Shown here in pieces: positions 1 to 64,000 of a stretch of 64,000 nucleotides of DNA. Positions within the stretch are counted from its first letter, which is position 1; each line of letters begins with the position of its first letter. The stretch is from Lawsonia intracellularis PHE/MN1-00 (GTDB lineage Bacteria > Desulfobacterota > Desulfovibrionia > Desulfovibrionales > Desulfovibrionaceae): positions 310,001 to 374,000 of the forward strand of contig NC_008011.1 of assembly GCF_000055945.1 (NCBI RefSeq), read 5' to 3'. Made by a program: the position numbers and the translations under genes. The notes below the pieces were generated by a model that saw only the letters and a program-made list of their open reading frames with translations, did no database searches and was not told where the DNA came from.

Positions 1-1150
1 AGTCTATTATCACATTAAGATAGTCCGAAAAACCTAAGTCAATTAACTGTGCTTTTAATGCATGACAAAACTTATTAGCAGCTTTCTTTCGTAATTCATA
101 AATTTTCTCAAGTATTACTTGAAGTTTTTTGATCAATATAGTATATTGTTTTTCAATCTGGCGTAAGTCTAGTACACAACTATCTAAAAAAGATAACTTA
201 TCCTCAATCTCTTCTTTAAAAGAAAAAATTTCTGGTAAACTTCGATGGAGCTTTCTTTTAAGTTGTGAAAGTTCAAATAAACGTGCTTCTATTTCTTCAA
301 TATTTTTATTTTTTTCTGATGTAACTAGTGAAAGTTTTTGTAATTTTTGTGCTAACTCGTTCAATTGTTGTCTACATTCAATTATAGTAGGGAGACTATC
401 CATGATGCTTTGATCAATAGACAGAAAACATTCTAAGTTTTTCTCAATGAGAGAAAGATGATTAATCAAACCTCCTTCTTCCCCCTGAAGAAGTTGCAAA
501 ATCATCAATTGTTTTTTTTGAAGAATTGCAATCGAACGAATATCTTCTTTTAGTAATTCTAATTGTTCATCTTCATTAGGAATTGGTTTTACTTTGTTGA
601 TATCGTATAGATACGATTCAAATAAATCACGTCGTTCTTCAATCTCTTGACAACGATATATGAGCTTCTCCTTCTTTTTTAATAATGTTTTAATTTCTTC
701 AATTAATATATCTTTTTGCTGAAAAAGTTCTGGATGTTCAACCCAAGCATCTATAATTTTTTCTTGATACAAAGGTTGAAGTAATTTTTGTTGACCATGT
801 TGACTTGTATGTGTAAGCAATTTAGGCTGCAATTCTTTTACAGTGTTTTGAGACGTCAGTTTATCATTAAGATAAAAACGACTTCTTCCTGTAGCAGCAG
901 AAAGTTCACGTCGAAGAATAAGCTCTCCTTTTTCTGGATGAACAAAAAGTGCTTCAATTTGAGCTCGTTCTTTTCCTTGACGAACCATATCTACTCTTAA
1001 CTTATCGCCCATAAGAAAATTAATTGCTTTTAAAATAAAACTCTTACCAGCACCTGTCTCTCCTGTGATTACATTCATACCACTGGAAAATTCCAGTTCT
1101 ATATCATCAATAAGAGCCAAATTTTGAATACGTAGATACTCAAACATCAT
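1..1150 (-). CDS. recN: DNA repair ATPase RecN (5' part, runs off the left edge)
   Basis: RecN is an SMC-like ATPase that acts at double-strand breaks during recombinational repair. Reading leftward from the ATG at 1150, the frame stays open to the window edge, giving about 383 residues of a protein that usually has about 550. The start reads MMFEYLRIQN, and a Walker A motif GETGAGKS lies at residues 30-37. From about residue 130 it is rich in Leu, Glu, Lys and Gln, as expected for the coiled-coil arm. The C-terminal ATPase half lies outside the window. A second ATG follows the first, so the start could be one codon later. The nearest upstream gene, an ABC permease on the same strand, ends 54 bp away. 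Confidence 0.9.
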   Translation of the reverse strand, partial: MMFEYLRIQNLALIDDIELEFSSGMNVITGETGAGKSFILKAINFLMGDKLRVDMVRQGKERAQIEALFVHPEKGELILRRELSAATGRSRFYLNDKLTSQNTVKELQPKLLTHTSQHGQQKLLQPLYQEKIIDAWVEHPELFQQKDILIEEIKTLLKKKEKLIYRCQEIEERRDLFESYLYDINKVKPIPNEDEQLELLKEDIRSIAILQKKQLMILQLLQGEEGGLINHLSLIEKNLECFLSIDQSIMDSLPTIIECRQQLNELAQKLQKLSLVTSEKNKNIEEIEARLFELSQLKRKLHRSLPEIFSFKEEIEDKLSFLDSCVLDLRQIEKQYTILIKKLQVILEKIYELRKKAANKFCHALKAQLIDLGFSDYLNVIID

Positions 1151-1204
1151 TCTTTTTACTCACTAATAAATAAAGAAAGGATATTGACTCAAAAACAATT
1201 ACAA

Positions 1205-2035
1205 CTAACGTGCTAACCGTGGATCAAATGTATCACGTAACCCCTCACCTAATAGGTTATACCCAAGGATAGTTATTAAAATAGCTAAACCAGGGTAAAA
1301 TGAAAGCCAAGGAGCTATTTCAAGTGTATCTTTACCTTCCATTAACATATTTCCCCAACTAGGATCTGGAGGTTGCACCCCAAGTCCTAAAAAACTTAAA
1401 GAAGATTCTACTAATATTGCTCCTGCAATACCTAATGTTGCTGAAATAAAAACAGGAGTAAGTGTATTTGGGAGAATATGGATAAGAAGTATACGTGTAG
1501 TACTTGCACCACAAAGCTTAGCAGCAGCAATAAAATCTCTTTCTCTTAAAGATAATGTTTCTGCTCTTACAAGCCTTGCTACTCCCATCCAGGATGTAAG
1601 GCCAATAATAATCATAATATTTGTTAAACTTGGTTCAAGAAATGCAATAACAGCAAGAATAAGAAAAAATGAGGGGAAACAAAGCATTGTATCAACTACT
1701 CTCATTATAATTTCATCTGTAATACCACCAAAGTAACCTGCAATTAATCCAAAAAATACACCAATGACAACAGCAATACCTACAGCAATGAATCCAACTC
1801 CAAGAGAGGCTCTTGCTCCATATAATAATCGAGAAAGTACATCTCTTCCTAATGCATCTGTTCCAAGAAGAAACGTATTAGATGGAGGTTCAAGCACTGC
1901 ATTAAGATGTAATTCTGTTGGATCATATGGGGCTAGCAGTGGTGCAAAAACAGCAATAACAACCATAAATAAAACAATAATGAGTCCTATTAGAAGAATT
2001 ATATGTTGTTGAACAAACCTCATAATATAAGTCAT
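1205..2035 (-). CDS. Dipeptide/oligopeptide-type ABC transporter permease (DppC/OppC-like)
   Basis: This is an inner-membrane permease of a peptide-class ABC importer, 276 residues. The N-terminal motif GTDALGRDVLSR (residues 58-69) is the usual DppC/OppC signature. The EAA-type ATPase contact loop lies near residues 168-190 (DFIAAAKLCGAS, then LPN). About six hydrophobic helices are visible. The start codon overlaps the stop of the upstream permease by ATGA, so the two are translationally coupled and form a heterodimer. The ATPases and the binding protein are not in the window. The substrate (dipeptide, oligopeptide, nickel or other) cannot be read from the permease alone. Confidence 0.88.
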   Translation of the reverse strand: MTYIMRFVQQHIILLIGLIIVLFMVVIAVFAPLLAPYDPTELHLNAVLEPPSNTFLLGTDALGRDVLSRLLYGARASLGVGFIAVGIAVVIGVFFGLIAGYFGGITDEIIMRVVDTMLCFPSFFLILAVIAFLEPSLTNIMIIIGLTSWMGVARLVRAETLSLRERDFIAAAKLCGASTTRILLIHILPNTLTPVFISATLGIAGAILVESSLSFLGLGVQPPDPSWGNMLMEGKDTLEIAPWLSFYPGLAILITILGYNLLGEGLRDTFDPRLAR

Positions 2036-3039
2036 CTTATGGCTCCCTGACGAATACGAGGATCAGCTATGCCATAACAAACATCAGCCAAAAAATTACC
2101 TAAAAGAGTTAATATTGCTCCTAATACAAGATTTCCCATGATTAATGGATAATCTCTTGCCATAACAGCTGTATAAAAAAGTTGACCAAGTCCAGGTAAA
2201 GCAAAAATACTTTCAATAATGACACTACCACCAATGAGTCCTGGAACAGAAAGACCAAGAAGTGTAATGACAGGAAGTAGGGCATTTCTTAATGCATGGC
2301 GAAAAATAACTTTCCATGTAGAAAGTCCTTTAGCTTTTGCAGTCAAAATAAAATCTTGACGTAACACTTCTAACATAGACGCTCTCATAAAGCGAGAAAT
2401 ACCTGCTATGCTGCCTACAGTCATGACAATTATTGGCAATACTAAGTGGGAGGCAACATCTTTAATTTTTCCCCATAGAGAAAGATATGAAAAGTCTAAT
2501 GATGTAATTCCAGAAATAGGGAACCATTGTAGATCAAGGCCAAACCACAACATAAGTAATAAGGCTAACCAAAAACCTGGCATAGCAAAACCAAGAAAAA
2601 CAAGAATAGTTATCAACTTATCAAATAAACTATCCTGTTTCCATGCAGATAATACACCTAAAGGGATAGCTATCATTAATGAAATTGCTAATGATAGAAC
2701 ATTCATAAATACTGTTAAAGGAAGACGTTCAAAAATCTTCACAATAACAGGTCGTGCATCAGCAGACATTGATGTTCCAAAATCAAATCGAATAATTCTT
2801 GATAACCAATCTATGTATTGAACATATATTGGTCTATTAATACCATAAAGAGACTCTAACCTTTGTTTAGTAGTTTCACCAGCCATTGGATTTAATGTTG
2901 TTTGTAAGTCTGTTGGACTTCCTGGGGCTAAGTGAATTACAATAAAACTAACAATAGTGATTCCCCAAAGGACTACTAGTATCCATAGTATTTTTTTTAT
3001 AAAATATAAGATAAGTGATTTTGTAGACTGATACATCAT
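2032..3039 (-). CDS. Dipeptide/oligopeptide-type ABC transporter permease (DppB/OppB-like)
   Basis: Partner permease of the 1205-2035 gene, 335 residues. It shows the OppB/DppB layout: an N-terminal helix (about 13-36) ending in HLAPGSP, a periplasmic stretch with LYGINRP, then five more helices. The EAA loop lies at about residues 229-253 (DFILTAKAKGLS, then FRHALRNALLP). The gene overlaps the DppC-like gene by four bases. Upstream are about 150 bp of AT-rich DNA before the next same-strand gene, so a promoter there is likely. In this class a separate lipoprotein or periplasmic protein binds the substrate. None is adjacent upstream, so the rest of the transporter is probably encoded elsewhere. 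Confidence 0.88.
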   Translation of the reverse strand: MMYQSTKSLILYFIKKILWILVVLWGITIVSFIVIHLAPGSPTDLQTTLNPMAGETTKQRLESLYGINRPIYVQYIDWLSRIIRFDFGTSMSADARPVIVKIFERLPLTVFMNVLSLAISLMIAIPLGVLSAWKQDSLFDKLITILVFLGFAMPGFWLALLLMLWFGLDLQWFPISGITSLDFSYLSLWGKIKDVASHLVLPIIVMTVGSIAGISRFMRASMLEVLRQDFILTAKAKGLSTWKVIFRHALRNALLPVITLLGLSVPGLIGGSVIIESIFALPGLGQLFYTAVMARDYPLIMGNLVLGAILTLLGNFLADVCYGIADPRIRQGAIR

Positions 3040-3190
3040 ATATAACCCATTACATAGGACACGTTATTGACTTTAATGTATTTTAAAATGTTTAGTTTTT
3101 ATTTATACAGAAGTAGACTATAATCAATAAAAAGTACTATAGTAAATGTATTGGTAAAAAAGTAATTATTAAATAATTCATAGTAGTCTT

Positions 3191-3712
3191 TTATTCACTC
3201 TTAAAAATCCAAGATATAAGTTCTTTCTTTTCTATTTCCCATTCAGAAGACAAACGAACATGAAGAAAATTTTTATAGCATATATCAATAAAATGGAGAC
3301 ATGTCTCTATAAGATAAATTTTTTCTAAAAAAACAGCATCTGGCTCATCAGAATCTAAAGATACTTTTGGTGTTTGAAAGTTTCCAAAAGAAAAATTCTC
3401 AGCTTTAAGTGTCAATTGCCATGAAAGTTCATCTTTTTCAAAACGTAGTAGAGCACGTGTAACTTTTTTTCCTGTTTGTAATCCAATTCGTGCTTCCCTT
3501 AAAGGAGAATAAGGACCAAAAACTGTTGCTGTTTCAAGCGATTCACCTTCTCCACCTTGAACAACAACTCTTTGTTCCATAGAAAAAGTAAATAATTGTC
3601 CTTTACTATCCTTAAAACCCATTGGTTTTGTTTCACTTATAAACCATAACCAAGTAAGAAACTCTTGCCCTAGAAGAATATCTATTCCCTGTCCAAGATA
3701 TTGTTCACTCAT
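3191..3712 (-). CDS. Conserved hypothetical protein downstream of the RdgC-like gene
   Basis: A 173-residue soluble protein with no signal peptide and no motif I can name. It starts MSEQYLGQGIDILLGQEFLTW, and its middle section alternates charged and hydrophobic residues (VTRALLRFEKDELSWQLTL), suggesting a beta-rich fold. The start lies 12 bp downstream of the stop of the RdgC-like gene, so the two are probably cotranscribed and linked in function. It may supply a role carried by the C-terminal half of longer RdgC proteins, but I see no residue-level match that proves this. Treat the function as unknown. Confidence 0.7.
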   Translation of the reverse strand: MSEQYLGQGIDILLGQEFLTWLWFISETKPMGFKDSKGQLFTFSMEQRVVVQGGEGESLETATVFGPYSPLREARIGLQTGKKVTRALLRFEKDELSWQLTLKAENFSFGNFQTPKVSLDSDEPDAVFLEKIYLIETCLHFIDICYKNFLHVRLSSEWEIEKKELISWIFKSE

Positions 3713-3724
3713 ATCTATATATCT

Positions 3725-4339
3725 CTAAACAAATTTTGTAGGTTCAAGGGTATCTATTTGAATAATAGAAGAAGTATCAAGTAATGATACAGCCAAATTA
3801 TATGGTGTCTGTAACTCTAAGTGTAAATCGAATGTCAATGTGAAAAAAGTTGTGAATAAATCAATCAACTTTATATGAGTAGAACTAAGATATACTATAT
3901 TAGTTGTGGTTGACCATACAACATCAAAGACAGCAGGGATAGGTAAAAAATGTTTAAAAAGACGAAGCCGTACTTGTTCATGTAACTCTGACTTTCTTTC
4001 CTGAGAAAGAAACTTTTTCCCTGTGAGTTGAAGATTCTTTTTTTCTTTTTGAAGTGCTATAGCTAAGTGTTTTTTTAAAACAGCTGGTGGAATTCTACGG
4101 GTCTCTAAACGTAAAGCAAAGGCTAAATATTCTCCTTTTTCTGGATGGCTTATATTCCAATTTACATCAAGCATATCATCAAAATTTGTCCAACCCCAAG
4201 ACCGCTCTTGACTTGTATCATCAATATCTTGAAAGGCATATTGTTGAAGCTTTTCTGGAATTTTTTGCCATAGTTCTGAAGAAACCTTTTCTATTATTTT
4301 ATACCGTGTAAAACTACAACTTGAACGAAGAAATCCCAT
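3725..4339 (-). CDS. Short RdgC-like recombination-associated protein
   Basis: RdgC of E. coli is a ring-shaped DNA-binding protein of about 300 residues that limits RecA. This protein is 204 residues. Its order of elements resembles the first two thirds of RdgC: an N-terminal strand region with a WGWTN segment, then a charged segment RRIPPAVLKKHLAIALQKE, KFLSQERKSELHEQVRLRLF, and a strand pair around VWSTTTNIVYLSS. These correspond to the RdgC region around VIKQAL, KDEVLHSLLPRAFS and MMWIDT. That comparison is from memory. The missing C-terminal third and the adjacent small gene make this a compact or split version. Identification is moderate. Confidence 0.62.
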   Translation of the reverse strand: MGFLRSSCSFTRYKIIEKVSSELWQKIPEKLQQYAFQDIDDTSQERSWGWTNFDDMLDVNWNISHPEKGEYLAFALRLETRRIPPAVLKKHLAIALQKEKKNLQLTGKKFLSQERKSELHEQVRLRLFKHFLPIPAVFDVVWSTTTNIVYLSSTHIKLIDLFTTFFTLTFDLHLELQTPYNLAVSLLDTSSIIQIDTLEPTKFV

Positions 4340-4465
4340 CTAGTACTACCTATAATTATAATTTAGTTAATATGCTTACGCATCCAAAAAATATTTGGCA
4401 AGCATAAGTTTTAAATGTCCCATAATGTATATTATGTAAACTTTTATTCATATCTCTTTTTTTAC

Positions 4466-4478
4466 AAAAAAAAAAAAA
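4466..4478 (+). repeat. Run of 13 A upstream of the DUF3179-like gene
   Basis: A run of 13 A residues, preceded by seven T and AC, lies 82 bp before the start of the secreted protein gene at 4561. Such a tract is prone to slippage. It lies in the likely promoter region, so its length could alter promoter spacing or DNA bending. There is no evidence of variation from this one sequence. Confidence 0.6.
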
Positions 4479-4560
4479 TTCCCTAATATAAATTGTCAAT
4501 AATGCCGACAAGAGAATTGCAAGGTGTTCAGACAAGATTTTATTAAAGAAGGGCTTTACA

Positions 4561-5688
4561 ATGAGATACCATTATTCTTTATCAGTTATTCTAACCATAC
4601 TTCTTACATTTTCTATGGTTACGAGTACACTTGCAATTCCAAGGACAGAAAAAGATTTACAGTATATTGCAAACAATCTTACAGAGACACCTGTAAAATA
4701 TGGTGATATTCCATCTATCACTCAACCTGAATATATATCAGTAAATGATGCAAACCTTACTCTTGAAGGACGTGATCCTGTATTTATAGTATTCATTCCA
4801 GGTTCACAACCACGAATCTATCCTCAAAGAATTATGGTATGGCATGAGGTTGTTAACGAGTATATCAATGGGAAAAGTTATGTCATAACCTACTCTCCTA
4901 TTTCTGGTTCAATGGCTGCATATGAGTCAACAATAGAAGGAATGAATCTTATTTTTGATACTGAAGGAAAACTTTTTAATAGTACAAGCGTATTAATCGA
5001 TAGAAACACAGGAAGTCTATGGAGTCAACTGATAGGAATGGCCTTTGACGGTCCACTTAAAGGAAAAGGATTACGATATATTGTTTCTTGGTGGACAACA
5101 TGGGATAAAGCCAAAGAGATGTATCCAACAGCCTTAGTCCTAGCTACACCAAGAGGAACAAATAAACCCTATGGTAGGGATCCATATGGTTCATATGTAA
5201 CCCATGGCAACTATTATGACGATGAACGTATTGTATATCCAGTAGTTCAACAAGATAAAAAACATCAACTTCATCCTAAAACAAAGGTACTTGGTATTGA
5301 AATTGAAGGCTTACCCTTAGCTATTGATGAAGCTTATGTTAAAGAGAAAAAAGTTGTTAACTTCTACTTTGGACCATATGCATTAGTTGCTTTATATGAT
5401 TCTCGATTAGATATAGTGAGAGTCTTTAACCGTGAAGTTTGGGATAAACAAATATTGTTTACTCAAAATCCACAAGGACTTCTTGTAGATATTGATACAA
5501 ATACAATATGGAACTATGATGGAATAGCTATACAAGGTAAACTAAAAGATGCTTCTATCTCTGAGTTCTTTGGTATAAATGCATTTTGGTTTTCTTGGTA
5601 TGCTTTTAATCCTGAGTCTCTTCTTGTACCAGGATCAACGGTTGTACCTAGCTCAGCACTTATAAAAAATGCTTTATTTCTAGAATAA
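4561..5688 (+). CDS. Secreted DUF3179-like protein
   Basis: A 375-residue exported protein of unknown function. Residues 1-25 form a signal peptide (charged start, long hydrophobic core, then STLAIPR). The body follows the DUF3179 pattern: ISVNDANLTLEGRDPVFIV, RIYPQRIMVWHEVVNEYING, VITYSPISGSMAAYES, SVLIDRNTGSLWSQ and GPLKGKGLRYI. In many relatives the segment after the third strand carries Cys (YCPL type). Here it reads YSPISG with Ser, so any metal or thiol role is doubtful. A purine-rich ribosome site (AAGAAGGG) precedes the start. The gene converges on the 5691-6236 gene, with only two bases between them. Confidence 0.75.
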   Translation: MRYHYSLSVILTILLTFSMVTSTLAIPRTEKDLQYIANNLTETPVKYGDIPSITQPEYISVNDANLTLEGRDPVFIVFIPGSQPRIYPQRIMVWHEVVNEYINGKSYVITYSPISGSMAAYESTIEGMNLIFDTEGKLFNSTSVLIDRNTGSLWSQLIGMAFDGPLKGKGLRYIVSWWTTWDKAKEMYPTALVLATPRGTNKPYGRDPYGSYVTHGNYYDDERIVYPVVQQDKKHQLHPKTKVLGIEIEGLPLAIDEAYVKEKKVVNFYFGPYALVALYDSRLDIVRVFNREVWDKQILFTQNPQGLLVDIDTNTIWNYDGIAIQGKLKDASISEFFGINAFWFSWYAFNPESLLVPGSTVVPSSALIKNALFLE

Positions 5689-5690
5689 CA

Positions 5691-6236
5691 TTACTTTATA
5701 TTCTGGATACACAAGATAGTTATAGACCCAGCACAAATTGTCTTTCTAAGAATACTATTGAGGGAATATGTATAAATAATTCCTTCAATAGCATTCTTTT
5801 TTATAAACGTCTGAAAAAAAGAAAAACCTTTCTTTGCAGTACAAAAAAATAGGCCATAGTTTATAACAAAAGAAGGAATATCTAAGTTACGTTCAGGCAC
5901 ACGATAATCAACAAGTATTGCATAGGAAAATGTTTTAAGTGTATCAACAAGTTCTGAGTGAATTTCTGGTGCTGTCTGACTAAAACTAAAAAGAAATAGT
6001 ATAAGGTTCCTCTTTATAGATTGATATTCCTTTAACTCTATAGAGTCATTATTCTTTATCAAAGAAGATATCTTCCTATATTTTTTGATACAATGAGTAG
6101 AAGTTTCATAAAGATGCCATTTAGTATGATCAAAAATAGTAATCTTTGATGTAGGTATCAAAACGCTACTACTATCAATTAATGCTATTATATGAGAAAA
6201 TATGAATGAATGAAATATTTGTTGAAAAGTAAACAT
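5691..6236 (-). CDS. Hypothetical protein, possible worn SAM methyltransferase
   Basis: A 181-residue protein whose start lies one base after the stop of the HD hydrolase gene, so the two are very likely coupled. The second half (YAILVDYRVPERNLDIPSF, then NAIEGIIYTY) resembles, from memory, the C-terminal part of small class I methyltransferases in Desulfovibrio relatives. The glycine-rich SAM-binding motif expected near the N-terminus is not visible. It may therefore be shortened, divergent or inactive, or something else. No signal peptide is obvious. The name is a low-confidence inference, but the reading frame and coupling support a real gene. Confidence 0.5.
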   Translation of the reverse strand: MFTFQQIFHSFIFSHIIALIDSSSVLIPTSKITIFDHTKWHLYETSTHCIKKYRKISSLIKNNDSIELKEYQSIKRNLILFLFSFSQTAPEIHSELVDTLKTFSYAILVDYRVPERNLDIPSFVINYGLFFCTAKKGFSFFQTFIKKNAIEGIIYTYSLNSILRKTICAGSITILCIQNIK

Positions 6237-6237
6237 G

Positions 6238-7029
6238 TTATAGAGATTCTTCTATCATCTTTGTAAATAAATTACGAATATTCTGAAATGTATTACAGTT
6301 AGGAAGCGTGTCTAATAATACAGAGATGCTACTTGAAGATGCAAATAGTCTTTTTGTAATAGGAAATGTTAACTCTCTTATCCAAGAAAGTATAACCATT
6401 TTAAAATCATTGAGATATATAAGATCTAAATAACTTGGTGTTCTTCCTTCCAAAATATCTTGCATTACCTTATGGTTCCACTTTAAAGGTTCATCTTTTA
6501 AAAAAAGGGTTACTTCTTTTTTTTGTGATGTACCATCCATGTGTGATGAAACAACACGCAAGATATCTAACTTATCAGCATCCCTTAAAATTGTAGCAGT
6601 TAGCTGAATTTTGTTATCTAACTGTTTAGGTAATAATTTACGATTATGTAGTACCATAGCTGATAAACATACTTTTTGTATAATTTTTATTTCTTCTTCA
6701 AGAAATCCATACTTTTTTAAAAGTTGAACACTTAATGTTGCATGATTTATAGACTCCCAATCATTAAATGTTCTCCACTTGATAAACTGAGGAAATCTCC
6801 CTATATCATGATAAAGAGCCGCTAATAAAGCTCCCCTACTCACTATATTAGAAAACTCTTCATATTGAAGAATCATTTTTACATTATCTAATACATGCTG
6901 AGTATGCTCGTACTTTAGTTTAAGTAAATAATGTGAGTCTACTGTTATGTATTGGTTAACAAAGGATTCAAAATAGGCTTTATGAGATGCAATATCTAGA
7001 TTATGCACTGTAATCTTTCTTGTATCCAT
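6238..7029 (-). CDS. HD-domain phosphohydrolase
   Basis: A 263-residue cytoplasmic protein of the HD superfamily, metal-dependent phosphohydrolases that usually act on nucleotides or cyclic nucleotides. The metal ligands are visible in order: H45 in TQHV, the HD pair H74-D75 in YHDIGRFPQF, H96 in INHATLS and D152 in LRDADKLDIL. The later DADKLD element is typical of this subgroup. No sensor, synthetase or nuclease domain is attached, so the substrate is unknown. The downstream gene starts one base after the stop. Upstream, 213 bp separate it from the divergent dnaE. Confidence 0.82.
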   Translation of the reverse strand: MDTRKITVHNLDIASHKAYFESFVNQYITVDSHYLLKLKYEHTQHVLDNVKMILQYEEFSNIVSRGALLAALYHDIGRFPQFIKWRTFNDWESINHATLSVQLLKKYGFLEEEIKIIQKVCLSAMVLHNRKLLPKQLDNKIQLTATILRDADKLDILRVVSSHMDGTSQKKEVTLFLKDEPLKWNHKVMQDILEGRTPSYLDLIYLNDFKMVILSWIRELTFPITKRLFASSSSISVLLDTLPNCNTFQNIRNLFTKMIEESL

Positions 7030-7094
7030 AATGTATATTAAAAAAATCCAATTAAAATCATAACAAAAGGAACGTTGAGCATTTCTTCTTTTTT

Positions 7095-7110
7095 TGTTAG
7101 TTAGTTAGTT
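7095..7110. repeat. GTTA tetranucleotide tract
   Basis: Four tandem copies of GTTA lie in the divergent gap between the HD gene and dnaE. Short tetranucleotide tracts can vary in copy number between strains. It lies about 130 bp from the dnaE start, and I see no clear promoter element overlapping it. Confidence 0.6.
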
Positions 7111-7242
7111 AAATAAATATATATGAAAGTCCTGTAAACTTTTAATAACTCTTTATAATTATTTGATAAGTAATTAATTACATATTACCAATATAAATAC
7201 TTCAACTACTTTATTAACACAAGATAATGTGAGAATATTTTT

Positions 7243-10200
7243 ATGTCTAATTTTGTTCATCTTCACTGTCATTCAGAATATAGCCTTCTAGATGGTGCTA
7301 TTCGCTTAGATGCCCTGTGTGCACGTACTAAAGAATTTGGGATGCCTGCTGCTGCTGTTACAGATCATGGGAACTTATTTGCAGCTACACATTTCTATTC
7401 TATCTGTAAAGAATATGGGATAAAACCCATTATTGGCTGTGAGGTATATGTAACAAAAGATCATGCTGATAAACTTTCCAAATTTTCCAAAGCCAGGCAT
7501 CACCTTATCTTACTAGCAAGAAATAAAGAAGGATACCATAATCTTGTCAAGCTTGTAACACGTGGATATCTTGATGGATTCCACTATAAACCTAGAGTAG
7601 ATAAAACATTACTAAAACAATTTAGTAGTGGTATTACAGCATTATCTGCCTGTTTAGCTGGAGAATTACCACGTACAATTATGGGAAAAAACATATTTGT
7701 AGAAAAAGGTGGTACATTTGATGATGCCATTTCTATTGCTCAAGAGTACGCTTCTATCTATCCAGGACAATTTTACTTAGAAGTACAAGCAAACATGTTA
7801 CCTGAGCAACAAAAAGTTAATGAAAAACTTTATGAATTAGCTGAATATACAAACTTACCATTAGTAGCAACAAATGATTGCCATTATCTTAATGCAGATG
7901 ATGTAGAAGCTCATGATATTCTCCTATGTGTTCAGACACAGGCTAAGTTTAATGATACTGATCGAATGCGTTTTAATGCTACAGACCTATACTATAAGTC
8001 ATCTGAAGAAATGGAGAAAGCATTCTCCCATCTTCCAATAGCTATTGAAAATACAATAAAAATTGCTGAATCATGTTCTGTTGAAATGGATTTTTCAAAA
8101 AATCTTTTTCCAGTCTACGAGTTACCTAAAGGGGTAACGCCTGATGATGAATTCCGACGACTTGCACGTGAAGGTTTACAAAAACGATTAGAAGTATACC
8201 CAAATAAAAAACAGTTAACCACAGAAAACTACTGGAAAAGGCTTGAACAAGAACTTGATATTATATGTAAAATGGGGTTCCCAGGATACTTTCTAATTGT
8301 TCAAGACTTTATTAACTGGGCAAAAGATAATAATATTCCTGTAGGACCTGGTCGTGGTTCTGCAACAGGATCTCTTGTAGCATGGGCATTACGTATTACA
8401 AACATTGATCCACTTCCTTACAATCTTCTCTTTGAACGATTTTTAAATATAGAACGTATTAGCTTACCTGATATTGATGTTGACTTCTGTGAAGATAAAC
8501 GTGGAGATGTTATTCGCTATGTTATGAACAAATATGGTGTAAACTCTGTAGCCCAAATTACAACTTTTGGGAAAATGAAGGCCAAAGCAGTAGTGCGTGA
8601 TATAGGTAGAGTTTTGGATATGTCTTTTAAAGAGACAGATAATATCGCAAAGTTAATACCAGATGATTTGCATATGACTATTCTTAAAGCAATGGAAGTT
8701 GAACCAAAACTTCAAGCATTATACAATGAAGAGCCTCATATTAAAAGACTTCTTGATATCTCAATGAAACTTGAAGGCCTTGTTCGTCATGCTTCTACCC
8801 ATGCCGCAGGTGTTGTAGTCTCAGATAAACCTATGGATGAATACCTTCCTCTATATCGTGGTAAAAAAGGTGAACTTGTTACTCAATTTGATATGAAGAT
8901 GGTAGAAAAAGTTGGACTTGTAAAGTTTGACTTTCTAGGCCTACGTACAATGACTCTCATCCATACAACTCTCAAAACAATAAAAGACCAGGGGAAAATT
9001 CCTCCAAACCTTGATACACTTCCTTTAGATGATCCTAAAACATATGAGCTTCTTTCTAAAGGAGATACTGATGGTGTTTTCCAAGTGGAAAGTTCTGGTA
9101 TGCGTCAATACCTCCGAATGCTTAAACCCAACTGTTTTGAAGATCTCATTGCTATGCTTGCACTATATCGCCCTGGTCCTCTTGGTTCCGGTATGGTTGA
9201 TGAATTTATTAAGCGGAAACATGGAACAGTAACAATCGAATATCCCCTTCCATCTTTAAAGGATTGCTTAAAAGATACATATGGCGTTATTGTTTATCAA
9301 GAACAGGTTATGCAAATTGCTCAAATTGTTGCAGGATATTCTCTTGGAGAAGCAGATCTTTTACGGCGAGCCATGGGCAAAAAAAATCCTGAAGCTATGG
9401 CAAAAGAGCGCACTCGCTTTGTTGAAGGTGCCATAAAAAATAATGTTACTGAAAGTATTGCTTCTGATATCTTTGATTTAATGGAAAAATTTGCTGAATA
9501 TGGTTTTAACAAATCACATTCAGCTGCTTATGCACTTATTTCTTATCATACAGCCTATTTAAAAGCTCACTTTACATTAGAATTTATGGCTGCTTTATTA
9601 ACATCAGAAAGTGGTAATCAAAACAAAATTCTTAAATACACTGCAGCCTGTAAAGATATGGGTATTGATATACTAAAACCAGATATCCAAACAAGTTGCC
9701 GAGAATTTATAGTAAAAGATAATTCTATAGTTTTTGGTTTATGTGCCATAAAGAATGTAGGTGATGATGCTATCGAGAAAATAATTACTACACGAAAAAA
9801 AGATGGCCCTTTTCTTTCATTACTAGATATGTCTTTTCGGGTAAACCTAAAAAAAGTCACAAGGCGTGTGTTAGAAAGTCTCGTTAAAGGTGGTGCATGT
9901 GATAGTTTTGGATGCTCAAGAGCTGGTATGCTAACAGCCTTAGATAAAATTATTGCTAGAACATATAAAAAAATTAAAGATGAGCAGTCTAATCAAGGCT
10001 CATTATTAGCATTTGCACCTAAAATAGAATCTGTATCTCTTCCAGGGATTGGCTTTACTTGTGAAGAACAAAATATGCCTGAATGGGATGAGGATGAAAA
10101 ACTGCTTTATGAAAAAGAGGCACTAGGTTTCTTTCTAACAAGCCATCCACTACAAACATATAGACAAGAAATTTATCGCTTAGGACTTCAACCACTTGAA

Positions 10201-10752
10201 GAAGTAAGAGAAATGAATGATAAAATTACTATTAAATCAGCTATTATTGTCAATAATATTAGAGAAATTCTGAATAAACGTGGCAATCGTATGGCCTTTG
10301 TTCGCGTTGAAGATCTCACAGCTTCTGCAGAAGTTACTTTTTTCTCAGAAGAATTACAAAAAAGTCGTGAATTACTATCTTCAAACCAACCACTATTACT
10401 CACTGCAACTATTGATTCTCGAGAATCAACACAAAACGATACTATTGATGAAAGTGACGACACCCAATTACGATCCATTAAACTCAGAGCAATTTCTGTA
10501 GAGAGTCTATCAAGTGCTTGCCAAAATAGTGAACTACCCATATCCTATTATGTTGATAAAAATAGACTTACAACTTCTGGAATAGAAGAATTAAAAGCAA
10601 TACTTGATAAACATAAAGGACAAACTGAAGTCCATCTCATTTTCTCTCTTGATAATATTAATTGTCAAGTACGTCTCGGATCCTCTTGGAATGTTTCTCC
10701 TAGTCCAGCATTTCAACAAGATATGTATCGTTGGAGTATAGCAAGTGAATAA
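7243..10752 (+). CDS. dnaE: DNA polymerase III alpha subunit
   Basis: Catalytic subunit of the replicative polymerase, 1169 residues, normal for DnaE. It opens with the PHP domain (FVHLHCHSEYSLLDGA; later AVTDHGNLF). The polymerase signature GPGRGSATGSLVAWAL is present, and the catalytic Asp cluster LPDIDVDF has its Asp residues at 410, 412 and 414. The finger region is recognisable (TDGVFQVESSGMRQYL, ALYRPGPLGSGMVDEF, GFNKSHSAAYALISY). The C-terminal half contains an OB-fold-like stretch (ITIKSAIIVNNIREIL). The ribosome site before the ATG is weak (GTGAGAAT). It starts a plus-strand run with queD, 19 bp downstream. Confidence 0.97.
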   Translation: MSNFVHLHCHSEYSLLDGAIRLDALCARTKEFGMPAAAVTDHGNLFAATHFYSICKEYGIKPIIGCEVYVTKDHADKLSKFSKARHHLILLARNKEGYHNLVKLVTRGYLDGFHYKPRVDKTLLKQFSSGITALSACLAGELPRTIMGKNIFVEKGGTFDDAISIAQEYASIYPGQFYLEVQANMLPEQQKVNEKLYELAEYTNLPLVATNDCHYLNADDVEAHDILLCVQTQAKFNDTDRMRFNATDLYYKSSEEMEKAFSHLPIAIENTIKIAESCSVEMDFSKNLFPVYELPKGVTPDDEFRRLAREGLQKRLEVYPNKKQLTTENYWKRLEQELDIICKMGFPGYFLIVQDFINWAKDNNIPVGPGRGSATGSLVAWALRITNIDPLPYNLLFERFLNIERISLPDIDVDFCEDKRGDVIRYVMNKYGVNSVAQITTFGKMKAKAVVRDIGRVLDMSFKETDNIAKLIPDDLHMTILKAMEVEPKLQALYNEEPHIKRLLDISMKLEGLVRHASTHAAGVVVSDKPMDEYLPLYRGKKGELVTQFDMKMVEKVGLVKFDFLGLRTMTLIHTTLKTIKDQGKIPPNLDTLPLDDPKTYELLSKGDTDGVFQVESSGMRQYLRMLKPNCFEDLIAMLALYRPGPLGSGMVDEFIKRKHGTVTIEYPLPSLKDCLKDTYGVIVYQEQVMQIAQIVAGYSLGEADLLRRAMGKKNPEAMAKERTRFVEGAIKNNVTESIASDIFDLMEKFAEYGFNKSHSAAYALISYHTAYLKAHFTLEFMAALLTSESGNQNKILKYTAACKDMGIDILKPDIQTSCREFIVKDNSIVFGLCAIKNVGDDAIEKIITTRKKDGPFLSLLDMSFRVNLKKVTRRVLESLVKGGACDSFGCSRAGMLTALDKIIARTYKKIKDEQSNQGSLLAFAPKIESVSLPGIGFTCEEQNMPEWDEDEKLLYEKEALGFFLTSHPLQTYRQEIYRLGLQPLEEVREMNDKITIKSAIIVNNIREILNKRGNRMAFVRVEDLTASAEVTFFSEELQKSRELLSSNQPLLLTATIDSRESTQNDTIDESDDTQLRSIKLRAISVESLSSACQNSELPISYYVDKNRLTTSGIEELKAILDKHKGQTEVHLIFSLDNINCQVRLGSSWNVSPSPAFQQDMYRWSIASE

Positions 10753-10771
10753 AAAAAGGAATAGATAAGTT

Positions 10772-11152
10772 ATGTCAAAACCAACTTGGCACCTAACCGT
10801 ACGTTCAGAATTTTGTGCAGCTCATGCATTACGTCATTATAAAGGGAAATGTGAACGGCTACATGGTCATAACTATGGTATTAAAATTATTGTAGGAGGA
10901 CATGAGCTTACTTCTGACACAGAGCTTCTTATTGACTTTACAGAGCTTAAAGCAATACTTAAAGATGTACTTGAACCTTTAGATCATAGATATCTCAATA
11001 ATATTCCTCCCTTTGATCAAATAAACCCATCAGCAGAAAACCTTGCTAGATATATTTGGCAAAATGTTAAAAAACGTCTCCCACCAAACGTCTATATGGT
11101 TCAAGCTACTGTTGCTGAACGTAATGTCCAATCTGCAACGTATATGGAATAA
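10772..11152 (+). CDS. queD: 6-carboxy-5,6,7,8-tetrahydropterin synthase (QueD family)
   Basis: QueD converts dihydroneopterin triphosphate to 6-carboxytetrahydropterin, an early step to queuosine and 7-deazaguanine modification of tRNA. The 126-residue length is normal. Motifs visible: FCAAHALRHYKGKCERLHGHNYGI, which holds the catalytic Cys and zinc-binding His residues; LIDFTELK; LDHRYLNNI; and PSAENLARYIW near the C-terminus with VAE. It follows dnaE by 19 bp with an AGGAAT ribosome site and is probably cotranscribed. The other queuosine genes are not in the window. Confidence 0.9.
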   Translation: MSKPTWHLTVRSEFCAAHALRHYKGKCERLHGHNYGIKIIVGGHELTSDTELLIDFTELKAILKDVLEPLDHRYLNNIPPFDQINPSAENLARYIWQNVKKRLPPNVYMVQATVAERNVQSATYME

Positions 11153-11160
11153 CTTGTTTA

Positions 11161-11195
11161 AGCACCTATGCTCTACTCAATAAATCATAGGTGCT
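11161..11195 (+). terminator. Hairpin after queD
   Basis: A 10-bp stem (AGCACCTATG with CATAGGTGCT) and a 15-base loop lie eight bases after the queD stop. The U-run is poor (CTCAAAAAT follows), so it may act as an RNA 3' end stabiliser or a weak terminator. Confidence 0.5.
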
Positions 11196-11304
11196 CTCAA
11201 AAATAAGAATATGTAAAGTAAGTTAGTAGCTATAATTAAGATATACATCTTATTCAATATAAGCTCAAAAATTAATCTAACTTATCCTATTTCACGACTT
11301 ATTA

Positions 11305-11553
11305 TCAATTTGCTCCACAAGGAAAGTCTCTAGAACCACACCCTTCTCTACCACAACCACCTATAGAGTTTGGTGAAAAATGAGACTTGCAGTCTGAGTC
11401 AGATATAGTAACTCTTTTTATATTAGCAGCTGAAAGAATCCGTTGTGTATTCTGACTACTACAGTTAGGACATGATAAAGAAATAGATTCAAAATGTGTT
11501 ACCTCTTCAAATGGGTGTCCACATTGGATACAAATGAAATCATATAATGGCAT
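11305..11553 (-). CDS. FmdB-family zinc-ribbon protein
   Basis: An 82-residue protein that starts MPLYDFICIQCGHPFEE, the usual FmdB opening. A zinc ribbon is formed by CIQC (about residues 8-11) and CPNC (about 28-31), followed by RILSAAN. The tail is rich in Cys and Gly (GGCGREGCGSRDFPCGAN), common in sulfate-reducer relatives. I chose the ATG at 11553 because an AAAGGATG ribosome site stands just before it. The open frame continues about 70 codons upstream, but that extension matches nothing in the family. The family is named for a putative regulator of formamidase, but its function is not settled. Confidence 0.82.
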   Translation of the reverse strand: MPLYDFICIQCGHPFEEVTHFESISLSCPNCSSQNTQRILSAANIKRVTISDSDCKSHFSPNSIGGCGREGCGSRDFPCGAN

Positions 11554-11743
11554 AAATTCATCCTTTGTTCTTGATTCATTATAAAAATAGCAATACTGAT
11601 TAAACAAGTAATTCATTGTATTATAAAAGCAAGAATGTATCTTATGTAGATATACATTAAACAAATAAAAATGGCTACCCTCCCTAGAATAAAAGAAAAA
11701 GTAATATGTTGTTAATCTCTTATAGACTAATAGGTTATTATTA

Positions 11744-13993
11744 ATGAAAGATGAGCAAAAAGAAGAAAAAGACAAAATTATCTATACAAGTACAATGAAA
11801 GAAAAAAAACGTCGGCATCGTTTGTATGAATTTCTTTTAGCTTTTGCGCTCATTTTATTAATTCTTGGTGGAACATGGACACAACTTGCCTTTTATGGTG
11901 TTGACTCTTGGATTTTTATTGTTCTTTTAAATATTAACTCCATCTTCATGCTTATAGTGCTTTTCCTTGTCACAAGAAGTATTGTTAAGCTTATCATGGA
12001 GAGAAGACGAAAAGTTTTTGGTGCTCAATTAAGGACACGTCTTGTTCTTATTTTTGTATCTTTATCTCTTATTCCCACAGTAATAATGTTTCTTGCTTCA
12101 AATAAAGTTGTAGCCACAAGTGTAGATTACTGGTTTACTAAAAAAGCAGAAAGCTCCTTACAAGCAGCTCTTGATGTTGGCCAAAGCTTTTATGTGGCTG
12201 CTGCTCAGAGACTAAGAACACACTCTGAGTCTATTCTTACAACTATAAAAAAAGATAAGCTTATTTGGGGAGGCTCTGGAATAGATACTTTACTTCAGGA
12301 CAAACAACAAGAATATGGATTAACGTTTATAGGTATTATCAACCCTCAAGGTATAGAGCAACATTGGTATGGACAAGAAGGTACATTAAGTATCTGGAAA
12401 AAAATAAGAGAACGTATTGACTGGAACCATGTGGCAAGTAACAATTTTAGTTCATTACTTTGGGCAACAGATCATGCGGACTACGTTTTTGGTGTTCTTG
12501 CTATTGATAATGGGAGATCTGGCTATCTTATTACAGCAGAAAGTATTGGACAAGGATTGCTCACAAAGCTTGATCGCATCTCCAACGGGTTTGAAGAATA
12601 TACAAGCCTCAAACAGCTCAAAAAGCCTCTTAAAATCTCATTCTTACTCATCCTTGGCATACTGAGTATGATTATCATTTTTGGTTCTGTATGGTTTGGT
12701 TTTCGACTTTCAAAAGAAATTACCGCTCCTATTCTAGCATTGGCTGATGGAACTACTCGTATTGCTCAAGGAGAACTTGATGTTAGACTTATAGATGAAG
12801 GACAAGATGAACTTGGACTATTAATTAAATCCTTTAATAGAATGGCTAAAGATCTGCAACAAGGTCAAACAAATCTCAAAAAAGCTAATGAACTTCTTGC
12901 AGAACAAAAAGATACACTTGAAGAACGTAATAAATATATTGAAACAGTATTAGACAATATTACAACTGGTGTTATTACACTTGATGTTTTTGGGTATATC
13001 CTTATTGCTAATAAAGCAGCTTGTTCTATTTTTAATACGTCTCAGCATTTTTTAAAGGGTCGTTGTCCAGCTAACTTTCTTCCTCCCCAATATAAAAACA
13101 TCTTCTATTCGATGATCAATCAATTACAAAAACATCCTGATTTACACTGGAAAACACAAGAAAATTTTATTCTTGGTGATCGCCAATGGAAATTAGTTAT
13201 ACATGCTGTAGCTATTACTGGAATCGATGGCATCCAGGCATATGTTGTTGTTATTGAAGATATCACAGAACTAGAAAAAATGCAGAGAATGGCTGCTTGG
13301 CGTGAAGTTGCTAGACGTATTGCTCATGAAATTAAAAATCCTCTCACTCCAATCAAACTTTCAGGACAACGATTAGATAAAAAATTTGGTTCTCAGATTC
13401 AAGATCCTGTTTTTCAACAATGTACAGAACTTATTGTTAAACAAGTTGAAAGATTACAAGATATGGTTCAAGAATTTTCTTCATTTGCTAAACTTCCAGA
13501 AGTAAAACTTAGTTCTGGTGATATTCGTCCTGTTATTACAGAATTACTTGAACTTTTTATACACAACCATAATGAGATCAAGTGGAATGTATATATTCCA
13601 AATACACTTCCTGAAATTTTAATGGATGCATCAGCGTTACATAGAGCATTGTTAAATGTTATTACAAATGCAGTAGAAGCACTTGAGTATAGTCAAAACA
13701 TTGAAAAAAAATGTATAGAAATAACTATAACCCATGATCATACAAAAGGGATAATATCTATAAAAATTGAAGATAGTGGGATAGGTCTTGCTCCCAATGA
13801 AAGAGAACGTATCTTTGATCCATACTTCTCACGTAAAAAAGGTGGTACAGGTTTAGGGTTAGCTATTGTTAAAGCTATTATTGATGATCATAAAGGAACT
13901 ATTAAAGTTTTTGGTTCATACTTAGGCGGTTTAAATATTGAAATTGAACTTCCTATAGTAACTTCACATGTTGATTTTACTCAATCAATATAA
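11744..13993 (+). CDS. NtrY-like sensor histidine kinase
   Basis: A 749-residue membrane histidine kinase. Two hydrophobic helices lie near residues 29-48 and 55-80, another at 100-118, and one at 298-320. A sensor region (about 120-295) lies between. HAMP follows (about 320-375), then a PAS domain (about 395-505). The phosphoacceptor is H528 in EVARRIAHEIKNPLTPIKLS, the characteristic NtrY H-box. The ATP-binding N, G1 and G2 boxes are seen as ITNAVEAL, IEDSGIGL and KKGGTGLGLAIVKAI. NtrY partners are usually NtrX-type regulators, but no response regulator lies beside it, so the partner must be elsewhere. The start at 11744 has an AGG at good distance; a Met at codon 18 is an alternative. Confidence 0.88.
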   Translation: MKDEQKEEKDKIIYTSTMKEKKRRHRLYEFLLAFALILLILGGTWTQLAFYGVDSWIFIVLLNINSIFMLIVLFLVTRSIVKLIMERRRKVFGAQLRTRLVLIFVSLSLIPTVIMFLASNKVVATSVDYWFTKKAESSLQAALDVGQSFYVAAAQRLRTHSESILTTIKKDKLIWGGSGIDTLLQDKQQEYGLTFIGIINPQGIEQHWYGQEGTLSIWKKIRERIDWNHVASNNFSSLLWATDHADYVFGVLAIDNGRSGYLITAESIGQGLLTKLDRISNGFEEYTSLKQLKKPLKISFLLILGILSMIIIFGSVWFGFRLSKEITAPILALADGTTRIAQGELDVRLIDEGQDELGLLIKSFNRMAKDLQQGQTNLKKANELLAEQKDTLEERNKYIETVLDNITTGVITLDVFGYILIANKAACSIFNTSQHFLKGRCPANFLPPQYKNIFYSMINQLQKHPDLHWKTQENFILGDRQWKLVIHAVAITGIDGIQAYVVVIEDITELEKMQRMAAWREVARRIAHEIKNPLTPIKLSGQRLDKKFGSQIQDPVFQQCTELIVKQVERLQDMVQEFSSFAKLPEVKLSSGDIRPVITELLELFIHNHNEIKWNVYIPNTLPEILMDASALHRALLNVITNAVEALEYSQNIEKKCIEITITHDHTKGIISIKIEDSGIGLAPNERERIFDPYFSRKKGGTGLGLAIVKAIIDDHKGTIKVFGSYLGGLNIEIELPIVTSHVDFTQSI

Positions 13994-14006
13994 AATAAAT
14001 AATATA

Positions 14007-14040
14007 TAGAAAGCCTCTTAATAAATTAAGAGGCTTTCTA
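14007..14040. terminator. Bidirectional terminator between the histidine kinase and gadB
   Basis: A 16-bp perfect stem (AGAAAGCCTCTTAAT and its complement) with a two-base loop sits between convergent genes, 14 bp after the kinase stop and 24 bp before the gadB stop. It would end transcription in both directions. Confidence 0.85.
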
Positions 14041-14063
14041 TCATTGACTTCATTCTATAGAAT

Positions 14064-15572
14064 TTATTTCTTTTTTTGAGGAATAGATGAACGTCCAGAG
14101 TGATCATAACTTGTAACTTGACCTGAACCCAATGGCTTACGTCTTGGATTTTGTTTAAGGTGTTCAATAGCACGATGTATATCATTTACTAAAAGATCGG
14201 CTAAATCATGATCAAAACCATGACGAACAAGGACTCTCATTACAACAAGATCAGTCCGATTAGCAGGCATTGAATATGCTGGAACTTGCCATCCACGAGT
14301 TCTTAAACGATCTGAAAGATCATATAAACTAAATGGGTACTTTTTTTCATCTTTAAGTGTCCATGTTAAAGCTGGTATACCTGTTTTACCACCATACAAA
14401 ATTTTAAAAATTCCAGTCTTTGTCAACTCATTGGCAAGGTAATCTGTTGTATCATAACAAGCCTGATGAATACGACGATATCCCTCACGACCTAAGCGAA
14501 GTAAGTTATAATATTGACAAACTATTTGTCCTCCAGGTCTAGAAAAATTAATAGCAAATGTAGGAATATTACTTCCTAAATAGTTTACCCAAAAAATAAG
14601 ATCTTCAGGTAAATCAGTTTTCTCTCTCCATACAACCCAGCCCATACCTAAAGGTGCAAGTCCAAACTTATGTCCTGAAGAGTTAATAGATTTTACACGA
14701 GGTAAGCGAAAATCCCATACTAGCTCAGGCTCAATAAATGGTGCAAGAAATCCTCCACTTGCTGCATCAACATGAATGGGAATATCCCATCCTTTCTTCT
14801 TTTGTAATGCATCTAATGCATTACTAACCTCTTCTACAGGTTCATACTGACCTGTATATGTTACACCTAATGTAGGGACCACGCCTATTGTATTTTCATC
14901 ACAGCGTTTGATGGCTTCTTCTGGTGACATAATAAGTCTATTTTTTTCCATGGGAATTTCACGTAACTCAATATCCCAATAGCGAGCAAATTTATGCCAA
15001 CAGATTTGTACAGGTCCACATACTAAGTTAGGCTTATCTGTTGATTTTCCAGCTTTTTTTCTTTGTGCCCTCCATCTCCACTTTAATGCCATACCACCAA
15101 GCATGGCTGCTTCACTAGAACCAATAGCTGAACATCCTATTGTATTTGTTGGATCTGGGGAATTCCAAAGATCAGCTAACATATTTACACAGCGCATTTC
15201 CAGTTCTGCTGTCTGTGGATATTCATCCTTATCAATCATGTTCTTAGCAACACATTCATCCATAAGTTTATGGATTTCAGGATCAACCCAAGTCTGACAA
15301 AATGTTGCAAGATTTTGCCGTGCATTACCATCTAGCATAAGCTCATCATGAACAGCCTGATAAATATCTCTAGGTCTATGCTCATACAGTGGCATTTGAT
15401 ACTTAGGTAAGGTTTGACTAAGATCATCTTCTGCAAAAACATCATCTAATAATTCATGACGTACCACACCATTACTCATGGATGATTTTTGTGTCCTATT
15501 CCCCATAGATCCTCTTTTTGTTCCATGCCCCACAGGCATTTTTTTTACTACAGCCTTTCTTGCAGTTGCCAT
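14064..15572 (-). CDS. gadB: Glutamate decarboxylase
   Basis: A PLP enzyme that converts glutamate to GABA and CO2, consuming a cytoplasmic proton. At 502 residues it is longer than E. coli GadB (466). The core matches GadB closely: [59 protein letters not shown], and the PLP lysine K302 in [12 protein letters not shown]. The N-terminus carries an extra basic segment (about residues 1-35), and the tail ends SSIPQKKK. A His near the tail (YDHSG) may correspond to the His that plugs the E. coli active site at neutral pH; this is inference. It lies 54 bp downstream of gadC, which fits an acid-resistance pair. Confidence 0.93.
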
Positions 15573-15626
15573 GTAATTATCTCCTTCATAAGTAAGCTGT
15601 TATTTAAGAAAATGCTTAACCATTAG

Positions 15627-17084
15627 TTATTCTTGTGATCGCTGTTCTTTCCATGAAAGTTTTTTCATGCTATTTATAATTAAAGGCAGTCCAATAAAAA
15701 CGATCATTCCAGATGCAACAAGAGTTACATATAATTCTGGATTTCCAACAGGTAGATTTGTTGGAGGGAAAAAACCCACTATTGTAGCAAATGCTACTCC
15801 TAAAAAACCTATTCCTGCTACTATAAACATTCCAATAATTCCACCAGGAATTTTATATACTCGAGGAAGATCAGGTTGAGTAATTCTAAGATAAATAGCA
15901 GCAGCAAACATTAGCATATACATTACAAGATACAGTGTAACTGTCATTGCAGATAATACAAAGAAAGCAACACTTACATTATCTATAATAAAATATAAGC
16001 AAGCTAAAATAGATACTATAATAGCTTGGATTATTAAAATAGTTACTGGAGAACCATGCTTATTTACCTTAGCTAAAAAAGGAGGAATTTCACCTTGTTG
16101 TGCGGTAGCAAGTAGTCCTCTACTTGGTCCTGTGACCCAAGACATAACTCCACCAATAGATCCAAAAGCCATAAGTAATCCAAGGATAGGGGTAAGAATA
16201 CTTAACTTATAGTGAGCAAAAAGTACTTGAAATGCCTGCATAAGCCCAGCAGTTAAACTCAATTGATCAGCTGGTATTACAAAAGCTACAGCAAGTGAAC
16301 CTAATAGGAATAAAATAAAAATTATTATAGCAGCAATAAGCATTGCAAAAGGAAATTGACGGCTTGGATTTTCCATATCCACGACTTGCACAGCTTGTAC
16401 CTCTACTCCAGCAAAAAGAAGAACAATCCCTGCAAGAAATGCAATACTACCAAGACCTACGATATGAGGAAACAGCACAGGATGATGATGCTCAACAACT
16501 GTTTGTCCTGAACTTAATGTTATTGTTTCTATAAACAAAGCATTATCATTTCCTTGAAATATCCATAGTGCACCTAAGACAATAATAAGTGCTCCTGGAA
16601 GCAGTGTTCCCCATACAACACCATATTTAGCAACAGAGTTTACTGCTTTTGATCCATTCAAAGCCACAACGGTTGCACACCAATAGACAATTAGCGTGAC
16701 AATCCCAGTATAAGTACCACTAGCAGAAAGTTCAGGAGACATAAAAAAATATGCTAAACATGATGATGCAAATCCAAGCACTGTTGGATACCAGACAACG
16801 TTTTGTATCCACTGTAACCAAATAGCTGTAAAGCCCCATCGAGAACCAAAAGCTGCTTTTACCCAAGCATATACTCCTCCAGACTTACTACTAAAAGCAC
16901 TTCCAAGTTCTGCAGATACCATTGCAGCAGGTAGTAAAAAGATAACAGTTGAAAATAAGATATAAAAAATCATTGAAAGGCCTTCCTTAGCCATCATTGG
17001 GAGCCCACGAAGACTCACAACAGCTGCAACTGTCATAAGAGCAAGAGTTGTAACAGTTACATGCTTTACTGAATTTCTTTCCAT
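15627..17084 (-). CDS. gadC: Glutamate:GABA antiporter (GadC-like APC permease)
   Basis: A 485-residue inner-membrane protein with about 12 hydrophobic helices. It has the APC-family opening (LRGLPMMAKEGLSMIFY, then FLLPAAMVSAELGSAF) and a GGVYAWVKAAFGSRWGF segment very like GadC (GGVFAW type). Its place directly upstream of gadB on the same strand argues for exchange of external glutamate for GABA, completing the acid-resistance cycle. Substrate choice is inferred from context. The gene is transcribed away from another permease at 17314, with a 229-bp AT-rich gap between them that must hold both promoters. An AAGGGG ribosome site precedes the start. Confidence 0.85.
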   Translation of the reverse strand: MERNSVKHVTVTTLALMTVAAVVSLRGLPMMAKEGLSMIFYILFSTVIFLLPAAMVSAELGSAFSSKSGGVYAWVKAAFGSRWGFTAIWLQWIQNVVWYPTVLGFASSCLAYFFMSPELSASGTYTGIVTLIVYWCATVVALNGSKAVNSVAKYGVVWGTLLPGALIIVLGALWIFQGNDNALFIETITLSSGQTVVEHHHPVLFPHIVGLGSIAFLAGIVLLFAGVEVQAVQVVDMENPSRQFPFAMLIAAIIIFILFLLGSLAVAFVIPADQLSLTAGLMQAFQVLFAHYKLSILTPILGLLMAFGSIGGVMSWVTGPSRGLLATAQQGEIPPFLAKVNKHGSPVTILIIQAIIVSILACLYFIIDNVSVAFFVLSAMTVTLYLVMYMLMFAAAIYLRITQPDLPRVYKIPGGIIGMFIVAGIGFLGVAFATIVGFFPPTNLPVGNPELYVTLVASGMIVFIGLPLIINSMKKLSWKEQRSQE

Positions 17085-17313
17085 AAGAAAAACCCCTTTT
17101 AAGTTACAATATAACTAGTATGCTTTCTATTAGGTTACATCTTATTTTTATTATGTTATAAAAATAATGTATAATAACTGTAAATTTGATAAGTATATTC
17201 TATATAATATCGTATGTATTAGATGCATATTATTTTCATTACAATCTTTATATGTATCATTCAAGCGTATTTATATTATTGAATAATCTTTTATCATTAT
17301 AAAATATAATAAT

Positions 17314-18624
17314 ATGTTATTTAATATATTATTTAGAAAAAATAAATATACAATGAATATTTGGAATGTTGTTTCTATTGGTATAGGATCAATGGTAGGA
17401 GCTGGAATATTTGCCCTATTAGGCCAAGCTATTCTTCTTGTTGGAAAAAATGCTTTTATTTCTTTTATTCTTGCAGGAATTATATCTTTACTATCAGGTT
17501 ATTCATATGCAAAACTTGCATCAAGATACCCATCTTCATCTGGTATTTTAGAGTATTATAATAAAGGATTTTCATCAAAAGTGATTTCAGGAGGATTTTC
17601 TCTTTTATACCTGTTTACTCTTGCAATATCTATTTCAATGGTAGCTAAAACTTTTGGTTTATATCTTGCCGTAATGATATCTAATAACTACCAATTATCT
17701 ATACCAGATAGTTATCTTTCAGACATCTTTTCTACAATCATTATCATTACTATTTTCCTTTTAAACACAAATATTGCTAAAGAAGTTGGAAAAGCTGAAA
17801 CAACCCTTGTTGGAATCAAAGTAATTATCCTAAGTATATTAGTCATTGCAGGTCTTTCAACTATAGATATTGATATCATTATTAATAAACCATCAAGTTC
17901 TTCATTTAGTATAATAGGAAGTGTTGGATTAACATTCTTTGCTTATGCAGGCTTTGGAATGATGACTAATGCTTCAGGAGAAGTAAAAAATCCTAAAAAA
18001 ACAATTCCTAGAGCTATTTTTATTGCTATCCTTTTTGTCATGTTTCTTTATACTACCTTATGTTTAGTTGTACTTGGTAATATTCCTTTAGAAGAAATAA
18101 AAAAACATGCAGATACAGCTATTGCTATTGCTGCACGGCCAGTTTTAGGTAATGCAGGATTCTTTATAATCTCTGTTGTAGCGTTACTTGCTACAGCTTC
18201 TGGTATTAATGCAATGATGTTTAGTGGGATAAGGATTGCTAAAGGTATGGCTGAAAAAAAACAACTACCATCTATCTTTTTGAAAAAAACAAAATTTATA
18301 GGTAATGGTACAATTGGAATGACATACTCAATCATAGGAATTATTATAATAACAAACATTTTTAACTTGCAATCGATAGCAAATATGGCTAGTATAATAT
18401 TTTTGTTATGCTATTTAGCTGTATTTATTGCTAACTGGAAGCTTAGGAAAGAAACTCAATCTTTAAAATTGCTTATTGTTATTGGTATTGTTTCAATGTC
18501 TGCTATTTTACTTTCATTTATATATACAATTATTCAAACAACACCTATGACTTCTATTCTTCTTTTAATATTTTTAGTCTTTTCTTTCCTTTTAGAGTAT
18601 TTTTTGATAAAGTATGTTACATAA
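17314..18624 (+). CDS. APC-family amino-acid permease
   Basis: A 436-residue polytopic membrane protein with about 12 helices. The APC signature is clear: NVVSIGIGSMVGAGIFALLG near the N-terminus, and later FFAYAGFGMMTNASGEVKNPKKTIPRAI, the conserved helix 6 and following loop. The substrate is unknown. It runs divergently from gadC; a related role in acid or amino-acid stress is possible but only inferred. The start is uncertain: neither the ATG at 17314 nor the in-frame ATG at 17353 has a clear ribosome site, and the first helix begins right after the second. Confidence 0.83.
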   Translation: MLFNILFRKNKYTMNIWNVVSIGIGSMVGAGIFALLGQAILLVGKNAFISFILAGIISLLSGYSYAKLASRYPSSSGILEYYNKGFSSKVISGGFSLLYLFTLAISISMVAKTFGLYLAVMISNNYQLSIPDSYLSDIFSTIIIITIFLLNTNIAKEVGKAETTLVGIKVIILSILVIAGLSTIDIDIIINKPSSSSFSIIGSVGLTFFAYAGFGMMTNASGEVKNPKKTIPRAIFIAILFVMFLYTTLCLVVLGNIPLEEIKKHADTAIAIAARPVLGNAGFFIISVVALLATASGINAMMFSGIRIAKGMAEKKQLPSIFLKKTKFIGNGTIGMTYSIIGIIIITNIFNLQSIANMASIIFLLCYLAVFIANWKLRKETQSLKLLIVIGIVSMSAILLSFIYTIIQTTPMTSILLLIFLVFSFLLEYFLIKYVT

Positions 18625-18939
18625 TTGATTAATAAATAGTAACTTATTATAGTTTTTATATATCTTTCTATATAACTTGTAATTTTTTGTTAGCCTAGCT
18701 AGATTATTTTGCTTAATAGCTTGAAAAAAACATTTCTTCTTGCATTATATAAATATTTGCGATAGGAACCGTTAAGCAGATTTTATATTATTAAATAATA
18801 CATTCTTATCGTAAACAATATCAATATGTTAAGATTCTTCTGTATTCAGAGTTTCTGTATCAAGTAGGCTTGTACGTGAGTTTTCTCGTTCTGGCTTTAG
18901 CCAGTTTTACCCACCTTAAAACAGTAATAATGGACTCCT
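18625..18939 (+). promoter_or_regulatory. rho leader region
   Basis: A 315-bp gap before rho without a coding frame I would support. A weak promoter-like TTGAAA at 18721 stands 18 bp before TTATAT at 18745. Closer to the gene, at 18861-18908, the sequence becomes less AT-rich and folds into small hairpins, the last being the terminator-like one listed at 18891. Long leaders that control rho by termination are known in other bacteria; the same job is inferred here. Confidence 0.4.
18891..18908 (+). terminator. Terminator-like hairpin in the rho leader
   Basis: The stem CTGGC/GCCAG with loop TTTA is followed at once by TTTT, 32 bp before the first rho start codon. It is short, but its form is that of an intrinsic terminator or attenuator placed inside the leader. 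Confidence 0.5.
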
Positions 18940-20241
18940 ATGCGGAAAAAGAAAACTCCCCCTGTTGAAGAAGTTCAAGAAGGCACTACTATGAGCCTTA
19001 CTGAACTTAAGACTATGAATATGCCAAAGCTAATGGAGCTTGCAGAGGATTATACTATAGAAAATGCAAGTTCTATGAGGAAGCAAGAACTTATCTTTAC
19101 GCTTCTGCAGGCTTGTGCATCACGTAGCGGTGGCATCTATGGAGATGGTGTATTAGAAATTTTATCGGATGGATATGGTTTTTTACGCTCTCCTCTCTCT
19201 AGCTATATGCCTGGTCCTGATGATATTTATGTCTCCCCCTCTCAAATCCGAAGATTTCACCTGAGAAAAGGAGATATTGTATCAGGGCAAATCCGCCCAC
19301 CAAAAGAAGGAGAACGCTACTTTGCATTACTTAAAGTAAAAGAAATTGGATATGAAGTACCTGATAATGCAAAACATATTGTTCTTTTTGATAATCTAAC
19401 ACCTATTTATCCCAACCAACGATTATTGATGGAAAATAGTGATAAAAATTATTCATGTCGAGTTATTGACTTGATGTCTCCTATTGGACGAGGCCAACGT
19501 GGACTTATTGTTGCACCTCCAAGAACTGGTAAGACTATTCTTTTACAAAATATTGCTAATTCAATTAATGCAAACAATCCTGATGTATATCTTATTGTCT
19601 TATTAATTGATGAAAGACCAGAAGAAGTCACAGATATGGAGCGTACAGTTAACAATGCTGAAGTTATAAGCTCTACATTTGATGAACCACCACAACGTCA
19701 TGTACAAGTCTGTGAAATGGTTCTTGAAAAAGCAAAACGACTTGTTGAAAGAAAAAAAGATGTTGTTATTTTATTAGACTCTATTACTCGTTTAGGTCGA
19801 GCATATAATGCTGTAACACCTTCTTCAGGTAGAGTTCTTTCTGGAGGCCTTGATGCCAATGCACTACAGCGTCCTAAACGTTTTTTAGGAGCAGCAAGAA
19901 ATATTGAGGGAGGAGGCAGTCTAACAATAATTGCCACAGCCCTTATTGATACTGGGTCAAGGATGGACGAAGTTATATTTGAAGAGTTCAAAGGTACAGG
20001 TAATATGGAGATCTATCTTGACCGTCACCTTGCTGAAAAACGTATATTTCCTGCTATTGATATTAATCGTACTGGAACACGTAAAGAAGATCTTCTATTA
20101 CCAGAGGATGTATTAAATCGGGTTTGGATTCTTAGAAAACTTCTTGCACCAATGTCGTCTATTGATAGTATGGAATTTCTCCTTGGTAAAATGCGAGGAA
20201 CAAATTCTAATGAGGACTTTATTAACGCAATGAGTAAGTAA
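18940..20241 (+). CDS. rho: Transcription termination factor Rho
   Basis: Hexameric RNA helicase that ends transcription, 433 residues. It follows E. coli Rho nearly element by element: [20 protein letters not shown], the RNA-binding [16 protein letters not shown] and [34 protein letters not shown], Walker A APPRTGKT (about residue 190), [14 protein letters not shown] and [22 protein letters not shown]. From the first ATG it has a 17-residue extension ([11 protein letters not shown]). An in-frame ATG at 18991 matches the E. coli N-terminus and has a better ribosome site (AAGAAGG), so the shorter 416-residue form may be the main product. It is monocistronic and ends at a strong terminator. Confidence 0.97.
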
Positions 20242-20317
20242 TAAAGCAATGAATAATAGCTTGTAGTTAATATTTTAAAGAATACTTCATTCCATTAACC
20301 GATCATTAACTAAACAC

Positions 20318-20351
20318 AAAAAAGTCTGTTAACAACTAAACAGACTTTTTT
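20318..20351. terminator. Bidirectional terminator between rho and nifS
   Basis: A 13-bp stem (AAAAAAGTCTGTT with AACAGACTTTTTT) and an 8-base loop, with an A-run on one side and a T-run on the other, sit between the convergent genes rho and nifS. It is a classic two-way intrinsic terminator. Confidence 0.9.
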
Positions 20352-20370
20352 AATTTAAACTTAGTAACAA

Positions 20371-21534
20371 TCAGGTATCAATTTTAAAGGGAGAGATCTC
20401 TCTCAACCGCTCTATAATTGCAGGTAATTCTTTAACAACTATATTAACTTCGTCAGCTGTAGAATAACGAGACAACGAAAAACGTATAGATCCATGTGCA
20501 TATGTAAATGGAACACCCATAGCACGCAATACATGTGAGGGCTCAAGACTACCAGAAGTACATGCTGAACCAGAACTTGCACAAATACCATGTTGATCCA
20601 TTAATAATAGAATAGCTTCTCCTTCAATATTCCTAAATGAAATGTTTGTTGTGTTTGGAACTCGATTATCTATATCTCCATTTACAACTGTATCTGTAAT
20701 AGTAAGTATCTGTTTTTCTAAATTATCACGTAACACCTTTATATCATCACCATTAGTTTTTTCTAAATAATCCTGAGCAAGTTCAGCTGCTTTCCCAAGA
20801 CCAATCACATAAGGTACATTCTCTGTTCCAGCACGACGGTTAAACTCTTGATGTCCACCTCTTAAATATGGTCTATATCGAGTTCCTGTCTTGACATAAA
20901 ATGCTCCTATCCCTTTAGGTGCATGAATTTTATGCCCTGATAAAGAAAGATAATCTATATTTAAGGCCTTAAGATCTACAGGTATCTTCCCTACTGCTTG
21001 AACAGCATCCGTATGAAACAATACATCTTTTTCTTTCACAATTTCAGCAATTTGTTGAATAGGAAAGATAGTTCCTGTTTCATTATTAGCATACATAATA
21101 GAAACAATAGCTGTATTGTGTGTTATAGAAGATCTTAATTCATCTAAATCTAGTCTACCCTTATTATCTACATCTAAGTAGGTAACTTTATATCCCTTTG
21201 ATTCAAGATTGTTACAAACAGAAAGGATAGCCGCATGTTCAACACGTGTTGTAATAATATGCCTCTTTTCAGGGTGGAGCTGTATAGCAGACCATATAGC
21301 AGAAGCATCACTCTCTGTTCCACAAGAAGTAAAAAAGACTTCTTCTGGTTCAGCACCAATAAGGGATGCAACCTGCTCTCTTGCATTTTGGATATATCTT
21401 CCAACAGCTCCTCCAAAAGTATGCATGCTTGAAGCATTTCCATAATACTCACTAAAAAAAGGCATCATGACTTCAACAACTTCAGGGGCTACTTGTGTAG
21501 TAGCATTGTTGTCAAAGTAGATAACCGTATTCAT
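20371..21534 (-). CDS. nifS: Cysteine desulfurase (NifS/IscS type)
   Basis: A PLP enzyme that takes sulfur from cysteine and passes it as persulfide to Fe-S scaffolds. Length is 387 residues, as usual. The start MNTVIYFDNNATTQVAPEV is typical. H100 (TRVEHAAIL) stacks on PLP, K202 (LSGHKIHAPKG) binds PLP, and C325 (SSGSACTSG) is the catalytic cysteine in the loop. The start codon overlaps the nifU stop by ATGA, so scaffold and sulfur donor are coupled. Together they are the only Fe-S assembly pair in the window, and probably serve general Fe-S needs rather than nitrogenase. Confidence 0.95.
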   Translation of the reverse strand: MNTVIYFDNNATTQVAPEVVEVMMPFFSEYYGNASSMHTFGGAVGRYIQNAREQVASLIGAEPEEVFFTSCGTESDASAIWSAIQLHPEKRHIITTRVEHAAILSVCNNLESKGYKVTYLDVDNKGRLDLDELRSSITHNTAIVSIMYANNETGTIFPIQQIAEIVKEKDVLFHTDAVQAVGKIPVDLKALNIDYLSLSGHKIHAPKGIGAFYVKTGTRYRPYLRGGHQEFNRRAGTENVPYVIGLGKAAELAQDYLEKTNGDDIKVLRDNLEKQILTITDTVVNGDIDNRVPNTTNISFRNIEGEAILLLMDQHGICASSGSACTSGSLEPSHVLRAMGVPFTYAHGSIRFSLSRYSTADEVNIVVKELPAIIERLREISPFKIDT

Positions 21535-22370
21535 GCATTAACCTCCTCAACAATAATGTCAGAATCAACATGCTCATGAAGAATTTTCTCTATAAATTGT
21601 GAAAGTGTAATTTGACGAGACTTACAGCCTGTACAGTTACCTCTCATAGCGACTGTTACTAATGGTCCATTAACATCAATAAGTTCTACACTACCACCAT
21701 CTGTTTTTAATACCGGATTTATTTCTTCATCTAAAAGATGAAGAATTTTTTGCATTCTTTGGACATTTGTAAGAACAGGTTTAGAGGTTGTTTCTTTTTT
21801 TAAAAGACCTTGGAGTTCATCAAGAATAACTTGAATATCTTCTAAACAATCTCCACAACCACCACCAGCTTTTGTATAATCAGTAACCTCATCTACTGTT
21901 TTAAGATCATTTTCTGCCACAGTTTTACGAATATGTTCGTCTGAGACACCAAAACATTTACATACAATAACTTCATCATGACAATGTGGACCACTAGTAG
22001 CCTCTCCTCTCCAATTTTTTAAAGCTGCTTCAAGAGCTTCTTCTCCCATAACAGAACAGTGCATTTTTTCTCTAGGAAGACCACCAAGTTGTGCTACAAT
22101 ATCTTTATTAGTAATTTTTGATGCTTCTTCAACAGTTTTACCTTTTAACATTTCAGTCAAAATTGAACTTGAAGCTATGGCACTCCCACAACCAAAGGTA
22201 AGAAATGAAGCATCTTCAATAACTTCATTTTCATTAATTTTTAAAAAGAGTTTTAATGCATCCCCACAAGAAAGGCTTCCAACTTCACCAATAGCATTTG
22301 CGTCAGGAAGTTCTCCTGCATTCTTAGGACGAAGAAAAAGCTCTTTAACAGTATCAGTATATTCCCACAT
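21531..22370 (-). CDS. nifU: Fe-S cluster scaffold NifU (three-domain form)
   Basis: A scaffold on which NifS-derived sulfur and iron are assembled; 279 residues with three domains. The IscU-like domain (about 1-125) has the assembly cysteines C35, C61 and C105. The central ferredoxin-like domain (about 133-180) has C137, C139, C172 and C175 for a permanent [2Fe-2S] cluster. The C-terminal Nfu domain (about 203-279) has C246 and C249 in RGNCTGCKSRQ. All key cysteines are present. It is first in the operon with nifS. Full-length NifU is the common housekeeping form in sulfate-reducer relatives. Confidence 0.95.
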   Translation of the reverse strand: MWEYTDTVKELFLRPKNAGELPDANAIGEVGSLSCGDALKLFLKINENEVIEDASFLTFGCGSAIASSSILTEMLKGKTVEEASKITNKDIVAQLGGLPREKMHCSVMGEEALEAALKNWRGEATSGPHCHDEVIVCKCFGVSDEHIRKTVAENDLKTVDEVTDYTKAGGGCGDCLEDIQVILDELQGLLKKETTSKPVLTNVQRMQKILHLLDEEINPVLKTDGGSVELIDVNGPLVTVAMRGNCTGCKSRQITLSQFIEKILHEHVDSDIIVEEVNA

Positions 22371-23070
22371 TACTTATTATCCTCCGATTTGAGCATGTAT
22401 CTTTTCATTGTATTACAAGCTTTATCTACTCTATTTAAATATAGTTTAATTCTGTGTATCATTTATGTAAACATAAGATCAAATGCTTTTAATGGAAGAG
22501 GGTTATGAATATTTTTATTTTGTGAAAAAAACAACATCATTACTATAGTATAAAATTATATTTATATGGTTAGAGAACATCAAAAAAAATAATATGGACT
22601 TCTTATAAAATAAGATTAGTTCGTGTATGGTATCTCAATAAATGTACTATATTTTTAACTAAGATAAATATAACTAGTTCATAAAATTTTAATAATCTAG
22701 TAATTAAATTGTGAAAAAAACAACAGACTATTTTAGGAAATATTTAGTAAAAAAGTTAACTTGAGCTTGCTAAATAACTAGCTAAAGTAATAAGCTGTTA
22801 TTCATAGCAACTTAGTATAGTAATAACTTTTTAGAACTTGTATATAGTTTTTGATTGGAATGAAAGAAAAGCTATCTTGTTTATTATATTAAAGTTATAC
22901 CTATAGTAAAAATTTTTACTATAGGTATAACTTAGTGCTGTAATAATAAAAAATATTGGCCTAGTTGTACTAATAAATGAAAACTATATTAAATAATCTG
23001 ACTATAATGAAAGTAAGTACTATTTCTATAGTATTATAGCTACCTGATAATATATGCTATCCCAATAAAC
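22371..23070. other. 700-bp AT-rich gap upstream of nifU
   Basis: No coding frame here has a family-like product. It holds a 42-bp perfect palindrome (22892-22933), a 17-bp direct repeat (TTGTGAAAAAAACAACA at 22520 and 22709) and two ACTATAGT-type motifs. The right end is the 3' region of a lipoprotein gene; the left end must contain the nifU promoter. No IscR-type operator was recognised. It may be decayed coding DNA, but I found no protein remnant. Confidence 0.5.
22892..22933. terminator. 42-bp perfect palindrome, possible terminator
   Basis: Two 21-base arms meet with no spacer; the centre is AGTAAAAATTTTTACT. It lies about 140 bp past the stop of the minus-strand lipoprotein gene, so it could end that transcript, although no clear U-run follows. 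A protein-binding site is the alternative. Confidence 0.5.
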
Positions 23071-23301
23071 CTATTGCTTTTTTTCTTCATTATGACCAAC
23101 AACTCCTCCAGCTATTCCTCCAAGAGCTCCACCAAGGAGAGCCCCAATTGTGCCACTTCCTCCTGCAATCGCACTTATACCAGCACCTACAAGTGCTCCA
23201 CCAGCGACACCAGTCAATGCTCCTTGTTGAGTTTTAGTAAGATTTGTACAACTTGTTAAAAGTAAAAATAAAGCTAATATAACTACAGATATTCCTTTCA
23301 T
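23071..23301 (-). CDS. Small glycine-zipper lipoprotein
   Basis: A 76-residue envelope protein. The signal peptide ends in the lipobox LLTSC, so Cys18 is the likely lipidated residue. The rest is a glycine zipper (GALTGVAGGALVGAGISAI, then GALLGGALGGIAGGVVG), which forms membrane-associated helices, and ends in charged NEEKKQ. Proteins of this kind (OmpA-associated glycine-zipper lipoproteins) are common, and their roles are mostly envelope-structural or unknown. It starts about 20 bp downstream of the 122-residue exported protein gene, probably in one transcript. Confidence 0.8.
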   Translation of the reverse strand: MKGISVVILALFLLLTSCTNLTKTQQGALTGVAGGALVGAGISAIAGGSGTIGALLGGALGGIAGGVVGHNEEKKQ

Positions 23302-23320
23302 ATTATCCTCTCACCAAGTG

Positions 23321-23689
23321 TTACTTTGTATTTGGAGCCATAAATTCATACCATAATACCCATAGAACATCTTTATTCTTTTGTGTGGGATGCTCTTTGT
23401 ACCATTTATCAATTTTATGTTGGATGTTCATCCAAGTATCATCTTTAAAAGTTTTAATCCATTTTTGGACAAAAAGAGATGGTTTTCTTCCTTCTTTATG
23501 AGCTATTTCTTGTTCGATAACGACGACACTAGATACTCCATAAAGAAAAGAAAGCTTCTCGTTTGTTGATGATTTCTCCCAATCACGACCAGTTAAATCA
23601 CATTGTACATTATTTGCTATTGCAACAGGTGTAGTTAGTAAGCATAATGCAAAAAATAGACTACATATCATTAAAGCATATATCTTCAT
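23321..23689 (-). CDS. Small exported protein of unknown function
   Basis: A 122-residue protein with a clear signal peptide (MKIYALMICSLFFALCLL, cleavage likely after VAIA). The mature part starts NNVQCDLTGRDWEKSSTNEK and has a single Cys and many Trp and Lys residues. I recognise no family. A GGAGGAAT ribosome site precedes the start. It lies directly upstream of the glycine-zipper lipoprotein on the same strand, with a 19-bp gap, so the two may act together in the periplasm. Confidence 0.72.
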   Translation of the reverse strand: MKIYALMICSLFFALCLLTTPVAIANNVQCDLTGRDWEKSSTNEKLSFLYGVSSVVVIEQEIAHKEGRKPSLFVQKWIKTFKDDTWMNIQHKIDKWYKEHPTQKNKDVLWVLWYEFMAPNTK

Positions 23690-23805
23690 AATTCCTCCTT
23701 AGATACACAATAATGTATTAAGATATAATGGGATAGTAATATAGTCTATTATAGTAATCAATATCTTTAAAAAAATATTAAAACATAATCTTAATAGAAT
23801 ATATA

Positions 23806-24312
23806 CTATAATGTCTTAGCTACTCTTGCAGTTCTATTTTCAAAACGTCGGATTGTAAGATGACAAATAGCTGTTGCTAATGCATCGCTTGTATCTATAG
23901 GCCAATCTGGTTTCACACCAAGAGAGCGTCCTACCATAAAGCTTACTTGCTCTTTTGTAGCTCTTCCATGACCAACTAACGTCTTTTTAATTGTTGTAGC
24001 TTCATAATCTTTAATTAATAGCCCTTGATTTGCACAAGCAACCACAGCAGCACCTCTGGCCTGTCCAAGTTTTAATGCTGTTAGTGGATTTTGAGCTGTA
24101 AAAACTTGCTCTACAGATGCTTCAACAGGTTTATATTTCATAATAATAGAACTTATTTCCTGAAAAATATGTGCAAGGCGCTCTGCAAATGAACCATTAC
24201 AAGATGGTTGGATAACACCACAACAAACTAAATGTAATACTCCAGAAACCTCATGGACAATACCCCAACCTGTATTTCTGGAGCCAGGATCAATACCAAT
24301 AACACTAATCAC
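23806..24312 (-). CDS. ruvC: Holliday junction resolvase RuvC
   Basis: An endonuclease that cuts Holliday junctions after RuvAB branch migration. Length is 168 residues, as usual. The start ISVIGIDPGSRNTGWGIV carries the first catalytic Asp (D8). SVEQVFTAQNPLTALKLGQARGAA holds the second acidic residue, and KPDWPIDTSDALATAICH the C-terminal acidic pair. It lies 71 bp downstream of yebC in a minus-strand run rlmE-yebC-ruvC; yebC and ruvC are neighbours in many bacteria. ruvA and ruvB are not in the window. Confidence 0.95.
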   Translation of the reverse strand: MISVIGIDPGSRNTGWGIVHEVSGVLHLVCCGVIQPSCNGSFAERLAHIFQEISSIIMKYKPVEASVEQVFTAQNPLTALKLGQARGAAVVACANQGLLIKDYEATTIKKTLVGHGRATKEQVSFMVGRSLGVKPDWPIDTSDALATAICHLTIRRFENRTARVAKTL

Positions 24313-24383
24313 TATCTATCCCTTATTACTGTTAGTCTAAAAGGCATTAATTAGATATAAAAAAGTAATCAACTATGTATAGG

Positions 24384-25124
24384 TTATAATTCATTCATTA
24401 TTTCATCAGGGATATCTACATTTGAATAAACTTGTTGAACGTCATCATAGTCTTCTAATGCTTCAAGAAGCTTAACAACTTTTTTAGCTGTTTCTATATC
24501 CACAGAAATCATATTTTGAGGAATCATAGCAAGCTCAGCTGACTGCATTATTAGTTTATCTGATTCAAACGCTTCTCTGACTGTATTAAAATCAGACATA
24601 GAAGTATGAATTTCCCATGTATCTCCTTCATCATGAAGATCATCTGCACCAGCTGCAAGCGCTGCTTCCATAAGTTCTTCTTCAGAATAGGCAGTTTTTT
24701 CAAAAACAAAAACGCCTTTACGCTCAAACATCCAACTTACAGAGCCGGATTCTCCCATTGACCCACCATTTTTTGACATTATATGTCGTAAATCTGCTAC
24801 AGAACGGTTACGATTGTCAGTAGCAACTTCTATAAGAACTGCTACACCACCAGGCCCGTATCCTTCATACATAATTTCTGTTATATCTCCACCACTATCT
24901 TGCCCTGTCCCTTTACGGATAGCTGCCTCTATTTTATCTTTAGGAAGGTTAATAGACTTTGCTGCTGCAATTGCAGCTCGTAAACGAGGATTACCTGAAG
25001 GATCACCACCATTTTTAGCAGCAATAATGATTTCTTTTGCAGCTTTTGTAAATTCTTTCCCTCTCTTAGCATCCTGTCGACCTTTACGATGCTGAATATT
25101 GGCCCATTTACTATGCCCGGCCAT
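24384..25124 (-). CDS. yebC: YebC/PmpR-family protein
   Basis: A 246-residue cytoplasmic protein of the widespread YebC family, described as a DNA-binding regulator and more recently linked to translation of difficult sequences such as proline runs. The start [22 protein letters not shown] is diagnostic. It continues with [48 protein letters not shown] and the acidic ending [10 protein letters not shown]. All core blocks are intact. An AGGAGG ribosome site precedes the start. It lies 49 bp downstream of rlmE. Confidence 0.95.
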
Positions 25125-25172
25125 GAAATCCTCCTAATTAACATTCTTCTATTACAATACACATCTTTACTT

Positions 25173-25775
25173 TTAAGAAGTAGTAAATCTTTTAAAACCT
25201 AATCCAACATAAAATATTTCTTTACTTTTTGTACGAGAGCTACAAGGTTTAAAAGATGTAACTCTCTCAAAATGCTGCCGCATTTCTTTTACAAGCTCTA
25301 TAGTATCAGCTCCCATAAATATTTTCACAATAAAACTACCTTGTTGTAATAGATAGCACTTAGCTATAGCAAGTGCCTCTAGGCATAATTCAAGAGATCT
25401 AGAATGATCTGTAATTTTTACCCCTGTCGTTTGAGGAGCCATATCACTCATTATAACATGAAAAGGACCTTCTTTTATTAGTATATTATTAAATGAGTCT
25501 GAACGATGAAAAATATCTTCTTGAAAAAAAGAAACATTAGAAGGTAAAGGGATAGTTATTGTTTGAATATCACAAGATACCACTCTCCCTGTTTTTCCAA
25601 CTTTTTCAGCAGCACCAAGGGACCATGAACCTGGAGATGCTCCTAAATCAAGAACACTCATTCCTTTTTGAAATAAACAAAAACGATTATCTATTTCTTT
25701 AAGTTTATAAATAGATCGTGCAGGATATTTTTCATGTTTAGCTTTAAGAAAATAATAGTCTCTATACGGTTTCAT
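25173..25775 (-). CDS. rlmE: 23S rRNA 2'-O-methyltransferase RlmE (FtsJ/RrmJ)
   Basis: Methylates a uridine in the A-loop of 23S rRNA (U2552 in E. coli) late in 50S assembly. Length is 200 residues, typical. The start YYFLKAKHEKYPARSIYKLKE has the first catalytic Lys region. The SAM-binding motif is SVLDLGASPGSWSLGAAEKV. MSDMAPQTTG supplies the catalytic Asp, and FIVKIFMG the catalytic Lys. It is the first gene of the rlmE-yebC-ruvC run and diverges from the glycosyltransferase-like gene at 25866. Confidence 0.93.
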   Translation of the reverse strand: MKPYRDYYFLKAKHEKYPARSIYKLKEIDNRFCLFQKGMSVLDLGASPGSWSLGAAEKVGKTGRVVSCDIQTITIPLPSNVSFFQEDIFHRSDSFNNILIKEGPFHVIMSDMAPQTTGVKITDHSRSLELCLEALAIAKCYLLQQGSFIVKIFMGADTIELVKEMRQHFERVTSFKPCSSRTKSKEIFYVGLGFKRFTTS

Positions 25776-25865
25776 ATGTGTAATATTTTTACATAGATGC
25801 TATAATATATAGCCTATTTATAGCATAATGGTTTATTCTATCATCCTCAAAGGGGAATATTATAT

Positions 25866-27446
25866 ATGAGTTCTTTGTATTGTAATATAACTTACAATGA
25901 TAGAAAAGTTGTTTTTGATGAGTTAGGTAGAAAAAAAACATTGGCTTCTGGAAAAGACGACTTTGTTGATCTTTTTGGTAACTCTATAAAACAGATAAGT
26001 TTTGATAATCACCCTATATTATTACTTGGTATTGGACCTTTTCCCAATGCTTGGCAACAACTCTTTATTAATCAAGAGGAAAATAAAAAAATTTTTTGGA
26101 TAGAAAGTCCTTTGTTTGAAAAACAAATGCCAGAAGAATGGCATAAATGTATTCCAGCTCATTGGAAAAAAATATCCCTTAAAGAACTACTTGAACTTCA
26201 TACATTTCTAAAACTATCAGATTGTCGTATCTATCGATATCTCCCTTCATATCGCCTTTTTTCAACATTTTGGGGCATGGTTGTTGGAAAACTACAATTA
26301 ACACATCTTAATTATGCACCATCTCTTTCATCTTCTTCTATCATTCTATCAGGAACTGAAAAAGAACTTTTAACCTACGAACTTAATATAGCCTGTCAAC
26401 AAATTGGTTTTACTCCACTATACTTTCCTCATCAAGGAACTCTATCCCAACTTTGTCAAATAGTTAAAGAACAACAACCAAGTTTATTTCTTTCTATTAA
26501 TCTGCAAGGACTTGATAGTGAAGGTTATTTTTTCTACTTATTACAAGCAGCAAAGATCCCTGTAGCAATTTGGTTAGTAGATAACCCATGGCATGTACTT
26601 TCTAAACTCCGATCACCTTGGTGGAAAGAAGCAACACTTTTTACTACTGATCATAGTTTTATTTATGAACTTCATAAGCATGGTGCACAAAATGTGTATG
26701 CTTTACCTCTAGCAGCATGGACAAAAACATTACTGCCTAATTCTACCAATTCAACAATTCATTCTTTAAACCCATTAGTATTTATTGGTAATGCTTCCTT
26801 CCCTAACAAAAAGAAATTTTTTTCTGGGTTACAACTACCAAGCTCAATAATATCTCAAGCAAAACTTCAACTAAATAACAATGATCCTCCCCATGTCCAT
26901 TGGTGGGTTAAAAAGCTTGCTATTAAACAATACTGGCCTGATAAAAAGATACGTTTAGCTGGACTTGGTGCTGAGGAGTGTTCACTACTCAAACGTCAAC
27001 TATGGCTAACTATTGCTGCAGAAAAAGGACTTACGCTTTTTGGTAATCCTGAGTGGAAATATCTTCTTCCCCCTAAAACCGATGTCAGGAGTCCTATTGA
27101 TTACTATAAAACAGTCCCTCATGTATATAATCAGGCAAAGTATACTCTTAATGTTACAAGCCTCCTTCTTCCTAAAGGACTTACTCAACGACATTTTGAC
27201 GTATGGATGTTTGATGGATTTCTTATCACAGACGCAACACCAGGATTATCCCTTTTCCCAAAAGAATTAACCGAATTTATTGCCATACAATCAGCAAAAG
27301 ATCTTCATAGTTGTATTGAAAGATTTGAAAAAGATACGACTCTCCGATTACATCTTATGCATGCTTGGAAAAAGCATTTAATAGATTTTCACTTATATTC
27401 AAATAGGTTACAAAATATTTTATCTTTATTACAGATTAACATATAA
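25866..27446 (+). CDS. CgeB-like glycosyltransferase-family protein
   Basis: A 526-residue cytoplasmic protein without a signal peptide or helices. The order of elements fits the DUF3880/CgeB glycosyltransferase-like group: an N-terminal part with ILLLGIGPFPNAW, a Rossmann-like middle (PSLFLSINLQGLDSEGYFF, KIPVAIWLVDNPWHV, ATLFTTDHSFIYELHKHGAQNVYALPLA) and a C-terminal half with LTLFGNPEWKY, NQAKYTLNVTSLLLPKGLTQRHFDVWMFDGFLI and DATPGLSLF. From memory, that last block matches the CgeB domain in which the sugar nucleotide binds. The acceptor is unknown. It is probably cotranscribed with the next gene, 11 bp away. Confidence 0.7.
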   Translation: MSSLYCNITYNDRKVVFDELGRKKTLASGKDDFVDLFGNSIKQISFDNHPILLLGIGPFPNAWQQLFINQEENKKIFWIESPLFEKQMPEEWHKCIPAHWKKISLKELLELHTFLKLSDCRIYRYLPSYRLFSTFWGMVVGKLQLTHLNYAPSLSSSSIILSGTEKELLTYELNIACQQIGFTPLYFPHQGTLSQLCQIVKEQQPSLFLSINLQGLDSEGYFFYLLQAAKIPVAIWLVDNPWHVLSKLRSPWWKEATLFTTDHSFIYELHKHGAQNVYALPLAAWTKTLLPNSTNSTIHSLNPLVFIGNASFPNKKKFFSGLQLPSSIISQAKLQLNNNDPPHVHWWVKKLAIKQYWPDKKIRLAGLGAEECSLLKRQLWLTIAAEKGLTLFGNPEWKYLLPPKTDVRSPIDYYKTVPHVYNQAKYTLNVTSLLLPKGLTQRHFDVWMFDGFLITDATPGLSLFPKELTEFIAIQSAKDLHSCIERFEKDTTLRLHLMHAWKKHLIDFHLYSNRLQNILSLLQINI

Positions 27447-27457
27447 AAGGAGCATAG

Positions 27458-28414
27458 ATGTATAAAGAAAAAATAGTTGATGTAGCTATTAATGTCTTTG
27501 CAAAACCATACCAAACTTCACTTTCTATACTTTCTTTACTACGACATTCTGGATCTATTATTGATAAAATCTATTTTCAATTTGAACCATATGGGTCAAA
27601 ATATGACTTATATCAACCATATATTATAGCTGATTATCTTAAAGACCAAGCTATTTGCTTTCAGCCACAGCAATGGATAGCTCTTAGTTCTGTAGACAAA
27701 AACCAACTTCATAATATTAATTACAGGCACTCAATACGCTATCAATATGCTTGGGAACATACAAACAAAAAATATCTTTTTATTATCCATAATGATGTCT
27801 TTTTTTTTAAAGATATTCTTACACCACTTATACAAAATATAGGCTCACATTTTGCCATTGGCCAACTTGGACAATGTTGGAATTGTCCTGCATCTCATAT
27901 ACAAATTGTGCAGGAAAGCATACCTAAGCTTTCTGCATGTCACCAAGAGAGATACCAACTTTTTCGCCCCACATTTATAGAACTTAAAAAACTTTATACT
28001 GTAGCTAAACAAAAGAATATTTTTGTTCGACCCTACTTAGAGAATTCGGAGTCTATTTTTCAAATACAACCATGGACACTTCCTGAATGTCGAATTAATG
28101 AATGGGCATGTCTTGTAAATATGGATATTTGTGCTCCATTGACAATTCCCATTGGTACTGTATTACCTTTTGGAGCTTTTTACCAATGTGGACCTATCTG
28201 TCTTGATACTTCAGTTGCTTGGTTTAAAGGTATGCATGAACATAACCTTACAGCAAAACATATGGATGTAAGCAAATATATGCAACATTGGATAGGTACT
28301 GGAAAAATGACGCGTATTAAATATGTAAAAGCTGAAAAAAATGCTTCTTATTTACTAAAAAAATACTTCCCTCATTTTGTAGATTGGTGCAGAACAAAAA
28401 ATGTAATCTTTTAA
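27458..28414 (+). CDS. Glycosyltransferase-like protein (GT-A/GT2-like)
   Basis: A 318-residue cytoplasmic protein. Its start VDVAINVFAKPYQTSLSILSLLRH resembles the opening strand and helix of GT2 enzymes. YLFIIHNDVFFFKDILTPLI has the place of the usual metal-binding DxD-like loop (here HND). There are also aromatic-rich blocks with conserved-looking Cys and Trp (QLGQCWNCPASH). It follows the CgeB-like gene by 11 bp with an AAAGGAGC ribosome site, so the two likely act on the same surface glycan. Without clear catalytic residues the assignment is moderate. Confidence 0.6.
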   Translation: MYKEKIVDVAINVFAKPYQTSLSILSLLRHSGSIIDKIYFQFEPYGSKYDLYQPYIIADYLKDQAICFQPQQWIALSSVDKNQLHNINYRHSIRYQYAWEHTNKKYLFIIHNDVFFFKDILTPLIQNIGSHFAIGQLGQCWNCPASHIQIVQESIPKLSACHQERYQLFRPTFIELKKLYTVAKQKNIFVRPYLENSESIFQIQPWTLPECRINEWACLVNMDICAPLTIPIGTVLPFGAFYQCGPICLDTSVAWFKGMHEHNLTAKHMDVSKYMQHWIGTGKMTRIKYVKAEKNASYLLKKYFPHFVDWCRTKNVIF

Positions 28415-28707
28415 CATTAAAAAAGTGCAAAAAATGTAATAATATCTTTTTATAACTACTAGGATAATCTCTTAATGACAAATATTTCTCCATATTTTAT
28501 TAATTTATTTAGTTTGACTTTATTAATCTTAACTAATAAATAGTATTAACTACAAATAAATAGATAATAGTTATATAATAGAATTAGTAAGAACTTAACA
28601 CAGCTCTTGTTTATAATGAGGGAGTATCAGCACGTTAACTAACTATTGTATAAACTCTAACTAAAACCCAAATAATAACTTCATATATGTTAACGGAGAA
28701 AAATGCT

Positions 28708-29097
28708 ATGTCAAAGCAGTTTGAAATATATAAATGTGAAAAGTGTGGAAATATCGTTGAATTGCTTTTTGCCTCAAGTGGTACTCTTTCCTGTTGTGGT
28801 CAACCTATGACTCTTATGAATGATAGTAATACATCTGGAGCTAAAGAAAAACATGTACCTATTATTGAAAATAATGGTTCAGGTTGCAAGGTAACTGTAA
28901 GTACAGTAATCCATCCAATGGAAGAAAAACACTGGATCGAATGGATTGAAATTGTTACAATCGATGGACACCATTGTAAAAAATTCCTTAATCCTGGAGA
29001 TGAACCAATAGCATACTTTAACTATCCATTAGAGCAAATTGCTTATGCCAGAGAATACTGTAATCTTCATGGATTATGGGAAGTAAGCGTTAATTAG
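28708..29097 (+). CDS. dfx: Desulfoferrodoxin (2Fe superoxide reductase)
   Basis: Reduces superoxide to hydrogen peroxide without making oxygen, using electrons from rubredoxin. Length is 129 residues. The N-terminal desulforedoxin-like Fe site has C10, C13, C29 and C30. The catalytic site has H49, H69, H75, C118 and H121, with E47 and K48 in the expected loop (EKH). I chose the ATG at 28708, not the in-frame ATG at 28687, because it has a GGAG ribosome site and gives the family N-terminus MSKQFEIYKC. It is followed by rubredoxin (47 bp) and the flavodiiron gene, the same order as the known rbo-rub-roo genes of Desulfovibrio. Confidence 0.95.
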   Translation: MSKQFEIYKCEKCGNIVELLFASSGTLSCCGQPMTLMNDSNTSGAKEKHVPIIENNGSGCKVTVSTVIHPMEEKHWIEWIEIVTIDGHHCKKFLNPGDEPIAYFNYPLEQIAYAREYCNLHGLWEVSVN

Positions 29098-29144
29098 TTA
29101 GTAAGTATTGACTACTTTAACATCCTACTATAACGGAGTTCTTG

Positions 29145-29306
29145 ATGACAAAGTATGAATGTGATGTATGTGGCTGGGTATATGATCCTGAAGAGGGAGA
29201 TCCAGAGCATGGAATTGCTCCAGGAACAGCATTTGAAGATATTCCTGATGACTGGGTTTGTCCTGTTTGTGGCGCAGGCAAAGCTGACTTTTCTCCTATA
29301 GACTAA
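29145..29306 (+). CDS. rub: Rubredoxin
   Basis: A 53-residue one-iron electron carrier. The Fe(Cys)4 ligands are C6, C9, C39 and C42 in YECDVCGW and VCPVCGAG, with the acidic middle typical of the family ([15 protein letters not shown]). It is too short for many gene callers. A GGAG ribosome site at 29135 precedes the ATG. It lies 47 bp after the desulfoferrodoxin and is followed by a strong terminator, so the two form a short operon. It should feed electrons to the superoxide reductase and to the flavodiiron oxygen reductase downstream. Confidence 0.95.
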
Positions 29307-29311
29307 AATTA

Positions 29312-29348
29312 AAGAATCCATGGGAATGTATCATTCCCATGGATTCTT
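29312..29348 (+). terminator. Terminator after rubredoxin
   Basis: A 17-bp perfect stem (AAGAATCCATGGGAATG and its complement) with a three-base loop is followed by AATAATATTTTT. It separates the desulfoferrodoxin-rubredoxin operon from the flavodiiron gene, which must therefore have its own promoter. Confidence 0.88.
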
Positions 29349-29467
29349 AATAATATTTTTACTAATGTAACCTATTAATGTTACAGTAAAATTTACTATA
29401 TAAGTCCTATATCTTAATATATACAGATATGTTGGGCATCTATTCTTAAATAAAGGAAGAGCATAAA

Positions 29468-30676
29468 ATGAAACCTGTTGAAATAACTAACGATATTTAC
29501 TGGATAGGTGCTGTCGACTTTAATAAAAGAAATTTTCATGGATATAGCCGGTCACCTCAAGGTACAACATATAACTCATACCTTATCTGTGATGAAAAAA
29601 ATGTTATTTTTGATACAGTAGATGAAGAATATTCAGGAGTAATGTTTTGTAGACTTGCTAAACGGCTCCCTGTAGATAAAGTTGATTATATTGTTATTAA
29701 CCATACAGAAAAAGATCATGCAGGAGCTTTAAGTGAGCTTGTTACCCACTGCAAACCAGAAAAAATTTTTACATCAAATATAGGTAAAAAATTCTTAGAT
29801 GCCCAATTTGACACAAGAGAGTGGCCTATTGAAATTGTATCAACAGGAGACTCTATCTCTATTGGAAAAAGAACAATACAGTTTCTAGATACTCGCATGC
29901 TCCATTGGCCAGATAGTATGGTATCTTATATCCCCGAAGAAAAACTTCTTATAAGTAATGATATTTTTGGCCAAAACTTAGCAACATCTGAACGCTTTGC
30001 AGATCAGTGTGATCCATCAAGTGTTAAAAAGCGTACTAAAGAATATTTCTATAACATCATCCTCCCTTTTTCTACACAAGTTAGAAAAACATTAGATAAT
30101 TTTAAAGAAATACAACTTGATATACAAATCATAGCTCCAGATCATGGTGTCATTTATAGAACAGCTGAAGACTGTGATAGAGTTCTTAATCTCTATAGAG
30201 AAATGGCAGAACAAAAATTAAAACAACGTGCTGTTATTGTCTTTGAAACAATGTGGGGATCAACAAAAAAAATGGCTTATGCTATAGGCTCAGGTTTTGA
30301 TGAAGAAAATGTCCCCTACTCTATTATTGATATACAAAAAAATCACCATAGTGATGTTATGACTGCTTTAGCTGATGCCAGTGGTATTATCATAGGCTCA
30401 GCTACACATAATAACTCCTACCTTCCAGGAATTGCAGATCTACTTCACTATATGCAAGGACTTCGTCCTAAAAATCTTATTGGAGGTGGCTTTGGCTCTT
30501 ATGGCTGGTCTGGTGAAGCAGCAAAAGATATTCAAGCAATATTAAGTTCAATTGGTGTAGAAACACCATCTGAACCTCTAAGAGGGACATTCATACCTAA
30601 ACATCAACTACTAAGAGATTGTTTTAATTTTGGAAAAACTATTGCACAGGCACTAAAAAATAAAGGACAATATTAA
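29468..30676 (+). CDS. roo: Flavodiiron protein (rubredoxin:oxygen oxidoreductase)
   Basis: Reduces oxygen (or NO in some relatives) to water with electrons from rubredoxin. Length is 402 residues, as in Desulfovibrio ROO. The beta-lactamase-like domain (1-about 245) has all di-iron ligands at positions matching the D. gigas enzyme: H79, E81, D83, H84, H146, D165 and H226. The flavodoxin domain follows (about 255-400), with the FMN loop in VFETMWGSTKKMAYAIG and GSYGWSGEA. A GGAAGAG ribosome site precedes the ATG. It makes up an oxygen-removal path with rubredoxin; cytochrome bd follows downstream. Confidence 0.94.
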   Translation: MKPVEITNDIYWIGAVDFNKRNFHGYSRSPQGTTYNSYLICDEKNVIFDTVDEEYSGVMFCRLAKRLPVDKVDYIVINHTEKDHAGALSELVTHCKPEKIFTSNIGKKFLDAQFDTREWPIEIVSTGDSISIGKRTIQFLDTRMLHWPDSMVSYIPEEKLLISNDIFGQNLATSERFADQCDPSSVKKRTKEYFYNIILPFSTQVRKTLDNFKEIQLDIQIIAPDHGVIYRTAEDCDRVLNLYREMAEQKLKQRAVIVFETMWGSTKKMAYAIGSGFDEENVPYSIIDIQKNHHSDVMTALADASGIIIGSATHNNSYLPGIADLLHYMQGLRPKNLIGGGFGSYGWSGEAAKDIQAILSSIGVETPSEPLRGTFIPKHQLLRDCFNFGKTIAQALKNKGQY

Positions 30677-30815
30677 ATAAAAAAAGTCAGTGATTATCTT
30701 TTTATAAGATGAATTTAACTACTTTAAACTTCATAAAAAATTAGTTATTATTTAATTTGTAGTTTTTAGTGCTAAACGCATTTTTACCTTTAACTAAAGA
30801 TAAAAGGGGAATTGC

Positions 30816-32117
30816 ATGGATGTTGTTATGCTGTCACGGCTCCAGTTTGCTGTAGCTGTTTTTTTTCACTTTATCTTTGTTCCTCTTACACTTGGACTAA
30901 CGGTCATTCTTGCTTTAATGGAAACAAAGTATGTGAAGACTGGTGAAGAAGTGTATAAAAAAATGGCTAAATTCTGGGGAAAACTATTCTTAATAAATTT
31001 TACGTTAGGAGTAGTTACAGGTATTACCCTTGAATTTCAATTTGGTACAAACTGGTCTAAGTATTCTGAATATGTAGGTGATGTTTTTGGTTCTTTATTA
31101 GCCATTGAAGCCACAGCAGCTTTCTTCCTTGAATCAATATTTATTGCTGTATGGGCCTTTGGTTGGGATAAAATTGGGAAGAAAATGCATCTTACGGCAA
31201 TATGGTTAGTAGCCTTTGCCTCTAATATGTCTGCTCTTTGGATTATCCTTGCTAATGGTTGGATGCAACATCCTGTAGGATATGTATTAAGAAATGGCCG
31301 TGCTGAGTTAGATGATTTTATGGCTGTTTTCTTAAATCCATATGGTTGGGGACAATTTTTTCATACTATTTTTGCTTCATGGATGTTATCAGGGTTCTTT
31401 GTTCTAGGAATCTCTGCTTGGCATCTCTATCGTAAAAATCAAATGGATTTCTTCAAGCGTTCAGTTAACATAGCTGCTCCATTTACATTAATATTTGCTA
31501 TTATTGTTGCATTATTAGGACATCAGCAAGGTCAATCTGTTGCTCATCATCAACCAGCAAAACTTGCTGCTATGGAATGTCACTGGGAAACAGGAAGTGA
31601 TGTACCTATGTATCTTCTTGTTTGGCCAGATGTTGAAGAAAAACGCAATATTATCCAAGCACTTCCTATTCCTGGATTATTAAGTTTTCTTGCAGACAAT
31701 ACAACAAGTGCTGAAGTTGTAGGCCTAAATAGCTTTCCAGATGACGACCTTCCTCCTATTTTACCTACCTTCCTTTCATTTCGATTTATGGTAGCTACTG
31801 GTCTACTATTCATTCTTTTTGCATGGCTAGCTTGGTGGTATAGAGATAGGCTTGAATATCACCCTAAGCTACTAAAATGTCTTATCTATCTTATTCCACT
31901 ACCATACTTATCAATTATGGCTGGCTGGGCAGTAGCTGAAATAGGAAGACAACCTTGGATTGTTTATGGACTTATGAGAACAAAGGATGCTGTTTCCCCT
32001 ATTCCAGAATCTTCAGTCTGGATTTCCCTTATAAGTTTCATTGTAGTTTACTCATTTCTTGGCATTTTAGATATTTATCTCCTAGCCAAATACGGACGTA
32101 AAGGTCCCCAGGCATAA
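30816..32117 (+). CDS. cydA: Cytochrome bd oxidase subunit I
   Basis: Inner-membrane quinol oxidase subunit carrying hemes b and d. Length is 433 residues, shorter than E. coli CydA (522), as in forms with a short Q-loop. The start MDVVMLSRLQFAVAVFFHFIF contains the conserved heme-ligand His (H18). GHQQG, KLAAMEC, and the GRQPWIVYGLMRT segment near the C-terminus follow. About nine helices are visible. cydB follows after 32 bp. A high-affinity oxidase fits life at low oxygen and helps keep oxygen away from Fe-S enzymes. Confidence 0.95.
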   Translation: MDVVMLSRLQFAVAVFFHFIFVPLTLGLTVILALMETKYVKTGEEVYKKMAKFWGKLFLINFTLGVVTGITLEFQFGTNWSKYSEYVGDVFGSLLAIEATAAFFLESIFIAVWAFGWDKIGKKMHLTAIWLVAFASNMSALWIILANGWMQHPVGYVLRNGRAELDDFMAVFLNPYGWGQFFHTIFASWMLSGFFVLGISAWHLYRKNQMDFFKRSVNIAAPFTLIFAIIVALLGHQQGQSVAHHQPAKLAAMECHWETGSDVPMYLLVWPDVEEKRNIIQALPIPGLLSFLADNTTSAEVVGLNSFPDDDLPPILPTFLSFRFMVATGLLFILFAWLAWWYRDRLEYHPKLLKCLIYLIPLPYLSIMAGWAVAEIGRQPWIVYGLMRTKDAVSPIPESSVWISLISFIVVYSFLGILDIYLLAKYGRKGPQA

Positions 32118-32149
32118 ACCTTTATACTAGGGAGAATCAGGAGAATTAT

Positions 32150-33178
32150 ATGCTTGAAACAATATGGTTTGTTCTTTGGGGACTGCTTTGGGCAGTATAC
32201 TTTGTACTTGATGGATTTGATCTAGGAATGGGTTCACTCATGCCATTTCTAGCAAAAACAGATACTGAAAAACGTATAATTTATAATGCAGCTGGACCCT
32301 ATTGGGATGGAAATGAAGTTTGGCTTATTACTGCAGGAGGAGCTACTTTTGCAGCTTTCCCTAAAGCGTATGCTGTCATGTTTAGTGCATTATATGCTCC
32401 TCTTCTTATTATACTCTTTGCCTTAATTTTCCGGGCAGTTGCATTTGAGTTCAGAAATAAAATAGATACTCCCTTCTGGCGTAGTTTATGGGATTTATTT
32501 CTATTTTTAGGAAATTTTATTCCTGCTCTACTACTAGGAGTAGCATTTGCTAATTTATTTATGGGAATTCCTATTGATAGATATGGTGTATATTATGGCA
32601 ATCTACTAATGCTGTTAAATCCATATGGTATCTTAGGTGGTATTTTCTTTGTTATCATGTTCTGTGTACATGGAGCACTATGGCTTGCACTAAAGTCTGA
32701 AGGCCTACTTCATGCCAAAGCTGTTGTAACAGCTAAAGGATTGTGGTTTATTCTTGCAGCATTAACTATAGCCTTTCTTGTCATGACTTATTACTATACT
32801 AACCTTTATGACAATTATGAAATTACACCAGCGCTTCTTGCATTTCCTGTTATAGCTGCTCTTTCACTTATCTTTATCCAGCTTATGCTTAATAAAGAAA
32901 AGCTCTTGCTTGCATGGATTTGTAGTGCGTTATTCATCTTATGTGTAACATTCTTTGGTGTACTAGGAATGTATCCAAGTTTAATCATCTCTAGTATAAA
33001 TCCAACATATAGTGTAACAATCATGAATGGGGCATCTAGTCCTTTAACACTTAAAATTATGTTAGGTGTTGTCATTGGTTGTATACCTATTGTTATTGCC
33101 TACCAGGCATGGGTTTACTATACTTTTGCTCATAAAGTAACATCTGAATCTATCCATGCTGATGATCATGCTTATTAA
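32150..33178 (+). CDS. cydB: Cytochrome bd oxidase subunit II
   Basis: Partner of CydA, 342 residues with about eight or nine hydrophobic helices. Family motifs: LETIWFVLWGLLWAVYFVLDGFDLGMGSL at the start (the DGFDLG block is diagnostic), then GPYWDGNEVWLITAGGATFAAFP and RAVAFEFRNK. An AATCAGGAG ribosome site precedes the ATG. It ends at a strong terminator. The assembly genes cydC and cydD and the small subunit gene cydX are not adjacent. Confidence 0.95.
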   Translation: MLETIWFVLWGLLWAVYFVLDGFDLGMGSLMPFLAKTDTEKRIIYNAAGPYWDGNEVWLITAGGATFAAFPKAYAVMFSALYAPLLIILFALIFRAVAFEFRNKIDTPFWRSLWDLFLFLGNFIPALLLGVAFANLFMGIPIDRYGVYYGNLLMLLNPYGILGGIFFVIMFCVHGALWLALKSEGLLHAKAVVTAKGLWFILAALTIAFLVMTYYYTNLYDNYEITPALLAFPVIAALSLIFIQLMLNKEKLLLAWICSALFILCVTFFGVLGMYPSLIISSINPTYSVTIMNGASSPLTLKIMLGVVIGCIPIVIAYQAWVYYTFAHKVTSESIHADDHAY

Positions 33179-33192
33179 AAGATTATATAACT

Positions 33193-33232
33193 AGAAAAAA
33201 AGGCTGTTTATATACAAACAGCCTTTTTTTCT
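33193..33232 (+). terminator. Terminator after cydB
   Basis: A 17-bp stem (AGAAAAAAAGGCTGTTT with its complement) and a six-base loop end in a T-run, 14 bp after the cydB stop. It is a strong intrinsic terminator. Confidence 0.9.
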
Positions 33233-33349
33233 AATCAATAAAAGTATTGCATATGAAGAATACTCTAATAGATACTTCTATCATACAGTAATCCATTAGA
33301 AAAAATTTTACTATATGGTATGCAATCAGCTATTATATATATATATAAT

Positions 33350-33829
33350 TTATTCTTCAGTATCAGAAGTCGGCTCAGTTGCTGATGTTTTAACACTTAA
33401 TTGTGTATGTACAGCAGAGGATTTATCAAGTTGAAGTTCAGTAGCAAGGCCTTCAAGTCCTTTTCTCCCCATAAGAGCTGCACCATATTTTTCATTAGGT
33501 TCCCATGCAAACATAACAGCTGTACCATAACACGAAAAATATCTTGTACCATCAGGATGAAACGCAACGTTTTCACTATAGCCTACAATTGCATGTGCTC
33601 CTTTAGATAAAGCTCGAGATGCCATACCAAAAAAAGCATCATCAGCATCATATGCTCTTGAACAAACTAATCCTAAAACTTTTGAAATTCTTTTACCTTC
33701 AACTGTATCAGTGGTAACAACAGGAAATTTTCCACCTAAAAAAAGTTCTTTAGACTTTTCTAAAATAGGATCTTTTTTCACCTTGGATTTCTTTTTTCTC
33801 TTTGCTCTGTTAGCATTAAAAAAAAACAT
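33350..33829 (-). CDS. YbjQ-like (UPF0145) family protein
   Basis: A 159-residue cytoplasmic protein. After a basic, lysine-rich N-terminus (RAKRKKKSKVKK) it has a YbjQ-like core: GKRISKVLGLVCSRAYDADDAFFGMASRALSKGAHAIVGY and FSCYGTAVMF. The family forms pentamers and has been called a heavy-metal-binding domain, but its role is not settled. The Ser/Thr-rich tail (HTQLSVKTSATEPTSDTEE) is extra. The match to YbjQ is recalled from sequence pattern only. An AAAGGAGTG ribosome site stands just upstream. It converges on cydB and diverges from the PFOR gene. Confidence 0.55.
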   Translation of the reverse strand: MFFFNANRAKRKKKSKVKKDPILEKSKELFLGGKFPVVTTDTVEGKRISKVLGLVCSRAYDADDAFFGMASRALSKGAHAIVGYSENVAFHPDGTRYFSCYGTAVMFAWEPNEKYGAALMGRKGLEGLATELQLDKSSAVHTQLSVKTSATEPTSDTEE

Positions 33830-37804
<3,975 letters not shown>

Positions 37805-37891
37805 CTAGAAATACAATTAGAACGTCCTATTTACATACTTTCTAAATGTATTCATACTACTTTTATCTTATGTAAATAAAGGTGATAGGTT

Positions 37892-40012
37892 ATGGCTAAT
37901 AAGCTCTATATTACTGCTACAGAAAAACGTAGTGGTAAATCTGCAGTAACCCTTGGCATGATGCAGCTACTCATGCGACACATAAGAAGTGTAGCATTTT
38001 TCCGTCCAATTATTGCTAATATAGATCCTAATAAAAAAGATCATGATATTAACCTTATCCTTACAACGTTTAATATCGCCATGCCTTATGAGGATACTTA
38101 TGCATGTTCTTTTAAAGAGGCTAGAACACTTATAGCAGAACAAAAATCTCCTGTTCTAATTGAAAAAATTATACAAAAATACAAACATTTAGAAGATAAT
38201 TATGACTTTATTCTTTGTGAAGGTACTGATTATCTTAGTAATGATTCCGCATTTGAATTTGAACTTAATATAGATATTGCTGCTAACCTTAATATGCCAC
38301 TTGCTGTTATTGTTAATGGAAAAAACAAATCTATTGAAGACCTTATTTCTTCTACTGTTACAAGCTCAGAGCTTATTTTTGATAAAGGACAAGATATTGC
38401 TTGCCTTTTTATTAATAAAACAACATTAGCCATACCTGAACTAGAGAATTGCAAAAAGGCTATTAGTACTGCAATAGGCTCACAGGTCCCTATTGCTATG
38501 TTCCCTAATAATTCTGTCTTAAGTCGACCAACAGTATCTGATATAAAACGTTGGATGAAAGCAGAAGTAATATATGGTGAAGAATGCCTAAATAATTCAG
38601 TCGAAGATTATATTATAACAACAATGCAACCCAATAATTTTTTGGACCAGTTACAACAAGGTCTTCTTATTATAACATCTGCAGATAGATCTGATATTGT
38701 CCTTGCTAGCTTAGCTTCAAGACTTTCAATGACATATCCTGATATAGCTGGTATTATTCTCACAGGGAAGTTTGAACTTTCCTCACATATTACTCGTCTT
38801 ATCAATGGATGGCAATCTGTTCCTGTCCCTATTTTAACCGTATCCCAAAATAGCTATCAAGCTATTATGACACTCTCAGAACTTTACGGAAAAATTAATG
38901 TTTCAGATACACGAAAGATACATATAGCACTCGCTATTTTTGAACAACATGCAGACAGTAATGCTATTACGCAACGTGTTATTGAAAGAACTTCTGACAA
39001 AGTGTCTCCTAAAATGTTCGAATTTAAACTCATTGAACAAGCACGTCGCCATAAAATGCGTATTGTCCTTCCTGAAGGAACAGAAGATCGTATCCTCAAA
39101 GCAGCTGAAGTACTTTCACAAAGAGAAGTTGCAGACATAACTCTTTTAGGAGATATCCCTACAATTCATAAAAAAATTTCAGATCTTGGACTGTCTCTGC
39201 ATAATGTTCAGTTAATTCAACCAAATCAAAACCATGCTCTATTTGAAAATTATGTACAGACATATTATGAATTACGTAAGCACAAAGGAATAACTTTAGA
39301 TGATGCCCGTGATTGGATGAATGATACCACTTACTTTGGTACTATGATGGTTTATAAAAATGATGTTGATGGTATGGTTTCAGGAGCTACTAATACAACA
39401 GCTCATACTGTTCGTCCTGCGTTTGAAATTATCAAGACTAAACCTGGTGCATCTATTGTTTCAAGTGTCTTTCTTATGTGTATGAAAGACCGTATCCTTG
39501 TTTTTGGAGACTGTGCTGTAAATCCCAATCCTACTGCAGAACAACTTGCAGACATAGCTATTAGTTCTGCACAAACAGCACACGTCTTTGGTATTCCTGT
39601 CAGAGTAGCAATGCTCTCTTATTCAACTGGAACATCTGGTAAAGGTATAGATGTAGATATTGTTTCTGAAGCTACAAAAATAGCACATGAAAAAGCACCT
39701 CATCTTATATTAGATGGTCCTATTCAGTATGATGCTGCCATTGATCCTGATGTTGCTAAGACAAAAGCACCAACTAGTGTGGTTGCTGGTAAGGCAACAG
39801 TATTCATTTTCCCTGATTTAAATACAGGAAATAATACATATAAAGCCGTACAACGAGCTGCTGGAGCAATTGCTATTGGACCAATTCTCCAAGGTCTAAA
39901 AAAACCTGTAAATGATCTTTCTCGTGGGTGCACTGTTACAGATATTATTAATACAGTTACAATTACAGCTATTCAGGCACAAGCAGAACAAGGGTTAATA
40001 ACAATAGACTAA
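37892..40012 (+). CDS. pta: Phosphate acetyltransferase (long form)
   Basis: Converts acetyl-CoA and phosphate to acetyl phosphate. Length is 706 residues, the long Pta form: an N-terminal BioD-like P-loop domain (KLYITATEKRSGKSAVTLGM), a middle DRTGG-like domain (about 225-340) and the C-terminal catalytic domain (about 380-706), with VLPEGTEDRILKAAEVL, MVSGATNTTAHTVRPAFEII, FGDCAVNPNPTAEQLADIA and the final block with QAQAEQGLITI. It stands 87 bp after PFOR with its own GGTGATAGG ribosome site, and ackA follows 99 bp later. The three genes form the acetate pathway. Confidence 0.96.
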   Translation: MANKLYITATEKRSGKSAVTLGMMQLLMRHIRSVAFFRPIIANIDPNKKDHDINLILTTFNIAMPYEDTYACSFKEARTLIAEQKSPVLIEKIIQKYKHLEDNYDFILCEGTDYLSNDSAFEFELNIDIAANLNMPLAVIVNGKNKSIEDLISSTVTSSELIFDKGQDIACLFINKTTLAIPELENCKKAISTAIGSQVPIAMFPNNSVLSRPTVSDIKRWMKAEVIYGEECLNNSVEDYIITTMQPNNFLDQLQQGLLIITSADRSDIVLASLASRLSMTYPDIAGIILTGKFELSSHITRLINGWQSVPVPILTVSQNSYQAIMTLSELYGKINVSDTRKIHIALAIFEQHADSNAITQRVIERTSDKVSPKMFEFKLIEQARRHKMRIVLPEGTEDRILKAAEVLSQREVADITLLGDIPTIHKKISDLGLSLHNVQLIQPNQNHALFENYVQTYYELRKHKGITLDDARDWMNDTTYFGTMMVYKNDVDGMVSGATNTTAHTVRPAFEIIKTKPGASIVSSVFLMCMKDRILVFGDCAVNPNPTAEQLADIAISSAQTAHVFGIPVRVAMLSYSTGTSGKGIDVDIVSEATKIAHEKAPHLILDGPIQYDAAIDPDVAKTKAPTSVVAGKATVFIFPDLNTGNNTYKAVQRAAGAIAIGPILQGLKKPVNDLSRGCTVTDIINTVTITAIQAQAEQGLITID

Positions 40013-40111
40013 ATTAACTAATATATATATATAAGAATACACTATAATAAAGTATAGCTTTAGTAGTATGGTTCTCTTCTCTTTATTCTTAATGAAAGGA
40101 AATTTCAATAT

Positions 40112-41326
40112 ATGAAAGTTCTTGTTATTAATACAGGAAGCTCCTCGTTCAAGTATCAACTTATTGATATGCCTATGGAACAAGTGCTTGTTTCAGGTTT
40201 AGTAGAACGTATTGGAGAAGAAGTAGGACAAATGGTTCATAAGATATACCCTAATACTTCTCAGGAAAAAAAGTATACTACAACCCAGCCTTTTTCTACT
40301 CATGTTGAAGGAATGCAGGCTGTAGTTGCTGAACTTATCAATCCAAAACATGGAATTCTCCATTCAGTAAAAGAAATATATGCTATTGGACATCGTGTAG
40401 TGATGGGTGGAGAGACAATGAAACACCCTGCTCTTATTAATCAACATGTAAAAAATATTATTCGTGAATGTGCCATCTTTTCACCTCTCCACAACCTTTC
40501 TCATCTTGCAGGAATTGAAACTGCTGAAGAACTTTTTCCAGGTATTCCTAATGTTGCTGTTTTTGATTCAGAATTTCATCAAACAATGCCAAAAGTAGCT
40601 TATCTTTACCCCCTGCCATATGATATTTATGACGACTACAAAATACGTCGGTATGGTTTCCATGGCACATCTCATAGATATGTTGCACAACAAACAGCAA
40701 ATTTTCTTAACAGACCTATAAAAGAGCTAAACTTTATAACTTGTCATTTAGGTAATGGATGTTCTATGACAGCAATCAAAAATGGAAAAAGTATTGATAC
40801 CAGTATGGGATTAACTCCTCTTGACGGACTAATGATGGGTACACGTTGTGGGGATATTGATCCAGCTATTGTTCCATTCCTTATAGAAAAAACAGAAAAA
40901 TCAGCAAAAGACGTTGATGAATTAATGAATAAACAATCAGGTCTCAAAGGCATTTGTGGAATGAACGACATGAGAGATATACATGAAGCTTGTGCACAAG
41001 GTAATGCAAAAGCACAACTTGCACTTGATATGTTTATCTATCGAATAAAAAAATACCTTGGAGCTTATTATGCCATCCTAGGGCATCTTGATGGTATCAT
41101 TTTTACTGCAGGTATTGGTGAGAATGATACTATTGTACGTGAAAAGGTTTGTAGTGGATTAGAAAATTTAGGAATTTTTCTTGATAGCTCACGAAATAAT
41201 ACACATAGTTCCACGCTACGATTAATTAGTACAGATAATAGTCCAATACCTATCTTTGTTGTTCCTACCAATGAAGAATTAGAAATAGCAAAATTAACAA
41301 TACAACTGGTTAGTAATACACAATAA
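40112..41326 (+). CDS. ackA: Acetate kinase
   Basis: Transfers the phosphate of acetyl phosphate to ADP, giving ATP and acetate. Length is 404 residues, as usual. Motifs: MKVLVINTGSSSFKYQLID at the start, AIGHRVVMGGETM, FDSEFHQTMP, YGFHGTSHRYVAQ, CHLGNGCSM, and the ATPase region IIFTAGIGENDTIVRE. Catalytic Asn, Arg, Asp and His residues are in place. It ends 24 bp from the miaA stop, in a convergent arrangement without an obvious hairpin between. An AAAGGAAA ribosome site precedes the start. Confidence 0.96.
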   Translation: MKVLVINTGSSSFKYQLIDMPMEQVLVSGLVERIGEEVGQMVHKIYPNTSQEKKYTTTQPFSTHVEGMQAVVAELINPKHGILHSVKEIYAIGHRVVMGGETMKHPALINQHVKNIIRECAIFSPLHNLSHLAGIETAEELFPGIPNVAVFDSEFHQTMPKVAYLYPLPYDIYDDYKIRRYGFHGTSHRYVAQQTANFLNRPIKELNFITCHLGNGCSMTAIKNGKSIDTSMGLTPLDGLMMGTRCGDIDPAIVPFLIEKTEKSAKDVDELMNKQSGLKGICGMNDMRDIHEACAQGNAKAQLALDMFIYRIKKYLGAYYAILGHLDGIIFTAGIGENDTIVREKVCSGLENLGIFLDSSRNNTHSSTLRLISTDNSPIPIFVVPTNEELEIAKLTIQLVSNTQ

Positions 41327-41350
41327 CTTTTGCAATACCTTATGCTTATC

Positions 41351-42262
41351 TTAACTTAACCAGTTTTCAACACATTTCTGTATATCTTCAAGCTGATCAG
41401 GACAAAACCAGATAATACGCTTATCTGCATTAAACCATGTTAGTTGTCGCTTTGCATAACTACGTGTATTTTTTAACCAACGCTCTTTAGCTTCATTAAA
41501 TGTATATTCACCTTTTATAGCACCTAAAAGTTCCATATACCCTATACCTGACCAGTTTTGAACATCTTTATTAAAGTAACGCTTATAAGTAGTTATAACC
41601 TCTTTTATTGCTCCTTGAACGAACATTTTATCTATACGTTTTTCTAGCAATGGTGCTAATTCAATTAATGGAATTTTAATACCTATTCTAAGAACAGTTG
41701 CAGGATATGCTTCAGTTACCTGCTGATGCCACCATGTAAAAGTTTTTCCAGTTTCATAAAAGACAGTGAGAGCACGAAGAACTCTTTGTCGATCATTTGG
41801 GTGAATAGAATTAGCATACAAAGGATCATGCACTTTAAGCATATTGTATAAAAAACTAATTCCTTTTTCTTCAGCCTGTTTTTCCATAGTTAAGCTAAGT
41901 TCAGTAGAAATTGGTGGTATAGTAACAATCCCATCAAACAAAGCACGTAAGTATAACCCTGTTCCACCGACTAATAATGGTATTTTGGTATGACATACTG
42001 AATCAAGTTGCTCTGCAGCTAATGTTGCCCATCTTCCTGCAGAGATTTTCTCATGTAAGTCTAAACAAGCATAAAGTTTATGAGGAATTAAAGAACGTTC
42101 TTCAAAAGTTGGTTGAGCTGTAATGATAGGAACACCTTTGTATAGTTGTCTTGAATCAGCATTAATAATGATTCCATCATATCTTTTAGCTAAATGAAAG
42201 GCTATTTCTGATTTACCTACACCTGTAGGACCAACAATACAAATAACTTTACGATAGTTCAT
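41351..42262 (-). CDS. miaA: tRNA dimethylallyltransferase
   Basis: Adds a dimethylallyl group to A37 of tRNAs that read codons starting with U. Length is 303 residues. The P-loop GPTGVGKSEIAFHLAKRYDG is at residues 11-30, then NADSRQLYKGVPIITAQP, LLVGGTGLYLRALFDGI, the HPNDRQRVLRALTVFYETG block, and SYAKRQLTWFN. All are MiaA signatures. It is last in the minus-strand run rsmD-coaD-miaA, with a 46-bp gap after coaD. Confidence 0.96.
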   Translation of the reverse strand: MNYRKVICIVGPTGVGKSEIAFHLAKRYDGIIINADSRQLYKGVPIITAQPTFEERSLIPHKLYACLDLHEKISAGRWATLAAEQLDSVCHTKIPLLVGGTGLYLRALFDGIVTIPPISTELSLTMEKQAEEKGISFLYNMLKVHDPLYANSIHPNDRQRVLRALTVFYETGKTFTWWHQQVTEAYPATVLRIGIKIPLIELAPLLEKRIDKMFVQGAIKEVITTYKRYFNKDVQNWSGIGYMELLGAIKGEYTFNEAKERWLKNTRSYAKRQLTWFNADKRIIWFCPDQLEDIQKCVENWLS

Positions 42263-42308
42263 GATATACGAATATCATTAGTCACATAACTACACATATA
42301 ACTACTAG

Positions 42309-42827
42309 TTAGGTTATTACTAAATTTGACTTGGATTGACAGTATTTTGTTTTCAAACATATTAACACATTTTCTGGAACAAAATCTGTTACATCACCAC
42401 CAAGGCTTGCAACTGTCTTAACTACAGTTGAACTAATATAAAGCCATTTGTAGTCTGAAATAAGGAATATTGTTTCTATCTCTGGACAAAGTTTACGGTT
42501 CATCAATGATGTTTGAAATTCATATTCAAAATCAGACACAGCTCTTAAGCCACGTAAAATAGTTTTAGCATTTTTTTTTTCAACATAATCTACAAGTAGA
42601 CCAGAAAAATTTTCTACATCTACCATATGATCAGAAAAAAAAGTTGTATTAATCATAGATACTCGTTCTTCAATAGAAAACAAAGGCTTTTTGCCTGAGT
42701 CTTGTGCTACTGCTATAATAATCTTATCAAATAAATGTTTAGCTCTATGAATAATACTTATATGACCATTAGTAAGTGGATCAAATGTCCCAGGGTAAAT
42801 AGCTAAACGTATTTTTGTGTCTTCCAT
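42309..42827 (-). CDS. coaD: Phosphopantetheine adenylyltransferase
   Basis: Adds AMP to 4'-phosphopantetheine, the next-to-last step of CoA synthesis. Length is 172 residues. Motifs: RLAIYPGTFDPLTNGHISII, with the T/H nucleotide-binding motif; KTILRGLRAVSDFEYEFQ; and SSTVVKTVASLGGDVTDFVPENV. The 5' end overlaps the 3' end of rsmD by 25 bases, a common arrangement for this pair. A run of 10 A (42571-42580 as T on the plus strand) lies inside the gene, encoding part of VEKKNAKT; a slip there would disrupt the enzyme. The product is likely essential. Confidence 0.95.
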   Translation of the reverse strand: MEDTKIRLAIYPGTFDPLTNGHISIIHRAKHLFDKIIIAVAQDSGKKPLFSIEERVSMINTTFFSDHMVDVENFSGLLVDYVEKKNAKTILRGLRAVSDFEYEFQTSLMNRKLCPEIETIFLISDYKWLYISSTVVKTVASLGGDVTDFVPENVLICLKTKYCQSKSNLVIT

Positions 42828-43375
42828 ATAAGTAACCTTGTTTGACCGTAGGATCTATTTGATAATAGCTCAAGCTGTGGATGTAACTGAAAAAAATTAA
42901 TACGTAATGTGGTTTCTACTTCTGCAATAATATAACCCTCTGGAGCAATCCATCCTTTTTCCACAACACAACTTATAGTTGTTTCTAGCCTATTCCCACC
43001 ATAAGGTGGATCAATAAATACAAGCTGATATAGCTTAAATAGTGAGTCTTGATTTAGAAATTGGATTACATCCTGTTCAACGACACTTACTTGCTCAAAT
43101 AGTCTGAGTTTCTCTATGTTTTTATATAAGCATTGCACTGCCTTAGGATTATTTTCTATAAAACATACTTCTGCAGCACCACGACTAATAGCCTCAAAGC
43201 CCAAACTTCCACTACCTGCAAACAGATCAAGAATATATGTTTGATCCCAAACAATACCTCTTGATGTAAGCATAGAAAATAATGCTTCTCGAACTTTACC
43301 TGTTGCTGGTCTATAACCATCTCCTTCAATTGTCTTCAATATCCTTCCTCTAAGAGAACCCGTCATAATTCGCAT
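42803..43375 (-). CDS. rsmD: 16S rRNA guanine(966)-N2-methyltransferase RsmD
   Basis: Methylates G966 of 16S rRNA. Length is 190 residues. The start MRIMTGSLRGRILKTIEGDGYRPATGKVREALFSML is the family's N-terminal RNA-contact region. The SAM motif is ILDLFAGSGSLGFEAISRGA, and the catalytic tetrapeptide DPPY is at FIDPPYGG. It is the first gene of the rsmD-coaD-miaA run. The upstream gap holds a small CTATAGTA hairpin (43408-43426). Confidence 0.93.
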   Translation of the reverse strand: MRIMTGSLRGRILKTIEGDGYRPATGKVREALFSMLTSRGIVWDQTYILDLFAGSGSLGFEAISRGAAEVCFIENNPKAVQCLYKNIEKLRLFEQVSVVEQDVIQFLNQDSLFKLYQLVFIDPPYGGNRLETTISCVVEKGWIAPEGYIIAEVETTLRINFFQLHPQLELLSNRSYGQTRLLIWKTQKYV

Positions 43376-43407
43376 ATCTATCTCACATTTACTATATAAT
43401 ATTAAAA

Positions 43408-43426
43408 CTATAGTAACCTACTATAG
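43408..43426. repeat. 8-bp inverted repeat CTATAGTA/TACTATAG
   Basis: A short inverted repeat with a three-base spacer lies between the rsmD start and the beta-CASP gene stop. The motif ACTATAGT recurs in several other gaps of the window (for example 3133, 22545 and 34108). It could be a weak hairpin or a protein-binding site; its role is unknown. Confidence 0.4.
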
Positions 43427-43515
43427 CTTTAGGATTAACTTGGAATACATGTTACTTATTATCCTAACTTTTATGAATGTAATAATGAGTGTAATAATAA
43501 TAATAATTTTATTAA

Positions 43516-45117
43516 CTACTTGTTATAATTTAAAAAAGACTCTATTTCCTGATTAAGCTCGACTAGCCGATCGTACATACAAATTTGTGTTTCCCATGGC
43601 TTTTGAGCAATATTCTTAAGCTTTAAATTAATATTATTAAAATTATTTTTTATAGTATCAGTAAGCTTACTCCATTCAACTGGTTGTATGTTTTTAGATT
43701 CACTAACAATAACTTTTTGGCTTTCTGCTGTAAGCTCTAACTGTTCTAAATAACTAGGAATGTACACAGTTAGCCCATACTTTTGTTGTATAAGCTTTGA
43801 AAATACTTCTTGAGCCTTTTCTTCCCCATGTACAAGGAGAACTTCCATTTGTGGTTGATACATTCTCCCAATCCAATCAAGTAATTGTTGTTGTCCTGCA
43901 TGTGCTGAAAATCCACCAAGTGTATAAACTTTGGCTTTTATAGCTACATCTTCACCAAAAATACGAACAGTTTTTGCTCCATCTACAATTTTTCTTCCCA
44001 AGGTTCCAACAGCTTGGTAACCAACAAAAACTATACTTACACCTGTTTTCCAAGCATTATTAAATAAATGATGTTTAATACGCCCTGCATTACACATTCC
44101 ACTTGCAGAAATTATAATAGCAGATCCTTTTAACTCATTTATTTCTTTAGATTCTTTAACACTTGGTGTATATTTTACAGAGAGACCATCTAATATGGTT
44201 TTAAATGATGGATGATCATTAAATTTTAGATAGCTATTATATGTTTCAAATATTTTTGTTGTTTGAATTGCTAATGGACTATCTAAAAAAATAGGAATAT
44301 CAGGAATACGATTCTGTTGTTTTAATAAATAAAGACAATATAAAATTTCCTGTGTTCTACCTACAGCAAATGCAGGAATAATAGTTTTACTATTATGTGT
44401 CCAACTATAATGAATAGCATCAACTAACTCATCAAAAGTTGCTTGATCAATTTTATGATTACGATCTCCATATGTACTCTCAATAAAGAGAAAATCAGCC
44501 TGTGGAGGGGTCATAGGTTCATGCATTAATAAACTATCTGTCCGACCAAGATCACCCGAAAAAACTAAACGTACTTCTTTACCTTCTTCTTTAATGACAA
44601 GCTCAAGAAATGCTGCACCTAAAATATGTCCTGCATCATGATATGTTACTTGAATACCTGGATGTGGTTCAAACATGGTATTGTATGATACAGGAGTAAA
44701 TAATGGAGAAACATTTTGTGCTTCCTCAACTGTATAAAGTGGTAATACCTCTTTTTCTATCTTACCATGTCGTGCATACTTTTTATTCTTCCATTGTGCT
44801 TCCATTTCATTAATATGTGCACTATCTTCAAGCATCAAAGTAGCAAGATCTTTGGTTGGAGCTGTACAGTAGATCCGTCCATGAAAACCTTCTTTTACAA
44901 TTTTAGGTAAAAGGCCTGAATGATCAATATGTGCATGTGTTAATAAAATAAATTGTAATTCTTTTGCATGGTAGTGTTGTATTTCAAAATTACGTTTTTC
45001 AATAATTGAATTTCCTTGAAACATTCCACAATCAACAGTAAACATTATCCCACATGCTTCAATAAGATAGCATGAACCAGTAACTGTTTTTGCTGCACCC
45101 AAAAATGTAATTTTCAT
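43516..45117 (-). CDS. Metallo-beta-lactamase fold beta-CASP RNA-processing exonuclease
   Basis: A 533-residue cytoplasmic nuclease of the YSH1/CPSF73-like group. The metallo-beta-lactamase part starts MKITFLGAAKTVTGSCYLIE, carries the metal motif LTHAHIDHSGLLPKI and a later HILGAAF His. The beta-CASP part has FLDSPLAIQTTKIFE, IIISASGMCNAGRIKHHL and FSAHAGQQQLLDWIGRM, the three expected His/Asp blocks. It probably acts on RNA ends or decay; the substrate in this organism is not known. The tail (from about residue 460) is extra and charged. Confidence 0.88.
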   Translation of the reverse strand: MKITFLGAAKTVTGSCYLIEACGIMFTVDCGMFQGNSIIEKRNFEIQHYHAKELQFILLTHAHIDHSGLLPKIVKEGFHGRIYCTAPTKDLATLMLEDSAHINEMEAQWKNKKYARHGKIEKEVLPLYTVEEAQNVSPLFTPVSYNTMFEPHPGIQVTYHDAGHILGAAFLELVIKEEGKEVRLVFSGDLGRTDSLLMHEPMTPPQADFLFIESTYGDRNHKIDQATFDELVDAIHYSWTHNSKTIIPAFAVGRTQEILYCLYLLKQQNRIPDIPIFLDSPLAIQTTKIFETYNSYLKFNDHPSFKTILDGLSVKYTPSVKESKEINELKGSAIIISASGMCNAGRIKHHLFNNAWKTGVSIVFVGYQAVGTLGRKIVDGAKTVRIFGEDVAIKAKVYTLGGFSAHAGQQQLLDWIGRMYQPQMEVLLVHGEEKAQEVFSKLIQQKYGLTVYIPSYLEQLELTAESQKVIVSESKNIQPVEWSKLTDTIKNNFNNINLKLKNIAQKPWETQICMYDRLVELNQEIESFLNYNK

Positions 45118-45242
45118 AAAATCTTACCTAACCTAATCTCTAAAATAAAATATAAATTAGAATACAAAATAAGATTCATTAGAGCAATACATACAAAGAT
45201 TACTTCTCTAATAAGTAATCATGAATAGCAATAATAAAACTG

Positions 45243-46610
45243 TTAGTTCAAAATAGAAATTCCTTCTAATCTACTAAATAAGGTTTCATCTTTATTTAGA
45301 TTACAAAGCTCATTGCCTAAGTCTAAAGAAGAAATAATAACACGTCCAAGGATGTAACGTCCTTTATGTCCGTTATCTATTGTATGAACTCCCCATAAAT
45401 CATGTAGCATTACAGGCGTGTCATTATACATTCCAAGATATAAGCCAACATGTCCCTGAAACCCTATCAATGTTACAAATGGAATAGCCTGAGTTTTCAT
45501 CACAGAATAAAATTTCTCTTTTGAAACATGTTCTAAGTTGATAAAATGTCTTTCATGTACTTGTTGTTGTGAATTCCTTGGAAGCCAAACTCCAAAAGGG
45601 ATAAAAAGATCTGAGATCATTTCCGAGCAATCTCTACGACCAAAAAGACCTCCCCACCCATATGGTTGTCCAATTAAAGACTCTCCAATAGATGCTAGTA
45701 ACTTAGGTGTTAGTACTTGTGGCATAGGTAAAACATTATGTTTTGGAGTCTCTGCAGTGATAATATGTGCATTACCATATTGATCACGAACAGGAACTAA
45801 CAACATAGCAGTATCACCAGTTAGCTTAACCATAGGTAGTACAGTTCCTAAAAAACCTGCACCTCCATGCACACCTGAAGCATCTTTTAATAATACTCCA
45901 TCATAAATAATTGAAGCTTGTGGTAACGATAAAAATTGTTTTATGATATCAGAATTCACTTTAGCAACAACGTTATCTCTCACCCACCCAGAAACAAAAG
46001 GTGTTTCTATAAAAACCCAAGCTTCATCTTCAGATATATGTGTTACAACTACTGGTGTACCAAGATGAATATTTGCTTCCATAAGATAATCAAAAGGAAA
46101 ACCTTCTCCTGCTAAAGAAGGATTTCTGAAAAAAGGGCTTACTGTTGGTGCAGCACGAACAGCTGTTCTTTCTGTTATAATACCCTTATAGTTGCATGAA
46201 GGATACGTTGAACGTGCAGCATTTTTTTCCACTGCTTTCCAATTTTTTTCTGTCCATGGAAGAAGGTTTTCAGCCCACCATGTAGCATGCGATTTTGTAT
46301 TAGGATAAGAAAAAATAATATATGCATCATGAACTGGAAAAATTGGTTCTGTAGAATCCCATGGTTGAAAAAAACGTTTTTTAAAAAAATTATATTTTTC
46401 CTCCAATTTTTTCCCTGAAATAAGTGTTACTTCTCCCAACAAGTCAGAATAGACTTTCAAACTTTGAGGGAATACCATTAAATCTTTAAGCATACCTGGT
46501 TGATACGAAGAAACACATTGTTCTGTAGGCTTAGATAAAACATATCCATTGGATAAAAAAGTAAAAGACATTATGCTACACAAAAATATTACTATAATAC
46601 GAAAAATCAT
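45243..46610 (-). CDS. NlpC/P60 cell-wall peptidase with SH3-like domains (paralogue 1)
   Basis: A 455-residue exported peptidoglycan endopeptidase. The N-terminus is a signal peptide without a clear lipobox (IIVIFLCSIMSFTFLSNG). The N-terminal domain contains LLPWTEKNWKAVEKNAARSTYP, followed by SH3b-like sections (TERTAVRAAPTVSPFFRNP, EDEAWVFIETPFVSGWV). The catalytic domain has Cys near residue 324 (YGWGGLFGRRDCSEMISD), then His in GFQGHVGLYLGM and a third polar residue near HDLWG. It is a close paralogue of the gene at 46715-48055. The two lie tandem with a 104-bp gap, clearly a duplication. Confidence 0.85.
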   Translation of the reverse strand: MIFRIIVIFLCSIMSFTFLSNGYVLSKPTEQCVSSYQPGMLKDLMVFPQSLKVYSDLLGEVTLISGKKLEEKYNFFKKRFFQPWDSTEPIFPVHDAYIIFSYPNTKSHATWWAENLLPWTEKNWKAVEKNAARSTYPSCNYKGIITERTAVRAAPTVSPFFRNPSLAGEGFPFDYLMEANIHLGTPVVVTHISEDEAWVFIETPFVSGWVRDNVVAKVNSDIIKQFLSLPQASIIYDGVLLKDASGVHGGAGFLGTVLPMVKLTGDTAMLLVPVRDQYGNAHIITAETPKHNVLPMPQVLTPKLLASIGESLIGQPYGWGGLFGRRDCSEMISDLFIPFGVWLPRNSQQQVHERHFINLEHVSKEKFYSVMKTQAIPFVTLIGFQGHVGLYLGMYNDTPVMLHDLWGVHTIDNGHKGRYILGRVIISSLDLGNELCNLNKDETLFSRLEGISILN

Positions 46611-46714
46611 TATAATATATCCTGGTTAGTAATTATATAAAGATAACATATCTAGTATGTAGTGAATAAAAAACTCTAATACAAAATTTATGTTACTATA
46701 ATACAATAAAACTA

Positions 46715-48055
46715 TTAATTCAAAACAGAAATCCCTGTTCTTTTATCAAAAAGAAGCGAGTCTGTTATACAAAGTTCAGCTCCTGGCTTTAATGATGTTA
46801 TAACAATACGTCCAAGAATATGACGTCCTTCAGATCCGCTTTGGATAGTACGAATACCCCAAACATCATGCAACATAGCAGGTGTGTTATTATACATACC
46901 TAGATATAAACCAATATGGCCTTTAAACCCTATTAATGTAGCAAAAGGTATAGCTTTATCTTTCATAAGCTGATACACTTCATCTTCTAAAAGTTGTGTT
47001 GTATCTATATAGTTCCAAGCATGAATTTGAGCTTGTGAATTTCTTGGAAGCCAAATACCAAAAGGAATAAAAAGATCTTTCATAAGTTCAGAGCAATCTC
47101 TATGACCAAAGCTACCACCCCATCCATATAGTTGTCCTAACAATGGATTCCCAATATCTGCTATAAAAGATGCTGTTAATTCATGAGGTATAATTGTTGT
47201 GTGTATTTTTGAAACATATACTTCTGTAATACGAGCTCTACGATGTTGATCCCTTAGTGGTGCTAACAGAACTAATTCTGTAGGTGTTGATTTTATTATA
47301 GGTAAAACAGTACCTAAATATCCTGTTGTTACATGACGTCCTGAACGTCCATTTAGTGCTACATTATCATGAATAATTGCTGCTTGAGGTAAAGAAGAAA
47401 ACCACTTGCTTATATTATCAGAAATTAATGCAACAGTATGCTCAGGAACCCATCCAGATACAAGATCTGTTTCTATAAAAACCCAATCCCCATTAGTAGA
47501 CGTATGTGTTATGAAAACTGGTGTACCAGCATGAAGATTTGACTCTATAAGATAATTAAAAGGAAAACCTTCACCTGCAGTTTGTGGATTTAGAAAAAAT
47601 GAGCTTTGTGTTGGTGCAGCATACACAGATGTTCTTTGGATAAGAATACCTTTATCCTTACGAGAAGGATATGTTGAAATTGCAGCATTTTTTTTCACTT
47701 CATCCCAGTGAATATCTGTCCAAGGAAGAAGATTTTCAGCCCACCACCTAATGTTTTCTTTTGTATTAGGACGATCAAAAATACTATAAACAGTAGAAGC
47801 AGGTACTGAGGCTTTATCCTTACTCCATGGTTGGAAGAAATGTTTTTTAAACAAAGCATATTCATCTAACATTCTATCTTTTGTTATGAGTGGATCTTGG
47901 GGTAAAACAGATGAGTACACTTGTAAGTCTTGAGGAAATACTTCTAAGTCTTTTATTGTGCCTAATTGTGGAGAAACACAATTAAATGTCTTACAACCTG
48001 TGAGACAAAGAAATAAACTTATCATACAAAAGGCTATGTAATTTTTATATCTCAT
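46715..48055 (-). CDS. NlpC/P60 cell-wall peptidase with SH3-like domains, lipoprotein (paralogue 2)
   Basis: A 446-residue paralogue of the downstream gene, with the same domain order. Here the signal peptide ends in a lipobox (LCLTGC), so the protein is probably membrane-anchored. The NlpC/P60 core has the Cys near residue 319 (GHRDCSELMKD), His in GFKGHIGLYLGM and HDVWG. The N-terminal domain has LLPWTDIHWDEVKKNAAISTYPSRK, as in paralogue 1. The start lies 13 bp downstream of the recD2 stop. The two copies have diverged in localisation signal, which suggests different places of action in the envelope. Confidence 0.85.
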   Translation of the reverse strand: MRYKNYIAFCMISLFLCLTGCKTFNCVSPQLGTIKDLEVFPQDLQVYSSVLPQDPLITKDRMLDEYALFKKHFFQPWSKDKASVPASTVYSIFDRPNTKENIRWWAENLLPWTDIHWDEVKKNAAISTYPSRKDKGILIQRTSVYAAPTQSSFFLNPQTAGEGFPFNYLIESNLHAGTPVFITHTSTNGDWVFIETDLVSGWVPEHTVALISDNISKWFSSLPQAAIIHDNVALNGRSGRHVTTGYLGTVLPIIKSTPTELVLLAPLRDQHRRARITEVYVSKIHTTIIPHELTASFIADIGNPLLGQLYGWGGSFGHRDCSELMKDLFIPFGIWLPRNSQAQIHAWNYIDTTQLLEDEVYQLMKDKAIPFATLIGFKGHIGLYLGMYNNTPAMLHDVWGIRTIQSGSEGRHILGRIVITSLKPGAELCITDSLLFDKRTGISVLN

Positions 48056-48068
48056 GAGTCCCCCTTAA

Positions 48069-50267
48069 TTATAGTTTTTGTAACATTCCATTTACCAGTC
48101 TTGCTGAAAGCCAAGTATGTCTTTTTTGAGTTTTATTATTTTTTATAGCTATAGCTAATGCCTTTGACTCACCAACAAATACAACAAGATTTTTCCCACG
48201 TGTAACACCTGTATAAACTAGATTTCTCTGAAGAAGGACATAATGTTGTGTCATAAGAGGAATAACAACTGCAGGATATTCAGAACCCTGAGATTTATGA
48301 ATTGAAATAGCATAAGCTGCAACAAGTTCATCAAGTTCATCACTAGGATAAGAAACAAGTCGTTCATCAAAATTAACCACAATACTTTTTTCTTCCATAT
48401 CAATATATGTAATTCTGCCTATATCTCCATTAAACACATCTTTTTCATAATTATTTCTGATTTGCATAACTTTATCACCAAGGCGATATATCTTTTCTCC
48501 TCTCTGTAAAAACTGAGATGTGGGATTAAGTTCTTCTTGTAATCTTTTATTTAAACTTGCAGCACCTACTGTTCCTTTATGCATAGGAGTTAATACTTGA
48601 ATATCATTAATAGGATCAAACTTAAATCTTCTTGGTATATGATTTTTTACAAGATCTACAATGAGATCAGCTGCTTTATCTGGATCAGATTGACGTATAA
48701 AATAGAAGTCTGAAAGAGCCTCTTTTGATGATTCAAGGCAAGGAACTTCTCCTTTATTCATTAGATGTGCATTACATACAATCTGACTTTCTGCTGCTTG
48801 TCGAAAAACTTCTGTAAGTTCTACAACAGGAAGCAGCTGAGATATAATAAGATCCTTAAGTACATTACCTGGACCAACAGAAGGAAGTTGATAGATATCA
48901 CCAACAAAAATAACAGTAGCACCTAATGGAATAGCCTTTAATAAATGGTAAGTAAGCATAATGTCCATCATAGAAGCCTCATCGACTACTAATAAACCAC
49001 AGGCTAATGGCATATCTTCATTTCTAATAAAGCCATCATTTCTAGGGCTATACTCTAACAAACGATGAATTGTTCTTGCTTCCATTCCAATAGCTTCTGA
49101 CATACGTTTTGCTGCTCGTCCAGTTGGTGCTGCAAGTAATATTTTAGCTTTATTCTCTTTAAATACTTGGATAATTGCATTAAGTACAGTTGTCTTTCCT
49201 GTACCAGGACCTCCTGTAAGGATCATAATCTTTGATGTAGTAGACGTTACTATAGCACTCATCTGTTCTGGAGCTAGAGTGATATTAAGTTTATTGATAA
49301 CCTGTGAAATGGTATCATCTGTATTTTTAAATTGTACTGATTTTGGTGAATGTAGAATTCGCTGTAAATAAAACGCAATTTGAGATTCGTAATGGTGATA
49401 GCGATTTAAATAAATTCCAATATGTTCATCCAATGCTTCACAAACAATTCTTTCTTCTCTCTTAAGATGTTCTATAGCATCCTCTATGCACTGATGATCA
49501 ATACCAAGATTATGACTAGTAAGCTCTATAAAAGCTTCTTTTGGATAATAAACATGTCCTTCATCCATACACTTTAAAAGAGTATATAATATTCCTGCTT
49601 GGGCTCGCAAAGGATTATCTTTTTCAAATCCTAATTTTGTGGCTAGTGCATCTGCTGTAAGAAACCCTATTCCATGAATATCCATTGCTAATCTATAAGG
49701 ATTTTCTTTTACTATATTTAAAGACTGCTGACCATAATACTTATATATCTTTACTGCATAAGTAACACTAATACCGTAAGGTTGAAGAAACACCATTAGT
49801 TCTCGAGTTGTCTGATGTTCTTGCCAACACTCAGTAATTTGATCTAATTTTTTCTTTGTAATACCCTTTATTTTAAGAAGTTCTTCAGGAGAGGTATCTA
49901 ATATATGAAATGTTTCTTCTCCAAACTCTGTAACAATACTCTCAGCTGTTTTTTTACCTATACCTTTAATCAAACCTGAAGAAAGATATCGCTTAATGCC
50001 TTCTACTGAAGCAGGAAGACGAATTTCAAATGTTGACATCTGAAATTGTCTCCCAAAACGTGTATTATTCACCCATTGTCCAGAAACAAGTATTGAAGCG
50101 CCTGGTTGAGGATTATTTAAATACCCAACAACAGGTACTGTATCAATATCATCTGAGTTCTCTGGTTTAAGGCGGAATACCGTATATCCATTTTCTGAAT
50201 TATGAAAAACAATTCGATCAAGTATACCTTGCAGTACTATCTGCTCTTTTATATCTAATTGTGCCAT
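48069..50267 (-). CDS. recD2: RecD2-like DNA helicase
   Basis: A 5'-3' SF1 helicase (RecD2/TraA type) not dependent on RecBC, involved in repair and replication stress. Length is 732 residues. The N-terminal OB-like and helix-hairpin parts include YLSSGLIKGIGKKTAESIV. The Walker A motif is ILTGGPGTGKTTVLNAI (about residues 340-356), Walker B LLVVDEASMMDI, and motif VI is seen in YAISIHKSQGSEYPAVVIP and YTGVTRGKNLVVFVG. It leads a run with the NlpC/P60 pair downstream, although the functions differ. recB and recC were not seen. Confidence 0.92.
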   Translation of the reverse strand: MAQLDIKEQIVLQGILDRIVFHNSENGYTVFRLKPENSDDIDTVPVVGYLNNPQPGASILVSGQWVNNTRFGRQFQMSTFEIRLPASVEGIKRYLSSGLIKGIGKKTAESIVTEFGEETFHILDTSPEELLKIKGITKKKLDQITECWQEHQTTRELMVFLQPYGISVTYAVKIYKYYGQQSLNIVKENPYRLAMDIHGIGFLTADALATKLGFEKDNPLRAQAGILYTLLKCMDEGHVYYPKEAFIELTSHNLGIDHQCIEDAIEHLKREERIVCEALDEHIGIYLNRYHHYESQIAFYLQRILHSPKSVQFKNTDDTISQVINKLNITLAPEQMSAIVTSTTSKIMILTGGPGTGKTTVLNAIIQVFKENKAKILLAAPTGRAAKRMSEAIGMEARTIHRLLEYSPRNDGFIRNEDMPLACGLLVVDEASMMDIMLTYHLLKAIPLGATVIFVGDIYQLPSVGPGNVLKDLIISQLLPVVELTEVFRQAAESQIVCNAHLMNKGEVPCLESSKEALSDFYFIRQSDPDKAADLIVDLVKNHIPRRFKFDPINDIQVLTPMHKGTVGAASLNKRLQEELNPTSQFLQRGEKIYRLGDKVMQIRNNYEKDVFNGDIGRITYIDMEEKSIVVNFDERLVSYPSDELDELVAAYAISIHKSQGSEYPAVVIPLMTQHYVLLQRNLVYTGVTRGKNLVVFVGESKALAIAIKNNKTQKRHTWLSARLVNGMLQKL

Positions 50268-50441
50268 ATGATTAATTAGTCTAGTAAGTTAGCTATAAGA
50301 ACTATAAATACAGTATAAACTAATATAAAAAAAGATATAAAATTTCTTTTACTACTTCTTTATATTGACACCATCTTCATGATTAGTATAGATAACCCAA
50401 GTTATCGAAAATTCTTTGTTGAAAGAAGTGATATCTAGAAC

Positions 50442-50517
50442 GGGCGGTTAGCTCAGTTGGTAGAGCGTCGGCCTTACAAGCCGGATGCCACAGGTTCAAG
50501 TCCTGTACCGCCCACCA
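50442..50517 (+). tRNA. tRNA-Val (anticodon TAC)
   Basis: A complete cloverleaf of 76 bases. The acceptor stem is GGGCGGT paired with ACCGCCC, and the D arm GCTC...GAGC. The anticodon stem-loop has CTTACAA in the loop, giving anticodon TAC (Val). The T arm is CAGG-TTCAAGT-CCTG, and the CCA end is encoded. It stands alone between recD2 (divergent) and the PAP2 gene. It is the only tRNA I see in the window. Confidence 0.97.
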
Positions 50518-50952
50518 CATTCCTTTACTTTTCAATAATACGTATTATATTATATCTATTCTTTTATCCCTCTTATTTCAATAAGTCTAACTATTATTTT
50601 AGAAAAGCTTAAATTATATAACATATACTACAAAATCTGTATTAACCTACTATAAGATCTAAATAAAAAAATTATTTTATTATACCACAAAAATTTATAA
50701 CTTTTTACATCTGCTATTTTATTTTTTCCTACATACACTTATTTACATTAGACTAGATATAGTCTAATTCTAATATAGAGCTACATTTAAATTTAATTAT
50801 TTTATCAATAGCTAACAGTTGTAATACTACTTATAAGTCACAACTATTTTTAATACGTTAACTTATTTTATATATAGAATATTTTATAAACGTCATTTAT
50901 CTTGAATATAAGGTACATTAATTAATTAATTATATAAAAATATTATTAAATA
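50518..50952 (+). other. 435-bp AT-rich gap after tRNA-Val
   Basis: No gene or clear signal seen. The sequence is almost entirely A and T, with scattered TATATA and TTAATTAA stretches close to the PAP2 gene. It should contain that gene's promoter, but nothing is distinct enough to name. No tRNA-linked attachment site or integrase was seen. Confidence 0.45.
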
Positions 50953-52386
50953 ATGAAAAAAATATATACATCTATTCATATCCTTTATATATTAATCGTA
51001 ACTAGTTATATATTAATTATATTATATTATTTTATAACACATAAAAATGTATATGCTAATACAACAAATAATTTATATAGTATAATCAGTTTATCCTCTC
51101 CTACTAATAGCTATAAAGAACACTATAATAATGTGAACAATCAAAAATACAAAAAAAATATACAAAAAAATATAGAGTATCACAGCTCAGCTGAAAAAAC
51201 TCAGAAGATATCAGCTAAATCTACTTTGCCCTACCCTCAAAAAATAGCAGATCCTCCTATACATTCTTTTCTACAAATGACTTCTGTTGCTATTCCACTT
51301 ATAGTAGGAGGATTATTTCTTAATAACTCTAGAGCAGAGAAAAATATCCATAATTTAAGAAATGATTATGTACCTAAGTTTAACTTTCATTATGAAGATT
51401 ATCTCCAGTTTGCTCCAGGTGCAGCTATGTTAGGATTAAAATTAGGTGGTCTAGAAGGAAGAAGTTCATGGGCAAGGATGCTTTTTGCTGATGCTATTTC
51501 TATTGGTTTAATGTTACCTACTGTAGAAATAATAAAAGTACATACAAAAAAGAAACGGCCTACTGGTTCTTCGCACCAATCTTTTCCTTCTGGTCATACA
51601 GCAAATGCATTTATGTTAGCAACAATGCTACATAAAGAATATGGGGAAACACATAACCGATGGTATAGCATTTTAGGTTATACAGCAGCTACAGCTACAG
51701 CTATTGGAAGACAACTCAACAATAGACATTGGCTTAGTGATACTATGGTAGGTGCAGGTATAGGTATCATGTCAACAGAGATAGGCTATCTTCTAACAGA
51801 TCTTATTTTTGAAGATAAAGGTATTATCCGACCTATTAGAGAACCAAAAACTATAGATAAAAATAGAAAACCTTCATTTTTAGGTCTATATGCAGGTATT
51901 AATCAAATGTCAGGCAAAACAAAAATAGACAGTGTAGAAATATCTACAGGAACTGGTGCTAATGTTGGTATAGAAGGAGCTTTATTTTTTAACCCCTATA
52001 TAGGAGTTGGGGGAAAGTTTTCTGCAGCAAACCTTCCCATATTAAAAGATGGAAAACTCCAAAAAGAAAGATACATAGATATACTTTCTGGGTATGGGGG
52101 ACTATATTTCTCTTACCCTCTCACAAGGAGAATTGGCTTAGGAAGTAAAGTTCTTGCAGGATATAATTATTACCGTCAATCCAAATCATTACCATCTTCT
52201 TCAATCAAAATAGGAGGAAAAAAAGGGTTAGGTATTTGTACTGGAGCTTCAATACATATTCTTGCTAATGACAGCTTAAGCGTATCATGTTTCCTTGACT
52301 ATAATTTTATACAATCACCTCTTCCAAAAGACAAAAAGTTGAGAGCTACACAAACCTTAGGTCTTTCAACAAATATTGCTTTTTAA
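50953..52386 (+). CDS. PAP2-family phosphatase with C-terminal outer-membrane-barrel-like domain
   Basis: A 477-residue envelope protein. Residues 8-28 form a signal or anchor helix, followed by a low-complexity Asn/Lys/Tyr-rich linker (35-90). The PAP2 core (about 105-290) has the three motifs intact: K195 to R202-P203, P212-SGH-215 and R253 with H259 and D263. These cleave phosphate from lipid phosphates. The C-terminal 170 residues (about 305-477) are Gly- and aromatic-rich alternating strands (FLGLYAGINQMSG, YIGVGGKFSAAN, GLGLYFS-like repeats) and end in NIAF, the terminal Phe typical of outer-membrane barrels. The substrate is unknown; a lipid A or undecaprenyl phosphate role is inference. 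Confidence 0.75.
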   Translation: MKKIYTSIHILYILIVTSYILIILYYFITHKNVYANTTNNLYSIISLSSPTNSYKEHYNNVNNQKYKKNIQKNIEYHSSAEKTQKISAKSTLPYPQKIADPPIHSFLQMTSVAIPLIVGGLFLNNSRAEKNIHNLRNDYVPKFNFHYEDYLQFAPGAAMLGLKLGGLEGRSSWARMLFADAISIGLMLPTVEIIKVHTKKKRPTGSSHQSFPSGHTANAFMLATMLHKEYGETHNRWYSILGYTAATATAIGRQLNNRHWLSDTMVGAGIGIMSTEIGYLLTDLIFEDKGIIRPIREPKTIDKNRKPSFLGLYAGINQMSGKTKIDSVEISTGTGANVGIEGALFFNPYIGVGGKFSAANLPILKDGKLQKERYIDILSGYGGLYFSYPLTRRIGLGSKVLAGYNYYRQSKSLPSSSIKIGGKKGLGICTGASIHILANDSLSVSCFLDYNFIQSPLPKDKKLRATQTLGLSTNIAF

Positions 52387-52503
52387 TATATTATAGTTTG
52401 GCTAATAATTAACTCTAATATAATAAAGATGTCTATCTTTCTTATAGAAAAAGTAAAAAGAATGATAAAAATTATTAATTATCCTCTTGGTAACAATATA
52501 AAA

Positions 52504-53340
52504 TTAACTATGTTTGATAAATGTCCCAGACTCTAGTTCTATAAATGCTTCCTGTAACTCATCATTTGTATTCATAACAATAGGACCACCCCATGCAATT
52601 GGTTCCTGTATAGGTTTACCAGAAACTAATATAACTCTTGCACCATCTAACCCTGTTTGAATAAATAAATCTTTTCCTGGATTAAATAAAATAGCACGCT
52701 TAGCTGGTATAAGAGCAGACTCAAAGCCACACTCACCCTCTACAATATATGCAAATACTGTATGTTGAGGATCAGTTGCAACTTGCCAAACTTTATCTGG
52801 TTTTAAAGTAAGATCAAAAAAATTAATATTAACATATTCTCCCTTGGTTGCGCCAGGAACATCTTTGTATTTACCTGTTACAACAGCAACTGTACCAGCA
52901 TCTTCTTCTACCTTAGGGATCATCTCTCTAGTAATATCTCTATATTTAGGAGCTACCATTTTATATATACGTGGTAAGTTAATCCATAACTGTAACCCTA
53001 AAAACCTTTCTGTAGCCTTAGGCATCTCCTGATGTAAAATACCACTGCCAGCAGTCATCCACTGACAACAGCCATCAAGTATACTCCCTTGATTACCTAA
53101 ACTATCTTTATGCTCAACATTACCTTGAATGAGATATGTAAATGTTTCTATCCCTCTATGAGGATGCATAGGAAAACCTTTTATATAATCTTCAGGATTT
53201 CGTGAGTCAAAGGCATCTAACATAAGAAATGGATCAAAATTCTTAACTGTTAATGATCCAAGAACACATACAAGATGAACACCAGCTCCATCAACTGACT
53301 TATACCCTGTAACTATTTCTTTAATAGTACGATGTGACAC
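52504..53340 (-). CDS. Pirin-family protein
   Basis: A 278-residue bicupin of the pirin family, some members of which act as quercetinases and others as regulators. Motifs include DPFLMLDAFDSRNPEDYIKGFPMHPHRGIETFTYLI, which holds the metal-binding His residues, then QWMTAGSGILHQEMP. The C-terminal cupin is the poorly conserved second half (LFNPGKDLFIQTG, ILVSGKPIQEPIAWGGPIVMNT). Function in this organism is unknown; an oxidative-stress role is only a guess. The gene stands alone, with a 203-bp gap upstream. Confidence 0.87.
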   Translation of the reverse strand: MSHRTIKEIVTGYKSVDGAGVHLVCVLGSLTVKNFDPFLMLDAFDSRNPEDYIKGFPMHPHRGIETFTYLIQGNVEHKDSLGNQGSILDGCCQWMTAGSGILHQEMPKATERFLGLQLWINLPRIYKMVAPKYRDITREMIPKVEEDAGTVAVVTGKYKDVPGATKGEYVNINFFDLTLKPDKVWQVATDPQHTVFAYIVEGECGFESALIPAKRAILFNPGKDLFIQTGLDGARVILVSGKPIQEPIAWGGPIVMNTNDELQEAFIELESGTFIKHS

Positions 53341-53476
53341 CTCAACCTTCCTTTTTATATATCTTACAATTCTTTAACAGTATATTAATTAATGTACCTT
53401 AGTAAGAGATAAGAAGAAATGATTATACACTATAAATGACTATATTATAATATATAAAAATTTAATTAAAAATTTT

Positions 53477-53518
53477 TATATTAGTTATTATGTTACATGT
53501 AACATAATAACTAATATA
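53477..53518 (-). terminator. 42-bp perfect palindrome, probable terminator
   Basis: Two 21-base arms meet at TTACATGTAA with no spacer, 26 bp beyond the stop of the minus-strand membrane protein gene. On that strand AAAATTTTTAATT follows, a usable U-run. It is the second 42-bp perfect palindrome in the window; the first is at 22892. Confidence 0.7.
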
Positions 53519-53543
53519 GTAATTATTAATGTAAAAATTATTG

Positions 53544-54893
53544 TTATATATTACTAAATTCAGAAGATGTATAACTATATCTATCACATAATAAAAGGAA
53601 GGTAGCTACAGTAGTTGCTAGTACTATCCAATAAATAAATCTATAGTCTGGTGTTGGTGTTACAATAAAATAACCTAAGTAATAACACACAGCAGAGCTT
53701 GAAAGCATTTTTACCTCAATACCAAGTAGGTCATTTCTTTTCAAAACATATAAAAATAGTATTCCTGCTAGAGGAATCCAGAAAATAGGTAGAAAAAGAA
53801 TGGGCAATATATTTTTTGTTGTATTAACATATGAATAAAGTATATCTGATGCCCTTCCTTTTTCAAAAGTAAATCCATAATTATTTTTATGCATCACAAA
53901 ATATGACACACATCTAGGTGTCTTTATAGGGAATCGACTAAAATTATTAAAAAGTCTTAATTTTGCTTGAAGATATGCCCATGGCTCATTCCTCATAACA
54001 GAATACCAATTTTCTTTTAATAAATTATCAGTTAGTTGAACTATTGAATAAAATTTCCATCCTTTATCTAAATGGACGATAGGAAGCTCTTCCACAGGAA
54101 ATTCATGTACAGTACTTTCTTTAAAAAAAAGATTTTTCCCTACTATTCTTGAAGTAGCAGCAATCTCATCTATTTTCATATGCATTGTAGGGCATTCTGA
54201 TTTTGCATCTAACATATATTTATTTATACCCCTTCCTATACAAAACAAACAGATCAAAATAATACAACTAACACCAAAAATATATATCTTTTTCCAATTA
54301 GGAAAACCAATCGTTACAAGGTAATACACTATTGGAGCAGAAGCCATAATAGCATTATCCCTTACCCAAAAAGCATATAGAAAAAAACATAGTGCTAAAA
54401 AAAATAGTAAATAACTGTAATAAGATTGTCGTTGGATATGTATTCCTAAATGAAACAAAGCAAAGGCAAAGAAAAAAGCATATGCCATTCCTATATCTTT
54501 CCATAGGACTCCTGAGAGCCCAGCAATAAAAGGTAATAAAGGTAATATAAGCCAAATCCAACTTATTCTATTCTTTTTACTATACATTAAACATAATAAA
54601 GCCGTTGCTCCAAAAAACATAAAAGTATGGAATAGCAACATAGGAATAGGCCCCTTATACACAAGAATAAAACATGACCAAACCCATGCCATAATGGGGG
54701 GATGCCAATCTTCATATGTATGAGTTACTGCCTGCTCATATTGAGATACACTATCAATACTCATTGCACCTGGCCAATAAGCTCCTACCAAAAAAGCCAT
54801 TTCACATAACAGTAATACTATAAACAATATTCTTTTAATATTTAATGACTGCTCCATAAAAAATAAAAAAGAGCCTAACCTATTTTTATCCAT
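53544..54893 (-). CDS. Polytopic membrane protein, glycosyltransferase-like (GT-C type)
   Basis: A 449-residue inner-membrane protein with about ten hydrophobic helices. After a helix it shows YWPGAMSIDSVSQYEQAVTH and YEDWHPPIMAWVWS, then GLSGVLWKDIGMAYAFF. Such a WP/DS plus HPP arrangement in a loop after helix 1 is typical of large membrane glycosyltransferases using lipid-phosphate sugars (possibly the DUF6020 group). This is recalled pattern only. No soluble domain is seen. A decayed second copy lies directly upstream (55085-55930), and the flavoprotein beyond it suggests a role in surface glycan synthesis. Confidence 0.62.
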   Translation of the reverse strand: MDKNRLGSFLFFMEQSLNIKRILFIVLLLCEMAFLVGAYWPGAMSIDSVSQYEQAVTHTYEDWHPPIMAWVWSCFILVYKGPIPMLLFHTFMFFGATALLCLMYSKKNRISWIWLILPLLPFIAGLSGVLWKDIGMAYAFFFAFALFHLGIHIQRQSYYSYLLFFLALCFFLYAFWVRDNAIMASAPIVYYLVTIGFPNWKKIYIFGVSCIILICLFCIGRGINKYMLDAKSECPTMHMKIDEIAATSRIVGKNLFFKESTVHEFPVEELPIVHLDKGWKFYSIVQLTDNLLKENWYSVMRNEPWAYLQAKLRLFNNFSRFPIKTPRCVSYFVMHKNNYGFTFEKGRASDILYSYVNTTKNILPILFLPIFWIPLAGILFLYVLKRNDLLGIEVKMLSSSAVCYYLGYFIVTPTPDYRFIYWIVLATTVATFLLLCDRYSYTSSEFSNI

Positions 54894-55084
54894 CCTATTT
54901 TCCTTACAAAACTATAAATATTTTCTGTTTATAGTTTGCTGAAATAATAACACTATTCATACATTGTTTACTTATAGAAAAAATATGAAGATGGTATTGA
55001 AGACTGCTCTGTTCATTTATTACTATTGTTATATTCTAATGAATACAAATTACATACTATCATGAGACTAGTTATTGTTGTTGA

Positions 55085-55930
55085 TATAATAGATCAATAG
55101 ATATCTAAAACTAGGTGTTATTACTCCTTTATTAAACTGAAATCTATAACTATTTTCCCACATTCCTAAATAATAACTCATCTTCTTTTTTAAAGGAAAA
55201 CTACTAAAAATTTTTTAAAGATTTCACTTTGCTTTCAGATATGCCCATGGTTAATTTTTTATAACTCAATACTAATTTTTTCAGATCTTCATTAGTTAAC
55301 ATCACTTTTCTATAAAAATTGATCCCTTTTACCTAAGGTAACTCAGGTAGATCTTTAACAGATAAACTATGTATTGGACTTTCTATAACAAAAAGATTTC
55401 TTTAAACAATATAAGATTTTACTTCTGTTTCATCTGTTTTTATAATTGAAGTAGGATTTATTTGTTCTGCACCTAATATAAAGTTATTAATATATTTTCC
55501 TATAAAAAAACATAGTAGTATTATACAACTTATTATAAAAAAAAACTTTTTTATAATAAGGGTTAAAAATTCTTATAGAATGATACACTGTAGGTGCAGC
55601 AGCCATAATGACATTATCCCTTATTTAAAAAGCATATAGAAAGATGGAATAGGACTAAAAATAGCCATATCCATCTTATTCTACTTTTTATATAACTCCT
55701 ATAAAGTAAAATATTGCTCCAAGAAACATACTAAAATGAAATAAGAGCATTAATGAGATGTATAATATAAAAAATGGCAAAGACTAAATTCATACCATAA
55801 TGGGAGGATACTAGTATACATATCTATGCGACAATGCCTGATGATATTGTTCAAAGCTATCCCACATTATGGCACCTGGCCAATAAGCTAAGAGTAGTAG
55901 TCCAACTCCACCTAAAAAACTATGTATTTA
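55085..55930 (-). pseudogene. Decayed paralogue of the 53544-54893 membrane protein
   Basis: The minus strand still encodes recognisable pieces of the neighbouring gene. Near the 5' end (around 55800-55890) it reads YWPGAIMWDSFEQYHQALSH, then VY-stop-YPPIMV-stop. The intact copy has YWPGAMSIDSVSQYEQAVTH, then YPPIMAWVWS-like text after EDWH. Farther on, a stretch near 55600-55640 matches the region before AFWVRDNAIM, and one near 55230-55260 matches the LQAKLRL region. At least two in-frame stops and an internal loss of about 130 bp (near 55640-55660) are visible. It is a duplicated gene turned pseudogene, not a misread frame. Confidence 0.85.
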
Positions 55931-55969
55931 AACAAGGGGCTCAAACCATAAGAAAATATCATATCCTTA

Positions 55970-57550
55970 CTAATTTGTTTCATGATATTCTTTTTCTATA
56001 TTAATATTCCATAATACTGACTTATCTATAGAAGGATCCATTAAACACTTCACTGCTTGCATAGCAGCAAGCATAGAATGATCCATATTATTATACCGAT
56101 GCATGCCATTTCGACCAATGGGATACATATTTGCTATACTATCCAAAAATTTTTGTACTTCAGCTATTCTAAAGTAGGTACCAAAGTAAGCAGGATATGC
56201 TTTTTTCACTCGTAGTATTGTAACGTCTTCTACATCTAAGCATGTAATAAATCCAAGAGAAATAAGTTCTTGAATGGCCATCTGTTTAAACGCATCATCA
56301 CTCATACTCCACAAATGAGCTCCTTCATTAGCAAAGTATTCAAGTCCTAACCATACCTTTTGAGGATCAGAAACTAAATAAGGACTCCAATTATTAAATA
56401 TTTGGACACGTCCAATAACAACATCTGATTCTTGTATATAAATCCAATTATCCTTTATAGGTACTGAATGATTACTTTCACGATCATTATCATCTCTTAA
56501 TCTTAAATTTTTTACTAACAGACCAACTGTAATAAAATCTCTATATACAAGACCATTACTTACTTCTTGTACTGATGATGGTGCATTTTTACACATTTCA
56601 ACAAGTTCTTTTAAAGGAATTGAAGAAATAACTGCACTACAGTCTACTCTAGATTGTTCACCATTATTACAGTTTTCTATATATACAGCTGTTACTTGAG
56701 AATCCTCTATATCTAAGCCAACTACTTTATGATTTAATAAAAGTGTAGCACCTAGTGCAGTAGCTTCTTTAGCTACAGTTTCCCATAAATGACCAGGACC
56801 AAACTTAGGATATAAAAATTGCTCTATTAAGCTTGTATCTGTATTTTTTTGCTCAATTGTTTTATCAGATTGAAAAATTTTACGGATAGCATGACGTAAT
56901 ACCCTAGCTATAGAAATACCTTTTATACGCTGTGCACCCCACTCTGGCGAAATATCTGAACAAGGTACCCCCCATACTTTTTGAGTATAATCACGAAAAA
57001 ATGTTTTATATAACTCTCTTCCAAAGCGGTTAATAAAAAAGTCTTCTAAATTTTTTTCTGACTTTATAGGAAAAAAACAAACTCTTATATATCCAATTCC
57101 CATTTTAACTACACGTAGTATACCTAATTTTTTTATTGTCGAATATTTTAGAGAAATAGGATAGTCAAAAAATTTACGGAGATAAAATATTCTTGATAAC
57201 CGTCTACGAATCAACATGACTCTATCTTCTTTTTCAGGATCTGGACCATGAATAACGTCTTCATCTCTGTTATATTCCTGGCTACTTGAAGGGAAGTCCT
57301 TCTTATCACTTTTCCCTTGCAACGGCAGGATATCCAACCACCATTTCATGACTTGAGCAGACTTTGAAAAAAACCTATGCCCTCCTATATCCATTCTATT
57401 TCCTTTATAAACAATGGTACGCGCAAGTCCTCCTACCTGACTTTCTAATTCAACAATAATTACTTTATGTTTTCCTGAGCGAAGTAATTCTAACGCTGCT
57501 GTAAGACCTGCTGGACCAGCACCAAGGATTATAACAGGATCACTCTTCAT
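55970..57550 (-). CDS. FAD-dependent oxidoreductase, UDP-galactopyranose-mutase-like
   Basis: A 526-residue cytoplasmic flavoprotein. The N-terminal dinucleotide fold is VIILGAGPAGLTAALELLRSG (residues 6-26), followed by GGLARTIVYKGNRMDIGGHRFFSKS, the FAD-contact block of the amine-oxidase/mutase clan. Later, YTQKVWGVPCSDISPEWGAQRI and NMYPIGRNGMHRYNNMDHSMLAAMQ match proteins related to UDP-galactopyranose mutase that sit in glycan loci. It lies upstream of the decayed membrane gene and its intact copy on the same strand, so a role in a surface-sugar pathway is likely. The exact substrate is unknown. Confidence 0.75.
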   Translation of the reverse strand: MKSDPVIILGAGPAGLTAALELLRSGKHKVIIVELESQVGGLARTIVYKGNRMDIGGHRFFSKSAQVMKWWLDILPLQGKSDKKDFPSSSQEYNRDEDVIHGPDPEKEDRVMLIRRRLSRIFYLRKFFDYPISLKYSTIKKLGILRVVKMGIGYIRVCFFPIKSEKNLEDFFINRFGRELYKTFFRDYTQKVWGVPCSDISPEWGAQRIKGISIARVLRHAIRKIFQSDKTIEQKNTDTSLIEQFLYPKFGPGHLWETVAKEATALGATLLLNHKVVGLDIEDSQVTAVYIENCNNGEQSRVDCSAVISSIPLKELVEMCKNAPSSVQEVSNGLVYRDFITVGLLVKNLRLRDDNDRESNHSVPIKDNWIYIQESDVVIGRVQIFNNWSPYLVSDPQKVWLGLEYFANEGAHLWSMSDDAFKQMAIQELISLGFITCLDVEDVTILRVKKAYPAYFGTYFRIAEVQKFLDSIANMYPIGRNGMHRYNNMDHSMLAAMQAVKCLMDPSIDKSVLWNINIEKEYHETN

Positions 57551-57970
57551 AATAATATTCTCATTATAATAAGTAGGATAGCTAAAGTAAAAAAATGACT
57601 TTAATTGTCAGAAGTCAAATATTCAAGAAATATAAATACAATAATGTATAATAGCCTATTATCTATATTCGTGATATATAAAATGTTATCTAGATAATGT
57701 TAGCTATTTTTGATATTCATACTTGCCTAGACAGCACAGTTAATATTCATATCTATTTTTAAATTTATTGATAAATATAAAAAGTACCTCTGCCTAGTTT
57801 TAGCTATATGTATTACTCCAAGTTGATACAACTAACCTTCAAAACATCCATTAAAATTAGTGAATTACAAAATCAAAGCAGTTAGATAAAAAAATATTTA
57901 ACTTAAGATAATAAAACAATTTTCGATCTTTTTTCCCAAATTAGGACTTATAATCTATTGGAGTTCAATA
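57551..57970. other. 420-bp gap between the flavoprotein and VanX-like genes
   Basis: An AT-rich divergent gap without a coding frame I would support. A GGAG ribosome site precedes the plus-strand gene. A TATAAT at 57949 lies too close to the start to be its -10 box. No tRNA or clear hairpin was seen. Confidence 0.4.
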
Positions 57971-58636
57971 ATGAACAATTTTATTACTTATAGCCAACCT
58001 ACTCTCCCAGCTGGATTTGTAGATGTACAAAAAGTAATACAAAGCATATTAGTTGATCTAAAATATGTAGGAAGCGATAATTTTGTAGGAAGACCCATTC
58101 CAGGGTATAATACAAATCGGGTCATATTATCAAAAGAAGCTACTGTTGCTCTTGCAAATGTACAAACTGAATTGCAACAATTTGGTCTTAGTTTATTAAT
58201 TTATGATGCTTATCGACCAACACAAGCTGTTGACGCATTTATTAACTGGTCAAATGAACCAGAAGATAAAAAAATAAAACAAAAGTATTATCCAATACTT
58301 ACAAAAAAAGAAATATTTGATCAGCAATATATTATGAAAAAATCTTCTCACTCACGTGGCAGTACTGTAGATTTAACTATTGTTTCATTTAATAATACAA
58401 CAAATCAAAATAACATGTTTTATACTCCTCTTGATATGGGTGGTATTTTTGATTTTTTCGGTAAAGAGTCACATCCTGACTTCCAAAATATTACCCCCCA
58501 ACAAAAAGCAAATAGGCTATTTTTACGTACAATTATGACAAAATACGGCTTCACTCCAATTTCTAATGAATGGTGGCATTTCACCTTAGCTAATGAACCT
58601 TTCCCAGAAACATATTTCAATTTCCCTATAGAATAA
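57971..58636 (+). CDS. D-alanyl-D-alanine dipeptidase (VanX/DdpX family)
   Basis: A zinc enzyme that splits D-Ala-D-Ala dipeptides. Length is 221 residues, similar to VanX (about 202). Motifs: LLIYDAYRPTQAV, with the substrate-site Arg (R82); the zinc ligands H127 and D134 in SSHSRGSTVDLT; and E200 and H203 in SNEWWHFTL. All catalytic residues are present. There is no signal peptide, so it acts in the cytoplasm. It stands alone with no vanA, vanH or transport genes beside it, so peptidoglycan dipeptide recycling (as for DdpX) is more likely than glycopeptide resistance. Confidence 0.9.
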   Translation: MNNFITYSQPTLPAGFVDVQKVIQSILVDLKYVGSDNFVGRPIPGYNTNRVILSKEATVALANVQTELQQFGLSLLIYDAYRPTQAVDAFINWSNEPEDKKIKQKYYPILTKKEIFDQQYIMKKSSHSRGSTVDLTIVSFNNTTNQNNMFYTPLDMGGIFDFFGKESHPDFQNITPQQKANRLFLRTIMTKYGFTPISNEWWHFTLANEPFPETYFNFPIE

Positions 58637-59207
58637 AAATTCTATAATTAATGTGAATGATAGTATTGCATTATAATGATCAGTAATTAATTATTACTAA
58701 TTCTCTACTATAAATACTTATTTTTCTTTTTTTGAGAACTAACTTCTTATAAAAAAAGCAAATTTATCCTTAGTAAGATAAAATAATTACTCAAAACTCA
58801 AAAAAATCTGGTTGAGTTGTTTAAACAACTCACGTAGAATTCTATTTCTTAACTATGTTATTGGTATAGAGTAAAATTAAAAAATAAATAGGCTTATAAG
58901 TTAGTTGTAACTTTTTATCTTATTTGGAAAAAGAGCAAAATCCCCTTCAAATACATTTTATATCTAGTAACTAAATCGGGATGTAATGTAAAAATAATAC
59001 TAATAATGTTAACTAATCAAAAAAATAGTAATATAATAAGTAAAAAAGTTGGCTAAGTTAAAATGCATTATATGCAATTAATAATAAAACTAAAACTTCC
59101 TCTCTCTAGTACGCTAGAGGCAGGTGTTATGGCTGAGGTAGCTGCTCTTCATATCATATGCAGTTAGTTTATACCTACACCTATTAATTAAAGAAGGCTG
59201 TTATCTT
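58637..59207 (+). other. 571-bp gap before the selenoprotein gene
   Basis: Contains a 20-bp perfect palindrome TGAGTTGTTTAAACAACTCA (58813-58832), possibly a terminator of the VanX-like gene, and near 59104 a hairpin CTCTAG-TACG-CTAGAG, followed by a GC-richer stretch (about 59100-59165). That last stretch may be a leader of the selenoprotein gene or a remnant. A 12-codon frame starting at 59129 is too short to support. No RNA gene was recognised. Confidence 0.45.
58813..58832. terminator. 20-bp palindrome downstream of the VanX-like gene
   Basis: A perfect inverted repeat TGAGTTGTTTAAACAACTCA without spacer, about 175 bp after the stop. No U-run follows. It may be a weak hairpin or an operator-like site. 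Confidence 0.35.
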
Positions 59208-59534
59208 ATGATTAATGTAACAGAAAATGCTAGAAAAGAGCTTGAAACTTACTTTACAAATAAAGAAAAAAGTCCTCTTCGGATATATCTTGCTTCAGGT
59301 GGCTGAAGCGGACCACGATTAGCATTGGCTCTGGATGAGCCAAATCAACAAACTGATACAATACTTGAAGAGGGCGATTTAACGTTTTGTATTGATAACG
59401 AACTACTTTCTTCTGTGAAATCTGTAACCGTTGATATGAATTATATGGGATTTAATATTGAACCAGAAATTCCTCTCAATGTAGAAAATGGCGGAGGTGG
59501 TTGTGGTAGTTGCTCTTCAGGTGGATGTGGTTAA
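59208..59534 (+). CDS. HesB/IscA-like selenoprotein (in-frame TGA read as Sec)
   Basis: An A-type Fe-S scaffold-like protein of 108 residues. From ATG 59208 the frame reads MINVTENARKELETYFTN, then LRIYLASGG-TGA-SGPRLALALDEP; the TGA (59304-59306) is codon 33. It stands where IscA/HesB proteins have their first conserved Cys (GGGCSGF type), so Sec replaces Cys. The frame continues without stops to a Cys-rich end (GGGGCGSCSSGGCG), which supplies the other cluster cysteines. A hairpin resembling a bacterial SECIS follows the TGA. Related HesB-like selenoproteins are known in sulfate-reducer relatives. An AAGAAGG ribosome site lies 10 bases before the ATG. A caller without Sec would report only the C-terminal 69 residues. 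Confidence 0.88.
59325..59343 (+). promoter_or_regulatory. Candidate bacterial SECIS hairpin
   Basis: The stem TTGGCTC/GAGCCAA (7 bp) with loop TGGAT lies 18 bases after the in-frame TGA; the loop begins about 25 bases after it. The loop contains GG, and the distance falls within the range expected for bacterial SECIS elements, which bind SelB. It is inside the coding region, as usual in bacteria. Confidence 0.65.
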
Positions 59535-59544
59535 CTTATAATAA

Positions 59545-59584
59545 CAAGCTAGGATTACACTTAAACTATGTAATTCCTAGCTTG
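59545..59584. terminator. Terminator between the selenoprotein gene and fumarase beta
   Basis: A 14-bp stem with one bulged base (CAAGCTAGGATTAC with GTAATTCCTAGCTTG) lies between convergent genes and overlaps the last codons of the fumarase beta gene. It probably ends both transcripts. Confidence 0.7.
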
Positions 59585-60143
59585 CTATATGTTTAAGATA
59601 CTCTCTAGGTCCTTCAACATAAAAATCTTTTCCTTCTGTATCCCCTACCACAATAACTGGAAAATCTTTTACTTCCATAGCTGCTAATGCTTCTGGTCCT
59701 AACTCTGGATAAGCAATAACAGTGTACTTTATAATATGTTGTGAAATTAAAGCACCAGCTCCAGCAATAGCTGCAAAATATACTGCTCCATAAGTTTTTA
59801 ACTCATTTAAAACTTTTGCAGACCGTTTACCTTTACCAATCATACCTGTAAGACCTTGCTGTAACATTGCTGGTGTATAACTATCCATCCTTCCACCTGT
59901 TGTTGGACCAGCTGAACCAATAATATGCCCTGGTTTAGCTGGAGATGGACCAACATAGTACAAAATTTGGTTTTCAAGTGAAACAGGAAGTTTTTCTCCT
60001 TTTTGTAGCGTTTCTATCATACGCTTATGTGCAGCATCTCTTGCAGTATATATAGTTCCTGAAATCAAAACATGCTCACCTATATGTAAAGAACGTGTAA
60101 CTTCTTTAATTAATGGAGTAGTTATAGTCCGATATTCTGCCAT
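59577..60143 (-). CDS. Class I fumarate hydratase, beta subunit
   Basis: The C-terminal part of a two-gene class I (Fe-S) fumarase or related dehydratase, 188 residues. Motifs: LHIGEHVLISGTIYTARDAAHKRM, GPSPAKPGHIIGSAGPTTGGRMDSYTP and AAIAGAGALIS, which form the substrate-side swivelling domain. It lies 25 bp downstream of the alpha gene in one operon. Fumarase hydrates fumarate to malate; a tartrate dehydratase is a less likely alternative, because family splits are not resolvable by eye. Confidence 0.9.
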   Translation of the reverse strand: MAEYRTITTPLIKEVTRSLHIGEHVLISGTIYTARDAAHKRMIETLQKGEKLPVSLENQILYYVGPSPAKPGHIIGSAGPTTGGRMDSYTPAMLQQGLTGMIGKGKRSAKVLNELKTYGAVYFAAIAGAGALISQHIIKYTVIAYPELGPEALAAMEVKDFPVIVVGDTEGKDFYVEGPREYLKHIAS

Positions 60144-60168
60144 TCATAACTCCTTAACAGCAAGTTTA

Positions 60169-61014
60169 TTATAACCAGACCTCTGTATGACGAGCTGAAT
60201 GACAATTAAGGTTTACAGCTACAGGCAATGAGGCAATATGTGTGGCAAAAAATTCAATATTTACTTTACAGGCTGTCATTCTTCCACCAAAACCAAGTGG
60301 ACCAAGCCCCATCTTATTAATCTCTTGTAATAATTCATCTTCAAGAGCTGCATATTGTGGATTTTTATTATGAGTGTCAATATCACGTAATGCAGCTTTT
60401 TTAGCACAGATTGCTGCTATCTCCAGATCTCCACCAATCCCAATACCTACTACTAGTGGTGGACAAGCACTTGCTCCTCCCTCCATTACTGTTTCAAGTA
60501 CAAACCGCTTTACACCATCTATACCGTCAGCAGGGATTAGCATTTTTAGTTTACTTTTATTTTCAGCACCAGCACCTTTTACTCCAAACCTTATCATTAA
60601 TGTATCGCCAGGAACAAGACGAGTATGTATAATAGCTGGTGTATTATCTCCTGTATTTTTACGTTCAAATAATGGGTCAGCTACAACAGATTTTCGTAAA
60701 TATCCAGAAATATACCCTTTTCTAACACCTTTGTTAATAGCTTCTTCAAAATCTCCTCCAGTAATAACAACGTCTTGACCAATCTCTGTAAAAATAACAG
60801 CAAGCCCAGTATCTTGACAAAGAGGCATCATTTCTCTTTCTGCAAGTTCTGCATTATTAACAAGATGTTGTAGTATACAACTTTCTAGTGGTGATGACTC
60901 ATTATGAATACCATTTTTAAACTCTGTCAAAACTGGGTGAGGTAATTTACAACAAGCATCTATTGCTAATTGAGCAACAGTATCTTCTATTACTGATACA
61001 TGAATTTCCTTCAT
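60169..61014 (-). CDS. Class I fumarate hydratase, alpha subunit
   Basis: The Fe-S subunit, 281 residues. The three [4Fe-4S] ligands are visible: C66 in MPLCQDTGLAVIF, C184 in GGASACPPLVVG and C249 in RMTACKVNIEFF. Other family blocks are TGDNTPAIIHTRLVPGD and LGPLGFGGRM. The cluster is oxygen-sensitive, in keeping with a low-oxygen lifestyle. It is first in the operon with the beta gene, 25 bp apart. The promoter should lie in the 264-bp gap upstream. Confidence 0.93.
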   Translation of the reverse strand: MKEIHVSVIEDTVAQLAIDACCKLPHPVLTEFKNGIHNESSPLESCILQHLVNNAELAEREMMPLCQDTGLAVIFTEIGQDVVITGGDFEEAINKGVRKGYISGYLRKSVVADPLFERKNTGDNTPAIIHTRLVPGDTLMIRFGVKGAGAENKSKLKMLIPADGIDGVKRFVLETVMEGGASACPPLVVGIGIGGDLEIAAICAKKAALRDIDTHNKNPQYAALEDELLQEINKMGLGPLGFGGRMTACKVNIEFFATHIASLPVAVNLNCHSARHTEVWL

Positions 61015-61278
61015 GTGAACTTATTCCTATATACTTATAATTTATTGTAGTAAAAAAGAAAAATAAAATAAATAGAATCAGACCATTTATAATGGCTACT
61101 AATGTTCTAATAACTAATTTCAGTATTTCTGAAATATCATCTATGGATTATAATAAATACAAATTTGGTAAAGGGTCAATGGAATTAGATAAAAAATTTA
61201 GTTTATAATCCTGTAAAATAGTATTAATTTTTTATAGATAATAAGTCTATTATCATTACTCCTTCTGAGATCCAGTTC

Positions 61279-61884
61279 TTAAAGCTGCAATAGTTCCAGC
61301 ATACTACTTTTATCCATTCTCTGTTCTCCTTGTCTAGCTGGTATAGAGGTTTCAGGTCCTCCAGCTATCATATCTTCTTGTAATGGAAAAACATCTTCCA
61401 TCATTATTTGTCCCATATGAGCTCCAGTAGGTGTACTTTGTGCATATGAAACATCCTGTTGATAATGACCTTGTCCATTACCCATTACGTTCATTTGTTG
61501 ATACTGAGGGGCAGGCTGCATATTCCTATTATTATTATTATTATTATTAAGTGCCATTGCCTGTGGCACATTCTGCTGATTATTCATAGATAAATTGTTT
61601 GGAGGCATTGTTGGAGAGGGTATATTTTGATTTACTACAGGCTGTGGAGCATTCCTTTTAGGACTACTCTGTGGCTGTTGCATAGAAAAAGTGTCTTCAA
61701 CTGGATAAGGCCTATTTGAAGAAAAATAGATAGCATTTGCAGCAGACTCAATTTTACTAAGTTGTTCATAGAATTCTTTATATTTTCTATTCAATGTTCT
61801 TACTATTCTATCTTGACTAAAAACTATATAAAAAAACATAAGAAACATACCAAAAAAACATAAAGCTACTGCAATTAATAACAT
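61279..61884 (-). CDS. Membrane-anchored low-complexity protein with poly-Asn tract
   Basis: A 201-residue protein with one N-terminal helix (residues 1-24), a short charged, possibly coiled segment (about 25-52: QDRIVRTLNRKYKEFYEQL), then a long region rich in Pro, Gln, Asn and Met. A run of seven Asn (ALNNNNNNNRN) is coded by seven AAT repeats (61528-61548). The C-terminal 40 residues are more ordered (DVFPLQEDMIAGGPETS, ending MLELLQL). I recognise no family. The AAT tract keeps the frame when its length changes, so it could vary between strains. Confidence 0.7.
   Translation of the reverse strand: MLLIAVALCFFGMFLMFFYIVFSQDRIVRTLNRKYKEFYEQLSKIESAANAIYFSSNRPYPVEDTFSMQQPQSSPKRNAPQPVVNQNIPSPTMPPNNLSMNNQQNVPQAMALNNNNNNNRNMQPAPQYQQMNVMGNGQGHYQQDVSYAQSTPTGAHMGQIMMEDVFPLQEDMIAGGPETSIPARQGEQRMDKSSMLELLQL
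61528..61548. repeat. Seven copies of ATT, coding for poly-Asn
   Basis: A perfect trinucleotide array inside the low-complexity membrane protein gene. Changes in copy number would lengthen or shorten the Asn run without shifting the frame. Confidence 0.85.
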
Positions 61885-62324
61885 AGGACTACTCCTACTT
61901 AGAGTAAAAAACTAGCTTTATTCAGGTTGATAATATACTTTGTATATTTATAATCTACATATACTATCAACTTTAAATCAGATCAGAACATATGATAGTC
62001 TTTTTTTATATAAGTTCAAGGATTCTATCTTGAGATATTATTACATAGAAGTGACATACTTTAAAAAAAATTTTTATATTTATAGTAATCTAGTATAGAT
62101 AAAAGATATATAATCTATATATTATATCACTTAAATATTACTTTAATAAATATATACTACAATGAATAAATTATCATACATTTTAATTGTGAGCTATCTC
62201 AATATAGATATATAATAAAATACCATCATTATTCCTATCAGCTATAGTTTATAACATAAAGATTAATTACAAAGAATTTCATTAGTTTTTTGAAAAAAGA
62301 GTAATGAAATAATATAACTAGATA
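61885..62324. other. 440-bp gap between the poly-Asn gene and purM
   Basis: AT-rich, with no coding frame I would support. The right end carries the purM 3' hairpin listed at 62276. The left end should contain the promoter of the poly-Asn gene; no clear box was chosen. Confidence 0.4.
62276..62310 (-). terminator. Hairpin after purM
   Basis: A stem of ATTTCATTA with TAATGAAAT, extended inside by T6/A6 pairing, stands 15 bp beyond the purM stop on the minus strand. The strand then reads TTCTTTGTAA, a modest U-rich tail. Confidence 0.45.
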
Positions 62325-63374
62325 CTAGTATGTTATGATAACTTGCTCGTCACCAACATTTTGTTTCTCAATAGAACCAATAATCCATGCACTAACTTCC
62401 ATAGACTTTAAGATATTCATAGCTCGAGTAACAGAATCATTGGGTATTATGAGTACATATCCAATTCCACAATTAAAAACTTGTAACATTTCTGACCAAG
62501 ATAAAGAACCTTGTTCCTGCAACCAATAAAAAATAGGAGGTATATCCCAACTACTAAATTGAATATTTGCTACAACTGATTGTGGTAATACTCTTGGAAT
62601 ATTATCATAAAAACCACCACCAGTTATATGAACCATACCTTTAATAGAAATATCTTTAATAAGGTTACAAATAATATCAGAATAAATAAATGTTGGTTTT
62701 AATAGTACTTGTTTGAAAGTATCCCGAGAGCCAGGTATAATATTGTCAGGCTCAATAGCACACTGATTAATAATTTGTCGAACAAGAGAGTATCCATTAG
62801 AGTGAATACCAGATGATGCTAATCCAATAATGGTATCTCCAACCTTAATAGATGAGCCATCAATTATCTTGGACTGGTCTACAATACCTACACAAAATCC
62901 TGCTAAATCATATTCACCTTCTGTATACATACCAGGAAGTTCTGCTGTTTCTCCACCAAGTAAAGCACATCTTGCCTGTTTACATCCCTCGCTAATACCA
63001 TAAATAACTTGAGTGGCTTTATCCACATCAAGCTTAGACGTAGCAAAATAGTCAAGAAAAAATAAAGGACGTGCACCTTGCACTAAAATATCATTTACAC
63101 ACATTGCAACAAGATCAATACCAACTGTGTCATGCTTATTAAAGTCAAAAGCAAATTTTAACTTTGTTCCTACACCATCAGTAGAAGATACTAATACTGG
63201 ATTATCAACCTGAGTAAGATTAAGCTTAAAAAGTCCACCAAAACCACCAAGATCAGAAAGTACACCTTGGATATTTGTTTCTGAAACAAACGATTTAATA
63301 TTTGAGATCAAGGCATTACCTGCATTGATATTAACCCCAGCATTAGTATATGCTTGTGAACGAATTAAAGACAT
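62325..63374 (-). CDS. purM: Phosphoribosylformylglycinamidine cyclo-ligase
   Basis: Closes the imidazole ring in purine synthesis (FGAM to AIR, with ATP). Length is 349 residues. Motifs: SQAYTNAGVNINAGNALI at the start, then LGGFGGLFKL, STDGVGTKLKFAF, GIDLVAMCVNDILVQGARPLFFLDYFA, LLGGETAELPGMY and the later HITGGGFYDNIPRVLP. All are PurM signatures. It stands alone; other pur genes are not in the window. The start has an AGGAG ribosome site. Confidence 0.96.
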   Translation of the reverse strand: MSLIRSQAYTNAGVNINAGNALISNIKSFVSETNIQGVLSDLGGFGGLFKLNLTQVDNPVLVSSTDGVGTKLKFAFDFNKHDTVGIDLVAMCVNDILVQGARPLFFLDYFATSKLDVDKATQVIYGISEGCKQARCALLGGETAELPGMYTEGEYDLAGFCVGIVDQSKIIDGSSIKVGDTIIGLASSGIHSNGYSLVRQIINQCAIEPDNIIPGSRDTFKQVLLKPTFIYSDIICNLIKDISIKGMVHITGGGFYDNIPRVLPQSVVANIQFSSWDIPPIFYWLQEQGSLSWSEMLQVFNCGIGYVLIIPNDSVTRAMNILKSMEVSAWIIGSIEKQNVGDEQVIITY

Positions 63375-63443
63375 TCTTATCTCCTAGTTATTCATAGTAG
63401 CAGTATGTATTATTATAAAATATACAACAGTAAGGTGTATCTC

Positions 63444-63821
63444 ATGAATAAAAAAAAATCCCTATACCTATTATTCATAGGATATTGCTACCAATTTCAA
63501 ATAAAACGATTACTGTTGTTAATGACTATTATAATAGCAAATACTATATTTGGATTTAAATATATTATTTGTATATCACATGCCTATACAATAACAACAC
63601 CAAATAATCCGAGTATCTTTATAGGAACAGATATTAAAGGTGATAAAATTATTCAAGTTGTAACTCCAATATCAGATATGGAACAACAACCTACCCCACC
63701 ACTTATTATAATACCTAAAGTTTCTGTCCCTTGGGAACCAACTGTTCCAATAGTTAAACCACTTGATACAATTACACCAGCAACACCAAAAGTCCAATCA
63801 ATTAATCCCATGAAAAAATGA
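63444..63821 (+). CDS. Exported or membrane-anchored proline-rich small protein
   Basis: A 125-residue protein. I chose the ATG at 63444, which has an AAGGTG ribosome site; an in-frame ATG at 63405 would add 13 residues with no signal. A basic start is followed by one hydrophobic helix (about residues 17-45), then a short domain (TPNNPSIFIGTDIKGDKIIQVV) and a Pro/Thr/Val-rich tail (about 80-125). No family is recognised. It may be translated with the partial gene that starts 21 bp downstream. Function unknown. Confidence 0.6.
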   Translation: MNKKKSLYLLFIGYCYQFQIKRLLLLMTIIIANTIFGFKYIICISHAYTITTPNNPSIFIGTDIKGDKIIQVVTPISDMEQQPTPPLIIIPKVSVPWEPTVPIVKPLDTITPATPKVQSINPMKK

Positions 63822-63842
63822 ATAGTACTTAGGACTCAAATA

Positions 63843-64000
63843 ATGACTAAAAATCCTTTTATCACTAGAAAAAAAAAGATACATTATGTAAATAAAAAAA
63901 ATTTACAATCTTGTAATGATAAACAAAAGAATCTAACTAACCAAGATGAACTTACTGATAGCTACAACTTTTTCCCTGTACAAGAAGAACCATCTTCAGA
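63843..64000 (+). CDS. Partial open frame running off the right edge
   Basis: Starts MTKNPFITRKKKIHYVNKKN and stays open to the window end (52 codons). It is basic at first, then Asn/Gln/Asp rich, with no motif seen. An AGGA ribosome site precedes the ATG at about nine bases. It is probably part of a short operon with the preceding gene. The N-terminus looks unstructured, so the real domain is likely outside the window. Confidence 0.55.
   Translation, partial: MTKNPFITRKKKIHYVNKKNLQSCNDKQKNLTNQDELTDSYNFFPVQEEPSS

Follow-up and report, generated by a model that had tools for sequence, protein, structure and literature searches.

The intracellular pig-gut bacterium Lawsonia intracellularis carries a gene that, as judged from sequence, belongs as an ordinary member to the HesB-like selenoproteins, a known family, while selD, whose product supplies the selenium donor, was not found in its complete genome with TIGR00476, PF00586, and the SelD protein of a relative as queries. 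On balance, we favour the explanation that this NF038090-type gene descends from Desulfovibrionaceae ancestors and that its UGA would still be read as Sec, with selenophosphate drawn from the host cytosol or supplied by an unrecognised enzyme. The gene lies in a stretch of 64,000 nt, the window, to whose first letter the following positions refer:

59191..59197, + strand: AAGAAGG, as we infer from reading the sequence a likely ribosome-binding site, 10 nt 5' of the ATG
59208..59534 including the TAA, + strand: HesB-like selenoprotein gene, hesB, of 108 residues with Sec codon 33 (translation with TGA as U; NF038090; PF01521)
59304..59306, + strand: UGA in frame (Sec codon 33), where A-type proteins have their first conserved Cys (translation, alignment)
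59325..59343, + strand: bacterial SECIS hairpin UUGGCUC-UGGAU-GAGCCAA (fold; conservation in relatives; frozen codons)
59484..59531, + strand: flexible tail rich in Gly, Ser and Cys, with C99, C102 and C107, which replaces the classical A-type CGC end (alignment; pLDDT)

Translation confirms that the frame is open from the ATG at 59208 to the TAA at 59534 apart from a single TGA at codon 33, as claimed in an earlier note on this DNA. With the TGA taken as Sec, the product reads MINVTENARKELETYFTNKEKSPLRIYLASGG-U-SGPRLALALDEPNQQTDTILEEGDLTFCIDNELLSSVKSVTVDMNYMGFNIEPEIPLNVENGGGGCGSCSSGGCG, and around codon 33 LASGG-U-SGPRLALALDEP. It matches NF038090 (IscA_HesB_Se) with 107.2 bits, above the cut-off of 85 and over profile positions 1-101 of 101, and the Pfam model PF01521 with 32.1 bits (cut-off 26.3). 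The second mark by which NF038090 defines its members, a TGA-encoded Sec in GG-U-xGP followed 3' by a SECIS, is found as well. Other A-type profiles were not reached: TIGR01911 (HesB_rel_seleno), which describes seleno-HesB proteins of other lineages with the same Sec site and is a different subfamily, gives 36.7 bits, under its cut-off of 66.35, and the equivalog profiles of IscA, SufA, and ErpA, which have cut-offs of 117-150, give 27, 25, and 33 bits.

The UGA aligns with the first conserved Cys, the GGC-SG of PDB entries 1nwb and 2apn, which bears out the position at the first conserved A-type Cys proposed for it earlier. The AlphaFold model of the product has a pLDDT of 82, falling below 50 in a disordered tail (residues 93-108); its best PDB matches by Foldseek are IscA, SufA, and AQ_1857 (IscA 1x0g, E 6e-7), and together they assign the product an A-type fold. 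The fold is that of IscA, SufA, and ErpA (PDB 1x0g, 1r94, 2d2a; Foldseek E 6e-7 to 8e-5), with which the GG[C/U]xG loop is shared, whereas their CGC tail is missing in the Lawsonia protein and its scores lie far under their cut-offs. In the alignment, the C...CGC set of A-type carriers is not seen and the tail cysteines form C-x2-C-x4-C instead; C61 is a further Cys 3' of the UGA. The "12-Cys/Gly-rich end" of the earlier note thus holds as an in-frame, Cys-bearing tail rich in Gly and Ser, but not as twelve cysteines: three conserved Cys are present in the tail, and about 11-12 is reached by summing Cys and Gly. Owing to the A-type fold, the selenol in the metal-binding loop, and the three tail cysteines, selenol and tail Cys probably form a redox or an iron/Fe-S ligand site. 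The portion of PMC13188914 consulted here gives no tested function for HesB-like selenoproteins.

The SECIS-like hairpin was found at precisely the position given before, 59325-59343. It folds with an MFE of -10.9 to -11.4 kcal/mol, and 4 of 200 shuffles of a 29-nt piece, or 12 of 200 of a 42-nt piece, fold as well. The bacterial SECIS model, as laid out in the part of PMC13188914 used here, allows a loop of 3-9 nt, a stem of 4-16 bp, a G in the first two loop positions, a distance of 16-37 nt from the UGA, and an MFE of at most -7.5 kcal/mol. All of these limits are kept by the Lawsonia hairpin, with its 5-nt loop UGGAU, its 7-bp stem, and G at loop position 2; the distance from UGA to loop is 25 nt. 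The inner five stem pairs are standard in all 11 aligned sequences, among which no compensatory changes were seen. Since the stem hardly varies, it carries no covariation information, and the pair counts speak neither for nor against it.

The codons are more telling. At codons +8 to +11, the Sec copies use GCT (17/17), CTG (17/17), GAT (15/17), and GAG (17/17), whereas the Cys copies encode the same residues by GCT in 8 of 24, GAT in 4 of 24, and GAG in none of nine cases. Lawsonia retains TTG GCT CTG GAT GAG in the hairpin region despite a genome of 33% GC, in which CTG makes up 2.4% and TTG 5.5% of Leu codons, AGC 5.2% of Ser codons, and GGC 8.6% of Gly codons. This retention of rare codons in an AT-rich genome indicates that the hairpin has been selected through AT drift. 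Judged by these codon counts, selection at the hairpin acts on the RNA and not on the protein alone.

For comparison, 80 loci from named genomes (L086-L165) were collected, titled as Desulfovibrionaceae-type or as broader deltaproteobacterial or proteobacterial bins. A TGA stands at the same hesB codon in 63 of them, within the motif U-[S/A/R/G]-GP, and each of these 63 has the hairpin core TGGCTCTGGA(T/C)GAG at the same distance. Because 63 named relatives share the TGA site together with an identical SECIS core, the combination is, by this comparison, far beyond chance, and the sequences mark the UGA of hesB as a Sec codon by descent. Of 22 columns 3' of the UGA that are conserved in the relatives, 21 are retained in Lawsonia. 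The reading as a HesB/IscA-like selenoprotein is thereby upheld, both by the NF038090 score and by the 63 relatives. The family as such is no surprise here: its expected occurrence in relatives of Lawsonia is confirmed by the same loci, and HesB-like selenoproteins were reported from Desulfovibrio in 2006 (PMC1794560). With these Desulfovibrio-type proteins (NF038090), the Lawsonia protein shares the A-type fold, the UxGP motif, Sec at the first Cys site, the identical SECIS core, and the Cys-rich tail, at 50-63% identity.

A further HesB-like copy lacking the TGA, mostly with Cys and in some cases without it, lies near the gene in 54 of the 63 Sec-HesB loci. Such adjoining copies in most relatives would suit an origin of the Lawsonia TGA by point mutation of a Cys codon, which would make the frame a pseudogene or a product of chance. 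We regard this as hardly credible: the TGA is common to 63 relatives, in which the SECIS codons are frozen, and the frame 3' of the UGA is conserved, and on these grounds the point-mutation origin was rejected. In difference to the relatives, which mostly keep the nearby TGA-less copy, Lawsonia has the Sec copy alone and selD was not found; a search with the hesB protein gave a single A-type protein, the Sec copy, in Lawsonia and two or three in most relatives. Going by gene names read from sequence, the HesB pair is adjoined by pyrR in 22 loci and has a YedE-like selenium-associated membrane protein nearby in seven.

In the window, hesB is directly preceded by a gene for a VanX/DdpX-like D-Ala-D-Ala dipeptidase (57971-58636, + strand; PF01427 with 164 bits), whose product scores 219 bits on the VanX model, under the cut-off of 320. 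A hairpin, CCUCUCUCUAGUACGCUAGAGGCAGG, lies about 85 nt 5' of hesB (59099-59124, + strand; -11.2 kcal/mol, matched by 3 of 200 shuffles) and is a possible leader structure. Convergent with hesB, at 59577-61014 on the - strand, are the two genes for the beta and alpha parts of a Class I fumarate hydratase, the alpha part being named from sequence. Class I fumarate hydratase is an Fe-S enzyme.

The Lawsonia genome comprises 1,719,014 bp in four contigs, including a closed chromosome of 1,457,619 bp, and encodes the decoding parts of the Sec trait:

162928-164301: selA, 616 bits, full length, intact
1099365-1101275: selB, 395 bits, full length, intact
236618-236707: tRNA-Sec with UCA anticodon, 80.5 bits against a gathering threshold of 47

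The acceptor stem of tRNA-Sec is completely paired, and the winged-helix RNA-binding domains 2 and 3 of SelB are intact. Compared with 3w1h, SelA retains SGDK, the motif of the PLP lysine, as well as NPxxRALRIDK, an active-site stretch rich in arginine; its identity to relatives is 50-58%, compared with 34-44% for the neighbouring folC. Measured against the bacterial Sec-decoding trait (selA, selB, selC, selD), Lawsonia has intact selA, selB, and tRNA-Sec, while selD was not found. The search for sel genes that the earlier note had proposed therefore has a split outcome: selA, selB, and tRNA-Sec (selC) were recovered and selD was not, in a closed genome. The lack of selB and selC, named there as fatal to its reading, is not observed, as selB and tRNA-Sec are present and look intact. 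Its suggestion that Lawsonia keeps Sec insertion is thus shown for the decoding components and not for the activation of selenium.

Two other families that may contain Sec gave no further selenoprotein. The Molybdop_Fe4S4 domain was not found in the Lawsonia genome, so that it has no ordinary formate dehydrogenase, and the NiFe hydrogenase is of the Cys type without in-frame stop. With the A-type, formate dehydrogenase, and NiFe hydrogenase families examined, we use as a working statement that HesB is the sole selenoprotein of Lawsonia. By the same mechanical rule, twenty open-TGA-open frames occur elsewhere in the window; a search with eight pieces of such frames gave no match to a seleno-family.

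A genome search with TIGR00476, whose cut-off is 125, matched only ThiL, with 41.8 bits. PF00586 finds four places in Lawsonia, namely ThiL, HypE, PurM (by ORF), and a frame of 992 aa, whose length fits PurL. With the SelD of a relative as query and a limit of E 10, HypE was the sole match (E 0.006), and no remnant of selD was seen. Of the 199 genomes of the family, 170 give a selD match above the cut-off in the same profile search, and genuine SelDs, including those with in-frame TGA, score about 300-360 bits; among the matches listed, most of these selD genes have their own in-frame TGA. Among 14 control genomes the cut-off was passed in two, a number that would fit E. coli and M. jannaschii. 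Weak matches can be lost in the genome search, as HypE went unlisted although it scores 38.8 bits with hmmscan against that profile.

Three draft genomes (G056, G071, G201) likewise combine selA and tRNA-Sec with no selD match above the cut-off. Gaps in the drafts may be the cause there, but the closed Lawsonia chromosome is not so explained. In L074 (G159, 527-2610), rplQ is followed in order by a LysR-type gene, selD, and tig. This LysR gene may belong to the selenium-linked LysR family of PMC5322559. No scar of selD was seen at rplQ in Lawsonia, where a mannose-1-phosphate guanylyltransferase-like gene follows; since the rplQ-lysR-selD-tig neighbourhood is not kept, no scar could be obtained there. 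The selD neighbours in L075 and L076, which are selD-bearing and of the same genus, differ from those in L074, and comparing them with the Lawsonia loci examined gave rplQ as the sole match. For the sister species G091, a 1.5 Mb draft from the same genus, neither selA nor selD was recovered, no match was typical of tRNA-Sec, and the best match to the Lawsonia HesB protein is weak (E 5.6e-17). The Sec trait was apparently lost in this species, going by its draft sequence, and as selA, tRNA-Sec, and selD are missing together, the Lawsonia lineage is known to shed the trait.

In the reading that we prefer, SerRS would charge tRNA-Sec with serine, SelA would turn seryl-tRNA-Sec into Sec-tRNA-Sec, and SelB would bind the hairpin at 59325-59343 and bring Sec to the UGA at 59304, yielding a protein of 108 residues with an A-type fold; selenophosphate would be taken from the host cytosol or made by an enzyme not yet recognised. 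Such a source is preferred because the rest of the pathway shows no decay: selA, selB, tRNA-Sec, SECIS, and the post-UGA columns are all intact, which argues for continued use, and we infer that the UGA would be read as Sec today. We know of no bacterial transport of selenophosphate and of no alternative selenium-activating enzyme. In favour of the preferred reading, L. intracellularis multiplies free in the host cytoplasm, and its ATP/ADP translocase imports host ATP (PMC3463550).

It is also possible, though less likely, that the trait is dying, selD having been deleted cleanly and so recently that selA, selB, tRNA-Sec, and hesB have not yet decayed; no Sec-tRNA would then be made, and the UGA would be a stop that leaves a useless peptide of 32 residues. 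The failure of all three selD queries, the loss of the whole trait in the close relative G091 (1.5 Mb), and the genome reduction typical of intracellular life suit such a course, while the undecayed SECIS, post-UGA columns, SelA, SelB, and tRNA-Sec, and the missing selD remnant even at E up to 10, speak against it. Strains cannot date the loss, since the published ones hardly differ (N343 and PHE/MN1-00 by 24 SNPs; PMC3587925). Between Sec still made with selenophosphate from another source and a recent deletion of selD, our preference for the former is slight. That the pathway is complete and ordinary, with a selD so divergent, fragmented, or placed outside the assembly that it was missed, is improbable: the imperfect listing of weak matches such as HypE and the three drafts with the same pattern would allow for it, but genuine SelDs of the family score about 300-360 bits and were found in 170 of 199 genomes, the AIRS model (PF00586) gives just four other family members, and the chromosome is closed. 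Still less probable, and in our view very much so, is that SelA makes Cys-tRNA-Sec from a thiophosphate-like donor and SelB inserts Cys. This would need SelA, SelB, tRNA-Sec, and SECIS without selenium, in agreement with the gene content, and the eukaryotic SepSecS route can use thiophosphate; however, thiophosphate would itself be made by SelD, and we know of no thiophosphate-based Cys route via SelA and SelB in bacteria.

Among open-access papers, none was found that joins L. intracellularis and selenocysteine, or Lawsonia and SelD, and those containing Lawsonia and selenoprotein have, by title, other subjects; subscription journals and supplementary tables lay outside the scope of this search. 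Some source may well list the gene already, and the gene may stand annotated as a fragment in this veterinary pathogen. The selenoprotein is ordinary for this bacterial family, and the missing selD is the point of interest. In the portion of PMC4561486 drawn on here, SPS/SelD is described as conserved in all selenoprotein-encoding genomes, and a few exceptions to the co-occurrence of SelD and markers are mentioned. SelD is treated as a universal marker of selenium use, and Lawsonia combines a closed genome and an otherwise intact pathway with a selD that was not found. We tentatively propose that L. intracellularis may make a selenoprotein without a selenophosphate synthetase of its own, using selenophosphate or other activated selenium that the host cytosol or a so far unrecognised enzyme would provide, and may keep SelA, SelB, and tRNA-Sec for maybe one small protein. 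Should Sec still be made, activated selenium would be stolen from the animal cell or generated by a so far unknown enzyme; should it not, the 21st amino acid would have been caught at the first step of its loss.
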